Shown: positions 1-64,000 of the stretch, piece after piece
How positions within the stretch are numbered: position 1 is the first letter of the stretch
Layout: each line of letters starts with the position of its first letter
Assembly: GCA_035532835.1 (NCBI GenBank)
Contig: DATKQG010000052.1
Span: 1 to 64,000, forward strand
Direction: 5' to 3'
DNA length: 64,000 nt
Origin: Candidatus Dormiibacterota bacterium
GTDB taxonomy: Bacteria > Vulcanimicrobiota > Vulcanimicrobiia > Vulcanimicrobiales > Vulcanimicrobiaceae
Made by a program: the position numbers and the translations under genes
Notes under the pieces: model-generated
What the model was told of the DNA's origin: nothing
The model's input: only the letters and a program-made list of their open reading frames with translations
Databases searched by the model: none

Positions 1-111
1 AAATATAAATATCCGCGTCACGTCCACTTCATCGAAGCGATGCCGCTGGGCCCGAGCGGCAAAGTCCTCAAACGCGAACTGCGCGACCGCTTTGCGGCGG
101 CAAAGCGGTAG
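1..111 (+). CDS. AMP-dependent acyl-CoA synthetase/ligase, C-terminal end (partial)
   Basis: Frame 1 is open from the window edge and gives 36 residues before a TAG at 109-111. The peptide contains the pattern PLGPSGKVLKRELR, which is the last conserved motif (A10) of acyl-adenylate-forming enzymes; its first Lys is normally the residue used for adenylation. The tail after the motif is short, as is usual in medium- and long-chain acyl-CoA synthetases. The substrate cannot be inferred from this fragment. The gene converges on the lipoprotein gene to its right, with 9 bases between the stops. Confidence 0.8.
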   Translation, partial: KYKYPRHVHFIEAMPLGPSGKVLKRELRDRFAAAKR

Positions 112-120
112 GGCCGAAGC

Positions 121-552
121 TTACAGCGGCGCCGCGCAGAGCGTGTGTTCCATCGCCGCCGTTGCTGCCGCGGCCTCGGGCGCGCCGCTCGGCCGCGAAT
201 ACGCGATCGTAATACTCCGGTTGTCGATGACGCCGAAGGCTTGCTCGATCGTGGTCGTCCCTTGCACGAACGTCGCGATGGCCGCTTGAGCCGGGCACGC
301 GGCGATCGGATCGCTGCGCAACAGCCGCGCTCCCCGGTGCGAGAGTTCCATATCGGTTGCGACCTGCGAGGCCAGATCGCTGATGGTTCCATCGAATTTG
401 CGCGAAACGTAGGCGTACCGCTCGCCTGTTGGGCTCGTCCACACTCCCGGCCCCGTCTTCTTCCATCCGGCAGGTCCGGCAACACCTGAGGAACAGGCAC
501 CTAATGCCAACACGGACGCCACGATGAGGATAGAGGCTGCGATGCGGATCAT
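121..552 (-). CDS. Small secreted lipoprotein, unknown function
   Basis: The 143-residue product begins with a short basic end, a hydrophobic stretch and a lipobox (LALGAC, Cys20), so it should be exported and lipid-anchored. The mature part is Gly/Pro-rich at first (GPAGWKKTGPGVWTSPTGE) and then mixed alpha/beta in character, with two further Cys residues that could pair. I do not recognise a family. The gene diverges from rqcH, with 45 bases between the starts, so both promoters must lie in that gap. Confidence 0.7.
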   Translation of the reverse strand: MIRIAASILIVASVLALGACSSGVAGPAGWKKTGPGVWTSPTGERYAYVSRKFDGTISDLASQVATDMELSHRGARLLRSDPIAACPAQAAIATFVQGTTTIEQAFGVIDNRSITIAYSRPSGAPEAAAATAAMEHTLCAAPL

Positions 553-597
553 ACAGCAGAGAGTATTTCACCAAGACGTGCGAATCATGCCGCTGGC

Positions 598-2115
598 ATG
601 GTGACGGACTGGGTTTTAATTCGGCGGCTCGCATTCGAGATCGAGCAACGCTTCCGCGGCGCGAAAGTACGAGACGTCGGGCTCCTGCCCGACAAGCGCA
701 CCGCGATCGCCCTCTGGAATCGCGGCCAGACGACGCTGCTCTGCATCGATATCTTCGGCACCCCGCCCGTGGTCACCGTAGAAGACGGAGAGCTGCCGAT
801 CGCTGCCGAGCCCGGCTTCATACGCGCCTTGGGCGTCACGCTCCGCGGCATGGCGCTCCTGGGCGCAAAAGCGCGCAAAGGCGACCGGTTGATCCGCTTG
901 ACGTTTGGAGCCAGGTCGCGCTTCGGCGTCGGCGACGAAGTCGAACTCTACATCGAGTTGGTGCCGCGCTTCGGGAACGTCATCCTCACAAAGCGCGAAA
1001 CGATCGTCACCGCCGCCAAGGAGTTCTCGCTCGCGCAGAACGGCACGCGCGCGATTCAAACCGGCATGGCCTACCAACCGCCGCCAGCCAGGCCGCAGGC
1101 TTCGTTGATACCGAAGTTGATCGCGCAAGCGGGCGCAGGCCTCGCCGAACCGGATGCGCTCGCCTATTTCGAGAGCGACGCCGCGATGCGCGAACCGCTC
1201 TACACCTATCGCCGTAACGGCGTGCTGCTGCAAGCGCACGTGCTGGAACTCCCCAACCTGGAAGACGCGCAACCCGGCCCGCGCGAGGCCTCGCTGCTCT
1301 CGCTGCTGGGCGAAGCGCGCAACGCGAACGCCGGCGGCGCCGAGCGCGCGCGAACCGGCGCGCGCCGCGCCGCATTACGAAAACGCCTTGCCGATCGGGC
1401 GAAACGCACCGAAAGCGAGTTGGCGACGATCGCCGCAAAGCGCGCTAAAGCGATCGACCGCGAAACCCTGCGAACGCAGGGAGAGACGATCTACAACACG
1501 TTATACGAACTGGACGAGTCCGGGCGCGACGAAGCCAAGGAACGCGCGTTAAAACTCTTCTCCGAATACAAGAAGCTGGGAGCGTCGCTCCCGCATCTCG
1601 ACGAGCGCGAGCGTTCGCTGCTGACGCAACGCGAAGCGATCGAAGCCCTGGCATGGGAAGTCGAACGCGCCGCCGACGAGGATCTCTCGGATGTCGAAGA
1701 TGCCGTAGCCGGAATCGAGCCGCATCGTTCGACCACGGCGAAGGCCGCCAAGAAACGCAAACGCGCGCCGCTCGAAGTGCGCACGCCGAACGGCAGCCGA
1801 ATCTTGGTGGGACGCTCGCCGACGGAGAACGCCGACCTGACGTTCCGAGTGGCACGTCCCGGCGATCTCTGGTTTCACGCTCAAGGCATACCGGGCGCTC
1901 ACGTCATCGTGCAACGCGACGATCGCCGCGAGCCGAACGACGACGACGTGATGGAAGCCGCGCGGCTAGCCGCCCAGCATTCGAAGGCGAAAACCGGAAC
2001 GAAGGTTCCGATCGATTACACCGAGCGCAAACACGTCAGAAAACAAAAAGACGCGCCCCCCGGCCTAGTCTGGTACACGGATTTCAAAACAATCATCGTT
2101 ACTGCTGCGCAGTGA
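598..2115 (+). CDS. rqcH: RqcH / NFACT family ribosome quality control protein
   Basis: This 505-residue protein has the NFACT-N domain at the start, a charged helical middle at about residues 260-370 that should form the coiled-coil arm, and an NFACT-R (DUF814) domain at the end with the family signatures GRSPTEN, LWFHAQGIPGAHV and YTERKHVRKQKDAPPGLV. In bacteria RqcH binds stalled 50S subunits carrying peptidyl-tRNA and directs addition of an alanine tail that marks the chain for proteolysis. ClpXP, encoded elsewhere in this window, is a known consumer of such tags. Older annotations call the family fibronectin-binding protein. The ATG at 598 is directly followed by GTG at 601; no clear ribosome site separates the two. 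Confidence 0.9.
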   Translation: MVTDWVLIRRLAFEIEQRFRGAKVRDVGLLPDKRTAIALWNRGQTTLLCIDIFGTPPVVTVEDGELPIAAEPGFIRALGVTLRGMALLGAKARKGDRLIRLTFGARSRFGVGDEVELYIELVPRFGNVILTKRETIVTAAKEFSLAQNGTRAIQTGMAYQPPPARPQASLIPKLIAQAGAGLAEPDALAYFESDAAMREPLYTYRRNGVLLQAHVLELPNLEDAQPGPREASLLSLLGEARNANAGGAERARTGARRAALRKRLADRAKRTESELATIAAKRAKAIDRETLRTQGETIYNTLYELDESGRDEAKERALKLFSEYKKLGASLPHLDERERSLLTQREAIEALAWEVERAADEDLSDVEDAVAGIEPHRSTTAKAAKKRKRAPLEVRTPNGSRILVGRSPTENADLTFRVARPGDLWFHAQGIPGAHVIVQRDDRREPNDDDVMEAARLAAQHSKAKTGTKVPIDYTERKHVRKQKDAPPGLVWYTDFKTIIVTAAQ

Positions 2116-2133
2116 TTTGATTGAATATAGATA

Positions 2134-2304
2134 GCCGGTGACGCGAGGGCGCCCCGGTGGTGTGGGGAACCTGCGATTTTTGTGCAATCGACAGGATGTC
2201 GAACTTCCTTTGAATGTTGCACAAAAACGTAGGAGTAGGAAGCGCGCAGGATGCGCGCTGACGAACGTTTCCCCACACCACCGGGGCGCCCTCGCGTCAC
2301 CGGC
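2134..2304. repeat. Nested inverted-repeat element with two AGGAT hairpins
   Basis: A perfect 36-bp inverted repeat (2134-2169 and 2269-2304) encloses 99 bp. Inside it lies an 11-bp inverted repeat (2177-2187 and 2217-2227). Two further perfect hairpins each show a five-base AGGAT loop: 2188-2202 with a 5-bp stem and 2241-2259 with a 7-bp stem. Between them is a purine run holding two more AGGA words (2231-2240). The outer arms stop 19 bp after the rqcH stop and 18 bp before the sodA stop, so the element sits between two convergent genes. The frames crossing it look like chance ORFs. It could be a bidirectional terminator, a miniature mobile element, or a structured RNA. Confidence 0.75.
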
Positions 2305-2322
2305 GGCGGCTAACGAAGAACC

Positions 2323-2910
2323 TTACGCGAGGCGCTTTTCGCAGGCGGCCCAATCGGTATTAGCAAGGAACGCTTCGATGTACTTCGGACGATCCGCCGG
2401 TTTGTAGTCGCGGAAGTACGCGTGCTCCCAAATGTCCAGCACCACGATCGGTTTGAATCCCGCGGGATGCCCCATCTCGTGTTCGGTGATCCAATGGTTG
2501 GTGATTTGACCGTTGGTCGGATCCATATAGGCGATCGCCCAGCCGATGCCGCGCATCGCGCCGACGGCGGAGAAATCTTTCTTCCACGCATCGAAGCTGC
2601 CGTATGCCGCCCCGAGCGCGTCGTAGAGTTTGCCGGATTTTAGTTCGGTCGGGCTCTTGGTCATGTTATCGAAGTACAATTCGTGCAAACGCATGCCGTT
2701 GTACTCCCAACCGAGCCTCCGCACGAGTTCGGCGTACGCGGGGTCGGAGCCGACGTTTTTGCCGGCCGCGCGCAATTCGCCGATACGCTCGTTGAGCAGG
2801 TTGGTGTTTTTGACGTAGCCTTCGTAGAGGCCGAAATGGATCTGCAGCGTCTCGTCGGAGATGCCGGCAAGACCCGAAAGTTCCCATTTATGTGGTGTAT
2901 AAACGTTCAT
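2323..2910 (-). CDS. sodA: Superoxide dismutase, Fe/Mn family
   Basis: The 195-residue protein carries the expected metal ligands His25, His76, Asp159 and His163, the last two within DIWEHAYF. It converts superoxide to oxygen and peroxide in the cytoplasm; no signal peptide is present. The N-terminal helix differs from the E. coli type: only one His precedes the Tyr (IHFGLYEGY), and the residue where Mn enzymes carry the active-site Gln appears to be His144 (TEHEMGH). Metal preference therefore cannot be assigned from motifs. It is the last gene of the long leftward series, 78 bp after the quinone oxidoreductase. A TAGAAT word ends six bases before the ATG and may be a -10 box. Confidence 0.92.
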   Translation of the reverse strand: MNVYTPHKWELSGLAGISDETLQIHFGLYEGYVKNTNLLNERIGELRAAGKNVGSDPAYAELVRRLGWEYNGMRLHELYFDNMTKSPTELKSGKLYDALGAAYGSFDAWKKDFSAVGAMRGIGWAIAYMDPTNGQITNHWITEHEMGHPAGFKPIVVLDIWEHAYFRDYKPADRPKYIEAFLANTDWAACEKRLA

Positions 2911-2988
2911 GCGAGGATTCTACCCTTCTAGTTCGATGACGTATCACGGCCTCTTCGGAGGCGCGTGGTCTTCTTCTTGCGACCCGGA

Positions 2989-4005
2989 TCAGTCCGCTTG
3001 GGATGCGTCCGGCACGAGCACGATTTTGCCGATATGGCGACTGGACTCCATGCGCTCGTGGGCTTTTGCGGCTTCGCCGAACGTATAGAGTGAGTCGATC
3101 GCCGGTACGATGGCCATGCGCGCTTCGAGCAGGGGCCAGATGCGCTCGCGAAGTGAGCGAGCGATTGCGGCTTTCTCGGCCGTCGTGCGCGCTCGCAGGC
3201 TCGAGCCCATGATCGTCCCGCGTCTGCGCATCAGCTTGCCGATGTCGATCGTTGCGCTGGCGCCGCCCGCGGTTGCGATGCAGGCGATACGCCCATCGGT
3301 GGCGAGGCATTCGATGTCGCGCGCGATGTAGTCACCGCCGACGATGTCGAGGATCGCATCGACGCCGCGCCCGTCGGTAAGGCGCGCTACTTCTGCGACG
3401 AAATCGCGTTCGCGGTAGTTGATTGCGGCGTTCGCTCCGTACTCGATGCAGGCCGCGCCCTTCGCATCGCTTCCGACGGTGACGATCGCGTTGGAGCCAA
3501 GCGCGCGTGCGAACATGATAGCGGTCGTACCGATGCCGCTCGAACCCCCGTGGACGAGCAATGTCTCGCCCGGCTGCAGGCGCGCCCGCGTGAAGACGTT
3601 GTCGAAGACCGTGAATGCGTTTTCCGGGAGGCTGGCGCCTTCGATAAACGACCAGGTGGACGGCAGCGGCAAGACTTGCCCGTACGGGACGGCGACGTAT
3701 TCGGCATAGCCTCCGCCGTTGCAGAGCGCGACGACGCGATCGCCGGCCCGTAGCCCGTCGGTGGCATCGCCTAACGCGGCGATCGTTCCCGAGACCTCGA
3801 GGCCGAGGACCGGCGACGCGCCGGGCGGCGGCGGATACGAACCGGCCCGCTGGAGGGTATCGGCGCGGCAGACGCCGGCGGCCTCGACTTTGATGAGGAC
3901 TTCGCCCGCGCCGGGCGTGGGTGCGGGCCCTTCGGCCACGTAGAGCACGCCGGCAGGCCCCGGATTTGCAAACGCTATGTAGTTCACGGCTTTGAAAGTA
4001 CCCAC
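2989..4005 (-). CDS. NAD(P)H quinone oxidoreductase, zinc-free MDR family (PIG3-like)
   Basis: The 338-residue protein is a medium-chain dehydrogenase/reductase. It has the N-terminal GroES-like fold (GEVLIKVEAAGVCRADTLQR) and a Rossmann domain with HGGSSGIGTTA near residue 155. The catalytic zinc cysteine and histidine of alcohol dehydrogenases are absent, which fits the quinone reductase branch that reduces quinones or enones with NADPH. The GTG start lies seven bases after the queA stop, so the two are probably cotranscribed; sodA follows, suggesting a redox-protection context. The true substrate is not known. Confidence 0.85.
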   Translation of the reverse strand: MGTFKAVNYIAFANPGPAGVLYVAEGPAPTPGAGEVLIKVEAAGVCRADTLQRAGSYPPPPGASPVLGLEVSGTIAALGDATDGLRAGDRVVALCNGGGYAEYVAVPYGQVLPLPSTWSFIEGASLPENAFTVFDNVFTRARLQPGETLLVHGGSSGIGTTAIMFARALGSNAIVTVGSDAKGAACIEYGANAAINYRERDFVAEVARLTDGRGVDAILDIVGGDYIARDIECLATDGRIACIATAGGASATIDIGKLMRRRGTIMGSSLRARTTAEKAAIARSLRERIWPLLEARMAIVPAIDSLYTFGEAAKAHERMESSRHIGKIVLVPDASQAD

Positions 4006-4012
4006 ATCGAGT

Positions 4013-5077
4013 TCAAGAGTCCCGCGTCAGGAGCATCGCATCGCCGAAAGAGAAAAATCGGTAGCGCTCTTGGACGGCGGTTCGATAAGCACGTGCGATC
4101 CGCTCGCGGCCGGCAAAGGCGCTCACCAATACCAGCAGCGTCGAGCGCGGTAAATGAAAATTGGTGATCATGGCGTCGACGGCCTGAAATTGGAAGCCGG
4201 GTGCGATGAAGATGTCGGTCTGCTGTTCTCCCGCTAGGATGCGCCCGTTGGCCCGCGCGCTTCCCTCCAGGGCGCGAACCACGGTGGTGCCCGCCGCAAC
4301 GACCCTGCGGCCTTCGCGGCGCGCTTGCGCTATGGCGTCGACGGCTGCCGGCGGGATATGAAATCGCTCGGCATGCATCACGTGTTCGTCGATACGCTCG
4401 CTCTGCATGGGCCGAAAGGTTCCGATCCCGACATCCAGCGTGAGCCGGGCGATCTCGACGCCGGCGGTATCGAGCGCCTGCAGCACCTCGGGCGTGAAGT
4501 GCAGCGAAGCGGTTGGGGCGGCGACGCTGCCCGGGGTGCGCGCGAAGACGGTTTGGTAGCGGGCTTGGGCTTCGTCGCTATCGTTCTTGATGTACGGCGG
4601 CAGCGGAAGCCGGCCCGCCTGAGCTAGAAATGCTTCGAACGGCCGATCGAGATCGAAGGCGACCTCGCGCATCCCCCCGTCGAATTCGCGCTCCACGCGG
4701 GCGCTGCCGAAACCCTCGAACGCGATGCGTTCGCCCACGCGTAGCCGGCGCGCCGGGCGCGCGAGCGCGACCCAGCGCGTTGCGGCGGCATCGTAGCGCA
4801 TGGACTCCGCGGGGTGCAAGAGCAGCAATTCCACGCGCCCGCCCGCCCCCTCGGGGACGACGCGCGTGCCGAAGATGCGCGCGGCGATCACGCGCGTTTC
4901 GTTTAGAACCAACAGATCGCCGCGGCGCAACAGCTGCGGTAAATCGTGAAAGATGCGATGTTCGACGCGCGCTGCGCCGACGACCATCAGGCGACTCGCA
5001 TCGCGTCGTTCCGCGGGGTGCTGGGCTATGAGGTCGGCGGGAAGTTCGAAATCGTAGGCGCTGGCTAGCTGGTCGAT
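4013..5077 (-). CDS. queA: S-adenosylmethionine:tRNA ribosyltransferase-isomerase QueA
   Basis: QueA transfers and isomerises the ribosyl group of SAM onto 7-aminomethyl-deazaguanine in tRNA to give epoxyqueuosine. Family signatures are present: YDFELPADLIAQHPAERRD at the start, LVLNETRVIAARIFG, APTASLHFT, TLDVGIGTF and TNFHLPRSTLLVLVSAFAG. The start is unusual. The only in-frame ATG is at 5191, deep inside pilZ, and would add an Arg-rich 38-residue leader unlike the family. Close to the expected start there are only ATC (5077), ACG (5083) and CTA (5068); the CTA overlaps the pilZ stop as CTAG. I place the start at ATC with low certainty. A GGAG word lies 11 bases before the ATC. Confidence 0.88.
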   Translation of the reverse strand: MDQLASAYDFELPADLIAQHPAERRDASRLMVVGAARVEHRIFHDLPQLLRRGDLLVLNETRVIAARIFGTRVVPEGAGGRVELLLLHPAESMRYDAAATRWVALARPARRLRVGERIAFEGFGSARVEREFDGGMREVAFDLDRPFEAFLAQAGRLPLPPYIKNDSDEAQARYQTVFARTPGSVAAPTASLHFTPEVLQALDTAGVEIARLTLDVGIGTFRPMQSERIDEHVMHAERFHIPPAAVDAIAQARREGRRVVAAGTTVVRALEGSARANGRILAGEQQTDIFIAPGFQFQAVDAMITNFHLPRSTLLVLVSAFAGRERIARAYRTAVQERYRFFSFGDAMLLTRDS

Positions 5078-5412
5078 AGACGTTGGTGCTCCAGCTCGAG
5101 GAAATTCGTCAGACGTTTCCTGTCGTCGTCGGTGGCGTCGACGATCAGGATGCCGACTTGAAAGGTGTCGTCGTTGAAGCCCTTGATCCATCGGACTTGG
5201 CCGCGAAGCCGCAAGAATGGGCTACGTTTCATCGTGAGCGTATATTTGGTTCCAACCGGCAGATACTGATCGACGATCACGCGCATCCCGGTCGGCGAAA
5301 TATCGGCAACCGCGCCGCGAAAGAGCATGGCCGAGAGCGGATCTTCAACGACGACGTCGATGAACTTGCGTAGCCGTAAGGCGTAGCGCTTATCGTTTTC
5401 GTCGTCAGTCAT
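5065..5412 (-). CDS. PilZ domain protein
   Basis: A 115-residue single-domain protein. PilZ domains bind cyclic di-GMP through an RxxxR motif near the N-terminus and a DxSxxG motif. Here DKRYALRLRK supplies the arginines and DISPTG (residues 38-43) is the second motif, so ligand binding looks possible. The N-terminal extension of similar proteins is reduced to about six acidic residues. The ATG overlaps the spoIID-like stop by 8 bp and the gene runs into queA, so it sits in the same transcript. Two GGDEF/EAL proteins elsewhere in the window could make or remove the ligand. The output partner is unknown. Confidence 0.85.
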   Translation of the reverse strand: MTDDENDKRYALRLRKFIDVVVEDPLSAMLFRGAVADISPTGMRVIVDQYLPVGTKYTLTMKRSPFLRLRGQVRWIKGFNDDTFQVGILIVDATDDDRKRLTNFLELEHQRLSTS

Positions 5413-6442
5413 GTCCGATAGTGGTTCCTGGAAAATAGAACGCGAGAATATCGGACGCACGATGCCCGGCCAGCGCCATGCCGAGCGCTCCCCATTGACA
5501 CAGGCCGACCCCGTGCCCGAGGCCTCCGCCGGCAATGGCCAGCGTTCCCGGCTCTTGGGCAGGTGAGGCGGGGGAATCGTTCATCAAGCCCATCTTCGTG
5601 ATCAACAGGCTCGGTACCGTGCGCGCGCCGACGGAAAGCCGAAAGCGACTGGCCATGACGAACTCCGAGGCGCCGCCGGCATCCAGTTCGACGGTCTTGG
5701 CGCGGCCGCTCGGATCGATCGCGCCGAGGCGCACGTCGGTCAACGCGCCGATGGGTGCGAGTTGCGCGGTAAAAGCGCTCGCCACCGTCGCTAAAGGAAG
5801 GGTGCGCTGCCAGCGATAGTACGGCGAAGCCGTGCAATACGGGCACGGAACGCCCATCAGATAGGCGAATGAGGGCCCGTTCCAAGCGTCGGACGATGCC
5901 TCGGTGTGGCCGCCGCAGCACGACGAGTAGAGCGCGTAGGCGAACGCGTCGGCGTATCGCAGGACCGACCCGGCGGTGGCGTCGACCGCCGCGCGCGCCG
6001 CGGGTGATTCCGAAGCGTATCCGCCGTAAACCTGATCGAGTTCCGAGGGAACGACGTCGTACGCGCGGCGCGGATTGCTCCGCTGCAACACGTAGGTACG
6101 CGAGCAGATCGCTTGCGCTTGCATCGCCGCGCTCGGCCACGCCGGCGACATTTCGCGCGGGACGACGCTGTAGAGATAGGCCTCGAGATCGACCAGATTG
6201 ACGATCGAACCATCCGGAGTCTGCGTAAACGTTCCGCGGTAGGGGCGTCCGTTGAATGCGAAGCGATCGGGGCCTTGCACGACGGCCGTGCCGCGCCCGA
6301 GCAAGACGCGTAACGCTTGCCGCGTGGTTGTGGTAGCGGGGTCGAATTCGTCGGCCGCTCCCGCACGCGCGCGACCGCGCGTTGCGAACCCGAGCATCCC
6401 CGCACCTGCGGCGGCAAGGAAACGCGAGCGCGGAATCACCAC
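5405..6442 (-). CDS. SpoIID/LytB domain protein, probable secreted lytic transglycosylase
   Basis: The 345-residue product has a hydrophobic, probably twin-basic signal region (residues 3-28) and a SpoIID/LytB domain. The pattern [11 protein letters not shown], in which the Glu is catalytic in SpoIID, is followed by ALKAQA-like [13 protein letters not shown], and the C-terminal hallmark [11 protein letters not shown] is present. SpoIID cleaves denuded glycan strands during sporulation in Bacillus, but such proteins also occur in many non-sporulating phyla, where the role is less clear. No other sporulation gene is visible here. The gene overlaps ruvB upstream and pilZ downstream. Confidence 0.85.
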
Positions 6443-7506
6443 AAGCGCCCTTGCTCGGGAGCGTCCGAATGCGTGCCGAGGTGACGGTATGCAACCGGTG
6501 TCGCTTTACGCCCGCTGGCGGTGCGCACGACGAATCCATGCTTGAGCAGGTAGGGTTCGACGACGTCCTCGAGCGTTTCGGCATCCTCGGTGAGTGTCGC
6601 CGCGATCGCTCCCATGCCGACCGGGCCGCCGCCGTATTGTTCCACGATGGTACGCAAGAACGCCCGATCCAGGCGGTCCAGGCCCAGATCGTCCACGCCT
6701 TCGCGGCGCAGGGCCTCGTCGGCAACGCTCGCATCGATGCGTCCCTCGGCCCGCACTTCGGCGAAGTCGCGAACGCGTCGCAGCAGGCGATTGGCAATGC
6801 GCGGCGTCCCGCGGCTTCGCGCGGCGATGGTGTGTGCGCCGGCGGCATCGATCGGCACGTTGAGCACCGAGGCCGAGCGCGTGACGATCCGCTCCAATTC
6901 TTCCACTGCGTAGTAATCGAGATGGTGCACGATGCCGAAGCGCTCGCGTAACGGCGCGGTTAACATCCCCGCGCGCGTGGTTGCTCCGACGAGCGTGAAT
7001 TGTTTGAGCGGTAATTTGAGCGTCTTGGCGTAAGCGCCGCGATCGACGACGAAATCGATCTGATAATCCTCCATCGCGGGATAGAGAAATTCTTCCACGA
7101 CGCGTCCCAGGCGATGAATCTCGTCGATGAACAGCACGTCGCCATCTTCGAGCGAGGTGAGGATGCCGACGAGGTCCTTCGGTTTCTCGAGCGTAGGCCC
7201 GCTGGTGGGGCGAAAATTCGCGCCCATCTCCCTGGCAATCAAACCGGCCAGCGTCGTCTTGCCTAAGCCCGGCGGCCCAAAGAATAAGATGTGATCGAGC
7301 GGTTCTCCACGCTTGGATGCAGCGGCGATCGCAATTCGCAGATTCTCTACGACCCGCTCCTGCCCGACGTAGTCGGCAAACGACCGCGGCCGAAGGGATG
7401 CGCCGTAGACTTCATCCTCGAGCGTGTCGGTCGGATCGACGATTCGTTCGGGTCCCTGCGCGTCGTCCGGACCGATCAGACGCTTGCGGGCCGTATCCTC
7501 ATGCAT
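6436..7506 (-). CDS. ruvB: Holliday junction ATPase RuvB
   Basis: The 356-residue AAA+ protein shows the Walker A box GPPGLGKT (residues 77-84), Walker B FIDEIHRL, sensor GATTRAG and a C-terminal winged helix ending in [13 protein letters not shown]. RuvB hexamers pump DNA through Holliday junctions held by RuvA. The extra N-terminal 20 residues are charged and not part of the conserved core. Gene order ruvC-ruvA-ruvB on one strand with 9 and 19 bp gaps is the classical arrangement. The ATG at 7506 is in the normal position for the family. Confidence 0.97.
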
Positions 7507-7515
7507 CGCGTGCCG

Positions 7516-8142
7516 TCATTCGCTCTTGCGCTGGGCTTTCTGGCGATAGATCTCGGCGAGGAGCGTCTCGGAGTCGCGGATCGCCGGCGCGCTCTCCAAC
7601 GTTTCTCGAATCATCGATTCGGCTTCGCCACGCTTGTACTCGAGTTGGAGCAGCACCGCGAGCGCCTCGTCGGCGAAACCGGGTATCGTTGCGGTCGGGG
7701 CGCTGGGCGCATCTTGGATCAGCAGAAATTTCGCGACCTTGCCCTGCAATTTCGCGACGATGTCGCGCGCCTTCTGCTGCCCGATGCCCGGGAGCGTTTT
7801 GAGGGCCGCGTGATCGCCTCGGTCGATGGCGCTCGCAATCGACGACATCGGCTGCGAAAAGGCGCGCGCGGCGGAGCGGGGGCCGATCGAGGCCACGCTC
7901 AACAACGCTTCGAAAAACTCGCGCTCGATCGCATTGGTGAATCCGTAGTAGGTGAAGCGGCCGCTGTTTCCATCCATATTCAGGACGGAGAAGATTTCAA
8001 GCGCGACGCGCTCTCCCGGAGCTTGGGCGACCTTTTCGGCGACGCATGGCGGGAGGACGATTTCGTAACCCAGCCCATGTACGTCCAGAACGACGGTTTC
8101 GTGGGCTCGCTCGACCAGCGATCCGCTAATGCGAGAGAACAT
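7516..8142 (-). CDS. ruvA: Holliday junction-binding protein RuvA
   Basis: 208 residues in three parts: an OB-fold domain beginning MFSRISGSLVE, two helix-hairpin-helix motifs (LLSVASIGPRSA and LKTLPGIGQQKA) and a C-terminal UBA-like domain (FADEALAVLLQLEYKRGEA) that contacts RuvB. The acidic pin residues of the E. coli protein are less obvious here. It recognises four-way DNA junctions and loads RuvB. The gene lies between ruvC and ruvB. Confidence 0.95.
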   Translation of the reverse strand: MFSRISGSLVERAHETVVLDVHGLGYEIVLPPCVAEKVAQAPGERVALEIFSVLNMDGNSGRFTYYGFTNAIEREFFEALLSVASIGPRSAARAFSQPMSSIASAIDRGDHAALKTLPGIGQQKARDIVAKLQGKVAKFLLIQDAPSAPTATIPGFADEALAVLLQLEYKRGEAESMIRETLESAPAIRDSETLLAEIYRQKAQRKSE

Positions 8143-8161
8143 CCTTGCGGCCTTCGACGGA

Positions 8162-8707
8162 TCAGCCGATAAATCCGCGTCTGCGGCGTGGCACGGGCGG
8201 GATGCGCAATACGGCCGGCAACTCGCTGCTGTTGAGATATGCGAGCGCGATCGCCAGGGCGTCGGAGACGTCGTTCGGCTTCGGCGCGACGCGCAACCGC
8301 AGCAAACGCGTGACCATCGCGTTGACTTGCTCTTTACGCGCGCTGCCGGAGCCGATCAGCGCGCGCTTGACGTAGGAGTGACCCAACGTGAACACCGGCA
8401 GGCGCGCTTGCGCACCTGCCAGGCACATGACGCCTCGCGCGTGCCCCATCAGGATCGCGGTGGTGGGGTTCTTGTAGGTGCTGTAGAGCTCTTCGATTAC
8501 GATCACGTCGGGTCGCGTTTGCGCGATGATGTCGGCGATACCGGCGTGCAGCTCCCGCAGGCGCTCTTCCAACGGACGATCGACGTTCGGAGCGACGATA
8601 CCGGCCTCGATGAGTGCGATTCGCTCGCCGACGCGCTCGATCGCGCCGTAGCCGGTGACGCGCAAGGCCGGATCGATCCCGAGGACCCGCAGCGGCTTGG
8701 TAGGCAC
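8162..8707 (-). CDS. ruvC: Holliday junction resolvase RuvC
   Basis: The 181-residue endonuclease has the four acidic catalytic residues in family positions: Asp12 in GIDPALRVTGYG, Glu72 in IVIEELY, and Asp146 and Asp149 in PNDVSDALAIA. It cuts Holliday junctions symmetrically after RuvAB branch migration. A basic tail (VPRRRRGF) ends the protein. The GTG start directly abuts the TAG of the kinase gene, so translation is probably coupled to it. Confidence 0.95.
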   Translation of the reverse strand: MPTKPLRVLGIDPALRVTGYGAIERVGERIALIEAGIVAPNVDRPLEERLRELHAGIADIIAQTRPDVIVIEELYSTYKNPTTAILMGHARGVMCLAGAQARLPVFTLGHSYVKRALIGSGSARKEQVNAMVTRLLRLRVAPKPNDVSDALAIALAYLNSSELPAVLRIPPVPRRRRGFIG

Positions 8708-10777
8708 CTACGGCCCGTTGACGATCAGCGTCACGGACGATCCCGGTGCCAAGTTCGTGCCGACCTCGGGCTCGGTACGCACGACGTGCCCGTTGGCCCC
8801 CTCGATCGACGTATAGGTCATGGTCCCGATGCTGTATCCGGCCGCGGCCAACGCGTCGTGCGCTTGATCGATGGTCATCCCTTCGGTATCCGGGACTTCA
8901 CCCGGAACCGATAGCGTGACGCTCACGGTCGAGCCTTGCATCGCCTGGCTTTGAGGATCGGGCGATTGTGCGACGATCGTTCCGTTCGCAGCGCTCTGTA
9001 TGGTGAATTGCACGGCGACGCGAAAACCGTCGCCGGTTAACGTACGGATGGCGAGTTTGTACGGCGATCCCTGGACGCTCGGGACGGCTACTTGCGCCGT
9101 CTGCGTCGTGTTCGGGTCTCCGGTGCTGACGAGAGCGTGCACGACCGCCGTTCGATCGACCCGTTGACCGGCGGCGATATCCTGGGACGCAACGGTGTCG
9201 GGTGCCACGCCCGCGACCGGCGCGCGTTGCGATAGATCGATCGTGATGCCGAGCTTCTGAGCCAATGCCTGTGCGTCGTCAACGTTCATACCCACGAAAC
9301 TAGGCATCGCAACCGGCTTGGGGCCGTTCGATACGACCAGCGTGATGACCGACGATCGGCGAACCTGCGATCCGGGCGCGGGATGCTGATCGATCACGCT
9401 GTCCTTGGGCGCGTTGTCGAACCTTCGAAGGACTTTGACCTTGAATCGATCGTCCTGCAAGATGCGTTGCGCGTCGCTAGCCGAGAAACTCCGCACGTCG
9501 CGCAAGCCGACCAATGGCAACCCGTTGCTGATAACCAGCTCGACGACGCTGTTTTTGTCAACTTTGGTACCGGGCGCGGGGTTTTGGCGAATGACGTGAT
9601 TGGCGGGCACGCTATCGCTCGGACTCTTCAAAAAACGTGCGACGAGGCCGAGATTGACGACGGCTTGTTGGGCCTGCACGTCGCTCATCGCGCTGTAATC
9701 CGCTACCGTGACGTTCGCCGCGAGATTCGGTAACGGACGCCCGAAGAGAAAGTAGCCGGCAGCGGTGGCTACGGCGAGGGCGACGATCAGCCATAGCGCG
9801 AATCCGGAACCGCGATTCGAGCGGCGCTCTTCTTCTTCGCTAATCGACGTGTACATGCGATCCGGCATCGGCGAGCGTCGGGGCGGCGGCTTTTGCGTTT
9901 CGAAGAGTTGCGTCGGAGCATCGTTTTGCAGCGTGTAAGCGGCGACGCTCGGGCGCTCGCGAGCCTCTCGTAGAGCCGACGCGACGTCGCTCGCCGACTG
10001 GAAGCGATTCTCCGGCCGTTTCTGCAGCAGCTTGTTCACGATTGCGGCGAGCGCCGGACTAATGCCCAGCGCTTTCGTATCCAGGGTCGGTACCGGGTCG
10101 CCGATGTGTTTGAGCGCGACGGTGACGGGCGATTCTCCGGTGAAGGGCAGCTTGCCCGTGAGCATTTGGTAGAGCACGACGCCCACGCTGTAGAGGTCGG
10201 AGGTCTCGTGGAGCTCGTGTCCCTGTGCCTGCTCGGGAGAGATGTAAAAGACGCTGCCCATCACCAAGCCCGGCTTGGTCAGCGTCATCGTATGTTGCGA
10301 GACCGCGCGTGCGATGCCGAAATCGGAGAGCTTGCACACGTCGTCTTTCGTCACTAAGATATTCGCGGGCTTGACGTCGCGGTGGAGCAAGCCTTGACGG
10401 TGGGCGTACGCGAGGCCGTTGCAAATCTGCGCCGCGTAATCGATCGCTACCGGCTCGGGTAGTTTTCCGTCTGAGGTGATGATCTCCGCGAGCGTCGATC
10501 CGTCGACGAGTTCCATGACGATGTAGTACGTGTCGCCTTCGCGGCCGACGTCGTACGTGTTGACGATATTCGGATGCGAGAGCTTCGCGGCGGATTCGGC
10601 CTCCTGATAGAAGCGCCGTACGAATTCGGCGTCGGAGGCGTATTGAGGACGCAGCACCTTCACGGCGACGCGCCGGCGCAGCAGCGTATCGGTCCCACAA
10701 TAGACCGTCGCCATGCCGCCTTCGCCCAGTCTCCCGTCGAGCCGGTAGCGATTGTTGAAGGTCTGTTGCTCGATCAA
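8708..10777 (-). CDS. PknB-type Ser/Thr protein kinase with five PASTA repeats
   Basis: The 689-residue membrane kinase has a complete catalytic domain at about residues 12-265: glycine loop GEGGMATVY, VAVKVL lysine, HRDVKPANIL and DFGIAR. After a charged linker comes one membrane span near residue 330 (ALWLIVALAVATAAGYFLF) and then five extracellular PASTA repeats, which bind muropeptides or beta-lactam-like ligands in related kinases. This layout matches the kinases that link cell wall state to division in Gram-positive bacteria. The penicillin-binding protein gene lies four bases upstream, which supports a shared wall-synthesis role. The start codon is TTG. No partner phosphatase or FHA protein is seen in this window. 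Confidence 0.93.
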   Translation of the reverse strand: MIEQQTFNNRYRLDGRLGEGGMATVYCGTDTLLRRRVAVKVLRPQYASDAEFVRRFYQEAESAAKLSHPNIVNTYDVGREGDTYYIVMELVDGSTLAEIITSDGKLPEPVAIDYAAQICNGLAYAHRQGLLHRDVKPANILVTKDDVCKLSDFGIARAVSQHTMTLTKPGLVMGSVFYISPEQAQGHELHETSDLYSVGVVLYQMLTGKLPFTGESPVTVALKHIGDPVPTLDTKALGISPALAAIVNKLLQKRPENRFQSASDVASALREARERPSVAAYTLQNDAPTQLFETQKPPPRRSPMPDRMYTSISEEEERRSNRGSGFALWLIVALAVATAAGYFLFGRPLPNLAANVTVADYSAMSDVQAQQAVVNLGLVARFLKSPSDSVPANHVIRQNPAPGTKVDKNSVVELVISNGLPLVGLRDVRSFSASDAQRILQDDRFKVKVLRRFDNAPKDSVIDQHPAPGSQVRRSSVITLVVSNGPKPVAMPSFVGMNVDDAQALAQKLGITIDLSQRAPVAGVAPDTVASQDIAAGQRVDRTAVVHALVSTGDPNTTQTAQVAVPSVQGSPYKLAIRTLTGDGFRVAVQFTIQSAANGTIVAQSPDPQSQAMQGSTVSVTLSVPGEVPDTEGMTIDQAHDALAAAGYSIGTMTYTSIEGANGHVVRTEPEVGTNLAPGSSVTLIVNGP

Positions 10778-10781
10778 CGTT

Positions 10782-12188
10782 CTATGTCTTCATGCTTCCA
10801 AGAGCGGTACGCAGGACTTCACGGGCGATCGGCGCGGCCACCGCCGCCCCGTACCCGCCGTTTTCAACGACGATGGCCACCGCCACACGCGGATGGTCGG
10901 CCGGAGCGAAGCAGACGAACCACGAGTGCGCGCGGCCGAACGGGTTGGTGGCAGTACCGGTCTTGCCGGCCACCGTGACACCCGGCAGCGCCGCGCTGGT
11001 ACCGGTTCCCCGTTGCACCACGGCAATCATCATCTTCTTCACTTCGGCGGCGGTATCCGCCGATATCGGCGAAGCAAGCGTACCGGTGCTATAGACGCTC
11101 GCGACGGTCCCATTGCGAACGATTTGACGCACGATATACGGACGCGGCTCGTTGCCGCCGTTGGCAATCGTCGAGGCGATGAGCGCCATCTGCAACGGCG
11201 TCATCAGGAGCGCGCCCTGGCCGAACCCCATCTGGGCGAGTTCGCCGGGCACGACCGAGTCCTTGGGGGGCACGCGATCGCGCTGAGCCGGCAGTTGAAA
11301 GTCCAGCGAATCGCCGATGCCCCATTTGGAGAGGTATTCGTAAAACGTATCGAGGCCCATCTTCAACGTGATCTGCGCGAAATCGACGTTGCTCGATAGC
11401 GCAAAGGCCGTGGTGACGTCGGCGTACCCGGTCGCTTCGCTTTCGTCGTTATGCAGCTTGAAGTTCCCGATGTACAGGTAACCAGGGTCTTCGAAACGCG
11501 TCTGCGGCGTAACGGTTCCGGAATCGAGTGCCGCACCCGCCGTGAACATCTTGAACGTCGAGCCGGGCGGGTAGAGGCCGTCGATCGCCCGATCGAGCAG
11601 CGGGCTGCTCGTGTCGGTAGTCAATTGCGGAAAAATCGCATTGAGGTGGTTGGGATCGAACGTCGGCATGCTGGCGATCGCGAGCACGGCGCCCGTGCGC
11701 GGATCGAGAACCACGCCGGCATCGCGCGCATGTTGCGACAGCAAATCGTACAGCTTGCGCTGGATGGCGGGAACGATCGTCGTCACCACATCCGCTCCGC
11801 CGGTTCTGGCCGGTTTGCCTCGAACGGCGTCCAGGATCTCCTGGAATTGAGCGACCGGATCGCCGGTGCTGCCGGTCGGCGAAAGCGCGCGATCGTACGC
11901 GTCCTCGAGGCCGCTCGTGCCGTATCGCGCCGAAACGTAGCCGAGCGTTTGTGCGAGGGCGGGCCCGAGCGCGTAGACACGCTTGTTGCCGACGGTCTGG
12001 GCCAGCACCGTACCATCCGTTGCGAGGATGCGCCCGCGCCCGGCGTCGAGCAGCGCGTGACGCGGGTTGTACGGTTTTGCGGCGATCGACGGCCCTTCGA
12101 TTAGTTGCACGTAGAACTGCCGCACGGCCAACGCGAGGAAGAGCAGCACGAAGAGGAACGACAAACGCGCGATCGCGCGATTGGTCAT
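10782..12188 (-). CDS. Penicillin-binding protein, monofunctional transpeptidase (PbpA/FtsI type)
   Basis: 468 residues with an N-terminal membrane anchor (about residues 9-28), a short dimerisation region and a transpeptidase domain. The active-site boxes are present: SxxK at Ser210-Lys213 (GSTFK), SSN in ALSSNVDF, and KTGT in AGKTGTATN. There is no glycosyltransferase domain, so it cross-links peptidoglycan made by a partner, usually FtsW or RodA; neither is seen in the window. Its length and its pairing with a PASTA kinase resemble actinobacterial PbpA. The ATG overlaps the stop of the upstream gene as ATGA. Confidence 0.92.
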   Translation of the reverse strand: MTNRAIARLSFLFVLLFLALAVRQFYVQLIEGPSIAAKPYNPRHALLDAGRGRILATDGTVLAQTVGNKRVYALGPALAQTLGYVSARYGTSGLEDAYDRALSPTGSTGDPVAQFQEILDAVRGKPARTGGADVVTTIVPAIQRKLYDLLSQHARDAGVVLDPRTGAVLAIASMPTFDPNHLNAIFPQLTTDTSSPLLDRAIDGLYPPGSTFKMFTAGAALDSGTVTPQTRFEDPGYLYIGNFKLHNDESEATGYADVTTAFALSSNVDFAQITLKMGLDTFYEYLSKWGIGDSLDFQLPAQRDRVPPKDSVVPGELAQMGFGQGALLMTPLQMALIASTIANGGNEPRPYIVRQIVRNGTVASVYSTGTLASPISADTAAEVKKMMIAVVQRGTGTSAALPGVTVAGKTGTATNPFGRAHSWFVCFAPADHPRVAVAIVVENGGYGAAVAAPIAREVLRTALGSMKT

Positions 12189-12898
12189 GCGCTCTCGCGC
12201 AGCACGGTGAACCCGCCCTCGGTGCGAACCGCCATGTGCGAATGGGTCGCGTCGGCGCCGAGAACCACCTCGACGATGCGACGGGCGACGTCTTCATCGA
12301 TGGCGTTCGTAAGGACGACCACTTCGATATTCATTTCCGCGAGGATCGGGCCGGCGACGTAGGCGCAGGTTGGGAGCGTTTCAAAATGGTGTGGTTCGTA
12401 TGGCCCGTTGCGCCAAGGCCCGCGCTTACCGAACACGGTGGAGTGGAAATCCCACGCGCAGAGTTGTTTCTCTTTCCACACAAAATCGTCGCGCACGCAT
12501 AACCGCCGGCACGCCGCACACTGCACGACGGCGACCGGCGGATGGGTCAGGCCCTCGGAGACTTCATCCGGGACGTCCTCGATATTGAGCACGTTGCGAT
12601 CGGTCAGCGACTCCGGCAATTCGCTATGCCATTCGACGCGCGTCAAGAGTTCGATATCGCGCACCGGCGCGATGAACGAGCGCTCGTCTTCGGGAAAGAA
12701 CGTGCGATCGACCCAGTCGATCAGGCCGTCTTTGGCGATGCCGACGTTTTGCCATCCTTCGCCGACGGCGACGCCGACGGGCGTCCACGCAAGCGGGACC
12801 AATCGTGCGGTGATCGTGCTCCCGTCCGGGCGAAAGCTGTTGACGAACGCGAGCGTGCTGGCGTTCCCTCCAAGCACGTACACTTGTGATTCATCCAT
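12185..12898 (-). CDS. Conserved-looking protein of unknown function with a Cys cluster
   Basis: A 237-residue soluble protein I cannot assign. The middle holds CAACRRLC followed 12 residues later by another Cys (KQLCAWDF), which could bind zinc or another metal. The N-terminal half is beta-rich (VYVLGGNAS, ITARLVPLAWTPVGVAVGEGW) and the C-terminal part (MNIEVVVLTNAIDEDVARRIVEVVLG) looks like an alpha/beta unit. No signal peptide or membrane span. It overlaps carB upstream by 8 bp and the penicillin-binding protein downstream by 4 bp, so it is firmly part of the operon, but neither neighbour predicts its job. Confidence 0.75.
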   Translation of the reverse strand: MDESQVYVLGGNASTLAFVNSFRPDGSTITARLVPLAWTPVGVAVGEGWQNVGIAKDGLIDWVDRTFFPEDERSFIAPVRDIELLTRVEWHSELPESLTDRNVLNIEDVPDEVSEGLTHPPVAVVQCAACRRLCVRDDFVWKEKQLCAWDFHSTVFGKRGPWRNGPYEPHHFETLPTCAYVAGPILAEMNIEVVVLTNAIDEDVARRIVEVVLGADATHSHMAVRTEGGFTVLRESA

Positions 12899-15800
12899 GC
12901 AACTCTCCCGTCGATAGCGCTCCGTTACGATACTCTTGCAGGCTCCGCGGCGCGCCCGGCACGGTTTCGAGCGCGGTGACCAAGGCTTTCGCGGTGTCGA
13001 GCGACGTCAGGCAGGCGATCCCCGCTTCGACCGCGGCTCGCCGAATGCGGTAATTATCGGTGAGCTCTCGTTGACCGAGCGCGTCATTGATCACCAGATC
13101 GACCTTGCGCTGATGGATCAGTTCGAGAACGTGCGGCGAACCGTCCGCGATCTTGTTGATCGCCTCGCTCGCGATGCCGGCCGCTTCGAGCACGTCGCGG
13201 GTACCGGCCGTCGCAACGAGCGTATGCCCGAGGTCCGCGTATCGGCGAAGCACGGGAACCGCCGCATGTTTTTCTTCGTCGGCGATCGATACCAAGATGC
13301 GCCCACCCGTGCCCGGGAGCCGGATCCCGGCGCCGATAAAACCTTTGCGCAAGGCGCCGGCAAAGCTGTCGTCGATGCCCAGCACCTCGCCGGTCGATTT
13401 CATCTCGGGCCCCAAAACCGTTTCGACGCCGCGCATCTTCGAGAACGAGAACACCGGGACTTTCACGACGACGTACGGCGTGCGTGGGCGTAGCCCGATC
13501 CCGTACGGCATATCGCGCAGCTTCTCTCCTAGCGCGATCCGGGTTGCCGCCGCGACCAGGTTGACGCCGGTAGCTTTTTGGATGATCGGCACCGTGCGGC
13601 TCGCGCGTGGATTGGCTTCGATGATGTAGAGCTGCCCTTCGTGAATGACGAACTGAATGTTGATCAGCCCGCGAATGCGCAGCTCCTTGGCGATTGCGGT
13701 GGTGACGCCGAGGATCCGTTGCTCCATCGCCGCATCGATCGTTTGGGTCGGATAGACGCTGATCGAGTCTCCCGAATGGATGCCCGCGCGCTCGAGATGC
13801 TCGAAGATGCCGGGAATCAGGATGTCCTCGCCGTCGAAGACCGCATCGACTTCCACTTCCAAACCGCGCAGATATTTGTCGACGAGCAGCGGCGCGTCGG
13901 GAAGAATCGGCGGGGCGGACTCGGCATACGACGCGAGTTGCCCTTCGTTATAGACGATCTCCATGCCGCGGCCGCCGAGTACGAACGACGGTCGCACCAA
14001 GACCGGGAACCCGAGTTCGCGCGCGTGCGCACGCGCCTCGCGGAAGCTGCGCGCGGCCTTGCCTTCCGGCCGCGCGACGCCCAGGCGTTGCAGCGCGGCG
14101 TCGAATTGTTCTCGGTCCTCGGCCATATCGAGGCTGGCGCGATCGCTGCCGATGATGCGCACGCCGCGACGGCTCAGTTCCCCGGCGAGATTGATCGCCG
14201 TCTGTCCGCCGAAGGCGAGCATCACGCCGAGCGCGTTCGTCGCGCGATATGCATCTTCGACTTCATCGGCGCCGGGCGGCTCGAAGACGAGCGCGTCGCT
14301 GACGTCGAAATCGGTCGAAACGGTCTCGGGGTTGTTGTTGACGACGACCGGTGAGAAACCGGCATCCTTGAGCGCCCAGGCCGCGTGGACGCAACTGTAA
14401 TCGAATTCGATGCCTTGCCCGATGCGAATCGGCCCGCTGCCGACGACGACGACCGCGCGATCCGGCGTTGGGCGCATCTCGTCGGTCTCGCCGCGCGAGA
14501 GATAATAGTAGGGCGAGCGCGCGGGAAACTCTGCGGCCGCCGTGTCGACCATCCGAAAGGCGCCGTCCGTACGGCGAGCGGCAACGGCGTTGCCGTCGCG
14601 ACAGAGCTGCTCGATGGCCTGAGCCGAATATCCGCATACGAACGCCTCGTCGATGTCCGCATCGCTCGAGCCGGCGCGCAATCGCTCTTCGAGCGCGACG
14701 AGCGCGGCGAACTCATAGAGCCAAAATGCATCGATGTCGCACAGGTCGTGAACGTGCGCGATGCAGGCCGCGAGCGTCTCATCCGAATCGCCGCCCTGCA
14801 ACGCGCGGCGGAGTAGCTCGCAGACGGCGAACAGCCGGTCGTGCGTCGGTTTGACGACGATCGCCTCGAGCTCCGATGCGCTCCACGCCTCGAATCCCGC
14901 GCCGGTGAGCGTATCGCGTTTGAGATCCAAGCCGCGCAGCGCCTTGAGCATCGCGGCGCGAAACGTCCGCCCGATTCCCATCGCTTCGCCCGTCGATTTC
15001 ATCTGCGTTCCGAGATGCGTATCCGCCAGCGGGAATTTGTCGAACGGCCAGCGTGGAATCTTGACCACCACGTAATCGAGCGTCGGCTCGTAGGCCGCCG
15101 TCGTAACGCCCGTTACCGGGTTCGGGATCGTGTCCAGCGTTTGCCCGAGCGCGATCCGGGTGGAGATCTTGGCGATCGGATACCCGGTTGCTTTCGATGC
15201 TAGTGCGGAACTGCGGGAGACGCGCGGATTGACTTCGATGATCGCGTACTCGCTACGATCGGGATGCAACGCGAATTGAATGTTGCAGCCGCCCTGCACG
15301 TTGAGCGCGCGGATGACGTTCAAGCTCGAAGTCCGCAGCATTTGGTACTCGACGTCGGAGAGCGTCTGCGACGGCGCGACCACGATCGAGTCGCCGGTAT
15401 GCACGCCGACCGGATCGATGTTCTCCATATTGCAGACGATGATGCAATTGTTTGCCGAGTCGCGCAGCACTTCGTACTCGATCTCTTTCCAGCCCAGGAG
15501 CGAGACTTCGAGTAATACTTGGTGGATGAGGCTCGCGTTGAGCCCTGCATCGAGACGTTCGCGGAGCTCTTCTTCCGAATAGACGACCCCGCCGCCGGTT
15601 CCACCCAGCGTGTACGCGGGACGAACCACGAGCGGGTAGCCGATCTCCTGCGCGAACGCGAGCCCTTCGTCGATGGTCGTCACGATCGCGCTTTGCGCTA
15701 CGGGCTCTCCGATTTCGATCATCTTCTCTTTGAAGCGCTCGCGGTCTTCGGCGAGTTCGATCGTGTCGAGGGGCGTGCCGAGTAATTCGACGTTATACCG

Positions 15801-16115
15801 CTCGAGAACGCCGGCCCGGGCGAGTTCGACGGCTAAATTCAAACCGGTCTGGCCGCCGAGGGTGGGAAGCAGTGCATCCGGCCGCTCGCGCTCGATGATC
15901 TGTTCGACGGATCGAACCGTCAGCGGCTCGAGGTAGACCGCGTCGGCCACCTCGGGATCGGTCATGATCGTGGCCGGATTGCTGTTGACGAGAACGACGC
16001 GGTGGCCTTCTTCGCGGAGGGCCCGGCACGCTTGCACGCCCGCATAATCGAATTCGGCGGCCTGACCGATAACGATCGGCCCAGACCCGATGACCATAAT
16101 GTTGCGGCGCGCCAT
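12891..16115 (-). CDS. carB: Carbamoyl-phosphate synthase large subunit
   Basis: At 1074 residues this is full length. Two homologous ATP-grasp halves are visible, each starting with a GSGPIxIGQxxEFDY motif (near residues 10 and 560), with an oligomerisation segment between them and a C-terminal MGS-like regulatory domain (LVATAGTRDVLEAAGIASEAINK). It makes carbamoyl phosphate from bicarbonate, two ATP and ammonia delivered by CarA, feeding pyrimidine and arginine synthesis. Unusually, carA is not adjacent but about 5.6 kb upstream in the same leftward series. Confidence 0.97.
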   Translation of the reverse strand: MARRNIMVIGSGPIVIGQAAEFDYAGVQACRALREEGHRVVLVNSNPATIMTDPEVADAVYLEPLTVRSVEQIIERERPDALLPTLGGQTGLNLAVELARAGVLERYNVELLGTPLDTIELAEDRERFKEKMIEIGEPVAQSAIVTTIDEGLAFAQEIGYPLVVRPAYTLGGTGGGVVYSEEELRERLDAGLNASLIHQVLLEVSLLGWKEIEYEVLRDSANNCIIVCNMENIDPVGVHTGDSIVVAPSQTLSDVEYQMLRTSSLNVIRALNVQGGCNIQFALHPDRSEYAIIEVNPRVSRSSALASKATGYPIAKISTRIALGQTLDTIPNPVTGVTTAAYEPTLDYVVVKIPRWPFDKFPLADTHLGTQMKSTGEAMGIGRTFRAAMLKALRGLDLKRDTLTGAGFEAWSASELEAIVVKPTHDRLFAVCELLRRALQGGDSDETLAACIAHVHDLCDIDAFWLYEFAALVALEERLRAGSSDADIDEAFVCGYSAQAIEQLCRDGNAVAARRTDGAFRMVDTAAAEFPARSPYYYLSRGETDEMRPTPDRAVVVVGSGPIRIGQGIEFDYSCVHAAWALKDAGFSPVVVNNNPETVSTDFDVSDALVFEPPGADEVEDAYRATNALGVMLAFGGQTAINLAGELSRRGVRIIGSDRASLDMAEDREQFDAALQRLGVARPEGKAARSFREARAHARELGFPVLVRPSFVLGGRGMEIVYNEGQLASYAESAPPILPDAPLLVDKYLRGLEVEVDAVFDGEDILIPGIFEHLERAGIHSGDSISVYPTQTIDAAMEQRILGVTTAIAKELRIRGLINIQFVIHEGQLYIIEANPRASRTVPIIQKATGVNLVAAATRIALGEKLRDMPYGIGLRPRTPYVVVKVPVFSFSKMRGVETVLGPEMKSTGEVLGIDDSFAGALRKGFIGAGIRLPGTGGRILVSIADEEKHAAVPVLRRYADLGHTLVATAGTRDVLEAAGIASEAINKIADGSPHVLELIHQRKVDLVINDALGQRELTDNYRIRRAAVEAGIACLTSLDTAKALVTALETVPGAPRSLQEYRNGALSTGELHG

Positions 16116-16126
16116 GCTGGGGCCTA

Positions 16127-16198
16127 CGGATTGGCCCGAACGCGGCCGGAGTCCTGGACGAGAAACGTCGCAGAACCGCCGCGTTCGGCCATTCCGCT
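16127..16198. other. Long hairpin between the stress-domain gene and carB
   Basis: Segments 16127-16145 and 16179-16197 pair over about 18 bp with one mismatch and one bulge; the perfect core is ten bases (16136-16145 with 16179-16188). The loop is about 33 nt. There is no T-run on either side. It lies 12 bases before the carB start and directly after the upstream gene's stop, so it could act as a processing or pausing site, or as a weak terminator. A tRNA was considered and rejected because no clover-leaf forms. Confidence 0.4.
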
Positions 16199-16200
16199 AA

Positions 16201-16788
16201 TCAGCGTTGCCGGCGCCCGGCTTCGCTCCCGGGAATCTGCCCCGCATAATCGACCGAAGCGTCCAGCTCGCCGGTGCGCGCATCGCGCAGACGCTCGCTC
16301 CCGAACGCCGATCGGATCTCGGCTTTGTCGTGGTGGGCTTTGGGCTTGATGGCGATAAGGATGCCGCCGTCGCGCAGACCCTTCTCGTACTCTCTGGCGC
16401 GGTGCTCGCCAACTCCGAGGCCGACCAGTCCGCCGATGACGCCGCCGGCTGCCCCGCCGGCTCCAAGGCCGACCAGCGCTGCGGCAAGCGGTCCGGCAAC
16501 CAGCGGGGTTGCAAGCCCACCCGTCCCGACGATCGCGGCGATGCTTCCGGTTGCAGTCATCCCGGCGACGATGGCGCCGAGCACGCCGCCGACGGCCGCG
16601 CCGGTCGCGGCGCCTTCGCTGCCCTTGCTGTTGGTTAGCGCGGCGAACGCGCGCTCGCGGGTTTTGTCGTCGATCATGACACTGATGTCTTCTCGCGCGT
16701 AACCGAGTGCGTGCAAGCGTTCCACTGCGGATTCCGCAGCGAGCGGATCGTGGTACAACTCGGTCTCAAAACTACTCTCGAACGTCAT
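16201..16788 (-). CDS. General stress protein 17M-like domain protein with Gly-rich hydrophobic core
   Basis: The start at 16788 is chosen because AGGA lies nine bases before the ATG; the open frame extends further but upstream sequence is not protein-like. The 195-residue product begins with a domain resembling the YflT/general stress protein 17M fold (AESAVERLHALGYAREDISVMIDD). Residues 60-130 are very rich in Gly and Ala (GAATGAAVGGVLGAIVAGM), a pattern of glycine-zipper membrane segments. The tail returns to an alpha/beta unit (GGILIAIKPK). In Bacillus such proteins are stress-induced, with unknown biochemistry. Confidence 0.75.
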   Translation of the reverse strand: MTFESSFETELYHDPLAAESAVERLHALGYAREDISVMIDDKTRERAFAALTNSKGSEGAATGAAVGGVLGAIVAGMTATGSIAAIVGTGGLATPLVAGPLAAALVGLGAGGAAGGVIGGLVGLGVGEHRAREYEKGLRDGGILIAIKPKAHHDKAEIRSAFGSERLRDARTGELDASVDYAGQIPGSEAGRRQR

Positions 16789-16858
16789 TATCAGGTGTTC
16801 CTTTCGTGCCACAACCGTTCCCGAACCGACATCCGTATCAAACACGCTTGCACGCTCG

Positions 16859-17500
16859 TCACGGTTGGAGGCGGTGCAGGCTCCAAGCGCGCCCGTCGCG
16901 CCGATACTGCAGGCGATCGTGCATGCGATTGCGACGACCCTGCCAAAACTCGAGCGCATCGGGAACGATCAGGTATCCGCCCCAGGAATGCGGACGCGGT
17001 ACCTCTTCGCCTTCGAAACGCGCGTCAAAATGCGCCATGCGCTCCTCCAGCGTCTCGCGGCGGTCGATGGTCTCGCTCTGTTCGGAGGCCCACGCCGAGA
17101 GGCGGTGACCGCGCGGACGGGTTGCGAAGTAGGCATCGGATTCGTCCTCGGGAAGCGCGGCGATCGCACCTTCTACCCGCACTTGCCGTTCGAGCTGCGC
17201 CCAGAAGAACGTCGCGGCCGCATAGGGGTTCGCATCGATCTCGCGCGCCTTGCGACTCAGATATGAGGTGTAGAAAACGAGCCCCCGTTCGTCGAGCCCG
17301 CGCAGGAGCACCATGCGGTTCGACGGACGTCCGGTCGCCGCAACGGTAGCGACGCACATCGCGTTCGGTTCGTCGAGACCGGCTTTCGCGTATGCTTCAT
17401 CGAGCCAGCGTTGCAATTGGACGATCGGATCGGACGCGAGCGTCTCTTCGAGGAGCGCCTCGCGCTCGTACGTGTGGCGACTGGATTCGATATCCGTCAT
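16859..17500 (-). CDS. pdxH: Pyridoxine/pyridoxamine 5'-phosphate oxidase
   Basis: 213 residues of the FMN-binding split-barrel type. PdxH oxidises pyridoxine or pyridoxamine phosphate to pyridoxal phosphate. Family signatures seen are RMVLLRGLDERGLVFYT (FMN contact), ANPYAAATFFWAQLERQVRVEG, and the C-terminal substrate motif FWQGRRNRMHDR followed by W-x-L-x-RLQP. The ATG at 17500 overlaps the VWA gene's stop as ATGA and has a GGGAGG ribosome site; the longer open frame upstream is out-of-frame VWA sequence. Its place at the end of a MoxR/DUF58/VWA set has no obvious functional logic. Confidence 0.93.
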   Translation of the reverse strand: MTDIESSRHTYEREALLEETLASDPIVQLQRWLDEAYAKAGLDEPNAMCVATVAATGRPSNRMVLLRGLDERGLVFYTSYLSRKAREIDANPYAAATFFWAQLERQVRVEGAIAALPEDESDAYFATRPRGHRLSAWASEQSETIDRRETLEERMAHFDARFEGEEVPRPHSWGGYLIVPDALEFWQGRRNRMHDRLQYRRDGRAWSLHRLQP

Positions 17501-18417
17501 GGGAGCCTCCCGAGACCGATGAATGCAAGCAGAACCAGAACGATCGTGGCTCCTCCAAGAAGTGCAACCGGGATCGCTACGTCGAGCGGCTTGTTCTCCA
17601 ACGACACGACTCGCCCGAGCCGTGCCAACACGCGTTCGAGCTGCGCGGCTCCCTCGGCCCGAGCGTACGCACCGCCGCTTTCGTTCGCATACGCGCGCAA
17701 CGCGCCTTCGTCGATGGTGGCGGGCTGCATGGTGCCGGGGATCAGGCTCCCGCTGTTGGTTCCGATGCCCACCGTGTACACGGGAATGTGGTGCGCGCCG
17801 AGCCATTGCGCCATCGCGGCCGGATCGGTGCCGGTGTTATTGACGCCGTCGGTGATCAGGACGATCGCTCGGTGGCCGGCGGCGGGCATCGCTTGCGCGG
17901 CCAAGCGCAGCGCGTCGCCGATCGCGGTCGCCCCGTTGGGTTCGGGGACATCCGCGAGAGCGCGAATTGCTTGCGTATGGTCGGTCGTTAACGGTTGCAC
18001 GATGCTCGCGGCGGTAGAGAACGCGATGACGCCGACATGTGTGCCCGCCGCGGCTTGCTGGATGAAGGCGCGCGCGGCGGCCTTGGCGGCCTGAGCCCGA
18101 TTGGGGATCACGTCGGTCGATTGCATGGATCCGGACGTATCGATGCAGATGAATGCGTATCCGTCGTGCACGGGGACGGGTAAAACCACGCGTGGTCCCG
18201 CGGCGGCAATCGCCAACAACAGCAAGCCTGCGATCGTGGCCGCACGCATCGCCCGGGGAATCCATGCCCGTGGTTGTAACGCCACGGTGAGAAACTCGAT
18301 ATTGCTATAGGCGAGCGCGTTCGCATGCTCGCGTCGCTGCGCGCGCTGCAACAACCACAGCACCGCCGCAGCCAGGAGCAGCGCGGGAAGCAGACGCCAC
18401 GGATGATCGAAGCTCAT
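17497..18417 (-). CDS. Membrane-anchored VWA-domain protein (BatA-like)
   Basis: 306 residues: two membrane spans near the N-terminus (residues 8-24 and 58-76), a von Willebrand A domain with a complete metal-ion site (DTSGSMQS, about residues 93-100, plus TD in ITDGVNN), and a final span near the C-terminus. This is the BatA/Aerotolerance-type layout, in which the VWA domain faces the periplasm. With DUF58, the MoxR ATPase and the BatD-like gene it forms the standard MoxR-associated set thought to assemble or fold envelope complexes. ATG at 18417 overlaps the DUF58 stop. Confidence 0.87.
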   Translation of the reverse strand: MSFDHPWRLLPALLLAAAVLWLLQRAQRREHANALAYSNIEFLTVALQPRAWIPRAMRAATIAGLLLLAIAAAGPRVVLPVPVHDGYAFICIDTSGSMQSTDVIPNRAQAAKAAARAFIQQAAAGTHVGVIAFSTAASIVQPLTTDHTQAIRALADVPEPNGATAIGDALRLAAQAMPAAGHRAIVLITDGVNNTGTDPAAMAQWLGAHHIPVYTVGIGTNSGSLIPGTMQPATIDEGALRAYANESGGAYARAEGAAQLERVLARLGRVVSLENKPLDVAIPVALLGGATIVLVLLAFIGLGRLP

Positions 18418-19247
18418 CCCACACGCTCCCGGCGGAGGTGAGGAATGCCGAACGCGCCGGCGAGCGCCGCGGCGCCGTCCGATTCGTGCAAGATGCCCAC
18501 GCGCCAGCGCGCTTCGTCGAGGCTGCGAACGATGCGCGCCTCGCGCTCTTGCACTGCGCGGACGTAGCGCACTCGCTCGCGTGCGCCCACAAAGACGGCT
18601 AGACTCCCGCCTTCGGTCCCGCGAAACGTCGTGAACCCTCGCGGCGGGAAGTCGTCGTACCACGGATCGCGCGCGACCAGCGCCGTGCAATCGAAGCGGC
18701 GCCCGAGTTCGGCCAGAAGACGCGCGACCTCCGGACGTTCGGCATCGTGCCAATCGGAGATCGCGAGCAAGGCGCTTCCGCGCGGGAGCGCCGCGTGCGC
18801 CGTTTCGAGGCAGGAGCGCAGATCGAAGGCGACATCGAGCGGGGCTTTCGCGATGCGCGCGGCTTGCCGCCCGCGCAGTCCCTGCCTCGGCACGACCACA
18901 TCGGGGCCGACGCGCATCACACGGTCGTCGGAAAGCGCGCTCTCCAGCCACAGCTCGAGGGCGTCCTCCGCTGCGTCGATCAGACGGCGCTGCCGCCCGA
19001 CCTGCATCGAACCGGAGTCGTCGACGATCGCTGCAAGCGTGAGCGCGACGTCTTCGAGAATGACGCGGGTCTGCAATGCGCCGGCTCGCGCGGTCGCCGC
19101 CCAATCGATGCGCCGAACGTCGTCGCCGGGAACGTACGAGCGTAGCTCGACGAACTCGTACCCATCGCCACGATAGGTGGTGGGCGACCCGGAACCCCAG
19201 GCACGGGGCCTGCGCCGGCCGCGCAACAGCGCCTCGCGCAGCGTCAT
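18414..19247 (-). CDS. DUF58 domain protein (MoxR-associated)
   Basis: 277 residues. The DUF58 signature is clear: GDGYEFVELRSYVPGDDVRRIDWAATAR near residues 27-54. A VWA-like fold follows with DDSGSM (residues 76-81), giving a partial metal-binding motif. No membrane segment. Proteins of this type nearly always sit beside MoxR ATPases and VWA proteins, as here, and are believed to be clients or adaptors of the AAA+ machine. The start is fixed by the ATGA overlap with the upstream PaiB-like gene. Confidence 0.87.
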   Translation of the reverse strand: MTLREALLRGRRRPRAWGSGSPTTYRGDGYEFVELRSYVPGDDVRRIDWAATARAGALQTRVILEDVALTLAAIVDDSGSMQVGRQRRLIDAAEDALELWLESALSDDRVMRVGPDVVVPRQGLRGRQAARIAKAPLDVAFDLRSCLETAHAALPRGSALLAISDWHDAERPEVARLLAELGRRFDCTALVARDPWYDDFPPRGFTTFRGTEGGSLAVFVGARERVRYVRAVQEREARIVRSLDEARWRVGILHESDGAAALAGAFGIPHLRRERVG

Positions 19248-19900
19248 GGGCGAGGCTCGCGGGGCGGCTCGGACGAGGCAATCAGATCGGCCATGCAATG
19301 CGACTGCGGGTTTCCGAGGGCATGCAATCCCGCGACGACGCCTGCGATATCGTCGTGCGAACGATTTTGACTCAGTTTGAAGCTTCCGACGATCTGCGAA
19401 ACCTGTAGCTCCACGCCGACGATCGCCCGTAGTTGTGAGGAGAGGAAATCCTGTGCGAGCGTCCGAGGCGACCACACGCCGCCGATGCGCGCTTCTTCTT
19501 GCGCAGTCAACGCGCTCACGAACGCGAGCAACGTCGGTTCGTCGTGCACGAATCGTACGCTGCCCCGCGCCTCGACCGCGATGTAATCGAACGTCGGGAC
19601 GACTCGGCCATGTTCGCGCGCCGAGGCGTACCACGCCGGGCTGATGTACGCTCGTGCCGCGACGAAAAGCGCGACCGCCTGCGCACCGGGATGTGGGTTC
19701 TGCTGCCATTGCGGATTGGCACGCGCCAGGTGTCCGATCAGCGTCGTTGCGCCGTCTCGTTCGCTTCGGAGAAGCGGTAGCTGGGAGGTTGCGATCGTCC
19801 CCAGTTCGTCGGTCGTCACGAACGTCGAGAGCGGATGCTCGGCAATAAAGCGATAGAGCATCGCCGGATCGTCCACTTGAAAGGCCTTCGGGCGATACAT
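19244..19900 (-). CDS. FMN-binding PaiB-like protein (putative negative regulator family)
   Basis: The 218-residue protein matches the PaiB/FMN-binding split-barrel family: MYRPKAFQVDD at the start, LPLLRSERDGATTLIGHLARANPQW and the conserved YISPAWYASAREHGRVVPTFDYIAVEARG. Bacillus PaiB is a repressor of sporulation and protease genes, but most relatives have not been tested and no DNA-binding domain is visible, so a flavin- or heme-related function is equally possible. It interrupts the MoxR and DUF58 genes, which is unusual for this set. Confidence 0.88.
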   Translation of the reverse strand: MYRPKAFQVDDPAMLYRFIAEHPLSTFVTTDELGTIATSQLPLLRSERDGATTLIGHLARANPQWQQNPHPGAQAVALFVAARAYISPAWYASAREHGRVVPTFDYIAVEARGSVRFVHDEPTLLAFVSALTAQEEARIGGVWSPRTLAQDFLSSQLRAIVGVELQVSQIVGSFKLSQNRSHDDIAGVVAGLHALGNPQSHCMADLIASSEPPREPRP

Positions 19901-19902
19901 GA

Positions 19903-20832
19903 TTACGGTACCGGAACCGCTGCGATCAGATCGTCGATGACGCGATCGGCGCTGATGTTAGCCGTCGTCAAGCGATAATTGAATCCGATGCGATGGCGTA
20001 ATGCGAGCTTTGCGACGGCGCGAACGTCATCGGGGACCGCATAGTCGCGACCGTCCAGCATGGCTTTGGCACGAGCGAGGTTGGCGATGGCGAGGGTGGC
20101 GCGCGGGCTGGCGCCATAATCGATCGCATCGTGTTGGGTTTCGCGCGTCGCCAGAACGATATCGACGATGTACCGTTTAAGCGGCTCTTCTAAATGCACG
20201 CGATGGGATTGCGCGCGCCACCCTTGGACGTCGGCCAGCGTAGCGACCGAGTGGAGCGGCTGCGTATCGGCAACGGCGAAGCGATCCAAGATCGCGAGTT
20301 CTTCGCTACGCGAGGGATATCCGACGTCGATCTTGGCGAGAAAACGGTCCATCTGCGCCACCGGCAAAGCATACGTTCCTTCGGCGTCGAGCGGATTCAT
20401 CGTTGCCATGACGATGAACGGGTCGGGAAGTGCGTGGGTCTGCAGACCGATCGTAACCTGGCGTTCTTGCATCGCCTCCAACAGCGCGGATTGCACCTTG
20501 GCGGGAGCGCGATTGATTTCGTCGGCGAGGACGACGTTGGCGAAGATCGGCCCGAGAACCGTTGAGAACGTCGCGTCGCGCTGGTCGAAGATCCGCGTTC
20601 CGATAATATCGCTGGGCAGCAGATCGGGCGTAAATTGGATGCGTTTGAACGCGCCGTCCAGAGCGGCCGCCAAGCTCCGGCAGGCGAGGGTTTTGGCTAA
20701 TCCGGGCGGGCCTTCGAGCAGCACGTGCCCGTTCGCGATTAGCGCGAGCAACAGCGCTTCGACCGCATCGTGTTGCCCGACGATGGTCTGCGAGAGCGCG
20801 CGTGCGAGGTCGGAGGGCTTCGGGTCGTTCAT
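19903..20832 (-). CDS. MoxR-family AAA+ ATPase
   Basis: 309 residues with Walker A GPPGLAKT, Walker B VVLADEINRAPAKVQSALLEAMQE, sensor 1 MATMNP and a C-terminal lid with GASPRATLAIANLARA. MoxR ATPases act as chaperones for VWA-containing partners, metal insertion and envelope complexes. The start overlaps the BatD-like stop. Together with the DUF58 and VWA genes downstream this gives the complete core set. Confidence 0.93.
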   Translation of the reverse strand: MNDPKPSDLARALSQTIVGQHDAVEALLLALIANGHVLLEGPPGLAKTLACRSLAAALDGAFKRIQFTPDLLPSDIIGTRIFDQRDATFSTVLGPIFANVVLADEINRAPAKVQSALLEAMQERQVTIGLQTHALPDPFIVMATMNPLDAEGTYALPVAQMDRFLAKIDVGYPSRSEELAILDRFAVADTQPLHSVATLADVQGWRAQSHRVHLEEPLKRYIVDIVLATRETQHDAIDYGASPRATLAIANLARAKAMLDGRDYAVPDDVRAVAKLALRHRIGFNYRLTTANISADRVIDDLIAAVPVP

Positions 20833-21713
20833 GTGATTGCGTGCTCCAGAGAATCCACGGCTGCGGCGATCGCCGCCTGCAGATCGGCATCGTACGTGAA
20901 TGCGGCGCGCTCGAGATTGCGTAAAACCAGCGCCATCGCGGGGTCGTCGCAGGCGGCTCGCGCGAGCACGTCCGCGAGGGTTTCATCATCGGTCGCGCCG
21001 ACGGTGGCTCGCACGTGCGTCCGCGCGAGCAGGGCGTTGGCGCGCGTCGGTTCGGCGCGCAGCACCACGAGCGCGTCGCGCAGGTCGTCGCGCGGATCGC
21101 GCGGTGGTTCCAATCGGTGCACGGCCGGCTGCGCTGCGACCGGTGCGGGCACGTTCCTGCGCCGAAATAGCAGCACGACGATCGCAGCGGCGCAGAGAAG
21201 GCCCGCCAGCACCACCGCTACGCGCAGGACGAACACGACTCCGGCGAGGATCGCCGCGGCGCCGCTCCGTAGCGGTGCGAGCGCTCCGCCGCGAACCGTG
21301 AGCGTGAGCCGGTTTGAAAAGTAGCGCTTCGCTTTGCCGTCGCGCGCGTCGATGGCGTCCAGGGTGGCGGGATCGATTGCGATCGATCCCGTGTGGTGGG
21401 CGACCACGGTAATGGTTTCGCGGTAGAGCGTTCCGGATGCATCGCTCGAGAGATGGCGTTCGTCACCCAACAACTCCAGCGACGTAAGGACCGGCAGATC
21501 GAGCGTATCGAGTTCGGCGATCCGTTCGCGGACGCGGACGACGATCAGGAGATGGAACGGCACTTCAAGCGTGGGCGTTGCGGTATCCGATGCCAGTGTG
21601 AACTGGGTGATCGTCAGTCGTTGCAGCGACTGGGCTCGGGCCGCCGGCCCCACGCATGCGATGACCAGCGCGGCAATCGCCGCCGCGATCCACGCCCGCG
21701 AGCGAGGCGTCAT
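20829..21713 (-). CDS. Secreted/membrane protein, BatD-like component of the MoxR set
   Basis: 294 residues from an ATG at 21713 that overlaps the carA stop. A signal peptide (residues 7-28, ending in ARAQS) is followed by a beta-rich exported domain of about 120 residues (VPFHLLIVVRVRERI, RETITVVAHHTGSIAID), one membrane span near residues 160-185 and a cytoplasmic helical tail. The layout (exported beta domain, span, tail) and the position next to MoxR, DUF58 and VWA genes match BatD/TPR-type oxygen tolerance proteins, though sequence similarity is weak to the eye. Confidence 0.7.
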   Translation of the reverse strand: MTPRSRAWIAAAIAALVIACVGPAARAQSLQRLTITQFTLASDTATPTLEVPFHLLIVVRVRERIAELDTLDLPVLTSLELLGDERHLSSDASGTLYRETITVVAHHTGSIAIDPATLDAIDARDGKAKRYFSNRLTLTVRGGALAPLRSGAAAILAGVVFVLRVAVVLAGLLCAAAIVVLLFRRRNVPAPVAAQPAVHRLEPPRDPRDDLRDALVVLRAEPTRANALLARTHVRATVGATDDETLADVLARAACDDPAMALVLRNLERAAFTYDADLQAAIAAAVDSLEHAIT

Positions 21714-22816
21714 GGAGCCGGGGTGAGCGTTGCGACGGGAATCCCCGCGCTCGCAAACCACTGCGCGAACAGGTGGCGCGCATCCGAGGGTCCGGGCGAG
21801 GCCTCCGGGTGAAACTGCACCGCGGCGATCGGGAGCGCGCGGTGGCAAAAACCTTCGTTCGTGCCGTCGTTGAGGTTCGTCATCGTTGCCACGAGATCGC
21901 CTCCTAGCGTGGCCGCATCGACGGCGTACCCGTGATTGTGCGCCGTGACGAGCACTTCATTGCGGATCAGGTCTTTGACCGGTTGGTTTCCTCCACGATG
22001 ACCGTACGGAAGCTTGAACGTTGCAGCGCCCAGCGCGAGCGCGAGCAATTGATGGCCCAGACAGACGCCGAAGAGCGGCACGCGGCCGACGAGTGCGCGC
22101 AGCGTAGCGATGGTCTGCGGCAGATCGGTCGGGTCGCCGGGGCCGGGCGAAATAAAGATCGCTGCCGGATCGTTCGCGAGAAGCATTTCGGGCGATGCAT
22201 CGTAGGGCTGCACCGTCACCTGCGCGCCTAGCGCCGTGAGATCGCGCAGGATGGCCCGTTTCACCCCGCAGTCGACAAGGGTGATACGCGGCCCGCCCGG
22301 AGCCCCTTCGAGGTACGGGGTGGGCGTTGCGACGCCGGCGACCAGGCCGTCGGTCGTCGCCGTGCGCACGAAATCCGTCAGCGTGCGCTCGGCTCGTTCC
22401 AAGGCCTGCTCGCCGACCGCTAGGGCCGCCCAAATCGTGCCGTGCTCGCGCAGTGCGATCGTGATCGCGCGCGTGTCCGCGCCGACCAGAGTCGGGATCC
22501 GCTGCTCGTCGAGCCACTCCGGCAGCGTTTGCTTGGAAAGGTGGTGCGAGGGATGGTAGGAGATCTGCTTGATGACCGCACCGGCTACGCACGCGCGCGA
22601 GTATTGCGCGGCGCTCCCCGAAATGCCGTAGTTCCCGATCAAGGGATACGTGAAGGTGAGGATCTGGCCGGCGTACGACGGATCGGTCATCGCCTCTTCG
22701 TAACCGGTCATGCCGGTATAGAAAACGGCTTCGCCCAGGGCGATGCCGTGATAGCCGAGTCCTTGCCCGTCGAAGCGGGAGCCGTCTGCAAGAAAGAGCG
22801 CTGCGGGGGTTGCCAT
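21710..22816 (-). CDS. carA: Carbamoyl-phosphate synthase small (glutaminase) subunit
   Basis: 368 residues: an N-terminal domain with FYTGMTGYEEAMTDPSYAGQIL and a class I glutamine amidotransferase domain with the nucleophile in FGVCLGHQLLALALG and the His-Glu pair in AVQFHPEASPGP. It hydrolyses glutamine and channels ammonia to CarB. The start at 22816 gives the family N-terminus MATPAALFLADG; the longer frame upstream crosses marC and is not real. It diverges from marC, with 61 bases between the starts. Confidence 0.96.
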   Translation of the reverse strand: MATPAALFLADGSRFDGQGLGYHGIALGEAVFYTGMTGYEEAMTDPSYAGQILTFTYPLIGNYGISGSAAQYSRACVAGAVIKQISYHPSHHLSKQTLPEWLDEQRIPTLVGADTRAITIALREHGTIWAALAVGEQALERAERTLTDFVRTATTDGLVAGVATPTPYLEGAPGGPRITLVDCGVKRAILRDLTALGAQVTVQPYDASPEMLLANDPAAIFISPGPGDPTDLPQTIATLRALVGRVPLFGVCLGHQLLALALGAATFKLPYGHRGGNQPVKDLIRNEVLVTAHNHGYAVDAATLGGDLVATMTNLNDGTNEGFCHRALPIAAVQFHPEASPGPSDARHLFAQWFASAGIPVATLTPAP

Positions 22817-22877
22817 CTCAAAGTACCGACGGTTAGCCGAAGGGACCGTCCGCCCCTGGAAATAACGGCGACCAACC

Positions 22878-23510
22878 ATGGACTGGCATTTCGCAGCGAC
22901 CGCGTTCGCTACTGCCCTGACGATCATCGATCCGATCGGCATGATTCCGCTTACCCTGACGACGACGGCGAATATCGCGCCCAGCCGTCGCGGGCGCATC
23001 GTCGATCAGGCGGTGCTGGTCGCCGCGGTGGTGATGTTGGCGATGGGGGTCGTGGGCCCCGCGGTGCTGGGTTATCTCGGCATCACGCTCCCGGCGTTTA
23101 CGATCGCCGGCGGGATCCTCTTGTTTCTCATCGCGATCGATATGTTGTTCGCGCGCCCGACCGGCGCTCGGAGCACCGGCGAAGAGGAGCGCGCCGCGCA
23201 AGCCGGCGAGAACCCGGCGGTCTTTCCGCTCGCCATACCGATGATCTCCGGGCCGGGAACGATCGCGACCGTGATGCTGCTGGTCAATCTTTCGCACGCC
23301 GAGCCCGTGCGTTTGGTGATGGTCTTCCTCGCTTACGCGAGCGCGCTGGCGATTACGTGGCTCTGCATGCGCGGCGCGGCGCGCTTCATGCACCGGATCG
23401 GCACCACGGGCACGCACGTCGTCACGCGCGTGCTGGGTATCATTCTCGCAGCTCTCGCGGTGCAGTTCGTGATCAACGGGTTGGTGCAGACCCCGCTGCT
23501 ACGTCACTAG
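22878..23510 (+). CDS. MarC family integral membrane protein
   Basis: 210 residues with about six membrane spans and the family hallmark in the first helix (TALTIIDPIGMIPL) and a repeat in the second half (AIPMISGPGTIATVML). MarC proteins were once linked to multiple antibiotic resistance but that role was withdrawn; some archaeal members have been reported to move neutral amino acids. The only rightward gene between 2.3 and 32.8 kb, it separates pyrC from carA. Confidence 0.88.
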   Translation: MDWHFAATAFATALTIIDPIGMIPLTLTTTANIAPSRRGRIVDQAVLVAAVVMLAMGVVGPAVLGYLGITLPAFTIAGGILLFLIAIDMLFARPTGARSTGEEERAAQAGENPAVFPLAIPMISGPGTIATVMLLVNLSHAEPVRLVMVFLAYASALAITWLCMRGAARFMHRIGTTGTHVVTRVLGIILAALAVQFVINGLVQTPLLRH

Positions 23511-23519
23511 CAGGTTGCG

Positions 23520-24788
23520 CTAAAGGGCGCGACGATCGTACACGAGTTCTCCGGCGACGATGGTGGCGAGCACCATCCGCGGAAGCGTGCAGCCGGCAAA
23601 CGGCGTCGAGCGGCCTTTCGAAGCGAAGGTCGACGTATCGACGACCCAGTAGCGATCGGCGAAAATCGTGATGTCGGCGGCATCGCCCACCTGTATCGAT
23701 CCGCCGGGAACGCCGAGGATGCGCGCCGGATTCGTGGAGAGGAGCGCCACGAATCGCAGTAACGAGAGGTCCGGCAGTGCGAGCGCATAGGCGCCAAGCG
23801 CAATCTCCAACCCCGTAAAACCGACGGATGCGTGGCTTAGGTCGCCGCTTTTTTCTGCGTCGGTATGTGGAGCGTGATCGGTGGCGAAGGCGTCGATTAC
23901 GCCGTCCCTGACGGCATCGCGCAGCGCGCGGGCGTCCACGTCGTCGCGCAGCGGGGGATTGACCTTCGCTCCGGCTCCGCGCTCTCGCACCGCCTCGTCG
24001 GTGAACGTGAGATGATGCGGCGTCACCTCGCAGGTTGCGAGCCCACCGTGGGCTCTGGCGTGCTGCAAGTGTTCGATGGAGCCGTGCGTCGAGAGGTGAG
24101 CGATGTGCCACGGCTTGCCGGCCTCGATCCCGATGGCCAAATCGCGAGCGACGATGACGTCCTCGGCGAGCGCCGGGCTTCCGCGTACGCCCAGGGCGCG
24201 CGAGACGTGCCCCTCATGCATCACCGCATCGCCTTTGAGATGCTCGTCTTCGCAATGCGATATGAATACGCCCGGAATATCGGCGGCTGCGTGGGCCGCA
24301 TCGCGTAGCACGCGCGCGTTCATGACCGTATTGCCGTCGTCCGAAAAAGCGACCGCACCGGCGCGAGCTAGGCTCGGGAAGTCGCACGGCTCTTCGCCTC
24401 GCCGGCCGAGCGTGATTGCCGCGATGGGATAGACGCGCGAGCGAGCGCGCCGGCGCAGTTCGCCGATGAGTTGTTCGATGGTCCGGTCGGTATCGAGCGC
24501 GGGGTTGGTATTCGGCATGCACGCGATTGCGGTGAATCCGCCGCGGATCGCCGCCGTCGTTCCGCTTTCGATCGTCTCTTTGTGCGGGAAGCCGGGTTCG
24601 CGCAGATGCACGTGCATATCGATGCAGCCCGGTGCGACGATCGCGCCGCTCGCGTCGAACGTCGCTTCGCCCTCGCGCGGTTGGAGATGCTCGCCGATTT
24701 CAACGACGATCCCGGCATCGATGCGAAGATCGCGAAGACCGTCGAACGGAACGGATGGATCGACCAGGCGCCCACCGCGAACGAGCAT
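23520..24788 (-). CDS. pyrC: Dihydroorotase, class I
   Basis: 422 residues of the amidohydrolase superfamily. Zinc ligands and substrate residues are seen in CIDMHVHLREPG, EVTPHHLTFTDE and FATDHAPHTDAEK. It closes carbamoyl aspartate to dihydroorotate. Like other type I enzymes, metal bridging is probably by Asp (AFSDDGNTV) rather than a carboxylated Lys. It follows pyrB by seven bases, so pyrR-pyrB-pyrC form one unit. Confidence 0.95.
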   Translation of the reverse strand: MLVRGGRLVDPSVPFDGLRDLRIDAGIVVEIGEHLQPREGEATFDASGAIVAPGCIDMHVHLREPGFPHKETIESGTTAAIRGGFTAIACMPNTNPALDTDRTIEQLIGELRRRARSRVYPIAAITLGRRGEEPCDFPSLARAGAVAFSDDGNTVMNARVLRDAAHAAADIPGVFISHCEDEHLKGDAVMHEGHVSRALGVRGSPALAEDVIVARDLAIGIEAGKPWHIAHLSTHGSIEHLQHARAHGGLATCEVTPHHLTFTDEAVRERGAGAKVNPPLRDDVDARALRDAVRDGVIDAFATDHAPHTDAEKSGDLSHASVGFTGLEIALGAYALALPDLSLLRFVALLSTNPARILGVPGGSIQVGDAADITIFADRYWVVDTSTFASKGRSTPFAGCTLPRMVLATIVAGELVYDRRAL

Positions 24789-24795
24789 ACGCAGC

Positions 24796-25695
24796 CTACC
24801 CCTGACCGTTTACGAGAAAATCCAAGACCGCCATCCGAACGTAAACGCCGTGCATCACCTGACGAGCGTAGCGCCAGCCCGCGAACTCGAGCACGCTGTC
24901 GTCGAGTTCCATTCCGCGGTTATAGGGGCCCGGATGCATCACGATGGTCTGCGGACGCAGGCGATTGAGCCGCGCGCGGTCGAGCCTGTAGGACGCGATG
25001 TACTCCTCATCCGTCAGCGGCATCGCTTCGAAACGTTCCCGCTGAATGCGCAGCAAGATCAACGCATGCGCGTGTTCCAGAACGGCATCGAGGTCGCGTT
25101 CGATCCGCGCCCCGGGTATCGCGTGGTCGAACGGAAGAAAGCACTCCGGGCCCACCAGAACGACGTCGGCTCCCAGCCCGATGAGTCCGAGCATGGTTGA
25201 GTGGGCGACGCGGCTATGCAGGACGTCGCCGACGATCGCGATCGTGAGACCGCGCAGCTCGTTGAATTCCTCGCGTAACGTGAAGATGTCCAGGAGCGCC
25301 TGCGTCGGGTGCGCGTGCGCGCCGTCGCCCGCATTGACGACGTGTCCGTCGAACGCCATCGCCAAGCGTTTGGGAAAACCCGCCTCGGGGTGACGCACCA
25401 CCAAAACCTGGACCCCCATGGCGGCAAGGGTAATGACCGTGTCCTCGACGGTTTCGCCTTTGGTCGCGAGACTGAGGTCTTTAGGCGCGAGATTGACCAC
25501 CTGCGCGCCCAGCCGAAGTTCGGCCAGATTGAACGACGTGTACGTGCGGGTGCTTTGCTCGAAGAACATATTGACGCACGCGATGCCGTCGAGCAGCTTG
25601 GGCGGAGCCTCGCGCTCGAATGCCGTCGTGCGGGTGAAGAGGTACTCGATCTCTTGCGCGCTCAGATCGTCCAGATCGATGAGGCTACGACGCAT
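24796..25695 (-). CDS. pyrB: Aspartate carbamoyltransferase catalytic subunit
   Basis: About 299 residues with the carbamoyl phosphate site FFEQSTRTYTSFNLAELRLGA, the HPTQALLD loop, VGDVLHSRVAHS and HPGPYNRGMEL. It condenses aspartate and carbamoyl phosphate. In the first motif the second Arg of the usual STRTRTSF is Tyr; since the first Arg is the essential one, activity is probably kept. No pyrI regulatory subunit is seen. ATG at 25695 is preferred; an in-frame TTG lies two codons earlier. The start overlaps pyrR. Confidence 0.95.
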   Translation of the reverse strand: MRRSLIDLDDLSAQEIEYLFTRTTAFEREAPPKLLDGIACVNMFFEQSTRTYTSFNLAELRLGAQVVNLAPKDLSLATKGETVEDTVITLAAMGVQVLVVRHPEAGFPKRLAMAFDGHVVNAGDGAHAHPTQALLDIFTLREEFNELRGLTIAIVGDVLHSRVAHSTMLGLIGLGADVVLVGPECFLPFDHAIPGARIERDLDAVLEHAHALILLRIQRERFEAMPLTDEEYIASYRLDRARLNRLRPQTIVMHPGPYNRGMELDDSVLEFAGWRYARQVMHGVYVRMAVLDFLVNGQG

Positions 25696-26227
25696 CCGCA
25701 AGGATAGCTACCTCGTCGCTTGATGATGGCTGCGCTGCGAGCGAGACTTCGACCCGCTCGCGCCGGCTGGTGGGAATGACGCGTCCGACGTAATCGCCCT
25801 GGACGGGAAGCTCGCGCAGGCCGCGATCGATCAGCACGCAGAGCCGAATCGCCTCGGGCCGCCCAAGATCGGTAACCGCGTCGAGCGCCGAACGAATGGT
25901 CCGACCCGTATAGAGCACGTCGTCGACGATAATCACGGTCCGGCCGCCTACGTCGACGGGGATCTGCGATTCGGGCATCTGATGCGTCACCCGATCGTCG
26001 CGGTACAGGTTGATGTTGAGGAAGCCGAGTTCCGGCGCCCGCCCGCTGATACGGGCGATCTCCGCGGCCAAGCGCTGGGCTAGAGCTTCGCCGCCACGAC
26101 GCACGCCCAAGAGCACCAGCTTTCCCTGTGCGTCTTCGGGCTCCAGAATCTGATGCGCCAGGCGAGCGATAACGCGTTCGATTTCCTGAGCGCTCAGCAG
26201 CGTGCGGCTCTTGTGCGCGGTGTTCAT
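25685..26227 (-). CDS. pyrR: PyrR bifunctional regulator / uracil phosphoribosyltransferase
   Basis: 180 residues of the PRTase fold, with the PRPP loop VIIVDDVLYTGRTIRSAL and the N-terminal LLSAQEIERVIARLAHQI typical of PyrR. In Bacillus PyrR binds pyr mRNA and causes attenuation when UMP is high. I see no PyrR-type anti-antiterminator loop or T-run terminator ahead of pyrR, because it is fused directly to valS by an ATGA overlap; control may act on translation, or the enzyme activity may be what matters. Confidence 0.93.
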   Translation of the reverse strand: MNTAHKSRTLLSAQEIERVIARLAHQILEPEDAQGKLVLLGVRRGGEALAQRLAAEIARISGRAPELGFLNINLYRDDRVTHQMPESQIPVDVGGRTVIIVDDVLYTGRTIRSALDAVTDLGRPEAIRLCVLIDRGLRELPVQGDYVGRVIPTSRRERVEVSLAAQPSSSDEVAILADAS

Positions 26228-28848
26228 TCGGCCTCTCCCATTGCCACGAGCGCCGCCTGGACGCGATGCAGTTCGCTGCGGTACCCATCGAGCTTTTCGC
26301 GTTCTTTCGCAACGACCTCCGGCGCCGCCTTGGCGGCGAATGCCTGGTTCGAGAGCTTCTTCTCCGAACGCTCCACCTCGGCGAGCAGCCGCGCGCGCTC
26401 CTTGATCGCGCGATCGCGCAGGAGCCCGGCGGGAGCGCGACCGTTGACCGCCGCCAGAGCCTCGTCGAGCGTTTCGCCGGCCGCGGGGACGCGCTCGATC
26501 GTACCGTGTGCGAGCAGCGCCAACATGGCCGCTACGTCATCGGGAACGTTGGCGGGCACCTCGAGCGGTAACACGTGCTTCGGCGCGAGCGTCATTTCCG
26601 AACGCAAGTTACGGATGCGCTCGACCGCGCGCTGCGTCGCTTCGAAGCGCGCGGCGGCTTCCCGGTCGACCGGAATCTCGTCGGGGTCGGGCCACGACGA
26701 CGTGACGATCGTGCTGCCGTCGTGCGGCAGCGCGAGCCATATCTCTTCGGTGATAAAGGGTTCGAACGGGTGGAGTAGGCGCATGGCGTTATTGAGCACG
26801 CACGAGAGCACCGCCGCACGCGTCGCAGTCGCGGCCTTGGTGGCTTCGAGATACCAATCGCAGCATTCGTACCACACGAACCGCCAAACGGTTTCGGCGG
26901 CGTTGCCGAAGTCGTACCGGTCGAGCTGCTCGGTGGTTTGCACGATCGTATCGCGCAACCGCGTGAGAATCCACGCATCCGGGAGCGAGAGTTCGCTCGG
27001 CTTGGGCAGGACCCGCGCGCTCGGCAGACCCTCCGGAAGGGCGAGCGTGTAGCGCGCGGCATTCCATACCTTGTTGTTGAAGTTGCGCGCTTCTTCGCAG
27101 CGCGACTCGTTGAAGCGAATCTCCTGGCCTTCGATACGCATCTGGCGCAGCATGCCCATGCGAAACGCATCGGCGCCGTACGTTTTGACCAAGTCCATCG
27201 GATCGATCGCGTTGCCGAGCGATTTGGACATCTTGCGGCCCTGAGCGTCGAAAACGAGCGGTGCGACGAAGACTTCCGGAAAGGGAACCTCGTTAAACAG
27301 ATGCAGACCGAGCATGACCATGCGCGAGACCCATAGGAAGATGATCTCCCAGCCGGTTATCAGGACCGACGACGGATACCAACATTCGAGTTCGCGCGTC
27401 TGCTCGGGCCAACCGAGAATCGAAAACGGCCAAAGCCCGCTACTGAACCACGTATCCAATGTGTCGGGATCGCGCTGCAGCGAACGGGTGCCGTAATCTC
27501 GTTGCGCGATCTCCAGCGCTTCTTCTTCCGTTTCGGCCACGACGATATCGCCGGACGCCGTGTACCAGACCGGCAGTTGATGCCCCCACCAGACTTGGCG
27601 CGACACGTTCCAGTCGCGGATGTTTTCGAGCCACTGCTCGTACGTCCGGCCGTAGCGTTCGGGGATAAAACGCAGCCGTCCGTCGCGATACGCGTCGAGC
27701 GCGGGCTTCGCGAGCGGCGCCATACGGACGAACCATTGCAACGAGAGCAGCGGCTCGATCACGTCGCCCGATCGTTCGCTCACCGATACGGCATGCCGAT
27801 AGGCTTCTTCCGCAACCAGCAAGCCGCCCGTGCGCAGATCTTCGACGATGCGCTTGCGCGCTTCGTAACGATCCAGCCCTTGGTACGGGCCGACCGAAAT
27901 CTGCGCTCCGGTGATTTTTGCATCGAAATCGATCACCGTCGGCATCGGCAGATCGTGGCGCAAGCCGATTTCGTAGTCGGTCGCATCGTGGGCCGGCGTC
28001 ACTTTCACCGCACCCGTTCCAAAATCGCGTTCGACCGCCGCATCGGCGACGATCGGAATGGCGCGTTCCAACAGCGGCGGAACCAGCACGCTTTTCCCAA
28101 CGAGCGCGGCATAGCGCTCGTCGTCCGGATGGACCGCGATCGCAACGTCGCCAAGCATCGTTTCGGGCCGCGTCGTGGCAATCTCGATGAATGCGTCGGA
28201 TTCCCCGGCGAGCGGATACCGGATCCGCCAGAGATGCGCGTCGCGTTCGACGTGTTCCACCTCCGCGTCGGAGACCGTCGTCTTTCCCTTTGGATCCCAA
28301 TTGATCAGCCGTTTTCCGCGGTAGATCAAGCCCTCGCGGTAGAGCTGAACGAAGACCTTGCGAACGGCGGCCGAGAGGCCGTCGTCCATCGTAAAACGCG
28401 AGCGAGCCCAGTCGGGGCCGAAGCCGAGCGCTCGAAATTGACCGTCGATGGTCCCGCCATATTCGCGCGCCCACGCCCAGGCGCGCTCGAGATAGGCTTC
28501 GCGCCCGAGCGACTCGCGCGACTCGCCCGTCTTGGCCAGTTCGCGAATGAGGACCGACTCGGTTGCGATTGCCGCGTGGTCCAAGCCGGGCAACCAATCG
28601 GCGTTCTCGCCGAGCATGCGGTGATACCGTACCAGGACGTCCATCGGCGTATACGTCGATCCGTGGCCCAGGTGCGCTCGCCCGGTGACGTTGGGCGGCG
28701 GCATGCAGATGATGAACGGCGGGCGCGCGGGGTCGGGCTCTTCGTGAAAAACGCCGCTGCGTTCCCAGTGGGCGTAGAGGCGCTGCTCGACGCTCGTGGG
28801 GTCGTAGGCCTTTGGTAGCCCGATGATGGAGTCTGTTGGTGCGGTCAT
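26224..28848 (-). CDS. valS: Valyl-tRNA synthetase
   Basis: 874 residues, full length for bacterial ValRS. The HIGH-type motif is PPPNVTGRAHLGHG and the KMSKS motif is GRKMSKSLGNA. An editing domain (ATTRPETMLGDVAIAV) sits between them and an anticodon-binding domain plus a C-terminal coiled-coil arm (ERARLLAEVERSEKKL) close the protein. It charges tRNA-Val and edits misactivated Thr. No T-box leader is evident in the 42 bases ahead of it. Cotranscription with pyrR by overlap is unusual. Confidence 0.97.
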   Translation of the reverse strand: MTAPTDSIIGLPKAYDPTSVEQRLYAHWERSGVFHEEPDPARPPFIICMPPPNVTGRAHLGHGSTYTPMDVLVRYHRMLGENADWLPGLDHAAIATESVLIRELAKTGESRESLGREAYLERAWAWAREYGGTIDGQFRALGFGPDWARSRFTMDDGLSAAVRKVFVQLYREGLIYRGKRLINWDPKGKTTVSDAEVEHVERDAHLWRIRYPLAGESDAFIEIATTRPETMLGDVAIAVHPDDERYAALVGKSVLVPPLLERAIPIVADAAVERDFGTGAVKVTPAHDATDYEIGLRHDLPMPTVIDFDAKITGAQISVGPYQGLDRYEARKRIVEDLRTGGLLVAEEAYRHAVSVSERSGDVIEPLLSLQWFVRMAPLAKPALDAYRDGRLRFIPERYGRTYEQWLENIRDWNVSRQVWWGHQLPVWYTASGDIVVAETEEEALEIAQRDYGTRSLQRDPDTLDTWFSSGLWPFSILGWPEQTRELECWYPSSVLITGWEIIFLWVSRMVMLGLHLFNEVPFPEVFVAPLVFDAQGRKMSKSLGNAIDPMDLVKTYGADAFRMGMLRQMRIEGQEIRFNESRCEEARNFNNKVWNAARYTLALPEGLPSARVLPKPSELSLPDAWILTRLRDTIVQTTEQLDRYDFGNAAETVWRFVWYECCDWYLEATKAATATRAAVLSCVLNNAMRLLHPFEPFITEEIWLALPHDGSTIVTSSWPDPDEIPVDREAAARFEATQRAVERIRNLRSEMTLAPKHVLPLEVPANVPDDVAAMLALLAHGTIERVPAAGETLDEALAAVNGRAPAGLLRDRAIKERARLLAEVERSEKKLSNQAFAAKAAPEVVAKEREKLDGYRSELHRVQAALVAMGEAE

Positions 28849-28890
28849 GGAAGCGCTTCCATTTCCGCACCATTACGGATTGCCCCTCGG

Positions 28891-29472
28891 CTAGACGGAG
28901 ACCGAGAGCGTAAGAGCGGGTGGCGGCGATACGAGTTGCTCGAGAATTTCGAGCAGTACGTCGCGCTTGGCAGAGGGTGTCGCGCGTTCGTAGCGCTCGT
29001 ATGCCTCGCCCAGCAGCCGGCGTAATCCCTCGACGACGAGCTCTTTCGCCTGCGCAGAAGCCGGCGAAGCACTCGGCCCTACGGGCTGGAGATAGCCGTC
29101 GAGCCGCCCCCGTTCGAGCAGGCGCAGGACGGTTGCCTCGCACGACGGCTTACGGTATACGTTGCGTTTAGCGCGCACGCCCGGAAACGCGCGGCGCTCC
29201 CGCACGATAAATCCCAGATCCTCGAGAACGGTAAGGGCCTCAAAGACCATCGACGAGCTGTAAAGGCCGAGATCTTCTCGAATGTTGTCGATGGTCGGAT
29301 GGCAACGGCCGTCGCGATCGGCGAGCATCGTAAGATACGTGTAGATGCAGGTCTGACGCGGGTTGAGAACGTGGAAGAGAAATCCACCCCACCACGCCGG
29401 AATCACGGCGAACGGGGTGCAGGTGGCGTCGCTTGCGCCGGTCCCGCAACTGCACGACTGCTCGGTTTCCAT
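28891..29472 (-). CDS. Winged helix-turn-helix protein, possible transcription regulator
   Basis: 193 residues. The centre (residues 36-95) reads as a winged helix: LNPRQTCIYTYLTMLADRDG, then HPTIDNIREDLGLYSSSMVFEALTVLEDLGFIVRERR, similar to DNA-binding domains of phage replication starters and MarR-like regulators. The N-terminus has four Cys (CSCGTGASDATC) that could bind a metal or an FeS cluster, hinting at a sensor. The C-terminal part is helical. It lies between clpX and valS on the same strand, with 37 bp and 42 bp gaps. Targets are unknown. Confidence 0.75.
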   Translation of the reverse strand: METEQSCSCGTGASDATCTPFAVIPAWWGGFLFHVLNPRQTCIYTYLTMLADRDGRCHPTIDNIREDLGLYSSSMVFEALTVLEDLGFIVRERRAFPGVRAKRNVYRKPSCEATVLRLLERGRLDGYLQPVGPSASPASAQAKELVVEGLRRLLGEAYERYERATPSAKRDVLLEILEQLVSPPPALTLSVSV

Positions 29473-29509
29473 GTAGGGCCGGTTACCCGGGCGCGGGTTC
29501 CGTTAAACG

Positions 29510-30766
<1,257 letters not shown>

Positions 30767-30790
30767 CGGTTGGCGGGCGTCCTTCTCGGC

Positions 30791-31402
30791 TTAAGCCGGC
30801 GTCGACGACGAGGTGGTACGCTCTTCGATAATCGTATCGATAATCCCGTACTCAAGGGCCTCGGCGGCGGTCATATAGTAATCGCGATCGATGTCGTGGA
30901 GGATCTGCTCGAGCCCCTTACCGGTCGATTTTTCATAGATTTTCGCGATGATCTGGCGCGTTGCGATGAGATCGCGCGCCGCGATCTCCACGTCGGTCGC
31001 TTGGCCACCGATCTGCGAGACCCACGGCTGATGGATCAGGATTTTGCTATGCGGCAGAGAGAACCGCTTGCCGGGTGCCCCGCCGGTGAGCAGGATCGAC
31101 CCCATGGACGCGGCCATGCCCATGCAGATCGTCGCCACGTCGGGCTTGATGAACCGCATCGCATCGAAAATCGCCAGGCCCGCGGTCACGCTGCCGCCGG
31201 GACTATTGACGTACATATCGATGTCTTTATCCGGGTCTTCTTTCTCGAGGAAGAGCAACTGCGCGATAACCAAATTCGCGAGCTGATCGTCGATTGCCCC
31301 GCCGACGAAGATGATCCGGTCTTTGAGCAATCGCGAATAAATGTCGTACGCACGCTCGCCGCGCGCGGACTGCTCGACCACCATCGGAACCAAATGACCC
31401 AT
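30791..31402 (-). CDS. clpP: ATP-dependent Clp protease proteolytic subunit
   Basis: 203 residues with the serine protease triad: Ser in [11 protein letters not shown], His in SKILIHQPW and Asp in HDIDRDYYM. It forms the tetradecameric peptidase that partners ClpX. The N-terminus ([23 protein letters not shown]) is the usual one. A TATACT word about 19 bases before the ATG may be a -10 box, and GAGG with six bases of spacing serves as ribosome site. Confidence 0.97.
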
Positions 31403-31463
31403 GTTTCCTCTTCCCCAGAATCAGTATACTCGCCCTAACTACGACGGCGAGCCGAAAGTTGCC

Positions 31464-32756
31464 TTATGCCGGCTCGACGACCTTGGCGTGGTCGATCAGG
31501 AACTCAAGCGTCTTGTTTCTCACGATGCCGTCCATTAAGGAAAGAACGTTGTTGCCGAGGGCCGCCCGGATCTTTTCGACGGGCTGGCCGTACTGGCGCG
31601 CCAGCGACTCCAGTTCCAGCGCGATGTCGGCGGGCGTCGCCGCGATATTCTCGGCCTTCGCCACGGCTTCGATGAAGAGGGTGCCCTTGACGCGCGCTTG
31701 CGCGTCGGGGCGGTACTCTTCGCGCAACGCGTCTTCGGTTTTGCCGCTTTGCGTGAGGTACTCTTCGAAGGTGACGCCCGAGCGGGCGGCCGACCCGGAA
31801 GCATCGTTGATCATCTGATCGATCTCGCGTTCGACCAGAATCTCCGGAAGCTCGTAACTTTGCGTCTCGAGCAGTTTTTCCATCAGGGCATTCCCGATCG
31901 CCCGGCGCGTGCGAGAGGCGGAGATGGCCTCGAGGCGCTTGCGGACGTCGTCGCGCAGGGCATCAAGCGTCTGATTCTCGGAGATCGACTTGGCGAACTC
32001 GTCGTCGAGCGGCGGCAGCTCCAGCTCTTTCACGTCGTGAAGGACGATCGTGAATACTGCTTGCTTCCCTGCCAAGTCCGGCTGCCCGTACTGCTCGGGG
32101 AAGGTTGCTTCGACGTCTTTGGTCTCGCCGGCGCTCATGCCGGCGATGCCGGTTGCGAAGCCGGGAATGAAGCGCTCCTCGTCGAGCTCCGTCGTTTGCC
32201 CCTGGGCGGTCCCGCCTTCGAAGGCGACCCCGTCGATCTTGCCCTCGTAGTCCATGGTTACGACGTCGCCGAGCTTCGCTGGGCGCTCGACCGGCACCAG
32301 CGTGGCGCGGTCTTTCGCCAGGGTGAGGAGGCTGCGTTCCACGTCCTCATCGGTGACAGGCGGCGTAGCCTGCTCGACCTCGACGCCCTTATAGGTGCCT
32401 AAATCGATCGCGGGACGAACGTCCACGACCGCTTTGAGGCCGGTCGGGTTACCGTCGTCGTCCGAAATCAGCTCCATGCGCGGGCGATCGATCGGCTCGA
32501 GATCGTGTTCGCGCACGGCCTTCGCGTAGACCTCGGGTACGACGTCATCCATGGCCTGGCTCACGATACTCTGCGCACCGTAGGTCTGCTCGAACACCTT
32601 GCGCGGTACCTTGCCTTGGCGGAATCCCGGCAGGCGAACGTTTTTGGCAAGCTTACGAAATGCGCGCTCTTGGGCGGCCTCGAGTTCCTCCGACGTGATC
32701 GGAATCTCCAGCTCGACCTGAGTTGCGGCGAGGCGCGTAAGGGTTGACGAGGTCAC
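31464..32756 (-). CDS. tig: Trigger factor
   Basis: 430 residues in three parts: the N-terminal ribosome-binding domain with the FRQGKVPRKVFEQ signature loop, an FKBP-type prolyl isomerase domain (KLGDVVTMDYEGKIDGVAFEGG), and a long helical C-terminal chaperone domain. It meets nascent chains at the ribosome exit. The gene precedes clpP by 61 bases and follows the Gly tRNA. Confidence 0.96.
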   Translation of the reverse strand: MTSSTLTRLAATQVELEIPITSEELEAAQERAFRKLAKNVRLPGFRQGKVPRKVFEQTYGAQSIVSQAMDDVVPEVYAKAVREHDLEPIDRPRMELISDDDGNPTGLKAVVDVRPAIDLGTYKGVEVEQATPPVTDEDVERSLLTLAKDRATLVPVERPAKLGDVVTMDYEGKIDGVAFEGGTAQGQTTELDEERFIPGFATGIAGMSAGETKDVEATFPEQYGQPDLAGKQAVFTIVLHDVKELELPPLDDEFAKSISENQTLDALRDDVRKRLEAISASRTRRAIGNALMEKLLETQSYELPEILVEREIDQMINDASGSAARSGVTFEEYLTQSGKTEDALREEYRPDAQARVKGTLFIEAVAKAENIAATPADIALELESLARQYGQPVEKIRAALGNNVLSLMDGIVRNKTLEFLIDHAKVVEPA

Positions 32757-32805
32757 GGGTATCTCCCATTTCCGGTGGCCCGTCGGGGCTCATCGAAACA
32801 ACGAG

Positions 32806-32839
32806 AGGGGCGCCAGAGCGCGTTTGCGCCTGCGCCCCT
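32806..32839 (-). terminator. Hairpin between tRNA-Gly and tig, possible terminator
   Basis: A perfect 8-bp GC-rich stem (32806-32813 with 32832-32839), extended by four more pairs across a one-base bulge, forms downstream of tRNA-Gly on the minus strand. The following T-run is weak (CTCGTTGTTT), so termination may be partial, or the hairpin may separate the tRNA from the tig message. Confidence 0.45.
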
Positions 32840-32852
32840 GCTCGACAAACAT

Positions 32853-32927
32853 TGGAGCGGAAGACGAGATTCGAACTCGCGACCCTCGCCTTGGCAAGGC
32901 GATGCTCTACCACTGAGCTACTTCCGC
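32853..32927 (-). tRNA. tRNA-Gly (anticodon GCC)
   Basis: A full clover-leaf forms with a 7-bp acceptor stem (GCGGAAG/CTTCCGC), D-arm AGCTCAGTGGTAGAGC, anticodon loop TTGCCAA giving GCC, and a T-arm with GTTCGAATC. CCA is encoded. A TACACT word lies upstream (32940-32945) and may be its -10 box. Confidence 0.96.
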
Positions 32928-32964
32928 ATGACGCCACATAGTGTACCAGCCGCTGGCAAGCGAT

Positions 32965-33049
32965 TGGTGGGCAAGCAGAGACTCGAACTCTGACGGGTTG
33001 CCCCACTGGAACCTAAATCCAGCGCGTCTGCCAGTTCCGCCACTTGCCC
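32965..33049 (-). tRNA. tRNA-Leu (anticodon TAG)
   Basis: An 85-nt class II tRNA with a 7-bp acceptor stem (GGGCAAG/CTTGCCC), a long variable arm (TGGGGCAACCCG), anticodon loop TTTAGGT giving TAG, and encoded CCA. It reads CUA and probably other CUN codons. Confidence 0.96.
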
Positions 33050-33109
33050 GTGGCGACCACCATAAATAGAACGCGCCCGATGCTTTTCCTCCCGTGAGGA
33101 TCGACTATT

Positions 33110-34051
33110 TTACGGTGTTGGAGGCTCGTTCATAACGAGGTCCGACGTAGGTGGCACCAACATCACCGGAGGCGGGAGCGATTGCCGGTGAAGGTCTTCG
33201 AATGCGACGCTGGCGTGCCGATAGAGCAGGCCGCGGTACGACATCGGCGCATCCGCGCTTTCGCTCGCGATGTACTGCGCGCCGCCGACCTGCGTGAACC
33301 GCACCGTCCAAGGCACGCCCGTCCCGGGACCGTTCACGAAATTCAGCGCCTCCCGAAGTTGCGCCGTGGCATAGGTTCGTTCGTCGACCCAGAGTTCGCG
33401 CAAACGATAGCTCTTCGCGTCGTGCAGGGGTGAGAGTGCGAGGTGATAGCACGGGCGTCCGCCGATGCTTTCGATCCCCAGGAGCGCGACCCGGTAATCG
33501 CGTTTGAACGCCGTTACCGACCCGATCTGGTGCAGCCCCGGCGGCAGGGTTTGCGCAGAGGCCGATTGCGTACGGGGATTGGGGTCGTGGAACTGCGCGC
33601 GCACCGCAGCGACGACCTGCGCGCTATCGCGGCCCGCCGCCGCCGCGGCCGGAACGAAGGGTGCCATGCCGAACGAAAACGTCGGCGCGAGCATCGGGAC
33701 GCCCAAAAAGTCGACCGGCGGAAGCGGCTTGCTGGCTACCAACCCCAGGATCCCGAAGTTGAAACCCTTGACCTTGACCGGATGCGCGATTTCGTAATCG
33801 CTGACGGAATCGACCCAGACCGCATTGTCGGTGGCGTCATACTCCGACGCATAGCGCTCGGTCTTGGGCGAGGCCCCTTCGTCGACTCGGACGACAACGT
33901 TGTAGGCAAGATAAGACGGATAGATTTGGGCGCTCCAAAACGCGCGAGCCCGCGCAAAAATATCGTACGGACTTGGGGCCTGCGCGCCTGCCGCTACCGG
34001 CACGATGAATGCGAGTGCAGCTAACCAGAAGACGCTTCGTTTACCGGTCAT
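33110..34051 (-). CDS. Secreted protein of unknown function
   Basis: 313 residues with a clear signal peptide (residues 5-23, cleavage near AGAQA) and a strong ribosome site (GGAGGTGG) before the ATG. The mature protein starts PSPYDIFARARAFWSAQIYPSYLAYNVVVRV and later contains GGRPCYHLALSPLHD and LRELWVDERTYATAQLREA, a beta-rich pattern reminiscent of outer-membrane lipoprotein-sorting-like or DUF-type periplasmic folds. I do not recognise the family. No operon partner; the next gene upstream has its own terminator. Confidence 0.75.
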   Translation of the reverse strand: MTGKRSVFWLAALAFIVPVAAGAQAPSPYDIFARARAFWSAQIYPSYLAYNVVVRVDEGASPKTERYASEYDATDNAVWVDSVSDYEIAHPVKVKGFNFGILGLVASKPLPPVDFLGVPMLAPTFSFGMAPFVPAAAAAGRDSAQVVAAVRAQFHDPNPRTQSASAQTLPPGLHQIGSVTAFKRDYRVALLGIESIGGRPCYHLALSPLHDAKSYRLRELWVDERTYATAQLREALNFVNGPGTGVPWTVRFTQVGGAQYIASESADAPMSYRGLLYRHASVAFEDLHRQSLPPPVMLVPPTSDLVMNEPPTP

Positions 34052-34151
34052 TCCACCTCCCCGACTCCGTGGTACTTCGCAGGATGTACGCTAGCTCTTG
34101 CGTGCGGTTTCACTGCGAGGCAAGCCTGAGTTTCGGCTTGGATTTCCAGGC

Positions 34152-34188
34152 AAAAAAAAGGCCCAGCGCGTCGTCGTGCGCCGGGGCC
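34152..34188 (-). terminator. Rho-independent terminator of the DUF4189 gene
   Basis: On the minus strand a GC-rich stem (GGCCC...GGGCC outer part, GGCGC/GCGCT inner part, one bulge) is followed by eight T residues (34159-34152). It starts 25 bases after the DUF4189 stop codon. Confidence 0.88.
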
Positions 34189-34213
34189 TTGAAGCGCGGC
34201 CTTGTACGAAGGG

Positions 34214-34600
34214 TTACTTGCCGGATTCTGAGTTGCAGATCGCGTCGACAACTTTGCCGCCCGGCAGGTCGAGCCTGGCGTCCCGGACGGCTGCTTCTTG
34301 CGTGTTTCCGAAACCGTAATTGGTGTGACTGCTCGTCGTAACGAACGCCGCGCAGCGCTTTTTGTGGAACCATACGCGGACGGCGCAGTCGTTGGCGCCG
34401 TCGCTATGGGCATTGCAGGCTTTGAGCGCCATGCGCGTCGCCACGGCTTTGCTCGAGAAATTATAGGCGTGGTACACGACGTCGTCGTTGCCGCGCTCGG
34501 ATGCGATGGCTCCGTACCTACCGCTAGCGAGTGCGGGCGCGGCGACCGTCGCGGCTAACAAAAGCAGCGATGCCGCCAGGGCCTTTGTGGAAAACTTCAT
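34214..34600 (-). CDS. Secreted DUF4189 domain protein
   Basis: 128 residues: signal peptide (residues 5-25, ALASG) and a mature domain fitting DUF4189, with RYGAIASE at the start, four Cys residues (KACNAHSDGANDCAVRVWF, KKRCAAF and DAICN) expected to form disulfides, and NYGFGNTQEAAVRDA. The family occurs in exported bacterial proteins of unknown role. The gene stands alone, with a terminator directly after it and a structured leader before it. Confidence 0.78.
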   Translation of the reverse strand: MKFSTKALAASLLLLAATVAAPALASGRYGAIASERGNDDVVYHAYNFSSKAVATRMALKACNAHSDGANDCAVRVWFHKKRCAAFVTTSSHTNYGFGNTQEAAVRDARLDLPGGKVVDAICNSESGK

Positions 34601-34624
34601 GTTGTGCTGTGTCTCCAGGAAATA

Positions 34625-34669
34625 GCAAAAGGCCCCGCACCAAGAACGTTGCCGTCCGGGTGTAAGGCC
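34625..34669 (-). promoter_or_regulatory. Hairpin with T-run in the leader of the DUF4189 gene
   Basis: On the minus strand a GGCC...GGCC / CACC...GGTG paired structure ends in TTTTGC, 25 bases before the DUF4189 ATG. It could be the terminator of the upstream secreted-protein gene, or an attenuator in the DUF4189 leader. The rest of the 193-base gap (34601-34793) shows no gene and no riboswitch class I can name. Confidence 0.35.
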
Positions 34670-34793
34670 GTGGTTGCTTGCCGGGCTCGATGGCGGCCCC
34701 CTTCTTCCGTCGGGTTAGGACATTGTCCGGGACGTGGTTGCAACGCAAAATCCCGGGTGCACCGCCGAGCGGCCGGAAGCCTGAATCCATCGT

Positions 34794-36260
34794 TCAGGGC
34801 CCGGATAGCGGCGCGTAAACAGCATACGTTCCCTGCCGTTGGATGCAGCCGTGATCGTCAATATCACGCTGAGGGTGCGGGGGATAGATCTGGAAGCAGC
34901 GGTACACCCGGTGGCCGCCCCCGAGCCCCGGGCTCGATAGCGTCAATCGAGCCGGGCTTGTCGTCCGCTTGCCGTTTGCGCAGCTCGGCGTGCAATTACT
35001 TGCGCTCCAGACACCGGTGGCTCGGGCCACGCTCGTGCCCCAGCCGCTCCACCGTAGGTGAATGAGGGCGACGGAACCATCCTCGGCCAAAAGGAGCGTT
35101 GAAGGGCGGATGAGCAGCGGGTTCTGGTTGTTGATGATATTTCCGATGTCGCCGTAGAAGGCGATTCGGCCGGTGCCTGGGCTAACGCTGCGAGCGGGTG
35201 CGTCGCTGCTCACCGTTACGTGCAGAGGCGGTTCCGGCGCGCCCTTATATTTCGGACGCATCGTCAAGGGTTGGCATTCCAGGCAGCGCGGGGGGTAGCC
35301 GATGTTGTCCGTAACCGGGACGCGATTGCGCTCCGAACTTACGCGAATCTCGAGTAACCCGAGACTTCCGAAAGCCCCTTCGGTGAGCAGCCGAATGTAG
35401 GTGCCGTTCCACGGAACGCTCCATGGTGTCGAGGAGACGTCGCCGTCGGTCGCAGCCGAAGTTGGGCCCAGCACGAACGAACTGCGCAGGGCATCGAAAT
35501 CGTTCGCATCGCTTTGCAACGTGCTTTGCGCGCTGCGTATGTCGTTTATCGAATTTCCAACCGCGCCCATCTGCCCGATCGATTGGTCAAAACCGGGCAC
35601 GCCGGGAACGATCGATGCTATCGCCCTCCAGCGATCTTGTAAGGCATCCAGGAAGCTCTGCGCAATCGCCGGCTGCTCGCCGGGAAGGAGTCGCGCGAAC
35701 AACGATCGCGCGTTTGGGTCGAGTTGATCGTAGCTGAGTCCGTCTTGTAAATCCCACGAAAGCCTCTGCAGATTACCGAACGGGGGGTCGACCGAACCCG
35801 CGTGCGCGTACATGCGCGTCAGAAGGTCGGCGCGCGTTCCGCGCAACGGCCCCAAAAGATACATGAACGGAGCATTGGCGTGGCGATGAATGTCGGTGCA
35901 GAAAACTCGCACCGGTAGGACGTAGTCCCCGCGCGCGAGCGTCACGATGCCGTTCTGCGACGTGCGCAGTTGCGAAATCACCGCGCGTTCGAAAACGAGT
36001 TGCGCGCTTCGGGTGCGAGTCGGCCGAAAAACCTCACCCGGGAGCACCGGGACCGTCGGATAGAGGCCCGACCAGTCGCGAATAACCGGTTGATTCGCTT
36101 CGAAGTAAGGGGCGAGCTGTTTTGCGGCGGCCTCGGTAGCGATGCCCGGCACAGTTAATCCCGGTATCGGAAGATGAAATAGTTGCGCGCGCACGGGCCG
36201 CGGAAAACCGATCGCGGCACCCGCGAGACAGAGAACGGCTAGAACACGGCAACTGTTCAT
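34794..36260 (-). CDS. Large secreted protein of unknown function
   Basis: 488 residues with a signal peptide (residues 5-25, PVRAQL). The mature protein is rich in Pro, Ser and Arg and has six or more Cys, several near the C-terminus (NCTPSCANG, RCFQIYPPHP, HGCIQ), suggesting disulfide-linked loops. The segment LQSDANDFDALRSSFVLG is helical; the rest looks beta-rich. No family recognised. No gene lies upstream for more than 400 bases, so it is a single-gene unit. Confidence 0.7.
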   Translation of the reverse strand: MNSCRVLAVLCLAGAAIGFPRPVRAQLFHLPIPGLTVPGIATEAAAKQLAPYFEANQPVIRDWSGLYPTVPVLPGEVFRPTRTRSAQLVFERAVISQLRTSQNGIVTLARGDYVLPVRVFCTDIHRHANAPFMYLLGPLRGTRADLLTRMYAHAGSVDPPFGNLQRLSWDLQDGLSYDQLDPNARSLFARLLPGEQPAIAQSFLDALQDRWRAIASIVPGVPGFDQSIGQMGAVGNSINDIRSAQSTLQSDANDFDALRSSFVLGPTSAATDGDVSSTPWSVPWNGTYIRLLTEGAFGSLGLLEIRVSSERNRVPVTDNIGYPPRCLECQPLTMRPKYKGAPEPPLHVTVSSDAPARSVSPGTGRIAFYGDIGNIINNQNPLLIRPSTLLLAEDGSVALIHLRWSGWGTSVARATGVWSASNCTPSCANGKRTTSPARLTLSSPGLGGGHRVYRCFQIYPPHPQRDIDDHGCIQRQGTYAVYAPLSGP

Positions 36261-36621
36261 GACGAGCCTCCGGGTGACCCCAAAGATCGCGGGAGCCGCC
36301 GGCGATGAGGATATCCCAGCGCTCTTACGTCGGGGTTTATGGCGTTATACCACGTCGTTTCTTCCTGTCGAACTGACCTCGGAACGACTGCGCGCTTGAT
36401 GCCCCGGGAGCCGTGACGTACAGGCTTCACCGTAAGGAACCGGCAGCCGCCGAATTTTAATGTACTTCATCTGCGAGCAGATTTCCAGCGGCTGCCGGAA
36501 ACCGGTCGCGCCCAAGGGCGTCATCGATCGATTGGGCCCGGCGGCGTCTTGGCGCCTTTCAAGGGCGAGTCTCGGAACCGTCAGTCATTTCGCCGCCGAG
36601 CCGGTGCCGGCTCAGCAAAAG
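36261..36621. other. Gene-free intergenic region with hairpins
   Basis: No credible gene in about 360 bases. The part next to 36260 must hold the promoter of the secreted-protein gene. An 11-bp perfect inverted repeat pairs 36440-36450 with 36488-36498 and encloses a smaller hairpin (ATCTG/CAGAT). A further GAGCCG/CGGCTC hairpin lies near 36597-36612. I cannot match these to a known RNA. One short frame (36460-36714) crosses the terminator and a tRNA and is rejected. Confidence 0.5.
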
Positions 36622-36667
36622 AAAGAGCCTGTAACGCTCGAGGCTTTCGCATCGTTACAGGCTCTTT
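36622..36667 (-). terminator. Strong terminator after the tRNA-Lys pair
   Basis: A perfect 15-bp stem pairs 36622-36636 with 36653-36667 around a 16-base loop. On the minus strand it is followed by CTTTTGC, and on the plus strand by a short T-run, so it may work in both directions. It lies directly downstream of tRNA-Lys(CTT). Confidence 0.88.
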
Positions 36668-36675
36668 TTATGACG

Positions 36676-36747
<72 letters not shown>

Positions 36748-36754
36748 GAGACTC

Positions 36755-36827
36755 TGCGCCCTCCGGGACTCGAACCCGGGACCAACGGATTAAAAGTCCG
36801 CTGCTCTACCGACTGAGCTAAAGGCGC
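36755..36827 (-). tRNA. tRNA-Lys (anticodon TTT)
   Basis: Clover-leaf with acceptor stem GCGCCTT/AGGGCGC (one G-T pair), anticodon loop CTTTTAA giving TTT, and T-arm CCGGG-TTCGAGT-CCCGG. CCA is not encoded. First gene of a two-tRNA unit with its own promoter and terminator. Confidence 0.95.
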
Positions 36828-36841
36828 TCGGCAACTGCCAT

Positions 36842-36870
36842 AGTGTAGCGACCCGTGCCCCGATTTGCAA
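36842..36870 (-). promoter_or_regulatory. Sigma70-type promoter of the tRNA-Lys pair
   Basis: On the minus strand TTGCAA (36870-36865) and TACACT (36847-36842) are separated by exactly 17 bases. The expected start is about seven bases further, just ahead of tRNA-Lys(TTT). Confidence 0.6.
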
Positions 36871-36938
36871 GCCGGTTTTCAGGCAGAGGGTGGTTACGCA
36901 ATCGTGGGACCTGCGTCCTGCTCGAAGCCGGGCCGCTT

Positions 36939-39734
36939 CTATGCGGAGGCCGGGCGCGCGATTTTTCCAAGCACCTCCGGATAGAGGGCGACCAAATCCG
37001 CGGCGGAGAGGGGGCGCGCGAAGAGGTAGCCTTGGGCGAAACGGCAGCCTGCGTTTCGCAGGATGTCTCGCTGCCGAGTGGTTTCAACCCCTTCTGCTAC
37101 AACGCGAACGTCGAAGGCCTCGGCCAAGGTCATCAGCGTGCGAACGATCGGTTCGCTGGCCAACTCTCCGTCCGCTCCCGCGACGAAACCCCGATCGATT
37201 TTGATGGCATCGACTTTGAATTGCTGCAAATACCGCAGTGAGGAGTAGCCGGTACCGAAGTCGTCGATACAGATGCTGAAGCCACGATCGCGCACGCGCT
37301 CCAGCGTCACGTTGGCGCGCGTGCCGGTGTCCAGGACGACGCTCTCGGTAATCTCCACCATGAGATCCGAAGGCGAGAGCCCGTGATGCTCGATGCATTG
37401 CACCAGGATGCGTTCGAAGTCGGGATCGAGCAATTCGCTGGCCGAGACGTTGACGTGCATGGTGAAGTTCATCGCGCCGTTGCGATTGCGTCGCCACGCG
37501 CCGAACTGTTCCGCGGCGGTCTGGAGAACGAAGCGTCCGATCGGGGTAGCGAGCCCGCTCTGCTCTGCCAACGGCATGAACTCCATCGGGTTCAAGACGC
37601 CTTCGACCGGGTGATCCCATCGCAACAGCGCTTCGCAGCCGACCAACGCGCCGTCCGCCAGGGTGACGATCGGTTGGTAGAGCAGGCGGAACTCGTTGCG
37701 TTCTAGCGCCAGCCGGATATCGCTCGTGAGCGCGAGCCGCTTCTGAGCCCGGTCTTGCATCTTCGAATCAAAGACCGCGTAGCGCGCTCCACCGCCGATC
37801 TTTGCGTGCTGCATCGCCGTCTCCGCGTCGCGCATGACATCCTCGGCGCGTTCGTAACTCGCCGAACCGATCGCGATTCCGATGCTTGCGCCCAAATAGA
37901 TCGTTCGGTTTCCAACGGAGATCGATTTCGAGAGGTTATTCAGAATGCGGCGCGCGACGGACTCGACGTGGAGGATATCGCCGAGCGATTGAATCAGCAC
38001 GGCGAATTCATCGCTTCCGAGCCGAGCGACGACGTCCCGAGCGTCGATCGACGTACGCACGCGCTGCGCGATCTGAGAGAGCACCGCGTCGCCGGCGGCG
38101 TGCCCCAAACTCTCGTTGACATCTTTGAAGTGCTCGATATCGATGAAGAGGACGGCGAAGAACGAATCCAAGAGGGCGTTGGCTTCGTCGAAGCGATGGC
38201 GCAGGTGCTCCTCGAAGAGGGCCCGGTTCGGCAGCCCGGTGAGCGTATCGTGGGTCTTGTCGTGCTGCATGCGGCGTTCGCTGTGCTTGAGCGCGGTCTT
38301 GTCGCGAAACATGCACACGGCCATCACCGGCGCGTCGTCGGTGGTGACGATGGAGACCGTCACATCGGTCCACACTTCGTCGCCCACGACAGGCCGGAGA
38401 TGCTGTTCGAATTCAAAAGTATCGCGACGGCCGGCTAGCAGATCGGCGAGATCTTCTTCGTGGCCGCTCAGCGCGGCCGCGATATCCCCGCCGAACATCG
38501 ATTGAAAGACCTCGTTCGAGTCGATGAGCGATCCGCCGCGGTCGACGACCGCGATGCCGACGGCAGCACCCTCGAAGACGGCCCTGAACTGCGCCTCCGA
38601 GAGCCGCAGCGCTTCCTCGGCCTCGCTGCGCGCGAGCTCCGCGGTTAAACGCGCCGCCTCCGTCTGCGCTTGCCGCAGCAGCGTGCGGTCGCGCCGAATC
38701 ACGAACTGCGCGATCGTAAGCATCAGGCCGACCAGCGTGAAGGCGCCGAGCAGAAATGCGAGATACCAATAGCGGTTGCGTATTATCTCGATACGATCGC
38801 GGACCTGAAGATCGGTATCCAATGCGCTAAATGCCGACTTCGAGATCGCTACGGCGGCGGCGGTCGATGCTTCGACGTGCGCATCCAGCGAGCGTATGGG
38901 GATCGACGCCGCCGGCGAGAGTAGCACGCGCGTCAGGAGAAACTCGTGCAGCGCCGTGCCGGTCTTAGCATACTCGGCCGCATCGGTTTGCAACTGACGA
39001 TAAGTCGATGCTTGGGCCGGAGCGAGGAGCGAAAGCCGCGTGACGATCCTGGCGACGTGATCGCTGCTTAGATCGGCTAAGCCCCCGATATTGCTGGTTA
39101 TATTCGCGAAGACGAGCCGCTGTTTGAGCGGTTGCTCGCCGGTCCGGCGCGCGACGGTCGCGAGCAATTGAATGCGTCGCGCCTGCTGATACGCCAGCGG
39201 GCTTTCGTTAAAGGCGATGTCGGCTAAATTTTGCGCCGACTGACTGGTGTCGTAGGTGAGGTTCGATGCGTCTTCCATCCCGTAGAGGACGTTCTGCAAC
39301 TGAATCGTGACCTGGTGCAGCGGCTCGATCGAGGGAACACCGGGAGGTGCTCGGCGGGCGCTCGACCATTCCCTACGCACCTTGCTCCACTGGCTGCCGA
39401 GTCCGAGAACGGAGAGCGGGCCGGTACGTATATCGTCGCCGATGTGCTCGAGCTCGCGATCGACGCGCGAGGAGGCATCCGCGGTCGAGCGCGCCCCGCC
39501 GGCAAAGACCCGCTGCGGTTGCAGAACGATGACGTGCCGCATGGCTTCCACGATCGAGGAGCCGCCCGCTACCGCGAGACGTTCGCGTGCGATTGTGGCT
39601 CGATCGCTCCCGGCCTGACGATCGAGACGGGAAACCTGGAGCAAGACAAAGGCCAGCATCATTGCCGACAAAACGGTAACGATGATGCCGAGCGAATCGT
39701 GCCATATTGGTTGAGAGGTCGGCTCGCGCTTCAT
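36939..39734 (-). CDS. Membrane PAS-GGDEF-EAL protein, probable c-di-GMP phosphodiesterase
   Basis: 931 residues from an ATG at 39734; the longer frame runs into tRNA-His and is not used. Order: membrane span (about 12-32), a helical periplasmic sensor of about 290 residues, a second span (RYWYLAFLLGAFTLVGLMLTI), a PAS domain, a GGDEF domain and an EAL domain. In the GGDEF domain the active-site motif is GSDEF, so cyclase activity is doubtful. The EAL domain is intact: EALLRW, EITES, DDFGTGYSSL, KIDRGF, EGVET and QGYLFARP. Net cleavage of c-di-GMP is the simplest reading. It is monocistronic between tRNA genes. Confidence 0.9.
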   Translation of the reverse strand: MKREPTSQPIWHDSLGIIVTVLSAMMLAFVLLQVSRLDRQAGSDRATIARERLAVAGGSSIVEAMRHVIVLQPQRVFAGGARSTADASSRVDRELEHIGDDIRTGPLSVLGLGSQWSKVRREWSSARRAPPGVPSIEPLHQVTIQLQNVLYGMEDASNLTYDTSQSAQNLADIAFNESPLAYQQARRIQLLATVARRTGEQPLKQRLVFANITSNIGGLADLSSDHVARIVTRLSLLAPAQASTYRQLQTDAAEYAKTGTALHEFLLTRVLLSPAASIPIRSLDAHVEASTAAAVAISKSAFSALDTDLQVRDRIEIIRNRYWYLAFLLGAFTLVGLMLTIAQFVIRRDRTLLRQAQTEAARLTAELARSEAEEALRLSEAQFRAVFEGAAVGIAVVDRGGSLIDSNEVFQSMFGGDIAAALSGHEEDLADLLAGRRDTFEFEQHLRPVVGDEVWTDVTVSIVTTDDAPVMAVCMFRDKTALKHSERRMQHDKTHDTLTGLPNRALFEEHLRHRFDEANALLDSFFAVLFIDIEHFKDVNESLGHAAGDAVLSQIAQRVRTSIDARDVVARLGSDEFAVLIQSLGDILHVESVARRILNNLSKSISVGNRTIYLGASIGIAIGSASYERAEDVMRDAETAMQHAKIGGGARYAVFDSKMQDRAQKRLALTSDIRLALERNEFRLLYQPIVTLADGALVGCEALLRWDHPVEGVLNPMEFMPLAEQSGLATPIGRFVLQTAAEQFGAWRRNRNGAMNFTMHVNVSASELLDPDFERILVQCIEHHGLSPSDLMVEITESVVLDTGTRANVTLERVRDRGFSICIDDFGTGYSSLRYLQQFKVDAIKIDRGFVAGADGELASEPIVRTLMTLAEAFDVRVVAEGVETTRQRDILRNAGCRFAQGYLFARPLSAADLVALYPEVLGKIARPASA

Positions 39735-39819
39735 CCGGACGCGATCTTCGCGCTCGTCGCAGGCTCTCCCCGGTAGAAAGGCACGAGCCCGGCGCACTCG
39801 TGCGGCGGGCTCGTATAAG

Positions 39820-39897
39820 TGGGGTGACTGACCGGTCTCGAACCGGCGACCTCCTGAGTCACAGTCAGGCGCTCTAACCAACTGAGCTACAATCACC
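39820..39897 (-). tRNA. tRNA-His (anticodon GTG)
   Basis: Clover-leaf with the His-specific extra G at the 5' end paired to C73 (GGTGATTG/CAGTCACC), anticodon loop CTGTGAC giving GTG, T-arm with GTTCGAGAC and encoded CCA. Confidence 0.95.
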
Positions 39898-39951
39898 ATC
39901 GCGTCTTGGCTGACGAGGGATACTTTTCGCGTTCCGCGAGGGCCGAGAATT

Positions 39952-40025
<74 letters not shown>

Positions 40026-40081
40026 TCGAAGTGACGTTTCGGCACCTTGCCTAGGATACCACGGCACCGCAAGTGGAGATC

Positions 40082-40155
40082 TCGGGACGACAGGATTTGA
40101 ACCTGCGACTTCTGCGTCCCAAACGCAGCGCTCTACCAAACTGAGCTACGTCCCG
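40082..40155 (-). tRNA. tRNA-Pro (anticodon TGG)
   Basis: Clover-leaf with acceptor stem CGGGACG/CGTCCCG, anticodon stem CTGCG/CGCAG with loop TTTGGGA giving TGG, and T-arm with GTTCAAATC. CCA not encoded. First of the Pro, Arg, His tRNA genes in transcription order. Confidence 0.95.
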
Positions 40156-40211
40156 ATATTCGAGGGCGGCTTGCGGACCTCCCAGCATTTTGCCCGGTTC
40201 GGGTTCTTCCT

Positions 40212-41066
40212 TCAAAACAAGAGCGGGTGGTAACCGACATAACGCGTCAGGTCCATGCTCTCCTTACGGCCGGCGACGTACCGGGCCGTATCGATGCGAA
40301 GCCCGATGGCGTGGGCGGCGTTGAGGATTCGCAGGTTGCTTCCGGGAACGCCTGCCGTGCACCACGATGCGCCATATGTCGAAGCGAGCGTCATCAACGC
40401 GAATGCAAAAACCGCCGTCGCGTACGCGCCGGAACTAACCGCGAGCGGACCGACGCGCCCGTCCGGCCAGACGTACGCATATCCCACGCATTCGTCGTCG
40501 AGAAAGAGCGCGTTTCCGGTTGCGATCGATGCGAAGAGTTCGTGATCCGCCATCCGTTCGTACCCGCGCGTTTCGCGATCGAGCGCGCCGATCGCGTAGC
40601 GATGGCGAACGGGATCGATCGGCGCCGCGCGAAAGCGATATGCGCCGAACGCCAGCGCCGCCAGGGCGTCTTCTTTGGGGATTCTTCCCGCGACGCGAAG
40701 AACCGGCTCCAGCAGCGAGAGCCCATGCCGCGCGGCCAATACCGCGGCTGCAAAATCCATCGGGTCCAAGAGGGCGCACGCGTCGGCGCTTTCGCCTAGT
40801 GCCGCGGCACACAACGCCCCTCCCAGTCCCGTACCGCGGAATGAGCCTTCGACGAAGAGTTCGCTCAGGTACAGGCTCTCGCCGTTTCCGTGCGCGAAGG
40901 CGATGCCGACCGGCGTGCTTTCGTCGCGGAAAATCCACGTGCCGTGCTCGCTATGCTCGCCGAGATGCCGATAGAGTCGCCGCCCGATATCGTCGGCCCA
41001 ACGGCGCGAGGCGAAATATGCAATGTCGTCCTCGGAGGCGCGCAGAATGCCGGCCTTAGCGGACAT
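40212..41066 (-). CDS. GNAT-type acetyltransferase domain protein
   Basis: 284 residues. The acetyl-CoA loop of the GNAT fold is seen as LYLSELFVEGSFRGTGLGGALCAAAL (RGTGLG, about residues 77-82). The second half (residues 150-284) repeats a GNAT-like strand pattern (GNALFLDDECVGYAYVWPDGRVGPLAV) without a clear acetyl-CoA loop, so this is probably a tandem GNAT with one active unit. The acceptor is unknown. It overlaps the rdgB stop by 11 bases. Confidence 0.75.
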   Translation of the reverse strand: MSAKAGILRASEDDIAYFASRRWADDIGRRLYRHLGEHSEHGTWIFRDESTPVGIAFAHGNGESLYLSELFVEGSFRGTGLGGALCAAALGESADACALLDPMDFAAAVLAARHGLSLLEPVLRVAGRIPKEDALAALAFGAYRFRAAPIDPVRHRYAIGALDRETRGYERMADHELFASIATGNALFLDDECVGYAYVWPDGRVGPLAVSSGAYATAVFAFALMTLASTYGASWCTAGVPGSNLRILNAAHAIGLRIDTARYVAGRKESMDLTRYVGYHPLLF

Positions 41067-41655
41067 GCATGTCCAGGAGCCCGAGCAGATGGTCGGCCGC
41101 TAAGCGACGGTGGCTACAGCGATTTTTCGCTTCTTCGCTCATCTGCGCGAACGTCGTGCCTGCCGGCGGATAGAAAAAGACCGGATCGTATCCGAAGCCG
41201 CCGGCTCCCAACTCTTCGGTTGCGATCGATCCATCGACGACGCCCGCGGCAACCAGCTCGGATCCGTCCGCGTGCACGAGCGCGACGTGCGAAACGAAGC
41301 GAGCGCCTCGTGCAGATACCGGTAGCCCGCGAAGTTCGTCGAGCAAATGCTTGCGGCGCTCGGCCCACGATGCGTCTTCCCCCGCGTATCGCGCGGAGAG
41401 CACACCCGGCCGGCCGCCGAGGGCGGCCACTTCCAGGCCGCTATCGTCCGCGAGCACCCAGGCGGCGATTCCCGCCTCGCGGAGTTGCCGTTGCAGGCCG
41501 CGCGCTTTACGCAGTGCGTTTTCCGTATAGCTGGAGTCGCCTTCGGGCACCGCGACGTAGCCGGGGAACGTCGCGAGTTCGAGCGTCGATCCGGCAAAGA
41601 TCGTCTGCAACTCGTGCAGTTTGCCGCTATTGGATGTCGCGACGTAGGTCGTCAA
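41056..41655 (-). CDS. rdgB: XTP/dITP pyrophosphatase (RdgB/HAM1)
   Basis: 199 residues. Family motifs [51 protein letters not shown] and the C-terminal GFGYDPVFF...[13 protein letters not shown] are all present. It removes deaminated purine nucleotides such as dITP and XTP from the pool. The start is TTG and overlaps the lepA stop as TTGA. Confidence 0.95.
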
Positions 41656-43481
41656 TCTTCTAAGCGCAGAACGGCCATGAAGGCTTCTTGCGGCAGCTCG
41701 ACGCGCCCGACGCGCTTCATGCGTTCCTTGCCGACCTTCTGCTTCTCCAGCAGCTTGCGCTTACGCGAGATGTCGCCGCCGTAACATTTGGCGAGAACGT
41801 TCTTGCGAATGGCGCTGACGGTTTCCCGCGCTACGACTTTGCCGCCGATTGCGGCTTGAATCGGCACTTCGAACATCTGACGGGGGATCAATTCTTTGAG
41901 CTTCTCGGCCAGGGCGCGACCGCGATTCGGCGCCTTTTCACGAGCGACGATAAACGAGAGCGCATCGACCGATTCGCCGTTGAGCAGAATCTCGAGTTTG
42001 ACCAAGTCGCCCTCCCGGTATCCGATGATCTCGTAATCCAACGATGCGTAGCCCTTGGTGCGCGACTTGAGTTGATCGAAGAAATCCACGATGACCTCGA
42101 TCAGCGGCATCTCGAACGTGAGAATCACGCGCCCGTCGTGGAGATACTCCATGTTTTGGAGCGTGCCTCGCCGCGCGATGGTGGCGTCCATGATCGTACC
42201 GACGTAATCGGGCGGCGTGATGATGGTCGCCTTAACGAACGGCTCCTCGATCGTATCGATGAGATTCATCGGCGGCAACTTCGCCGGGTTGTCGATCATC
42301 TCGATTTCGCCATCGGTTTTCGTGACGCGAAATACGACCGAGGGCGAGGTCGCGATCAGGTCGAGATTATAATTGCGCTCCAGGCGCTCCTGGACGATCT
42401 CCATGTGGAGAAGCCCGAGGAACCCGCAGCGAAATCCAAACCCCAGCGCGACCGACGTTTCGGGCTCGTAGATCAGCGCCGCATCGTTGAGCTTGAGTTT
42501 ATCGAGCGCGTCGCGCAGGTCTCCGTACTCGTCACCCTCGTTCGGATAGAGACCGCAGTACACCATCGGCACGGCCTTGCGATAGCCGGCGAGCGGAACG
42601 TGCGCCGGATTGTGCGCTTCGGTGAGGGTGTCGCCGACATCGATATCCCCGAGCGACTTGACGTTTGCCATCACGTAGCCCACGCTGCCCATGCCGAGCT
42701 TCTTTACCGGCCGCATTTGCGGGGCGAAAACCCCAACCTCCGTGCACTCGTACACGCGCTCGTGTGCCATGGACATAAACTTGCTTCCGGCACGCAACTC
42801 GCCGTCGGATACGCGCACGTACGAAACGACGCCGCGGTACGCATCGAACTGCGCGTTGAAGACGAGCGCGCGGAGATGATCGGCGTGCCCCTTGGGAGGA
42901 GGTATGCGCGAAACGATCGCTTCGAGAATCTCCTCGATGCCGATGCCGTTTTTTGCGCTCGCGAGAATGCATTCGCTGCGCTCGATGACGAGCAGCTCCT
43001 CGACTTCGTTCATCACCCGCTCGGGATCGGCCGCGGGGAGATCGATCTTATTGATGACCGGAATGATCGTGAGGTCGTGTTCGACCGCCAGATGGTAATT
43101 CGCGAGCGTCTGGGCCTCGATGCCCTGCGCGGCGTCGATGATGAGCAACGCTCCTTCGCAAGCGGCCAGCGAGCGCGAGACCTCGTACGAGAAATCCACG
43201 TGACCGGGCGTATCGATGAGGTTGAGTTCGAACGTTTGCCCATCGCGAGCCTTGTAGCCCAGCGTCACCGGATGCATGCGAATCGTGATCCCGCGTTCGC
43301 GCTCCAAATCCATGGCGTCGAGCGCTTGATCTTCCATATCGCGCATCTCGATGGTGCGGGTCATTTCGAGCAGCCGGTCGGAGAGCGTCGTCTTGCCGTG
43401 ATCGATGTGCGCGATGATGCAGAAGTTGCGAATGTTCGACGCAACTAGCGTGCGGTGGGGATTCTCAGGCTTTACGGTCAC
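41652..43481 (-). CDS. lepA: Elongation factor 4 (LepA)
   Basis: 609 residues from a GTG at 43481, directly after the yggT stop; the longer frame upstream is yggT sequence out of frame. GTPase motifs: [14 protein letters not shown] (G1), RGITI (G2), DTPGHVDFS (G3) and NKIDLP (G4). The LepA-specific C-terminal domain ends with [43 protein letters not shown]. It acts on ribosomes during initiation or stress-related stalling. Confidence 0.97.
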
Positions 43482-43483
43482 GG

Positions 43484-43771
43484 CTAAAAGAGCCGGTAAC
43501 AGGTATTGTAGGCGATCTGCGAGAGCGCGGGGCGAATGACGATTTGCAGCAGCACCAGCAAGACCAAAAAGGCGATGTCGAGGCCGCCGATGGGTGGAAT
43601 GACACGACGGATCGGTTGCAGCACCGGCTCGACCAGCATGGCGAGATACTCGGTCCATTTCCCGCGCAGGTCCGGAATCCACGAGATTACCGCATAGACG
43701 ATCAGAACTCCGGTATAGATCAATACCAGAAAATTAGCGAGGCGGTCGATTTGACAAAGCAGAGCGTTCAC
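43484..43771 (-). CDS. YggT family membrane protein
   Basis: 95 residues with two membrane spans (about 13-30 and 67-85) and the family loop [29 protein letters not shown]. YggT proteins are linked to osmotic tolerance in bacteria and to thylakoid nucleoid organisation in chloroplasts; the biochemical role is unknown. Two bases separate its stop from the lepA start. Confidence 0.85.
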
Positions 43772-43786
43772 GAGGCGTTGGCTGTT

Positions 43787-44710
43787 CTACGGCAGCGAGG
43801 CTAAGACATTTGAAGGGATACCGGTCAAGAACGGCGTCGGGTTAACCGCGACCCCGTCGTGCATGACCTGATAGTGGAGATGCGGGCCGGTGGAGAAACC
43901 GGTTGAGCCGACCGCCGCGATGGTTTCGCCCTTATATACGTGCTGGCCGGGATGGACGTCGACGCTGGAGAGATGGGCGTACCAGGTATGGTACCCGTTA
44001 CCGTGATCGATATCGACCTTGATGCCGTATCCGCCCGCTTCCCAGCCGGCCGAAACGACGGTTCCCGCGGCGGCCGCCCGTACCGGCTCGCCGTAGTTGG
44101 CGCTTAAATCAACGCCCGGGTGAAATTCGGTATCGGGGTACGTGCGATAACAGAAACAGCCGTCGATTTGAGCTCCCGCGACCGGATCGATCGACGGGAT
44201 CGCCGCGATCATCTGCGCGCGAAGCATGCTGTGGATGTGCCGGATGTTGAGGACGCGGAGCGCCAGGCGCTTGTTGAGATCCGACTCGCGCACGGTTGCA
44301 CTCGAGGCTACCCGCAGGGAGGAGATGCGGCGGGCGGCGGCTCCGAACGAACGGCCGTGGACCCAGGCCATCTTGTGGAGGCCGTGCGCGGGGGCGGGTG
44401 CGGCGGGAACGCCGATCAGGCGCCGGATCTCCTGATTCTGTTTTTGCACGCGCTGGAGCGCGGAACGCAGCGCATCGGCCTGCTTGTCGATGCGGCCCAG
44501 CGCGGCCCGACTCGTGGCGGTCTCGCGGGCGTATGCCGCGGCGGCGGCGTGCGCTCGATAGATCTGCGTGGCGGCGAAGCCGAACGTGGCCACCAGCACG
44601 ATGAGCGCAGCCGCGAGCGCGGCGATAATCGCGCGCCGGCGTACCTCGAAGCGATGGACGCTCTCGCCCTTATGCGGGACGATTTTGATGTAATAACGTT
44701 CGTCGATCAT
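43787..44710 (-). CDS. M23 family metallopeptidase (membrane-anchored LytM-type)
   Basis: 307 residues: a cytoplasmic start, a membrane span (residues 27-48), a coiled coil (about 55-100) and a C-terminal M23 domain. Zinc ligands are found in FHPGVDL and in the HxH motif GPHLHYQV, so the peptidase looks active, unlike degenerate EnvC-type factors. It should cut peptidoglycan cross-links in the periplasm. The linker holds a CxC (DGCFCYRTYPD). Confidence 0.9.
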   Translation of the reverse strand: MIDERYYIKIVPHKGESVHRFEVRRRAIIAALAAALIVLVATFGFAATQIYRAHAAAAAYARETATSRAALGRIDKQADALRSALQRVQKQNQEIRRLIGVPAAPAPAHGLHKMAWVHGRSFGAAARRISSLRVASSATVRESDLNKRLALRVLNIRHIHSMLRAQMIAAIPSIDPVAGAQIDGCFCYRTYPDTEFHPGVDLSANYGEPVRAAAAGTVVSAGWEAGGYGIKVDIDHGNGYHTWYAHLSSVDVHPGQHVYKGETIAAVGSTGFSTGPHLHYQVMHDGVAVNPTPFLTGIPSNVLASLP

Positions 44711-44713
44711 ACC

Positions 44714-45205
44714 TTACGTCGTTGCGGTCCGAGCCCGTTCTATCGCCAGCAGTTCCTCATTCGAAGCGCTGACGGCGGGCTTGTAAGCGTGCACGAGTTT
44801 TCCGTAGGTCCGAGTATCCGTGCGTGAATAGATACTATTAACGACCACGCCGTCGCCCACTCGGTTGAGCAGGGCCAACGCGTATGAGAGTTCCGAGCCC
44901 GTGTCGTCGAAGGCGTCGTAACGGACGAATCCGACGAGCGCGAGGTCGGTTTTAGCCAGGCCTTCGAGTTCGCTTACTCGCCCGCTCACCCTTTCAATAT
45001 CACCAGCCAAGGCAAGCGAGCGCGCTTCAAGCGTGCCCAGCCGGTCGGCGGCGCCGTGGCCGGCGCCGATCAGGCCGTCGTGGGTTTCCAAAAGGGCGCG
45101 CATCCGAGCCATCGGCGGACGTACCGCGACGAGGTGATAGACCAGGATGCCGGCCAGGGCGGCGGCAAAGGCGGCTAGGGCCGCATAGATTTCAGATATC
45201 GTCAT
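44714..45205 (-). CDS. DUF4446 family protein
   Basis: About 163 residues if the ATG at 45205 is used; an in-frame ATG at 45244 would add 13 residues and reach into the SRP RNA terminator area, so I prefer the shorter form. A single N-terminal membrane span is followed by a helical linker and the DUF4446 core VGFVRYDAFDDTGSELSYALALLNRVGDGVVVNSIYSRTDTRTYGK. The family is widespread beside wall and chromosome genes in Firmicutes; function unknown. Confidence 0.82.
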   Translation of the reverse strand: MTISEIYAALAAFAAALAGILVYHLVAVRPPMARMRALLETHDGLIGAGHGAADRLGTLEARSLALAGDIERVSGRVSELEGLAKTDLALVGFVRYDAFDDTGSELSYALALLNRVGDGVVVNSIYSRTDTRTYGKLVHAYKPAVSASNEELLAIERARTATT

Positions 45206-45247
45206 ACTTAAAATAGCGCCGTACTTAAAAAGACTCGACCACAACGA

Positions 45248-45357
<110 letters not shown>

Positions 45358-45469
45358 AGGCATGATACCACACGGGCCAAACCGCCTACTGCCGGATAGC
45401 GCGGGGTTGCGGCCGAAGACCCGTCGGAACCACTCTCCGGAACCAGCTCTAACCTAGGGAGGCCCTGCC

Positions 45470-47500
45470 GTGTTGCTCCGTCCCGCCGTCGCGTGCGCCG
45501 TCTTACTGCTGCTTGCGCCGTCCGTTGCACGGGCCGCCGCCGGCCCTACGGTCGATTGGAATCTCTCGCCGGCGCAGATCTCCGCGAGTTGCGACGCGCA
45601 ACTCGCCACCGCCGCCGCGAAGGTGGATGCGGTGACGCAATTTCGCGGAAAGCGCACCTTCGCCAACACGGTGCTGCCGTTAGAGAATGCGTCGTCGGAT
45701 GCGAACGACGCGCTGGTCGCGCAGCAATTCTTATTCGAAGTCTCACCGGAGAAAGCGGTCCGAGACGCATCGCTCGCGTGCGCGACAAAGGCCAGCGACG
45801 TCTTCGCCCAACTCACCGCGGAACCGGCCCTCTATCAGGCCGTCGCTCTCGCCCAACGCAGCGGCACCGCCAAGACGCTCTACGACCGCAAGCTTACGGA
45901 ACTCTGGCTGGTAAGCCTGCGACGCTCCGGCGGGGCTCTCCCGGCAGCTAATCGCAGTGAATTCGTGCGCTTGGAACAGCAACTCACCGATCTCCAGAAC
46001 CGCTTCGAAGAGCATCTGGCGCAGGACGATACGACGATCGACATCTCACGCGCGCAAGCGGCCGGTTTACCGAGCGACGTCCTGGCGGGATACAAGCACG
46101 ATGCGGGTGGGTACGTAGTCCCCGTCAACGAGAGCACGGTATCGTTCTTACAACTCGCGCCCGACGAATCGGCGCGCAAAGCTTACTATCTCGCGTACGA
46201 AAGTCGCGAAGCCAAAACCAACACCGCATTGCTGCAACAGGCGATCGCCGTTCGGGACCGCCTCGCCCATCTGTTGGGCTACGAAACGTGGGCCGACTAC
46301 CAGCTCTCCGACAAGATGGCGCAATCGCCCGCTCGCGTGACGAAATTTCTGCAAAATCTCGATACCGCAATTCTTCCCAAGGCTCGCGAGGAGCTTGGCG
46401 TGCTGCGCGATCTCAAAGCCGAGCAGACGCACGAACCGGAGGCGGTATTGGAACCATGGGACGTTTCGCGCGAGCAGTACTTACTCGAAAAGCAGCGTTA
46501 CGCCGTCGATACGCAACTCGTGCGGCAGTACTTCCCCGTCCAGCATACGATCGACGCGGTCTTGAACGTCTATCACGTCCTTTTGGGCGTGACGTTTTCG
46601 CGCATCGAACCGGTGCAAGCGTGGGCGCCCGGCGTTTTGGCGTATCGCGTGAACGACACGCGCAGCGGAGCCCTGATCGGATACACCTACTTCGATCTCT
46701 TTCCCCGTCCCGGCAAATTTTCGCATTTTGCGAATTTCCCACTCTTGCCCGCCCGTAAAATCGACGGCACGATGCGCCCGCCGGTGGCCGCGATCGTCGG
46801 CAATTGGCCGCAGCCCGCGCCGGGCCGCCCGGCGTTACTGAGCCACGGCGACGTGGTCACGTTTTTCCACGAGTTCGGGCACGATATGGCGGCGCTGCTG
46901 GCGACGGCTCCGTACGAAACGCTCAGCGCGGGCTTCCGGCAAGATTTTGTCGAGGCGCCTTCGCAGATGCTCGAGAACTTCGTCTGGCAGCCGTCGATTC
47001 TGCGGGAGATCAGCTCGAATTGGAAGACCGGCGCGCCGCTTCCGGACGAACTGATCCAGAAAATGGTCCGCGCTCGCTACGTCGACTACGCGTTCGATAC
47101 GACCCGGCAAATACTCTACGCAATGGTTGACATGGCGTACCACTCCAACGGTCCGCACGTCGATACGACGGCGGTCTGGAAGGCGCTTTCGCAACGTCTC
47201 ACGCCGATGCCGATGTATCCGGGGACCCATCCACAAGCCTCGTTCGGACATTTGATGGGGGGATACGACGCCGGCTACTATGGCTATTTGTGGTCGAAAG
47301 TCTACGCCGCCGACCTCTTTACGGCATTCCAGACCGGCGGATTGGAGAACCCTGTGGTCGGAATGCGTTATCGCGACGACATTTTGGCACCCGCTCGCAC
47401 GCTCGAACCCGACGTCGAAGTGCGAGATTTCCTGGGGCGCCCGATGAATCCCGATGCGTTCTACGCCGAGTTTGGGCTTGTGGGAACCGCAGGCCGGTAA
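45470..47500 (+). CDS. Secreted M3 family zinc metallopeptidase (oligopeptidase)
   Basis: 676 residues from a GTG preceded by AGGGAGG. A signal peptide (residues 5-22, ARAAAG) indicates export, whereas most M3 oligopeptidases are cytoplasmic. The zinc site HEFGHDM is intact, with the downstream Glu in DFVEAPSQMLENF. C-terminal motifs SFGHLMGGYDAGYYGYLWSKVYAADLF are typical of thimet oligopeptidase/Dcp-like enzymes. It probably degrades peptides in the periplasm, which would supply amino acids such as the Tyr and Phe handled by the genes downstream. Confidence 0.92.
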   Translation: MLLRPAVACAVLLLLAPSVARAAAGPTVDWNLSPAQISASCDAQLATAAAKVDAVTQFRGKRTFANTVLPLENASSDANDALVAQQFLFEVSPEKAVRDASLACATKASDVFAQLTAEPALYQAVALAQRSGTAKTLYDRKLTELWLVSLRRSGGALPAANRSEFVRLEQQLTDLQNRFEEHLAQDDTTIDISRAQAAGLPSDVLAGYKHDAGGYVVPVNESTVSFLQLAPDESARKAYYLAYESREAKTNTALLQQAIAVRDRLAHLLGYETWADYQLSDKMAQSPARVTKFLQNLDTAILPKAREELGVLRDLKAEQTHEPEAVLEPWDVSREQYLLEKQRYAVDTQLVRQYFPVQHTIDAVLNVYHVLLGVTFSRIEPVQAWAPGVLAYRVNDTRSGALIGYTYFDLFPRPGKFSHFANFPLLPARKIDGTMRPPVAAIVGNWPQPAPGRPALLSHGDVVTFFHEFGHDMAALLATAPYETLSAGFRQDFVEAPSQMLENFVWQPSILREISSNWKTGAPLPDELIQKMVRARYVDYAFDTTRQILYAMVDMAYHSNGPHVDTTAVWKALSQRLTPMPMYPGTHPQASFGHLMGGYDAGYYGYLWSKVYAADLFTAFQTGGLENPVVGMRYRDDILAPARTLEPDVEVRDFLGRPMNPDAFYAEFGLVGTAGR

Positions 47501-47518
47501 GCGAACTCCTCGCATGCT

Positions 47519-47728
47519 ATGGAATCCGTAACGATCAAGGTCCGCGAGAGCGGACCGTACCTCATCAAAGGCCCCGTCGTGCTCACCGATGCCGACGGTA
47601 CGCCGTACGTCACCCCGGGCGAGAACATCGCGCTCTGCCGGTGCGGCGGGTCGCAAACCAAACCGTTCTGCGACGGCTCGCACCGGACGAACGGATTCGT
47701 CGCCACCGAACGCGCCGCGCAACCCTAA
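47519..47728 (+). CDS. CDGSH-type iron-sulfur protein
   Basis: 69 residues with one complete CDGSH motif: CRCGGSQTKPFCDGSH, giving three Cys and one His for a [2Fe-2S] cluster. Such small proteins are thought to move electrons or clusters. It lies 16 bases before hmgA and probably shares its message; Rieske or FeS helper proteins sometimes accompany iron dioxygenases, but a specific link is not shown. Confidence 0.88.
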   Translation: MESVTIKVRESGPYLIKGPVVLTDADGTPYVTPGENIALCRCGGSQTKPFCDGSHRTNGFVATERAAQP

Positions 47729-47744
47729 AGGAGAGAGACGGGCC

Positions 47745-48914
47745 ATGCCTTCGTACGTCCGCGCCGGTTCCTTGCCGCACAAACGCCACATTCAGTTCCG
47801 TCGCCCCGACGGCGGACTCTACGCCGAGGAGCTTTTTTCGACCAAGGGCTTCGAGAGCATCTACTCGCTGCTCTACCATCTTCGCCCGCCGACCGCGACG
47901 CTCGACGTGCGCCCGTGGGAGCGGCCGACGCTCGTCTTCGCTCCTAACGATCCGCTCAAGAATCGTCACTTCAAAACGCACCACTTACAACTCGACGGCG
48001 GCGATGCGATCGCGACGCGCACGCCGGTGCTCGGCAATGCGGACATAACGATTTCGATGGCCCAAGCCGACGTTCCGATGGAATATTTCTACCGAAACAC
48101 CGGCGGCGACGAACTCCTGTTCATCCATCGCGGTTCCGGAGTGCTGGAGACGCAGTTCGGCGATCTCGCTTACCGGGCGAACGACTACGTCATCGTTCCA
48201 ACCGGCACGGTCTATCGCGTGCTGCCCTCGTCACCGACGCGCATGCTCGTCCACGAGACGGCCGGCATGGTGAAAATTCCACGCAAGTATCGCAACGAGT
48301 TCGGGCAGTTGGAAGAACACGCGCCGTACTACGAGCGCGATTTTCGGGTGCCGGTACTAAGGGCGCCGCTGGCCGAGCAGGGCGAGTACGAGATTCGCGT
48401 CACCAACGCCGGGCGGCACGCCACGTACGTGGTGCAGAATCACCCATGCGACGTGATCGGCTGGGACGGTTACTGTTACCCGTACGCCTTCAATCTCGAA
48501 GAATTTATGCCGATCACGGGCAAATTGCACCAGCCGCCGCCGGCTCACGCGACCTTCGAAGCGCCCGGCGTCGCATTCTGCGCGTTCGTACCGCGGATGT
48601 TCGATTACCATCCGCTCGCGATTCCGGTGCCGTACAACCACTCCAGCGTCGATTGCGATGAAGTGTTGTATTACGTCAGCGGAAATTTCATGAGCCGTCG
48701 CGGCGTCGAAGAGGGGTCGATCACGCTGCACGCGGCCGGAGCGCCGCACGGTCCGCAGCCCGGCGCGGTGGAGAGTTCGCTCGGAAAAACGTCAACGGAC
48801 GAGATCGCCGTCATGATCGATACGTTCGCGCCGCTCAACCTCGCCTATGCGGCGAGCGAGATCGAAGACCCGCAGTACTTTCGTTCCTGGATCGAAACAC
48901 CTAGCCCCGCCTAG
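47745..48914 (+). CDS. hmgA: Homogentisate 1,2-dioxygenase
   Basis: 389 residues of the bicupin type, starting at an ATG preceded by AAAGGAG. Signature segments: NTGGDELLFIHRGSGVLETQFG, DYVIVPTGTVYRV, and the iron site in PYNHSSVDCDEVLYYVSGNFMSRRGVEEGSITLHAAGAPHGPQPGA. It opens the ring of homogentisate to maleylacetoacetate in tyrosine and phenylalanine breakdown. It ends in a four-base overlap with the convergent fahA. Confidence 0.95.
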   Translation: MPSYVRAGSLPHKRHIQFRRPDGGLYAEELFSTKGFESIYSLLYHLRPPTATLDVRPWERPTLVFAPNDPLKNRHFKTHHLQLDGGDAIATRTPVLGNADITISMAQADVPMEYFYRNTGGDELLFIHRGSGVLETQFGDLAYRANDYVIVPTGTVYRVLPSSPTRMLVHETAGMVKIPRKYRNEFGQLEEHAPYYERDFRVPVLRAPLAEQGEYEIRVTNAGRHATYVVQNHPCDVIGWDGYCYPYAFNLEEFMPITGKLHQPPPAHATFEAPGVAFCAFVPRMFDYHPLAIPVPYNHSSVDCDEVLYYVSGNFMSRRGVEEGSITLHAAGAPHGPQPGAVESSLGKTSTDEIAVMIDTFAPLNLAYAASEIEDPQYFRSWIETPSPA

Positions 48915-50170
48915 CGCGCCGGCAGAATCGTCCCGCGTGCCGCTCCGAAGCCGATGCGGGAGGCGCCGCCGCGCTCGCACCAGCCGCGTAGCGTGACCTC
49001 GTCGCCATCTTCCAGAAAGGCGCGCCGCTCGCCGCTTGCGAGTTCGATCGGGCGTTCCCCGTTCCACGTTAGTTCGATAAGGCTGCCTAGGCTATCGGGA
49101 GTGGGGCCGCTGATCGTGCCGGACGCATAGAGATCGCCGGGGCGAATCGCCGTCCCGTTGCTCGTTGCATGCGCGAGCTGCTGCGCTATATTCCAGTACA
49201 TCGCCGCGAAGGTCGTGCGCGAAATCGTCTGCGGGGCGATGCCGCGCTCGCGCATCGTCCGCGACTGCACGTCGACCGCCAGCGCGATGTCGTACGCCCA
49301 CTCCTCGCGTGTCTGCAAATACTCTAGCGGCTGCGGCACTTGAAGCGGCCCCGCCGTGCGAAACGGCTCCAGCGCGTCGAGCGTCACGATCCACGGAGAG
49401 ATCGTCGTAGCGAACGATTTTCCAAGGAAGGGCCCAAGCGGCTGGTACTCCCACGCTTGGATATCGCGCGCGCTCCAATCGTTAACGAGCACGACTCCGA
49501 AGATGTGTTCGCGTGCATCGGCGATGGCGATGGGCTCGCCCATTGCGTTACCGGGGCCCGTGATAAAGCCGACCTCCAGTTCGATGTCCAAGCGCGTGCT
49601 CGGCCCGAACGCCGGGAGCGCCGCTTGGGGCGGTTTGCGTTGGCCGCTCGGCCGCACGATCGGGGTACCGTCGATGACGATGGTGCTCGCACGTCCGTGG
49701 TATCCGATCGGCAGATGGCGCCAATTCGGCATCAACGCGTCCCCGTCGGGACGAAACATGCGGCCCAGGTTCGTGGCGTGCTCGATCGACGAATAGAAAT
49801 CGACGTAATCGCCGATCTCGACCGGCAGTACCATTTCGATATCGCGTTGTCGGGCGAAGAATCGATCGGCGTTCGCGGTGCGCAGACGCGCGTCGCCGTC
49901 GCGTTGCAGCAGCGCGATCAGGCGCTCGCGTACGGAGGTCCAGCACTCCCGGCCCGCCGCAAGAAACGGGTTGAGGCTTCCGGCCTCCAACAGTTCGCGT
50001 TCGCAGATGTCGTCGATGAGGCCCGCCTCCGCCACCGCAGCCAAATCGAGGACTTCCTCACCGATAGCAACCCCGAGATGGATGGCCCCACCGTGTGTGC
50101 GGAATGCGCCGTACGGCAGGTTCTCGAGCGGAAAATCGCTCCGCTCGCCGATGTCACGCCACGATTGCAT
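48911..50170 (-). CDS. fahA: Fumarylacetoacetase
   Basis: 419 residues. N-terminal SH3-like domain (DFPLENLPYGAFRTHGG) and the FAH domain with metal and catalytic residues in DYVDFYSSIEHATNLGRMFRP, YHGRASTIV, LDIELEVGFITGPGN, NDWSARDIQAWEYQPLGPFLGKSF and GDLYASGTISGP. It splits fumarylacetoacetate into fumarate and acetoacetate. The unknown gene at 50173 lies two bases upstream on the same strand. Confidence 0.96.
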   Translation of the reverse strand: MQSWRDIGERSDFPLENLPYGAFRTHGGAIHLGVAIGEEVLDLAAVAEAGLIDDICERELLEAGSLNPFLAAGRECWTSVRERLIALLQRDGDARLRTANADRFFARQRDIEMVLPVEIGDYVDFYSSIEHATNLGRMFRPDGDALMPNWRHLPIGYHGRASTIVIDGTPIVRPSGQRKPPQAALPAFGPSTRLDIELEVGFITGPGNAMGEPIAIADAREHIFGVVLVNDWSARDIQAWEYQPLGPFLGKSFATTISPWIVTLDALEPFRTAGPLQVPQPLEYLQTREEWAYDIALAVDVQSRTMRERGIAPQTISRTTFAAMYWNIAQQLAHATSNGTAIRPGDLYASGTISGPTPDSLGSLIELTWNGERPIELASGERRAFLEDGDEVTLRGWCERGGASRIGFGAARGTILPAR

Positions 50171-50172
50171 CC

Positions 50173-51129
50173 TTATGCATTGCTCCGAAGCAGTTTCAAT
50201 GCGATCAGGTCGTCGATCGGTTCGCTAAAACTGCAACTCCCATAGCCGACGAACCGCGTGCGCGCACGCGCGATCGCCTCGACATCCACGCGCAGATCGC
50301 GCCACGTGAAGCCGTCTTCATCGAATCCGAACGCTTCAGGGGCTTCTTCCGCCAGTACTTGCTCGAGCATGGAGCGGTCGAGATCCGGGGCAAACGCCGC
50401 GGCTGCGAGCAGGTTCAGAAAGCCGTGCATGACGGCCCCGTCCTCCACGCGCAGATGGCGTATCGGGTGATGGAGTCCCGCGGTCGCCTTATAGGGGACC
50501 TCCTCGCTCGTCGCCGTTGCCACGAAGGCCGCCACGTCGGCGATGCTCGGGATACTCTGCGGCTCGGCACCGCCGCAGCGGAGCTTCGCTCCCAGCCGCG
50601 CGCGTGCTAACGCGCCCATCGCCGCCGGCAACGCCTCGTGCCACCGCGCGTCGTAAGGAAGCTCGACGTAGATCGGCACGTCGCGCAGGCCGGCTTGGCC
50701 GGCCATCGCCGCAAACTGGCCGATCGAAGCATCGTAGCTATCGCGCTTCGTCGTGAGCGCCGGAAGCCTGGTCTCGAGCACCTCGATCGCGAGTTGCGGG
50801 ACGGTCGACCGAATGAGGGCCACCGCTGCCAAGCGCTCCTGCGCCGTGCCGAACCAGCGCCGTGGATCGCTCGCCGAATCGACGATCGCGCTGACGGCGA
50901 TCGGCTCCGCCGGATCCTTACGGCGCAGCACGGTAACCAATTCGTCGAGGCGAGAGGCGGGCGCGATAAATCGCCCGAGCATCCAGGCGTGGGGCCCTTC
51001 GCGAGCTATCAGATACTCGTCCACGGCCGGTTCCATGGCCAGCATTGCGGGCGGAAATACCCCGGCGTAATCGATCAACGCCCGGAAGGCTGCCTGCAAG
51101 GACGTGCTAGCTCTGGTTGAGGTGCTCAT
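50173..51129 (-). CDS. Unknown protein linked to tyrosine degradation
   Basis: 318 residues, soluble, no signal peptide. I do not recognise the family. It begins LQAAFRALIDYAGVFPPAMLAM, alternates strands and helices (VPQLAIEVLETRLP, DVPIYVELPYD, AKLRCGG, EEVPYKATAGLHHPIRH) and ends with FVGYGSCSFSEPIDDL, a pattern compatible with a TIM barrel with conserved Lys, His and Glu at strand ends. It is upstream of fahA by two bases and divergent from hppD, so it belongs to the tyrosine set. The set lacks a maleylacetoacetate isomerase; whether this protein fills that step is a guess. Confidence 0.8.
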   Translation of the reverse strand: MSTSTRASTSLQAAFRALIDYAGVFPPAMLAMEPAVDEYLIAREGPHAWMLGRFIAPASRLDELVTVLRRKDPAEPIAVSAIVDSASDPRRWFGTAQERLAAVALIRSTVPQLAIEVLETRLPALTTKRDSYDASIGQFAAMAGQAGLRDVPIYVELPYDARWHEALPAAMGALARARLGAKLRCGGAEPQSIPSIADVAAFVATATSEEVPYKATAGLHHPIRHLRVEDGAVMHGFLNLLAAAAFAPDLDRSMLEQVLAEEAPEAFGFDEDGFTWRDLRVDVEAIARARTRFVGYGSCSFSEPIDDLIALKLLRSNA

Positions 51130-51179
51130 GTCGGCCCCATTCGACAGGGCAGCCCCCGACGCTTCGCCAAGCTCCGGTT

Positions 51180-52295
51180 ATGAGCACGATGACCGAAGCC
51201 CGCAGCAATCCCCTGGCAACGATCGATTGGGATTATATCGAATTCTACGTCGGCAACGCCAAACAAGCCGCCCATTACTACATGTCGGCCTTCGGGTTCG
51301 ATCGGGTAGCGTACGCCGGCCCGGAGACCGGCATCAAGGACCGCGTCAGCTACGTGCTGGTGCAGAACAAGCTGCGTTTCGTTCTCACGGCTAGCCTGCT
51401 CCCGGACGATGCGATCGCCCAGCACGTCGCAACCCATGGCGACGGCGTCAAGGATATCGCGATCGCGGTTGAGGACGTGCGCGCCGCTTGGGAAATGGCC
51501 GTTCGCGGAGGTGCGGTCTCACTGCTCGAGCCGACCGTCGTAGAAGACGAAAACGGTCGATTGATCAAAGCGACGATCGCCACGTACGGCGATACGGTTC
51601 ACACGTTCGTTCAGCGCGACGGCTATCGCGGGATTTTCGCGCCGGGGTACGTCGAAGATCGGCGCACGATTCCCGGCAGTCACAGGCCGGGGCTGCAATT
51701 CATCGACCATTGCGTGGGCAACGTCGGTTGGGGCGAGATGGATCGGTGGGGCGACTTCTACGCCGCCGTGTTCGGTTTCTCGCAATTGGTGTCGTTCGAC
51801 GACGGCGATATCTCGACCGAATATACCGCGCTCAAATCGAAGGTGATGACCGATCCGCGTCACCGCGTGAAGTTTCCGATCAACGAGCCCGCGCGCGGCA
51901 AGAAAAAATCGCAGATCGAGGAGTACCTCGATTTCTATCGAGGTTCCGGCGTGCAGCATATCGCCATCCGCACCGACGATATCGCGGCAACCATCGATGC
52001 GCTCGCCTACAACGGTATGGAGTTCCTCGATACACCCGATTCCTATTACGATATGTTAGAAGAACGGGTCGGCACGATCGACGAAGCCGTCGACACGTTA
52101 CGCAAGCGCCGTATCCTCGTCGATCGCGACGACCAAGGATACATGCTGCAGATTTTCACCAAACCGCTGCAAGATCGTCCGACGGTCTTCTTCGAAATCA
52201 TCCAGCGTAAGGGCAGCCTCTCATTCGGAAAGGGCAATTTCAAAGCGCTGTTCGTATCGATCGAAAAGGAGCAAGAAAAGCGCGGAACCCTATGA
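51180..52295 (+). CDS. hppD: 4-hydroxyphenylpyruvate dioxygenase
   Basis: 371 residues of the vicinal oxygen chelate fold in two halves. The three iron ligands are His in FIDHCVGNV, His in VQHIAIRTDDI and Glu in VFFEIIQRKG. The enzyme turns 4-hydroxyphenylpyruvate into homogentisate. The ATG at 51180 is chosen because the protein then starts just ahead of the first domain (IDWDYIEFYVGN); it diverges from the unknown gene, with 50 bases between. Its stop overlaps deoC as ATGA. Confidence 0.95.
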   Translation: MSTMTEARSNPLATIDWDYIEFYVGNAKQAAHYYMSAFGFDRVAYAGPETGIKDRVSYVLVQNKLRFVLTASLLPDDAIAQHVATHGDGVKDIAIAVEDVRAAWEMAVRGGAVSLLEPTVVEDENGRLIKATIATYGDTVHTFVQRDGYRGIFAPGYVEDRRTIPGSHRPGLQFIDHCVGNVGWGEMDRWGDFYAAVFGFSQLVSFDDGDISTEYTALKSKVMTDPRHRVKFPINEPARGKKKSQIEEYLDFYRGSGVQHIAIRTDDIAATIDALAYNGMEFLDTPDSYYDMLEERVGTIDEAVDTLRKRRILVDRDDQGYMLQIFTKPLQDRPTVFFEIIQRKGSLSFGKGNFKALFVSIEKEQEKRGTL

Positions 52296-53179
52296 TCGCA
52301 CCGCGCGTCGCCGTCGATGCGGTGGCGCTCGAGTCACGCGCCGCCGACTTCGCGAAGCGCTCGATCAAAGCCCAGGCCAAACGAGACGGTATCGAGCTCG
52401 CCATCTCATGCGTCGATTTAACGACGCTGGAAGGCAAGGATTCCGTAGGTCGCGTCCGCTCGTTGTGCGCCAAGGCCGTAGCCCCGCGGCCCGGTTGGCC
52501 CGGCATCCCGAGCGTTGCGGCGGTCTGCGTCTATCCGAATTTGGTTGAAGCGGCGAAGGCCGCGTTAGTTGGAAGTCGCGTCCGCGTGGCGTCGGTCGCG
52601 ACCGCGTTTCCGAGCGGGCTCTCATCGCCGGCCGTGCGTTTAGCCGATACGGAGGCGGCGCTTGCGGCGGGAGCGGACGAGATCGATATGGTGATCGATC
52701 GGGGCGCCTTTCTCGCCGGAGACCTGCGCCGCGTCTACGACGACATCGTGGCGGTTAAACGTCTCTGCGGCGACGTGCACCTCAAAGTGATTTTGGAGAC
52801 CGGAGAGCTCGGCAGCTACGATGCCATTCGCTCGGCCAGCGATCTCGCGCTCGAAGCCGGCGCCGACTTCATCAAAACCTCGACCGGAAAGATCGGCGTG
52901 AGCGCGACGATGCCGACGGCTCTGGCGATGTGTTACGCGATCCGCGACTTTGCCGAACGCACGGGCGAACGTCGCGGCCTGAAAATTGCGGGCGGCGTGC
53001 GAACCACGAAAGCCGCCCTGGCGTATCTCGTGCTGGTCAACGAGACGCTCGGTGCCGCGTGGCTCTCGCCCGATCGATTCCGCATCGGTGCTAGCGCTCT
53101 GCTCGACGATTTGCTCATGCAACTCGAAACGGCGCAGACCGGGCGCTATGCCGCGATCGATTATATTCCGAAAGATTAG
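52292..53179 (+). CDS. deoC: Deoxyribose-phosphate aldolase
   Basis: 295 residues of the class I aldolase TIM barrel. The Schiff-base Lys is in ADFIKTSTGK, and the second Lys in GLKIAGGVRT; DEIDMVIDRGAF and HLKVILETGEL are the other active-site strands. It splits deoxyribose 5-phosphate to glyceraldehyde 3-phosphate and acetaldehyde. It is longer than the E. coli enzyme by an N-terminal segment. The next gene is an aldehyde dehydrogenase that could oxidise the acetaldehyde. Confidence 0.93.
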   Translation: MIAPRVAVDAVALESRAADFAKRSIKAQAKRDGIELAISCVDLTTLEGKDSVGRVRSLCAKAVAPRPGWPGIPSVAAVCVYPNLVEAAKAALVGSRVRVASVATAFPSGLSSPAVRLADTEAALAAGADEIDMVIDRGAFLAGDLRRVYDDIVAVKRLCGDVHLKVILETGELGSYDAIRSASDLALEAGADFIKTSTGKIGVSATMPTALAMCYAIRDFAERTGERRGLKIAGGVRTTKAALAYLVLVNETLGAAWLSPDRFRIGASALLDDLLMQLETAQTGRYAAIDYIPKD

Positions 53180-53186
53180 AGAGCAG

Positions 53187-54623
53187 ATGGCGATATTCGA
53201 GTATGCCCCCGCGCCCGAGAGCGTCCGCCCGATCCTTCGGGAGCGGTACGGACTGTTCGTCGGCGGCCGGTGGGTTGCTCCGCAGTCCGGCCTGTACGAC
53301 GACACGATCGATCCCGCCAACGAGTCGCTCCTCGCCCGCGTCGCTCACGCCGATGCAAGGGACGTCGATCTGGCCGTGCGTGCGGCGCGCAAAGCCTACG
53401 ACAGATATTGGCGCAAGATGCGCCCGAACGAGCGCGCCAAATATCTCTACCGGATCGCGCGCGCGATCACCGAGCGCGGCCGCGAACTCGCGGTCCTCGA
53501 AACGATGGACGGCGGAAAGCCGATCAAAGAATCGCGTGATTTCGATATCCCCGCGGCGGCGGCGCACTTCTTTTACTACGCAGGCTGGGCGGATAAATTG
53601 CCGTGGGCGATGCGCGGCGGGAGCGAACCACAGGCGCTCGGCGTGTGCGGCCAGATCGTGCCGTGGAATTTTCCGCTGCTCATGGCGGCCTGGAAGATCG
53701 CGCCGGCGCTCGCGTGCGGGAATACCGTGGTGCTCAAGCCCGCCGAAACGACGCCGCTCACCGCGCTCGCGCTCGCGCAGATCGTGCTCGAGGCCGATCT
53801 TCCGCCAGGGGTAGTGAACGTCATCACGGGCGACGGAGCCACCGGCGCCGCGCTCGTCGATCACCCCGACATCGATAAACTCGCGTTCACCGGCTCGACC
53901 GAGGTCGGAAAACACATCGCAGCCGCCGTGGCCGGGACTTCGAAGCGTCTCACGCTGGAACTCGGCGGCAAGGCCGCGCACATCGTCTTCGCGGATGCGC
54001 CGATCGATCAAGCGATAGAAGGCGTCGTCAAAGGCATCTATTTCAATCAAGGCCACGTCTGCTGCGCGGGCTCACGGCTGTTGGTGGAGGAGTCGGTCCA
54101 CGACCTTGTGGTTCGGCGACTCACCGAGCGCATTGCGACCCTGCGGCTCGGCGATCCGCTCGACAAGAACACCGACATCGGTGCGATCAACTCGCGCGTT
54201 CAACTCGAACGGATTCAAGCGCTCGTGCGCAGCGGCGTCGAGCAAGGCGCTACGCTGGTGCAAGCATCGTGCGAAATCCCGGAGCGCGGCTTCTTCTTCC
54301 CGCCCTCGTTTTTTACGGGGGTCTCCCCGGCACACCGCATCGCGCGCGAAGAGATTTTTGGGCCGGTTCTGAGCATTATGACCTTCAGGACCCCGGACGA
54401 AGCGGTCGAAAAAGCAAATAACACGGAGTACGGGCTCTCGGCCGGCGTATGGACCGAGAAAGGCAGCAAGAGTATGTGGGTGGCAAATCGCTTGCGAGCG
54501 GGCGTGGTCTGGTGTAACACGTATAACGCCTTCGATCCAAGCTCGCCGTTTGGGGGCTATCGCGAATCGGGATTCGGCCGCGAGGGGGGCGTGCACGGCC
54601 TTTACGAGTATCTTGCGCACTAA
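53187..54623 (+). CDS. NAD(P)-dependent aldehyde dehydrogenase
   Basis: 478 residues. Motifs: PWNFPLLMAAWKIAPALACGNTVVLKPAE (coenzyme site), the catalytic Glu in LELGGKAA, the catalytic Cys in NQGHVCCAGSR and the EEIFGPVLS segment. Start at 53187; the longer frame is deoC sequence out of frame. The pairing with deoC, seven bases upstream, points to acetaldehyde or a similar short aldehyde as substrate, but specificity cannot be read from motifs. Confidence 0.93.
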   Translation: MAIFEYAPAPESVRPILRERYGLFVGGRWVAPQSGLYDDTIDPANESLLARVAHADARDVDLAVRAARKAYDRYWRKMRPNERAKYLYRIARAITERGRELAVLETMDGGKPIKESRDFDIPAAAAHFFYYAGWADKLPWAMRGGSEPQALGVCGQIVPWNFPLLMAAWKIAPALACGNTVVLKPAETTPLTALALAQIVLEADLPPGVVNVITGDGATGAALVDHPDIDKLAFTGSTEVGKHIAAAVAGTSKRLTLELGGKAAHIVFADAPIDQAIEGVVKGIYFNQGHVCCAGSRLLVEESVHDLVVRRLTERIATLRLGDPLDKNTDIGAINSRVQLERIQALVRSGVEQGATLVQASCEIPERGFFFPPSFFTGVSPAHRIAREEIFGPVLSIMTFRTPDEAVEKANNTEYGLSAGVWTEKGSKSMWVANRLRAGVVWCNTYNAFDPSSPFGGYRESGFGREGGVHGLYEYLAH

Positions 54624-54646
54624 CGCGGAGCCGGCGTAGAACGACG

Positions 54647-57169
54647 ATGACGACGCACGAGCACAGCGAGGAGCAATTTCGCTCGCTCTTCGACTATAAC
54701 CCCGATCTTATCATCATTTTCGGCCGCGACGGGCGCGTCATCGATATCAACAAAGCGGTCTCCAAACTCGGCGACGCGCCGCGCGAACAGCTTATCGGTC
54801 TGCATTACAGTGCGTTCTTGGACGAGAGCGAGACGGCCCGACACGAAGCGTTGCTGCAGCGCGCGTTACGCGGGGAGACGCTGCACTATCACGCCAAGGT
54901 GTGTTCGCTGGGCGGGCACGAGTTGCATATGACCGTCACCACGGTGCCGATCTATCGAGGCGGCGTCGTTACGTCGGTGTATTCGATCCTGCGAGACGAG
55001 ACCGAACAGCGTGCCGCGCAACTGCTGATCGCGGAGAAAGAAGGCGAATTAGCCGATAGCGAAGCGCGGCTCCGTTCGCTGTTCGAGCACAATCCGGACG
55101 CCGTCGTGGCGATCGGGCTCGAGCAAACCATCGTCGATGTCAATGCGGCTGCGCTCCGCCTTGGGGGATTCCCGCAAGAAGCGGTGATCGGCCAGAGTCT
55201 CAAGGTTTTCCTCACGCCTCAAGAGCACGAGGGATGCGAGGCGGCCATCGAACGCGCGCTGACGGGCGAGACCGTCTCGCTCACGCTCGAATCGTTCCGC
55301 ATCGACGGCACGCCGCTCCAGCTCGAAGCGACGCTGATTCCTCAGTATGCCAGAGGCTCGATCGTCGGCGCCTACGCCGTGATCCAGGATATCACCGAGC
55401 GTCGCGACGCCGAACGGCGCGCGGAGATGCAACGGCAACGTATTCGCAACCTTTACTTCATCGCCGCCAGCGGCGACTATCCGGACGTCCGCATCCGTGC
55501 ATCGCTCGAGATGGGCTGCCGGGCCTTCGACGTCGGCGTGGGAGCGGTCGTTGAGGTGATGAGCGGAGAAGCGCGCATCGATGCGATCTATCGCCATCCG
55601 CGTTTCGGACAAGTTGAGGACGCGACGCTGCTGGAGATGGCGGAACATGTGATGGCGCGCGGGGCGCCTGGCATCCCGGTAAGCTTTCATAACGGCATCG
55701 CGTTGCGCTTCGATATCGCCGGCGACCGTTACGGCGCGCTGGTTTTCGCATCGAGTCCCCCCAGCGCGACCGATTTCTCCGACACCGATGCCGATCTCTT
55801 GGGCTTGATATCGACGCTTATCGCCGGCGCTATCGAACGCAGCCGGCAACGAGCGCGCCTGCGCGCGATGGCCTACTACGACACGCTGACCGGATTGCCG
55901 AATCGCGCGTATCTCACCGAGCGGCTGCGCGACGCGATTGAGGTGGCTCAATCGCGGCTGACGCGCGTTGCGATCCTCTTCCTGGATCTCGACCATTTCA
56001 AGGACGTCAACGATACCCTCGGGCACGCCCGTGGTGACCGATTGCTCCAATTGGCTTCGGCTCGCCTCATCGCGCAAATCGGCGAGCGTGGGACGATCGC
56101 GCGCATGGGTGGCGACGAGTACGTGGTGTTACTCACCGAGTTCTCCGACGCGGATCAGGTTCGCGATATCGCCGACGGCGTTCTGGCCGCGATGAGCGAA
56201 CCGTTCGCATTGGACGAGTACGAACAATTCATCTCCACGAGCATCGGCATCGCGATGTACCCGGAGGACGGACGCGACGATCAAACGCTGATCAAGAATG
56301 CCGACATCGCGATGTATCGCGCCAAAGACCGCGGCCGCAACGGATTCTATTTCTACAATCCAACGCTCGAATCTCCGATTCACATGCGTCTTTCGCAGGA
56401 GAAATTGCTGCGTCGCGCGCTGGAATATAAGGAATTCGAGGTATACTATCAGCCTCAATTGAGCTTACGCACCGGCGAGATCGTGAGCGTGGAGGCCTTA
56501 GTCCGCTGGAACCACCCGAAGAGCGGGCTGATCGAGCCGTCGCACTTCATTCCGAGCGCCGAAATCTCCGGTCTCATCGTGCCGCTCGGCGATTGGGTGC
56601 TGGCGACGGCCGCACGCCAAGTCAAGGCGTGGCAGGCCGAGCTCGGCACCTTGCGGCTAGCGGTCAATCTCTCCGGCCGGCAATTTCACCAGCGAGACCT
56701 GCGCAAAGCCTTGATGGCCGCCATCGCGCAGGCCGATCTCGATCCACATCTGGTAGAGATGGAGATTACCGAAAGCGTCGCCATGAGCGACGCGGCTCAA
56801 ACTGTGGCGATCGTGCGCGACCTAAAATCCTGCGGCATTCGGACGGCCGTGGATGATTTCGGCACCGGCTATTCGTCGCTTGCGTATTTGCGCCGCTTCG
56901 CGCTCGACGTTCTGAAAATCGATCGGTCTTTCGTATCGGGGATCGGAAGCGAGAGCAGCGATGAGACGATCGTGAAGACGGTCATCGGCATGGCTCAGAG
57001 CCTCGGCCTGGAGGTCGTCGCGGAAGGCGTCGAGACGAACGAACAACGGCAGTTCCTCAAGGACCACGGGTGCGACATGATTCAGGGACACGTTTTGGCA
57101 CCGGCGATGCCTGCCTACCGCTTTGAAGAATTCATGCGCCGGCGCGCAACGGAACGCCAACAAGGGTAG
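54647..57169 (+). CDS. PAS-PAS-GAF-GGDEF-EAL signalling protein
   Basis: 840 residues, no membrane span, so cytoplasmic. Two PAS domains (about 8-120 and 130-250), a GAF-like region (about 260-400), a GGDEF domain with the active motif MGGDEYVVLL, and an EAL domain with EALVRW, EITES, DDFGTGYSSL, KIDRSF and EGVET. Both enzymatic parts look intact, so it could both make and break c-di-GMP depending on signal. No signal ligand is evident; a PilZ receptor gene lies at 5065. Confidence 0.92.
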   Translation: MTTHEHSEEQFRSLFDYNPDLIIIFGRDGRVIDINKAVSKLGDAPREQLIGLHYSAFLDESETARHEALLQRALRGETLHYHAKVCSLGGHELHMTVTTVPIYRGGVVTSVYSILRDETEQRAAQLLIAEKEGELADSEARLRSLFEHNPDAVVAIGLEQTIVDVNAAALRLGGFPQEAVIGQSLKVFLTPQEHEGCEAAIERALTGETVSLTLESFRIDGTPLQLEATLIPQYARGSIVGAYAVIQDITERRDAERRAEMQRQRIRNLYFIAASGDYPDVRIRASLEMGCRAFDVGVGAVVEVMSGEARIDAIYRHPRFGQVEDATLLEMAEHVMARGAPGIPVSFHNGIALRFDIAGDRYGALVFASSPPSATDFSDTDADLLGLISTLIAGAIERSRQRARLRAMAYYDTLTGLPNRAYLTERLRDAIEVAQSRLTRVAILFLDLDHFKDVNDTLGHARGDRLLQLASARLIAQIGERGTIARMGGDEYVVLLTEFSDADQVRDIADGVLAAMSEPFALDEYEQFISTSIGIAMYPEDGRDDQTLIKNADIAMYRAKDRGRNGFYFYNPTLESPIHMRLSQEKLLRRALEYKEFEVYYQPQLSLRTGEIVSVEALVRWNHPKSGLIEPSHFIPSAEISGLIVPLGDWVLATAARQVKAWQAELGTLRLAVNLSGRQFHQRDLRKALMAAIAQADLDPHLVEMEITESVAMSDAAQTVAIVRDLKSCGIRTAVDDFGTGYSSLAYLRRFALDVLKIDRSFVSGIGSESSDETIVKTVIGMAQSLGLEVVAEGVETNEQRQFLKDHGCDMIQGHVLAPAMPAYRFEEFMRRRATERQQG

Positions 57170-57178
57170 AACGCATCC

Positions 57179-58453
57179 ATGAGCGTCCTAACGCCCCGCG
57201 CCACCGATCGCGAGTCGCTGCTGGCTTGGTATGCGGAGAACCGCCGGCGATCCGCAGAGATCTTCAGCTTGGTCGATCCCGAGGCGTATTTCGAACGGCC
57301 CATTCCGTTGCGCCATCCGTTCGCGTTCTACGAGGGTCATCTGCCGGCGTTCAGCTTTCTCGTTCTCTGCGAGCGCGGCTTAGGCGAGCCGGCGCTGGAT
57401 ACCGTCCTCGAGCGATTGTTCGAGCGCGGCATCGATCCGGGCTCGCTCGAGGAGGCCCGCCGGCAAACGCGCGCCGACTGGCCCGAGCCGGAAACGCTGC
57501 GAGCGTTTGCGCGAGCCTGCGATGCGCGCGTCGAAGCGGCGATCGCCGGCGCGCGACTCGACGACCCGAGCGTGCCGCGTTTGGCTCGCGCGCAGGCGCT
57601 GTACACGGCGCTCGAACACGAACCGATGCATCACGAAACGCTCCTCTATATCGTGCACCAGTTGGAATACTCGCGCAAAGCGTTCGTCGCACAGCAGCAT
57701 ATCGACTCGGCTCCGCCGGGCAACGCGTTCTTGCCGATCGACGCGGGCGATGCAACGTTGGGCGCCGACCCGCACGGCGTGCCGTTCGGATGGGATAACG
57801 AATTCGGACGGGAGCGCGTCGGCGTTCCGGCCTTCAGCATGCAACAGTATCCGGTAACGAACGCGGATTGGATGGCGTTCGTCGCGAACGGCGGCCCGGT
57901 GCCGCCGTTTTGGAGTAAGCGAAACGATCGCTGGTATCTGCGCGCCGCGTTCGAGGAGTTGCCGTTGCCGCAGTCCTGGCCGGTGTACGTTACGCATCGG
58001 CAGGCAACCGCATACGCCCGCTGGCGCGGCCTGCGCCTCCCGACCGAAGCCGAATTTCATCGTGCCGCCTTTGGCGCCCCCGACGGGAGCGAGCGTCCGT
58101 TCCCGTGGGGCGATGCGCTGCCGGAACCGGTACATGGAAACTTCGATTTTCAACGCTACGATCCCGAACCCGTCGACGCGCACCCGGCGGGCGCGAGCGC
58201 CTGGGGCATTCAGGACCTGGTCGGCAACGGTTGGGAGTGGACGTCAACGCCGTTCGCCCCCTTTTCGGGCTTCGAACCGATGGCGTCGTATCCCGAATAC
58301 TCGGCGGATTTCTTCGACGGGCGCCACTTCGTTTTAAAGGGGGCTTCCCCCGTAACTTCTCGCCGGTTGATTCGCCGCTCGCTGCGCAACTGGTTTTACG
58401 ACGATTACCCATACATGTATGCGACCTTTCGCTGCGTGTCGCCATCCCGATAG
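57179..58453 (+). CDS. EgtB-like nonheme iron sulfoxide synthase
   Basis: 424 residues: a DinB-like N-terminal domain and a C-terminal formylglycine-generating-enzyme-type (C-type lectin) domain. The iron triad of EgtB is present: His54 in YEGHLP and His147/His151 in EHEPMHHE (HX3HXE). C-terminal hallmarks are WGIQDLVGNGWEWTSTPF and RLIRRSLRNWF. EgtB joins trimethylhistidine (hercynine) to a thiol in ergothioneine synthesis; related enzymes act on other histidine derivatives or selenium sugars. No EgtD, EgtC or EgtE is nearby, so the exact product is open. Confidence 0.87.
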   Translation: MSVLTPRATDRESLLAWYAENRRRSAEIFSLVDPEAYFERPIPLRHPFAFYEGHLPAFSFLVLCERGLGEPALDTVLERLFERGIDPGSLEEARRQTRADWPEPETLRAFARACDARVEAAIAGARLDDPSVPRLARAQALYTALEHEPMHHETLLYIVHQLEYSRKAFVAQQHIDSAPPGNAFLPIDAGDATLGADPHGVPFGWDNEFGRERVGVPAFSMQQYPVTNADWMAFVANGGPVPPFWSKRNDRWYLRAAFEELPLPQSWPVYVTHRQATAYARWRGLRLPTEAEFHRAAFGAPDGSERPFPWGDALPEPVHGNFDFQRYDPEPVDAHPAGASAWGIQDLVGNGWEWTSTPFAPFSGFEPMASYPEYSADFFDGRHFVLKGASPVTSRRLIRRSLRNWFYDDYPYMYATFRCVSPSR

Positions 58454-58463
58454 GAGTCTTCGC

Positions 58464-59633
58464 GTGATAAGAGCCTGCCTGGTATTTCTCGCAGCTACGC
58501 TGTGCGTGCTTTCGGTTGCGGGATGCAGCAAGAGCGGTTCGCAGGGTGCCGTGGCGAACGATCGGTTGACGATCGCGCTCCCGATCAATCCGACGCAACT
58601 CAACCCGATCCTCGAGCAAAATGCGGTCGAAAGCGGGGTCGACGGGTTGATGTTCGACGAACTCGTCACGCTCGATTCGCACGGGCACGACGTTCCCGAT
58701 CTGGCTACGGTCGTTCCAACCCTTCGCAACGGCGGGATCAGCAAGAACGGCCAGGCCGAGTTACGCACGCACGAAGTTGACCTGGCTTGGGAGATCAGCG
58801 GAACCTCGTACAACGACCTGCGCGATGCGCCCGGCGTGGTGCGGCAGCTCGCGAACTCACCCAACTACACGGCGATCTATTTCAACGTCCAGCGCGCTCC
58901 GCTCAACGACGTCCTCGTGCGGCGCGCCATAGCGATGGCGACCGATCGCGCCGCGATCGTTCGCGACGACACCTACGGCACGGGGACGGTCGCGATTGCC
59001 GATCTCAGCCCGTTTTCGTGGGCATACGATCCATCGCTCAAACCGATTCCCTACGATCTTGCAGCCGCCCGAGCCTTGCTCGATCGAGCCGGCTGGCGCG
59101 TCGGCGCAAACGGTCTGCGCGCGAAAGACGGACGCAAGCTCGCCCTGCAACTCGCCTACGGTCAGGGAAGCCAACTCGCTCAAAACGTGGCGGTGCAGAT
59201 GCAGCAGATGTTACGCGCGGTAGGCATCGACGTGCAGCTCAAGAGTTACGACTACCAGATTCTCTATGCGGCGGCGCAGGACGGCGGCATCCTCAACGGC
59301 GGAAAATTCGATATGACGCTGTATTCATGGGTTAGCGGGTCCGATCCCGATAACTCCTCTGACTGGCTCTGCGGCCAGATTCCCCCGGCGGGAAATAACG
59401 TGACGCGTTACTGTTCCCCGGAGATGGATCGCGATCAAGCGACGGCTCTTTCCACTTTTACGAGGTCGAAGCGGAAGGCCGCGTACGCCAAAATCGAGCG
59501 TTTGCTCCTGCGCGACGTACCTGCGGTCTTTCTCTACTATCAGCCGCTGCGCTACGCCCACATTGCCGGCCTGCGACATTTCTCGCCGAACGGCATCAGC
59601 GAAAGCTGGAATGCCGCGGAATGGCGGCGATAG
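58464..59633 (+). CDS. Peptide/oligosaccharide ABC transporter solute-binding lipoprotein, internally shortened
   Basis: 389 residues from a GTG with TAGGAG seven bases upstream. Signal peptide with lipobox SVAGC (Cys21). It matches family 5 solute-binding proteins at both ends: NDRLTIALPINPTQLNPIL at the start and TAIYFNVQRAPLNDVLVRRAIAMATDR, GWRV, VGIDVQLKSYDYQILY and the DPD-rich end. Between residues 96 and 98 the sequence jumps from the early domain (LRNGGISKNG) to RTHEVDLAW, omitting about 130-140 residues that usually carry the YTFHLR/WHDGxPFTAxDV part. No permease or ATPase genes adjoin it. Confidence 0.82.
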   Translation: MIRACLVFLAATLCVLSVAGCSKSGSQGAVANDRLTIALPINPTQLNPILEQNAVESGVDGLMFDELVTLDSHGHDVPDLATVVPTLRNGGISKNGQAELRTHEVDLAWEISGTSYNDLRDAPGVVRQLANSPNYTAIYFNVQRAPLNDVLVRRAIAMATDRAAIVRDDTYGTGTVAIADLSPFSWAYDPSLKPIPYDLAAARALLDRAGWRVGANGLRAKDGRKLALQLAYGQGSQLAQNVAVQMQQMLRAVGIDVQLKSYDYQILYAAAQDGGILNGGKFDMTLYSWVSGSDPDNSSDWLCGQIPPAGNNVTRYCSPEMDRDQATALSTFTRSKRKAAYAKIERLLLRDVPAVFLYYQPLRYAHIAGLRHFSPNGISESWNAAEWRR

Positions 59634-59706
59634 CGGCGGGGGAGACGCGATTTTCGCCTAACCTCCATAGGCCACATTCGGGCGAGTCATGCAGAGGAGA
59701 GATTGT

Positions 59707-61164
59707 TTGACGACCACCGCAAGCGCGAAAAAGGTGCCGATTACCGTTGCTCACGGCGACGGCATCGGCCCCGAGATCATGGACGCCACACTGCGTATCA
59801 TTACTGCCGCCGGAGCTCGACTCGACGTCGAGACCATCGAGATCGGCGAATCGGTGTACAACCGAGGTTTAAGCAACGGGATCGAGCCGAGTTCGTGGGA
59901 ATCGCTGCGCCGGACCAAAGTGTTTCTCAAGGCGCCGATTACCACGCCGCAAGGCGGCGGCTTCAAGAGCCTTAACGTTACCGTGCGCAAAACGCTGGGC
60001 ATGTATGCGAACGTCCGCCCGTGTTCGTCGCTGCATCCGTACGTGGCGACCAAACATCCGAACATGGACATCGTGATCGTGCGCGAGAACGAGGAAGACG
60101 TGTACGGCGGGATCGAGCATCGGCAGACCAACCAAGTCGCGCAGTGTTTGAAGCTCATCTCGCGCCCGGGCAGCAAACGCATCATTCGTTATGCGTTCGA
60201 ATACGCACGCGCGAACAAACGCCGTAAGGTTACGTGCTTTACCAAAGACAACATCATGAAGATTACCGACGGGCTCTTCCACCGTACGTTTGAAGAGATT
60301 GCGCTGCAGTATCCGGAGATCGAGCACGAGCATTGGATCGTCGATATCGGTGCGGCGAAACTCGCGGATACGCCCGAGGTGTTCGATGTAATCGTGATGC
60401 CGAATCTCTACGGGGACGTCCTCTCGGACGTCGCCGCGCAGATCACGGGTTCGGTGGGCCTGGCCGGCTCGGCAAATATCGGCGACCACTGTTCGATGTT
60501 CGAGGCGATTCATGGGTCGGCGCCGCGTCGCGCCGGGCAGAATTTGGCCAACCCATCGGGACTCTTACATGGCGCGATCCTGATGCTGGTGCACATCGGT
60601 CAGGGCGACGTCGCTGAGAGAGTTCACAACGCTTGGCTGAAAACGATCGAAGACGGCATTCACACCTACGACATTTACACGGACGGCATTTCACGCGAGC
60701 GCGTCGGCACCAAGGAATTCGGCGATGCCGTTATCGCGCGATTGGGGCAGAAGCCCGCGCATCTCAAACCGGTCGAATATGCGGCCGAACTGCAGATGGA
60801 TCTCTCGATTCGCCCAGCCGGCACGCCGCCGATCAAGGAGCGCGTCGGCGTCGACGTGTTCATCGACCAGCGCGACGGAAATCCCGACGAGATCGGCGAG
60901 CGCATGTCGAAACTCAACATCCCCGGCACGAAGCTGACGGTGATCAGTAACCGCGGCACCAAGGTATGGCCGAACGGCAATCCCGATACGTTTTGGAGCG
61001 ATCATTGGTCGTGCCGTTTCGAAGCAGATGGGGCTCGCTTTACCGCGCAGCACATGGCCGACATCATCGCTGCTGCGGAACGCGTCGGATTCGACGTAAT
61101 CAAAACCGAAGGACTGTTCACCTTCAACGGACAGCCCGGCTTCTCGCTCGCACAAGGGCAGTAG
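59707..61164 (+). CDS. icd: Isocitrate dehydrogenase, Thermus/Rickettsia type
   Basis: About 485 residues, matching the long type with a C-terminal extension. Motifs: ITVAHGDGIGPEIMDATL, VTVRKTLGMYANVRP (substrate loop), VIVRENEEDVYGGIEH, KDNIMKITDG, MPNLYGDVLSD and HGSAPRRAGQN. The extension VGVDVFIDQ...LTVISNRGTKVWP is typical. It converts isocitrate to 2-oxoglutarate in the TCA cycle; NADP or NAD use is not decided by eye. The TTG at 59707 has AGGAGA six bases upstream; an in-frame ATG at 59689 has no ribosome site. Confidence 0.93.
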   Translation: MTTTASAKKVPITVAHGDGIGPEIMDATLRIITAAGARLDVETIEIGESVYNRGLSNGIEPSSWESLRRTKVFLKAPITTPQGGGFKSLNVTVRKTLGMYANVRPCSSLHPYVATKHPNMDIVIVRENEEDVYGGIEHRQTNQVAQCLKLISRPGSKRIIRYAFEYARANKRRKVTCFTKDNIMKITDGLFHRTFEEIALQYPEIEHEHWIVDIGAAKLADTPEVFDVIVMPNLYGDVLSDVAAQITGSVGLAGSANIGDHCSMFEAIHGSAPRRAGQNLANPSGLLHGAILMLVHIGQGDVAERVHNAWLKTIEDGIHTYDIYTDGISRERVGTKEFGDAVIARLGQKPAHLKPVEYAAELQMDLSIRPAGTPPIKERVGVDVFIDQRDGNPDEIGERMSKLNIPGTKLTVISNRGTKVWPNGNPDTFWSDHWSCRFEADGARFTAQHMADIIAAAERVGFDVIKTEGLFTFNGQPGFSLAQGQ

Positions 61165-61216
61165 CGGCCTTCGTTTCTTGCAAGAACTCGAGAGCCGGAC
61201 GGCGCAATCGGCAGCG

Positions 61217-62086
61217 ATGCGGATCGTCAGCCTGCTCCCGAGTTCCACCGAGATCCTTTTCGGCATCGGCGCCGGGCCACAGGTTATCGGCGTCACCCAC
61301 GAATGTGATTTCCCGGCGGCGTGCCTTGGGCTCCCGCATCTCACTAGTTCCGCGCTTCCTGCGACGGCTTCACCCGGCGATATCGACCGGCACGTCCGAG
61401 CGAGCCTTCACGCCGGCTCGAGCCTCTATCACCTCGACGCCGAGCTCCTCGAGCGGTTGCAACCGGATCTTATCGTTACGCAAGAACTCTGCGAGGTCTG
61501 CGCGGTCTCATATGCGATCGTCGATCGTGCGGCGCGCCGCTTGACGCCCGACTCGCGCATCGTATCGCTCGAGCCATCTTCGCTCGAAGATGTGTTTGCC
61601 AATATACTCTATCTCGGGAGTTTGACGGCATGCGGTCCGCAGGCCGGCGCGATGGTGACGTCGCTTCGCGAACGCGTCGATGCGCTTCGTTCGCGCTCGA
61701 ACGATGTGCGCGTTCGACCGCGCGTCCTGGTACTCGAATGGACGGACCCGCCGATGAGCGGCGGTCACTGGACGCCCGGGCTAGTAGCGCTGGCCGGCGC
61801 GGAACCCGTACTCGGGAATCCGGGCGCGAATTCCGTGACGTTGAGCTGGGAAAGCATTGCCGCCGCCGACCCCGATGCGATCGTCGTCGCGCCTTGCGGT
61901 TTCAATCTCGCAGCAACCCGGCAGGCTGTCGCCGTGCTGGATAGCAATCCAATCTGGAGGGCGTTACGCGCCTACCGTGAGGGTCGCGTTCATTTGATGG
62001 ACGGCAATGCCTATCTCAATCGTCCCGGCCCGCGACTGGTGGATACGGCTGAGATCATGTTCTCCATGCTCCACCCATCGGCGTGA
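61217..62086 (+). CDS. Cobalamin-binding/BtuF-like periplasmic-binding-fold protein
   Basis: 289 residues from the ATG at 61217. Class III binding-protein fold: MRIVSLLPSSTEILFGIGAG, GVTHECDFP, LQPDLIVTQELCEVCAVSY and NRPGPRLVDTAEIM. This subgroup (SSTEIL, HECDFP, CEVCAVS) is annotated as cobalamin-binding but lacks a signal peptide here, so it is probably cytoplasmic and not part of a transporter. No BtuCD genes nearby. It may be a housekeeping corrinoid or metal sensor; function uncertain. Confidence 0.82.
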   Translation: MRIVSLLPSSTEILFGIGAGPQVIGVTHECDFPAACLGLPHLTSSALPATASPGDIDRHVRASLHAGSSLYHLDAELLERLQPDLIVTQELCEVCAVSYAIVDRAARRLTPDSRIVSLEPSSLEDVFANILYLGSLTACGPQAGAMVTSLRERVDALRSRSNDVRVRPRVLVLEWTDPPMSGGHWTPGLVALAGAEPVLGNPGANSVTLSWESIAAADPDAIVVAPCGFNLAATRQAVAVLDSNPIWRALRAYREGRVHLMDGNAYLNRPGPRLVDTAEIMFSMLHPSA

Positions 62087-62087
62087 A

Positions 62088-62108
62088 CGCCCGTAGTATC
62101 AACGGGCG
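62088..62108. terminator. Hairpin between convergent genes
   Basis: A perfect 7-bp stem (62088-62094 with 62102-62108) with a seven-base loop lies right after the BtuF-like stop and covers the end of the histidine phosphatase gene. No T-run follows on either strand, so termination strength is uncertain. Confidence 0.4.
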
Positions 62109-62719
62109 AGATCGCTAAGATGCCGAACGTCGTTGAGGGCGATCAGCCGCGAACGCTCGCCTTCCAAGGCGATCCGCGTTACTCCGACGGGTGAGAAATT
62201 GAGGCTGAGCGCGTCCCCCTGACGGTCTTCCAGCGCGCTCCCCAATGCCGCCAGAACCGCGTGCAAAACCCCCGCGTGGGTTACTACCAAGGCGCGCTCG
62301 TGCCGTCGGCTGCGAAGGTCGTTGATGAACGACGCCGCGCGGGCCGTGACGTCGTCGAACGATTCGCCGCCCTGGGGGCGATAGAGCTTGGCGGCGGTGC
62401 TCCCGTGCTCGCGCAGCTCCGGCCAGCGCGCGGTGATCTCGTCCCACGTGAGGCCTTCCCACTCGCCGAAGTCGAATTCACGCAGGCGCGCGTCGGGAAC
62501 CGTTGCCAGCTCCCGCGTTCCTAACGCGATGCGTGCCGTTTCCATGGCCCGGTCCAGATCGCTCGCGTATGCGGCATCGAAGGATTCACCGTCGAGCGCA
62601 GCGGCAAGGGCTCGCGCTTGTGCGCGGCCCTCTTCGCTGAGTTCAATATTCGTATGCCCTTGAAAGCGTTTTCCGGCGTTCCAGCGCGTGATCGCGTGGC
62701 GGACGAAGACGATCTCTAT
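62099..62719 (-). CDS. Histidine phosphatase family protein with apparent ATA start
   Basis: The conserved region starts well before the first ATG (62545). Reading on in the same frame gives, from 62719, an ATA followed by EIVFVRHAITRWNAGKRFQGH, the exact N-terminus of the phosphoglycerate mutase-like family with the RHA phospho-His motif. In that frame there is no ATG, GTG or TTG back to an in-frame TGA inside the ferritin-like gene. The ATA overlaps the ferritin stop as ATAG. With this start the protein is 206 residues, normal for the family; from the ATG it would lack the catalytic His. Substrate unknown (alpha-ribazole phosphatase, GpmB and others share the fold). Confidence 0.8.
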   Translation of the reverse strand: MEIVFVRHAITRWNAGKRFQGHTNIELSEEGRAQARALAAALDGESFDAAYASDLDRAMETARIALGTRELATVPDARLREFDFGEWEGLTWDEITARWPELREHGSTAAKLYRPQGGESFDDVTARAASFINDLRSRRHERALVVTHAGVLHAVLAALGSALEDRQGDALSLNFSPVGVTRIALEGERSRLIALNDVRHLSDLAR

Positions 62720-63291
62720 TTCTTGGCGCCTTTCCCGTTTTTCGAGCCGCCGGGAAGAATCTGCTCGATGAGATCGAGCATGTCGTTGGCATGCTCTTCT
62801 TCAACCGCCAGAATCTCTTCGATCATGCGACGCGACGTGATATCCTTGTCGCCTAGGAAACGAATGATTTCGTTGTACGACGAGATCGCGATGCGTTCGG
62901 CAACTAAGTTTTCTTGGATCATATCGACCAGATCGTGGCCCGCGATGTACTCCGAATGGCTGCGTGCCGTCAGCGTCGCCGGGTTCAAATCCGGGTCGCC
63001 GCCAAGCTGCGTGATGCGCTCCGCAATGCGATCGGCGTGGCCCTGCTCTTCGCTCGCATGCTGTAAGAACTCGGCGGCCACCGCATCCTTATTGAGCCCC
63101 TTCGCCGAGTAAAAGTGGCGCTTGTAGCGCAAGACGCAGACGATCTCGGTCGCGAGCGCCTGGTTGAGGACGTCGATCACGACCTTCGGATCGAGCTCGT
63201 ACGTTGCGGTGATCGCGCCGCGTTCCATATGCTCCCGGGCGCGCGCTCGCAGCGTTTTGACGTCGGTCAGAAACGGTTCGGATTTGGGCAT
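62716..63291 (-). CDS. Ferritin-like diiron protein (bacterioferritin family)
   Basis: 191 residues forming a four-helix bundle. Diiron ligands are found in ALATEIVCVLRYKRHFY, FLQHASEEQGHADRIAERI (E-x-x-H), NLVAERIAISSYNEII and ILAVEEEHANDML (E-x-x-H). The family stores iron or removes peroxide. A basic Gly/Lys tail (SKNGKGAKK) ends it. The stop overlaps the downstream phosphatase as ATAG. Bacterioferritin and Dps-like subfamilies are not easily told apart by eye; no heme-ligand Met is obvious. Confidence 0.88.
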   Translation of the reverse strand: MPKSEPFLTDVKTLRARAREHMERGAITATYELDPKVVIDVLNQALATEIVCVLRYKRHFYSAKGLNKDAVAAEFLQHASEEQGHADRIAERITQLGGDPDLNPATLTARSHSEYIAGHDLVDMIQENLVAERIAISSYNEIIRFLGDKDITSRRMIEEILAVEEEHANDMLDLIEQILPGGSKNGKGAKK

Positions 63292-63331
63292 AACGTTGCT
63301 CTCTTCTTTCCTGTAGTGTAAGCGGCGCCAA

Positions 63332-63961
63332 TTATAACGCCTGTTGGGCCACGTCGACGACTAAATCCTTGAGGTGTCCCACGGAACACTCTTCCCGCAA
63401 TTGCAGGCCGTCACCACCGGCCCACAGCGTCGCAAAGCCGCCGTTGATCACGCGCGGTTCCCATAAATGTGCAAGCGAACGCCCCGTAGCCTCAAGAATG
63501 GCGATGCGTACCAAAACATCGTGGGTAACGACCACCACATTAGTCTTCCCGTCCAACGAGCGAATAAACGTCTGCCAGCGTTCCCGGACATCCGCTAAGC
63601 GCTCGCCGCCGCGAAACTGCACCTGCTCCGGCCGTTCGCGCCAGGCTTGGAGCAGTTCCGGGTCGTCGGCCTCGATCTCCGAGCGCAAGCGTCCCTCCCA
63701 GTCGCCGTGATCGATTTCGAGCAACAGCGCATCGGTCTCCACCGTAAAGCCGCGTCGCGCGGCCAGCGGCTCTGCGGTCTGAACGCAACGCGCGAGCGGG
63801 CTCGAGACGATTCGCGCGAGCGCGCTGCCGTCGAATGCGTGGGCGAGCGCATGCGCTTGCGAACGTCCGATCGAGGTCAGCATCGATTCGCGCTGACCCT
63901 GATAACGGCCGGCGCGATTCCATTCGGTTTCGCCGTGGCGGGCGACGTAGACGAAACCCAC
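63332..63961 (-). CDS. Histidine phosphatase family protein
   Basis: 209 residues from a GTG. The phospho-His motif is ARHGETEWNRAG (His9), the second Arg is in SSPLARCVQTA, Glu in LLEIDHGDWEG and the second His in VVVTHDVLVRIA. It is a paralogue of the gene at 62099, with the ferritin-like gene between them. The stop of the partial upstream gene is one base before the GTG, so it is probably in the same operon. Substrate unknown. Confidence 0.9.
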   Translation of the reverse strand: MGFVYVARHGETEWNRAGRYQGQRESMLTSIGRSQAHALAHAFDGSALARIVSSPLARCVQTAEPLAARRGFTVETDALLLEIDHGDWEGRLRSEIEADDPELLQAWRERPEQVQFRGGERLADVRERWQTFIRSLDGKTNVVVVTHDVLVRIAILEATGRSLAHLWEPRVINGGFATLWAGGDGLQLREECSVGHLKDLVVDVAQQAL

Positions 63962-63962
63962 G

Positions 63963-64000
63963 CTAGAGCCGCGCGACCCGAACTGCGGTGATGCCTTCGA
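63963..64000 (-). CDS. C-terminal end of an upstream gene (partial)
   Basis: On the minus strand one frame entering from the window edge reads EGITAVRVARL and ends in TAG (63965-63963), one base before the GTG of the phosphatase. The close spacing is like other gene junctions in this window. Too short to name. Confidence 0.4.
   Translation of the reverse strand, partial: EGITAVRVARL

Follow-up and report, generated by a model that had tools for sequence, protein, structure and literature searches.

A dispersed hairpin repeat of Candidatus Eremiobacterota with a conserved core and locus-specific arms

The hairpin between the NFACT and superoxide dismutase genes

The window, that is the whole 64-kb stretch of DNA analysed here, carries a long inverted repeat between a convergent NFACT-domain gene and an Fe/Mn superoxide dismutase (SOD) gene (Table 1). 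The initial annotation had described a perfect 36-bp inverted repeat, an 11-bp repeat and two hairpins with AGGAT loops, and all of them were recovered at the coordinates it gave. The extra AGGA words it had placed at 2231-2240 were present as AGGAG and AGGA. No other perfect inverted repeat of at least 20 bp with arms less than 400 nt apart was found in the window. The fold energy of the + strand was -132.8 kcal/mol, compared with -63.4 +/- 4.1 kcal/mol for shuffled sequences (z = -16.8).

The left arm of this copy was locus-specific except for the inner GGGGAA (2164-2169). A bulged A at 2176, in the 5' strand of P2, was 92% conserved.

Table 1. Coordinates of the element and its neighbouring genes in the window
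Feature	Position	Strand	Basis or remark
NFACT-domain gene (context only)	598..2115	+	Pfam NFACT_N, NFACT-R; 3' end towards the element
Left arm, outer stem P1	2134..2169	+	36 bp, fully complementary to 2269-2304
Core: three-way junction with stem P2/HP1 and hairpin HP2	2170..2268	+	recurs at many loci between differing arms
P2 stem, 5' strand	2170..2187	+	covarying pairs
11-bp inverted pair	2177-2187 / 2217-2227	+	read from the sequence
Hairpin HP1, 5 bp, loop AGGAT at 2193-2197	2188..2202	+	loop constant, stem varies
P2 stem, 3' strand	2217..2233	+	covarying pairs
Single-stranded linker, GTAGGA-type, conserved AG.AGGA	2234..2240	+	column conservation in alignment A7
Hairpin HP2, 7 bp, loop AGGAT at 2248-2252	2241..2259	+	all 7 stem pairs covary
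Junction 3' strand, conserved, GACGAACG	2260..2267	+	near its end C 93%, G 100% conserved
Right arm, outer stem P1	2269..2304	+	36 bp, fully complementary to 2134-2169
Fe/Mn superoxide dismutase gene, convergent (context only)	2323..2910	-	Pfam Sod_Fe_C

Distribution, structure and folding strand of the family

Searching the DNA of the source genome (G000; 120 contigs, 2.89 Mb) yielded 32 matches to the element, and a subtype B query gave ~10 places, part of which were already among the first matches. The copy number was estimated at about 35-40, since some copies were split at contig ends. This bore out the earlier suggestion of a miniature element. Copies from this genus with both arms readable had a near-perfect outer stem, mostly of 24-50 bp, and the stem sequences were unrelated. 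Across the family, the outer stem ranged from 14 to 50 bp and carried a core of ~100 nt. The sister species G001 also carried the element between its NFACT and SOD genes, and this orthologous copy differed by two compensated arm pairs.

An earlier covariance model recovered diverged copies from related genera, and the model built on all copies detected the family in 73 of the phylum's 149 genomes searched. The positive genomes came from f1 and f2, two families in a single order, and two more were from f3. An exact-pattern search of the genome contig collection matched six Eremiobacterota contigs and three contigs from unrelated bacteria, the latter being about what chance would give by our estimate for the exact pattern. 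The same pattern had no match among viral contigs. In Rfam, no family exceeded the gathering threshold and just two mir-4520 matches at chance level were obtained, and no description of this element was found in the open-access literature. On these comparisons, we regard the element as an undescribed dispersed family of Ca. Eremiobacterota (Vulcanimicrobiota). It is a strongly covarying nucleic-acid family without an Rfam match in about half of the phylum genomes searched. At L117 (G033), two copies (264-404 and 1501-1641) flanked the same gene in opposite orientation, ~1.1 kb apart, and G072 had a single copy (L120) beside genes related to those at L117.

The first alignment, made with MAFFT, comprised 31 A-type copies. 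In this alignment 99.3% of the cells paired and 30 of 49 pairs had changed on both sides, which no shuffle equalled; in the arms, 17 of 21 modelled pairs changed on both sides. With 89 copies, 48 of 49 base pairs covaried and 1652 double-change cells were counted, whereas shuffling gave 507 and slid controls 257-313, in an alignment that was fitted to the model and hence biased towards it. The genome search and the two alignments clearly showed a sequence that was neither unique nor free of covariation, and the many copies in its own genome with covarying stems upheld the proposal of a dedicated repeated element.

The loop of HP1 contained GGA in 86 of the 89 copies on a variable stem, and that of HP2 contained GGA in 71 and CGA in 16. 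The consensus was mostly C-A-(N)-GGA-N-G, either as hexaloops, C-A-N-GGA-N-G with N free, or as pentaloops, C-A-GGA-N-G. Such loop conservation on covarying stems, seen in the 89-copy alignment, agrees with the initial annotation that the loop is probably read by something. In several copies an insertion sequence was present in the AGGAT loops (one end seen at L023, L027 and L030, the other end at L032, L036 and L078), with the junctions CAG/ATACCG... and ...CATATGAG/GATG. Its end resembled the C-terminus of an IS110-like transposase (Transposase_20, E 0.0025, below the Pfam cut-off).

When the wobbles in the arms were read on the GGA strand, G-T pairs (119) outnumbered A-C pairs (36), and G-T was ahead in each well-counted gene setting. 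This excess indicated that folding takes place on the strand with the GGA loops, be it RNA or single-stranded DNA. The gene settings, taken from a simple gene caller, were convergent in 55 cases and divergent in 2, both neighbours were antisense to the GGA strand in 32, and both were sense in 12. The ratio in the co-directional settings (32:12) had a p of 0.004. Therefore, the element is located at gene 3' ends, yet the folded strand often lies outside the mRNA of the neighbour.

Evolution of core and arms, and filled and empty sites

In 11 orthologous pairs from sister species, the cores were 99.2% identical (1077/1086), the flanks 92.4% (3152/3413) and the arms 88.2% (592/671), and the difference between core and flank was significant (p = 5e-22). 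This indicated stronger constraint on the core than on the DNA around it, which is mostly coding, and suggests from sequence comparison that the core has a function beyond mere mobility. The arms changed fast and were largely still paired, with 8 compensated vs 10 single changes in five same-orientation pairs. The core was inverted relative to the flanks in 4 of the 11 pairs, and also in L042/L085; L045/L087 had near-identical arms with a flipped core. Assembly error is an unlikely cause of the flips in G001, since the naming of its contigs points to k=141, which exceeds the arm length; in G000 such an error is a possible cause.

Within one genome, cores 99-100% identical had arms whose similarity did not exceed chance (L133/L134, L104/L154, and L002/L005). 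G082 was the exception, in which several copies had common arms, so the arms can also travel. In the genus of G000, the inner arm positions had a weak common sequence. At three loci common to two genera, the similarity of the orthologous cores was 0.53-0.59, vs mostly 0.74-0.99 to cores of their own genome or genus. A counter-example was L122/L189, the same locus within genus g37, where the cores were alike (0.96). At L164/L227/L236, differing core types occupied one locus in sister species. Upstream of the ortholog of the gene adjoining L164, G071 had a different inverted repeat (L240) with ~33 bp arms and an unrelated interior, at a position that is an element site in other species. The family keeps its interior constant while its ends differ from locus to locus, contrary to REP and MITE families, and on this ground it appears to be a new variety of dispersed palindromic repeat. 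This arrangement is the opposite of the usual rule for transposable repeats, which have conserved ends.

The one clear comparison of filled and empty sites was L118, where G080 contained the element and G025 and G086 had an empty site. In G080 the right arm was the coding start of the next gene, and all 31 nt of it could be aligned in G025 as well as in G086. Its inverted copy, bar two mismatches, made up the left arm. The left junction had TAA in common with the stop of the upstream gene. There was no hairpin at L118 in the empty species, and no direct target-site duplication was evident there beyond the common TAA. L006/L079 leaned the same way (right reach 33/45, left 0), and at L083 in G001 the left arm contained an inverted copy of the right flank, which was single-copy in G000. 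Three other loci (L018, L028, and L029) gave no information on this or might reflect deletions in G001. Turnover had been complete in most intergenic regions of genus g25, so that insertion sites could not be read. Many of the same intergenic sites in g25 (L221, L225, L233, L237, and others) held another dispersed repeat around GTCCTTCGACAAGCTCAGGATGACA, which contains CAGGATG.

Here, two proposals of different strength are made. The first, in which we have about even confidence, is that the window copy belongs to a non-autonomous mobile element: the core is what spreads, and the stem arises at the target when a flank is copied in inverted orientation, probably by self-primed synthesis. Against this stand the single clear filled/empty comparison, the weak common sequence at inner arm positions, the common arms in G082, the alike cores of L122/L189, and the core constraint, which points to more than mobility. 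The second, offered more tentatively, is that the family represents a kind of mobile element new to bacteria, probably based on RNA or ssDNA, in which the structured core alone moves and snap-back synthesis builds the stem from host DNA. The simplest scheme that gives the order left flank / inverted R / core / R is one in which a single strand integrates by joining R, the native right flank, and then folds back to copy R. The core would arrive single-stranded, as RNA copied to cDNA or as ssDNA, and would be joined to the target by its 3' side. Thereafter the new 3' end would fold back, prime on its own stem base and copy ~15-50 nt of the adjoining flank, yielding a perfect target-derived stem, and the other side would be joined via a short match such as the TAA at L118. 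Either target-primed reverse transcription with snap-back priming or ssDNA insertion with self-priming would suffice. We speculated that a putative protein of the mobilising machinery reads both CA(N)GGANG loops, and that a copy settled near a gene 3' end may supply a terminating or stabilising hairpin.

Template switching at quasipalindromes can make arms perfect or longer and can turn cores round, and in inserted copies it would later lengthen the arms and flip the cores. It may also, by itself, explain the perfection of the arms after a plainer insertion. If the proposed scheme holds, the insertion sites of the element would be a natural archive of inverted copying.

Alternative explanations and comparison with known systems

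The mobile reading was weighed against four others. A conserved 3'-end element, either a bidirectional terminator or an mRNA stabiliser, could be kept under selection for pairing while template switching perfects the arms and flips the cores, with no active mobility. The 55 convergent settings vs only 2 divergent ones, the strong constraint on the core, the compensated arm changes and the presence of some loci in more than one genus are consistent with this, and the position suits the terminator proposed in the initial annotation. However, the occurrence in one genome of identical cores on unrelated arms requires spread of the core only, the empty species at L118 have no hairpin, and the window copy has no T tract 3' of its outer stem. 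We thus consider this explanation rather unlikely.

It is less probable still that the family exists as CsrA-binding RNA, as a sponge or a cis element. Each transcript would present two GGA hairpins to a CsrA dimer, and the copies would jointly titrate CsrA alongside FliW control; such binding is a prediction. The CsrB repeat is CAGGA(U/A/C)G and the SELEX site is RUACARGGAUGU (PMC7652899). The loop motif is the same as the CsrB repeat and the core of the SELEX site, and its free positions are those where CsrA takes any base. There are two sites per RNA, the folded strand is the GGA strand, and G000 encodes a FliW-type CsrA. To this extent the link to CsrA in the initial annotation stood. It failed in genus g9 (G009, 97% complete; G065), which lost csrA and retains elements. 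At L208 (G009) and L209 (G065), fliW was directly followed by flagellin with csrA missing between them, no CsrA match was found elsewhere in either genome, and the four G065 copies read had GGA intact in both loops. The loss of csrA with fliW and flagellin retained raises the question of the role of FliW there.

Most element genomes contained csrA. The co-occurrence looked favourable with model R1, and the wider model R2 added four genomes that carry the element without a CsrA match (G009, G028, G062, and G063), after which the tally favoured neither view. An absence of csrA in the sister species G001 was rejected as an assembly gap. The CGA in 16 of 89 second loops and the frequent antisense position of the GGA strand also stand against CsrA, and the locus-specific arms are left unexplained. 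CsrA binding may still happen, but CsrA does not appear to maintain the family, and a CsrA sponge is not the best reading and ranks below mobility. Whether FliW and sponge RNAs act jointly on CsrA in any species is an open question (PMC7652899), on which the element would bear if its loops are read by CsrA.

Gene conversion could swap cores between pre-existing long hairpins with no new insertion. Arms older than cores would account for the unrelated arms, and the differing core types at L164/L227/L236 agree with such exchange. We consider it very improbable, as the window had no comparable core-less hairpin and the empty sites at L118 had none at all. Pre-existing terminator hairpins as targets were rejected for the same reasons. 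Movement as a REP/RAYT or IS200/IS605-type ssDNA element by a Y1 transposase, one of the initial suggestions, deserves hardly any credence: the hairpins are dispersed and intergenic with GTAG/GGAG-like words ahead of hairpin 2, but Y1_Tnp was absent from G000, G001, and the other searched f1/f2 element genomes except G020, which ruled out REP/RAYT. An integron attC site was dropped on inspection by eye.

With the reading of a mobile core preferred, the element can be compared with known systems. REP/REPIN/BIME, ERIC, RUP, and NEMIS are short, multicopy, intergenic, hairpin-forming repeats near gene 3' ends that are hit by insertion sequences (PMC1525189, PMC3116915), and the present family is alike in these respects. 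However, those repeats conserve the palindrome itself, whereas here the outer palindrome is locus-specific, the interior is conserved, and no RAYT was found in the f1/f2 element genomes searched except G020. MITEs are likewise small, non-autonomous, and multicopy, but their terminal inverted repeats are common between copies, which is not the case here except for the weak inner similarity and G082. The sponge RNAs CsrB and RsmZ share CAGGANG in hairpin loops; they are one RNA with many sites, whereas this family has two sites per copy at many loci and persists without csrA in g9. The target hairpins of DGRs share the free stem and conserved loop (PMC3240598), and both DGR and group IIC intron targets use hairpins at gene ends. 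In those systems the hairpin is the target, whereas here the hairpin is the element, with a 100-nt core.
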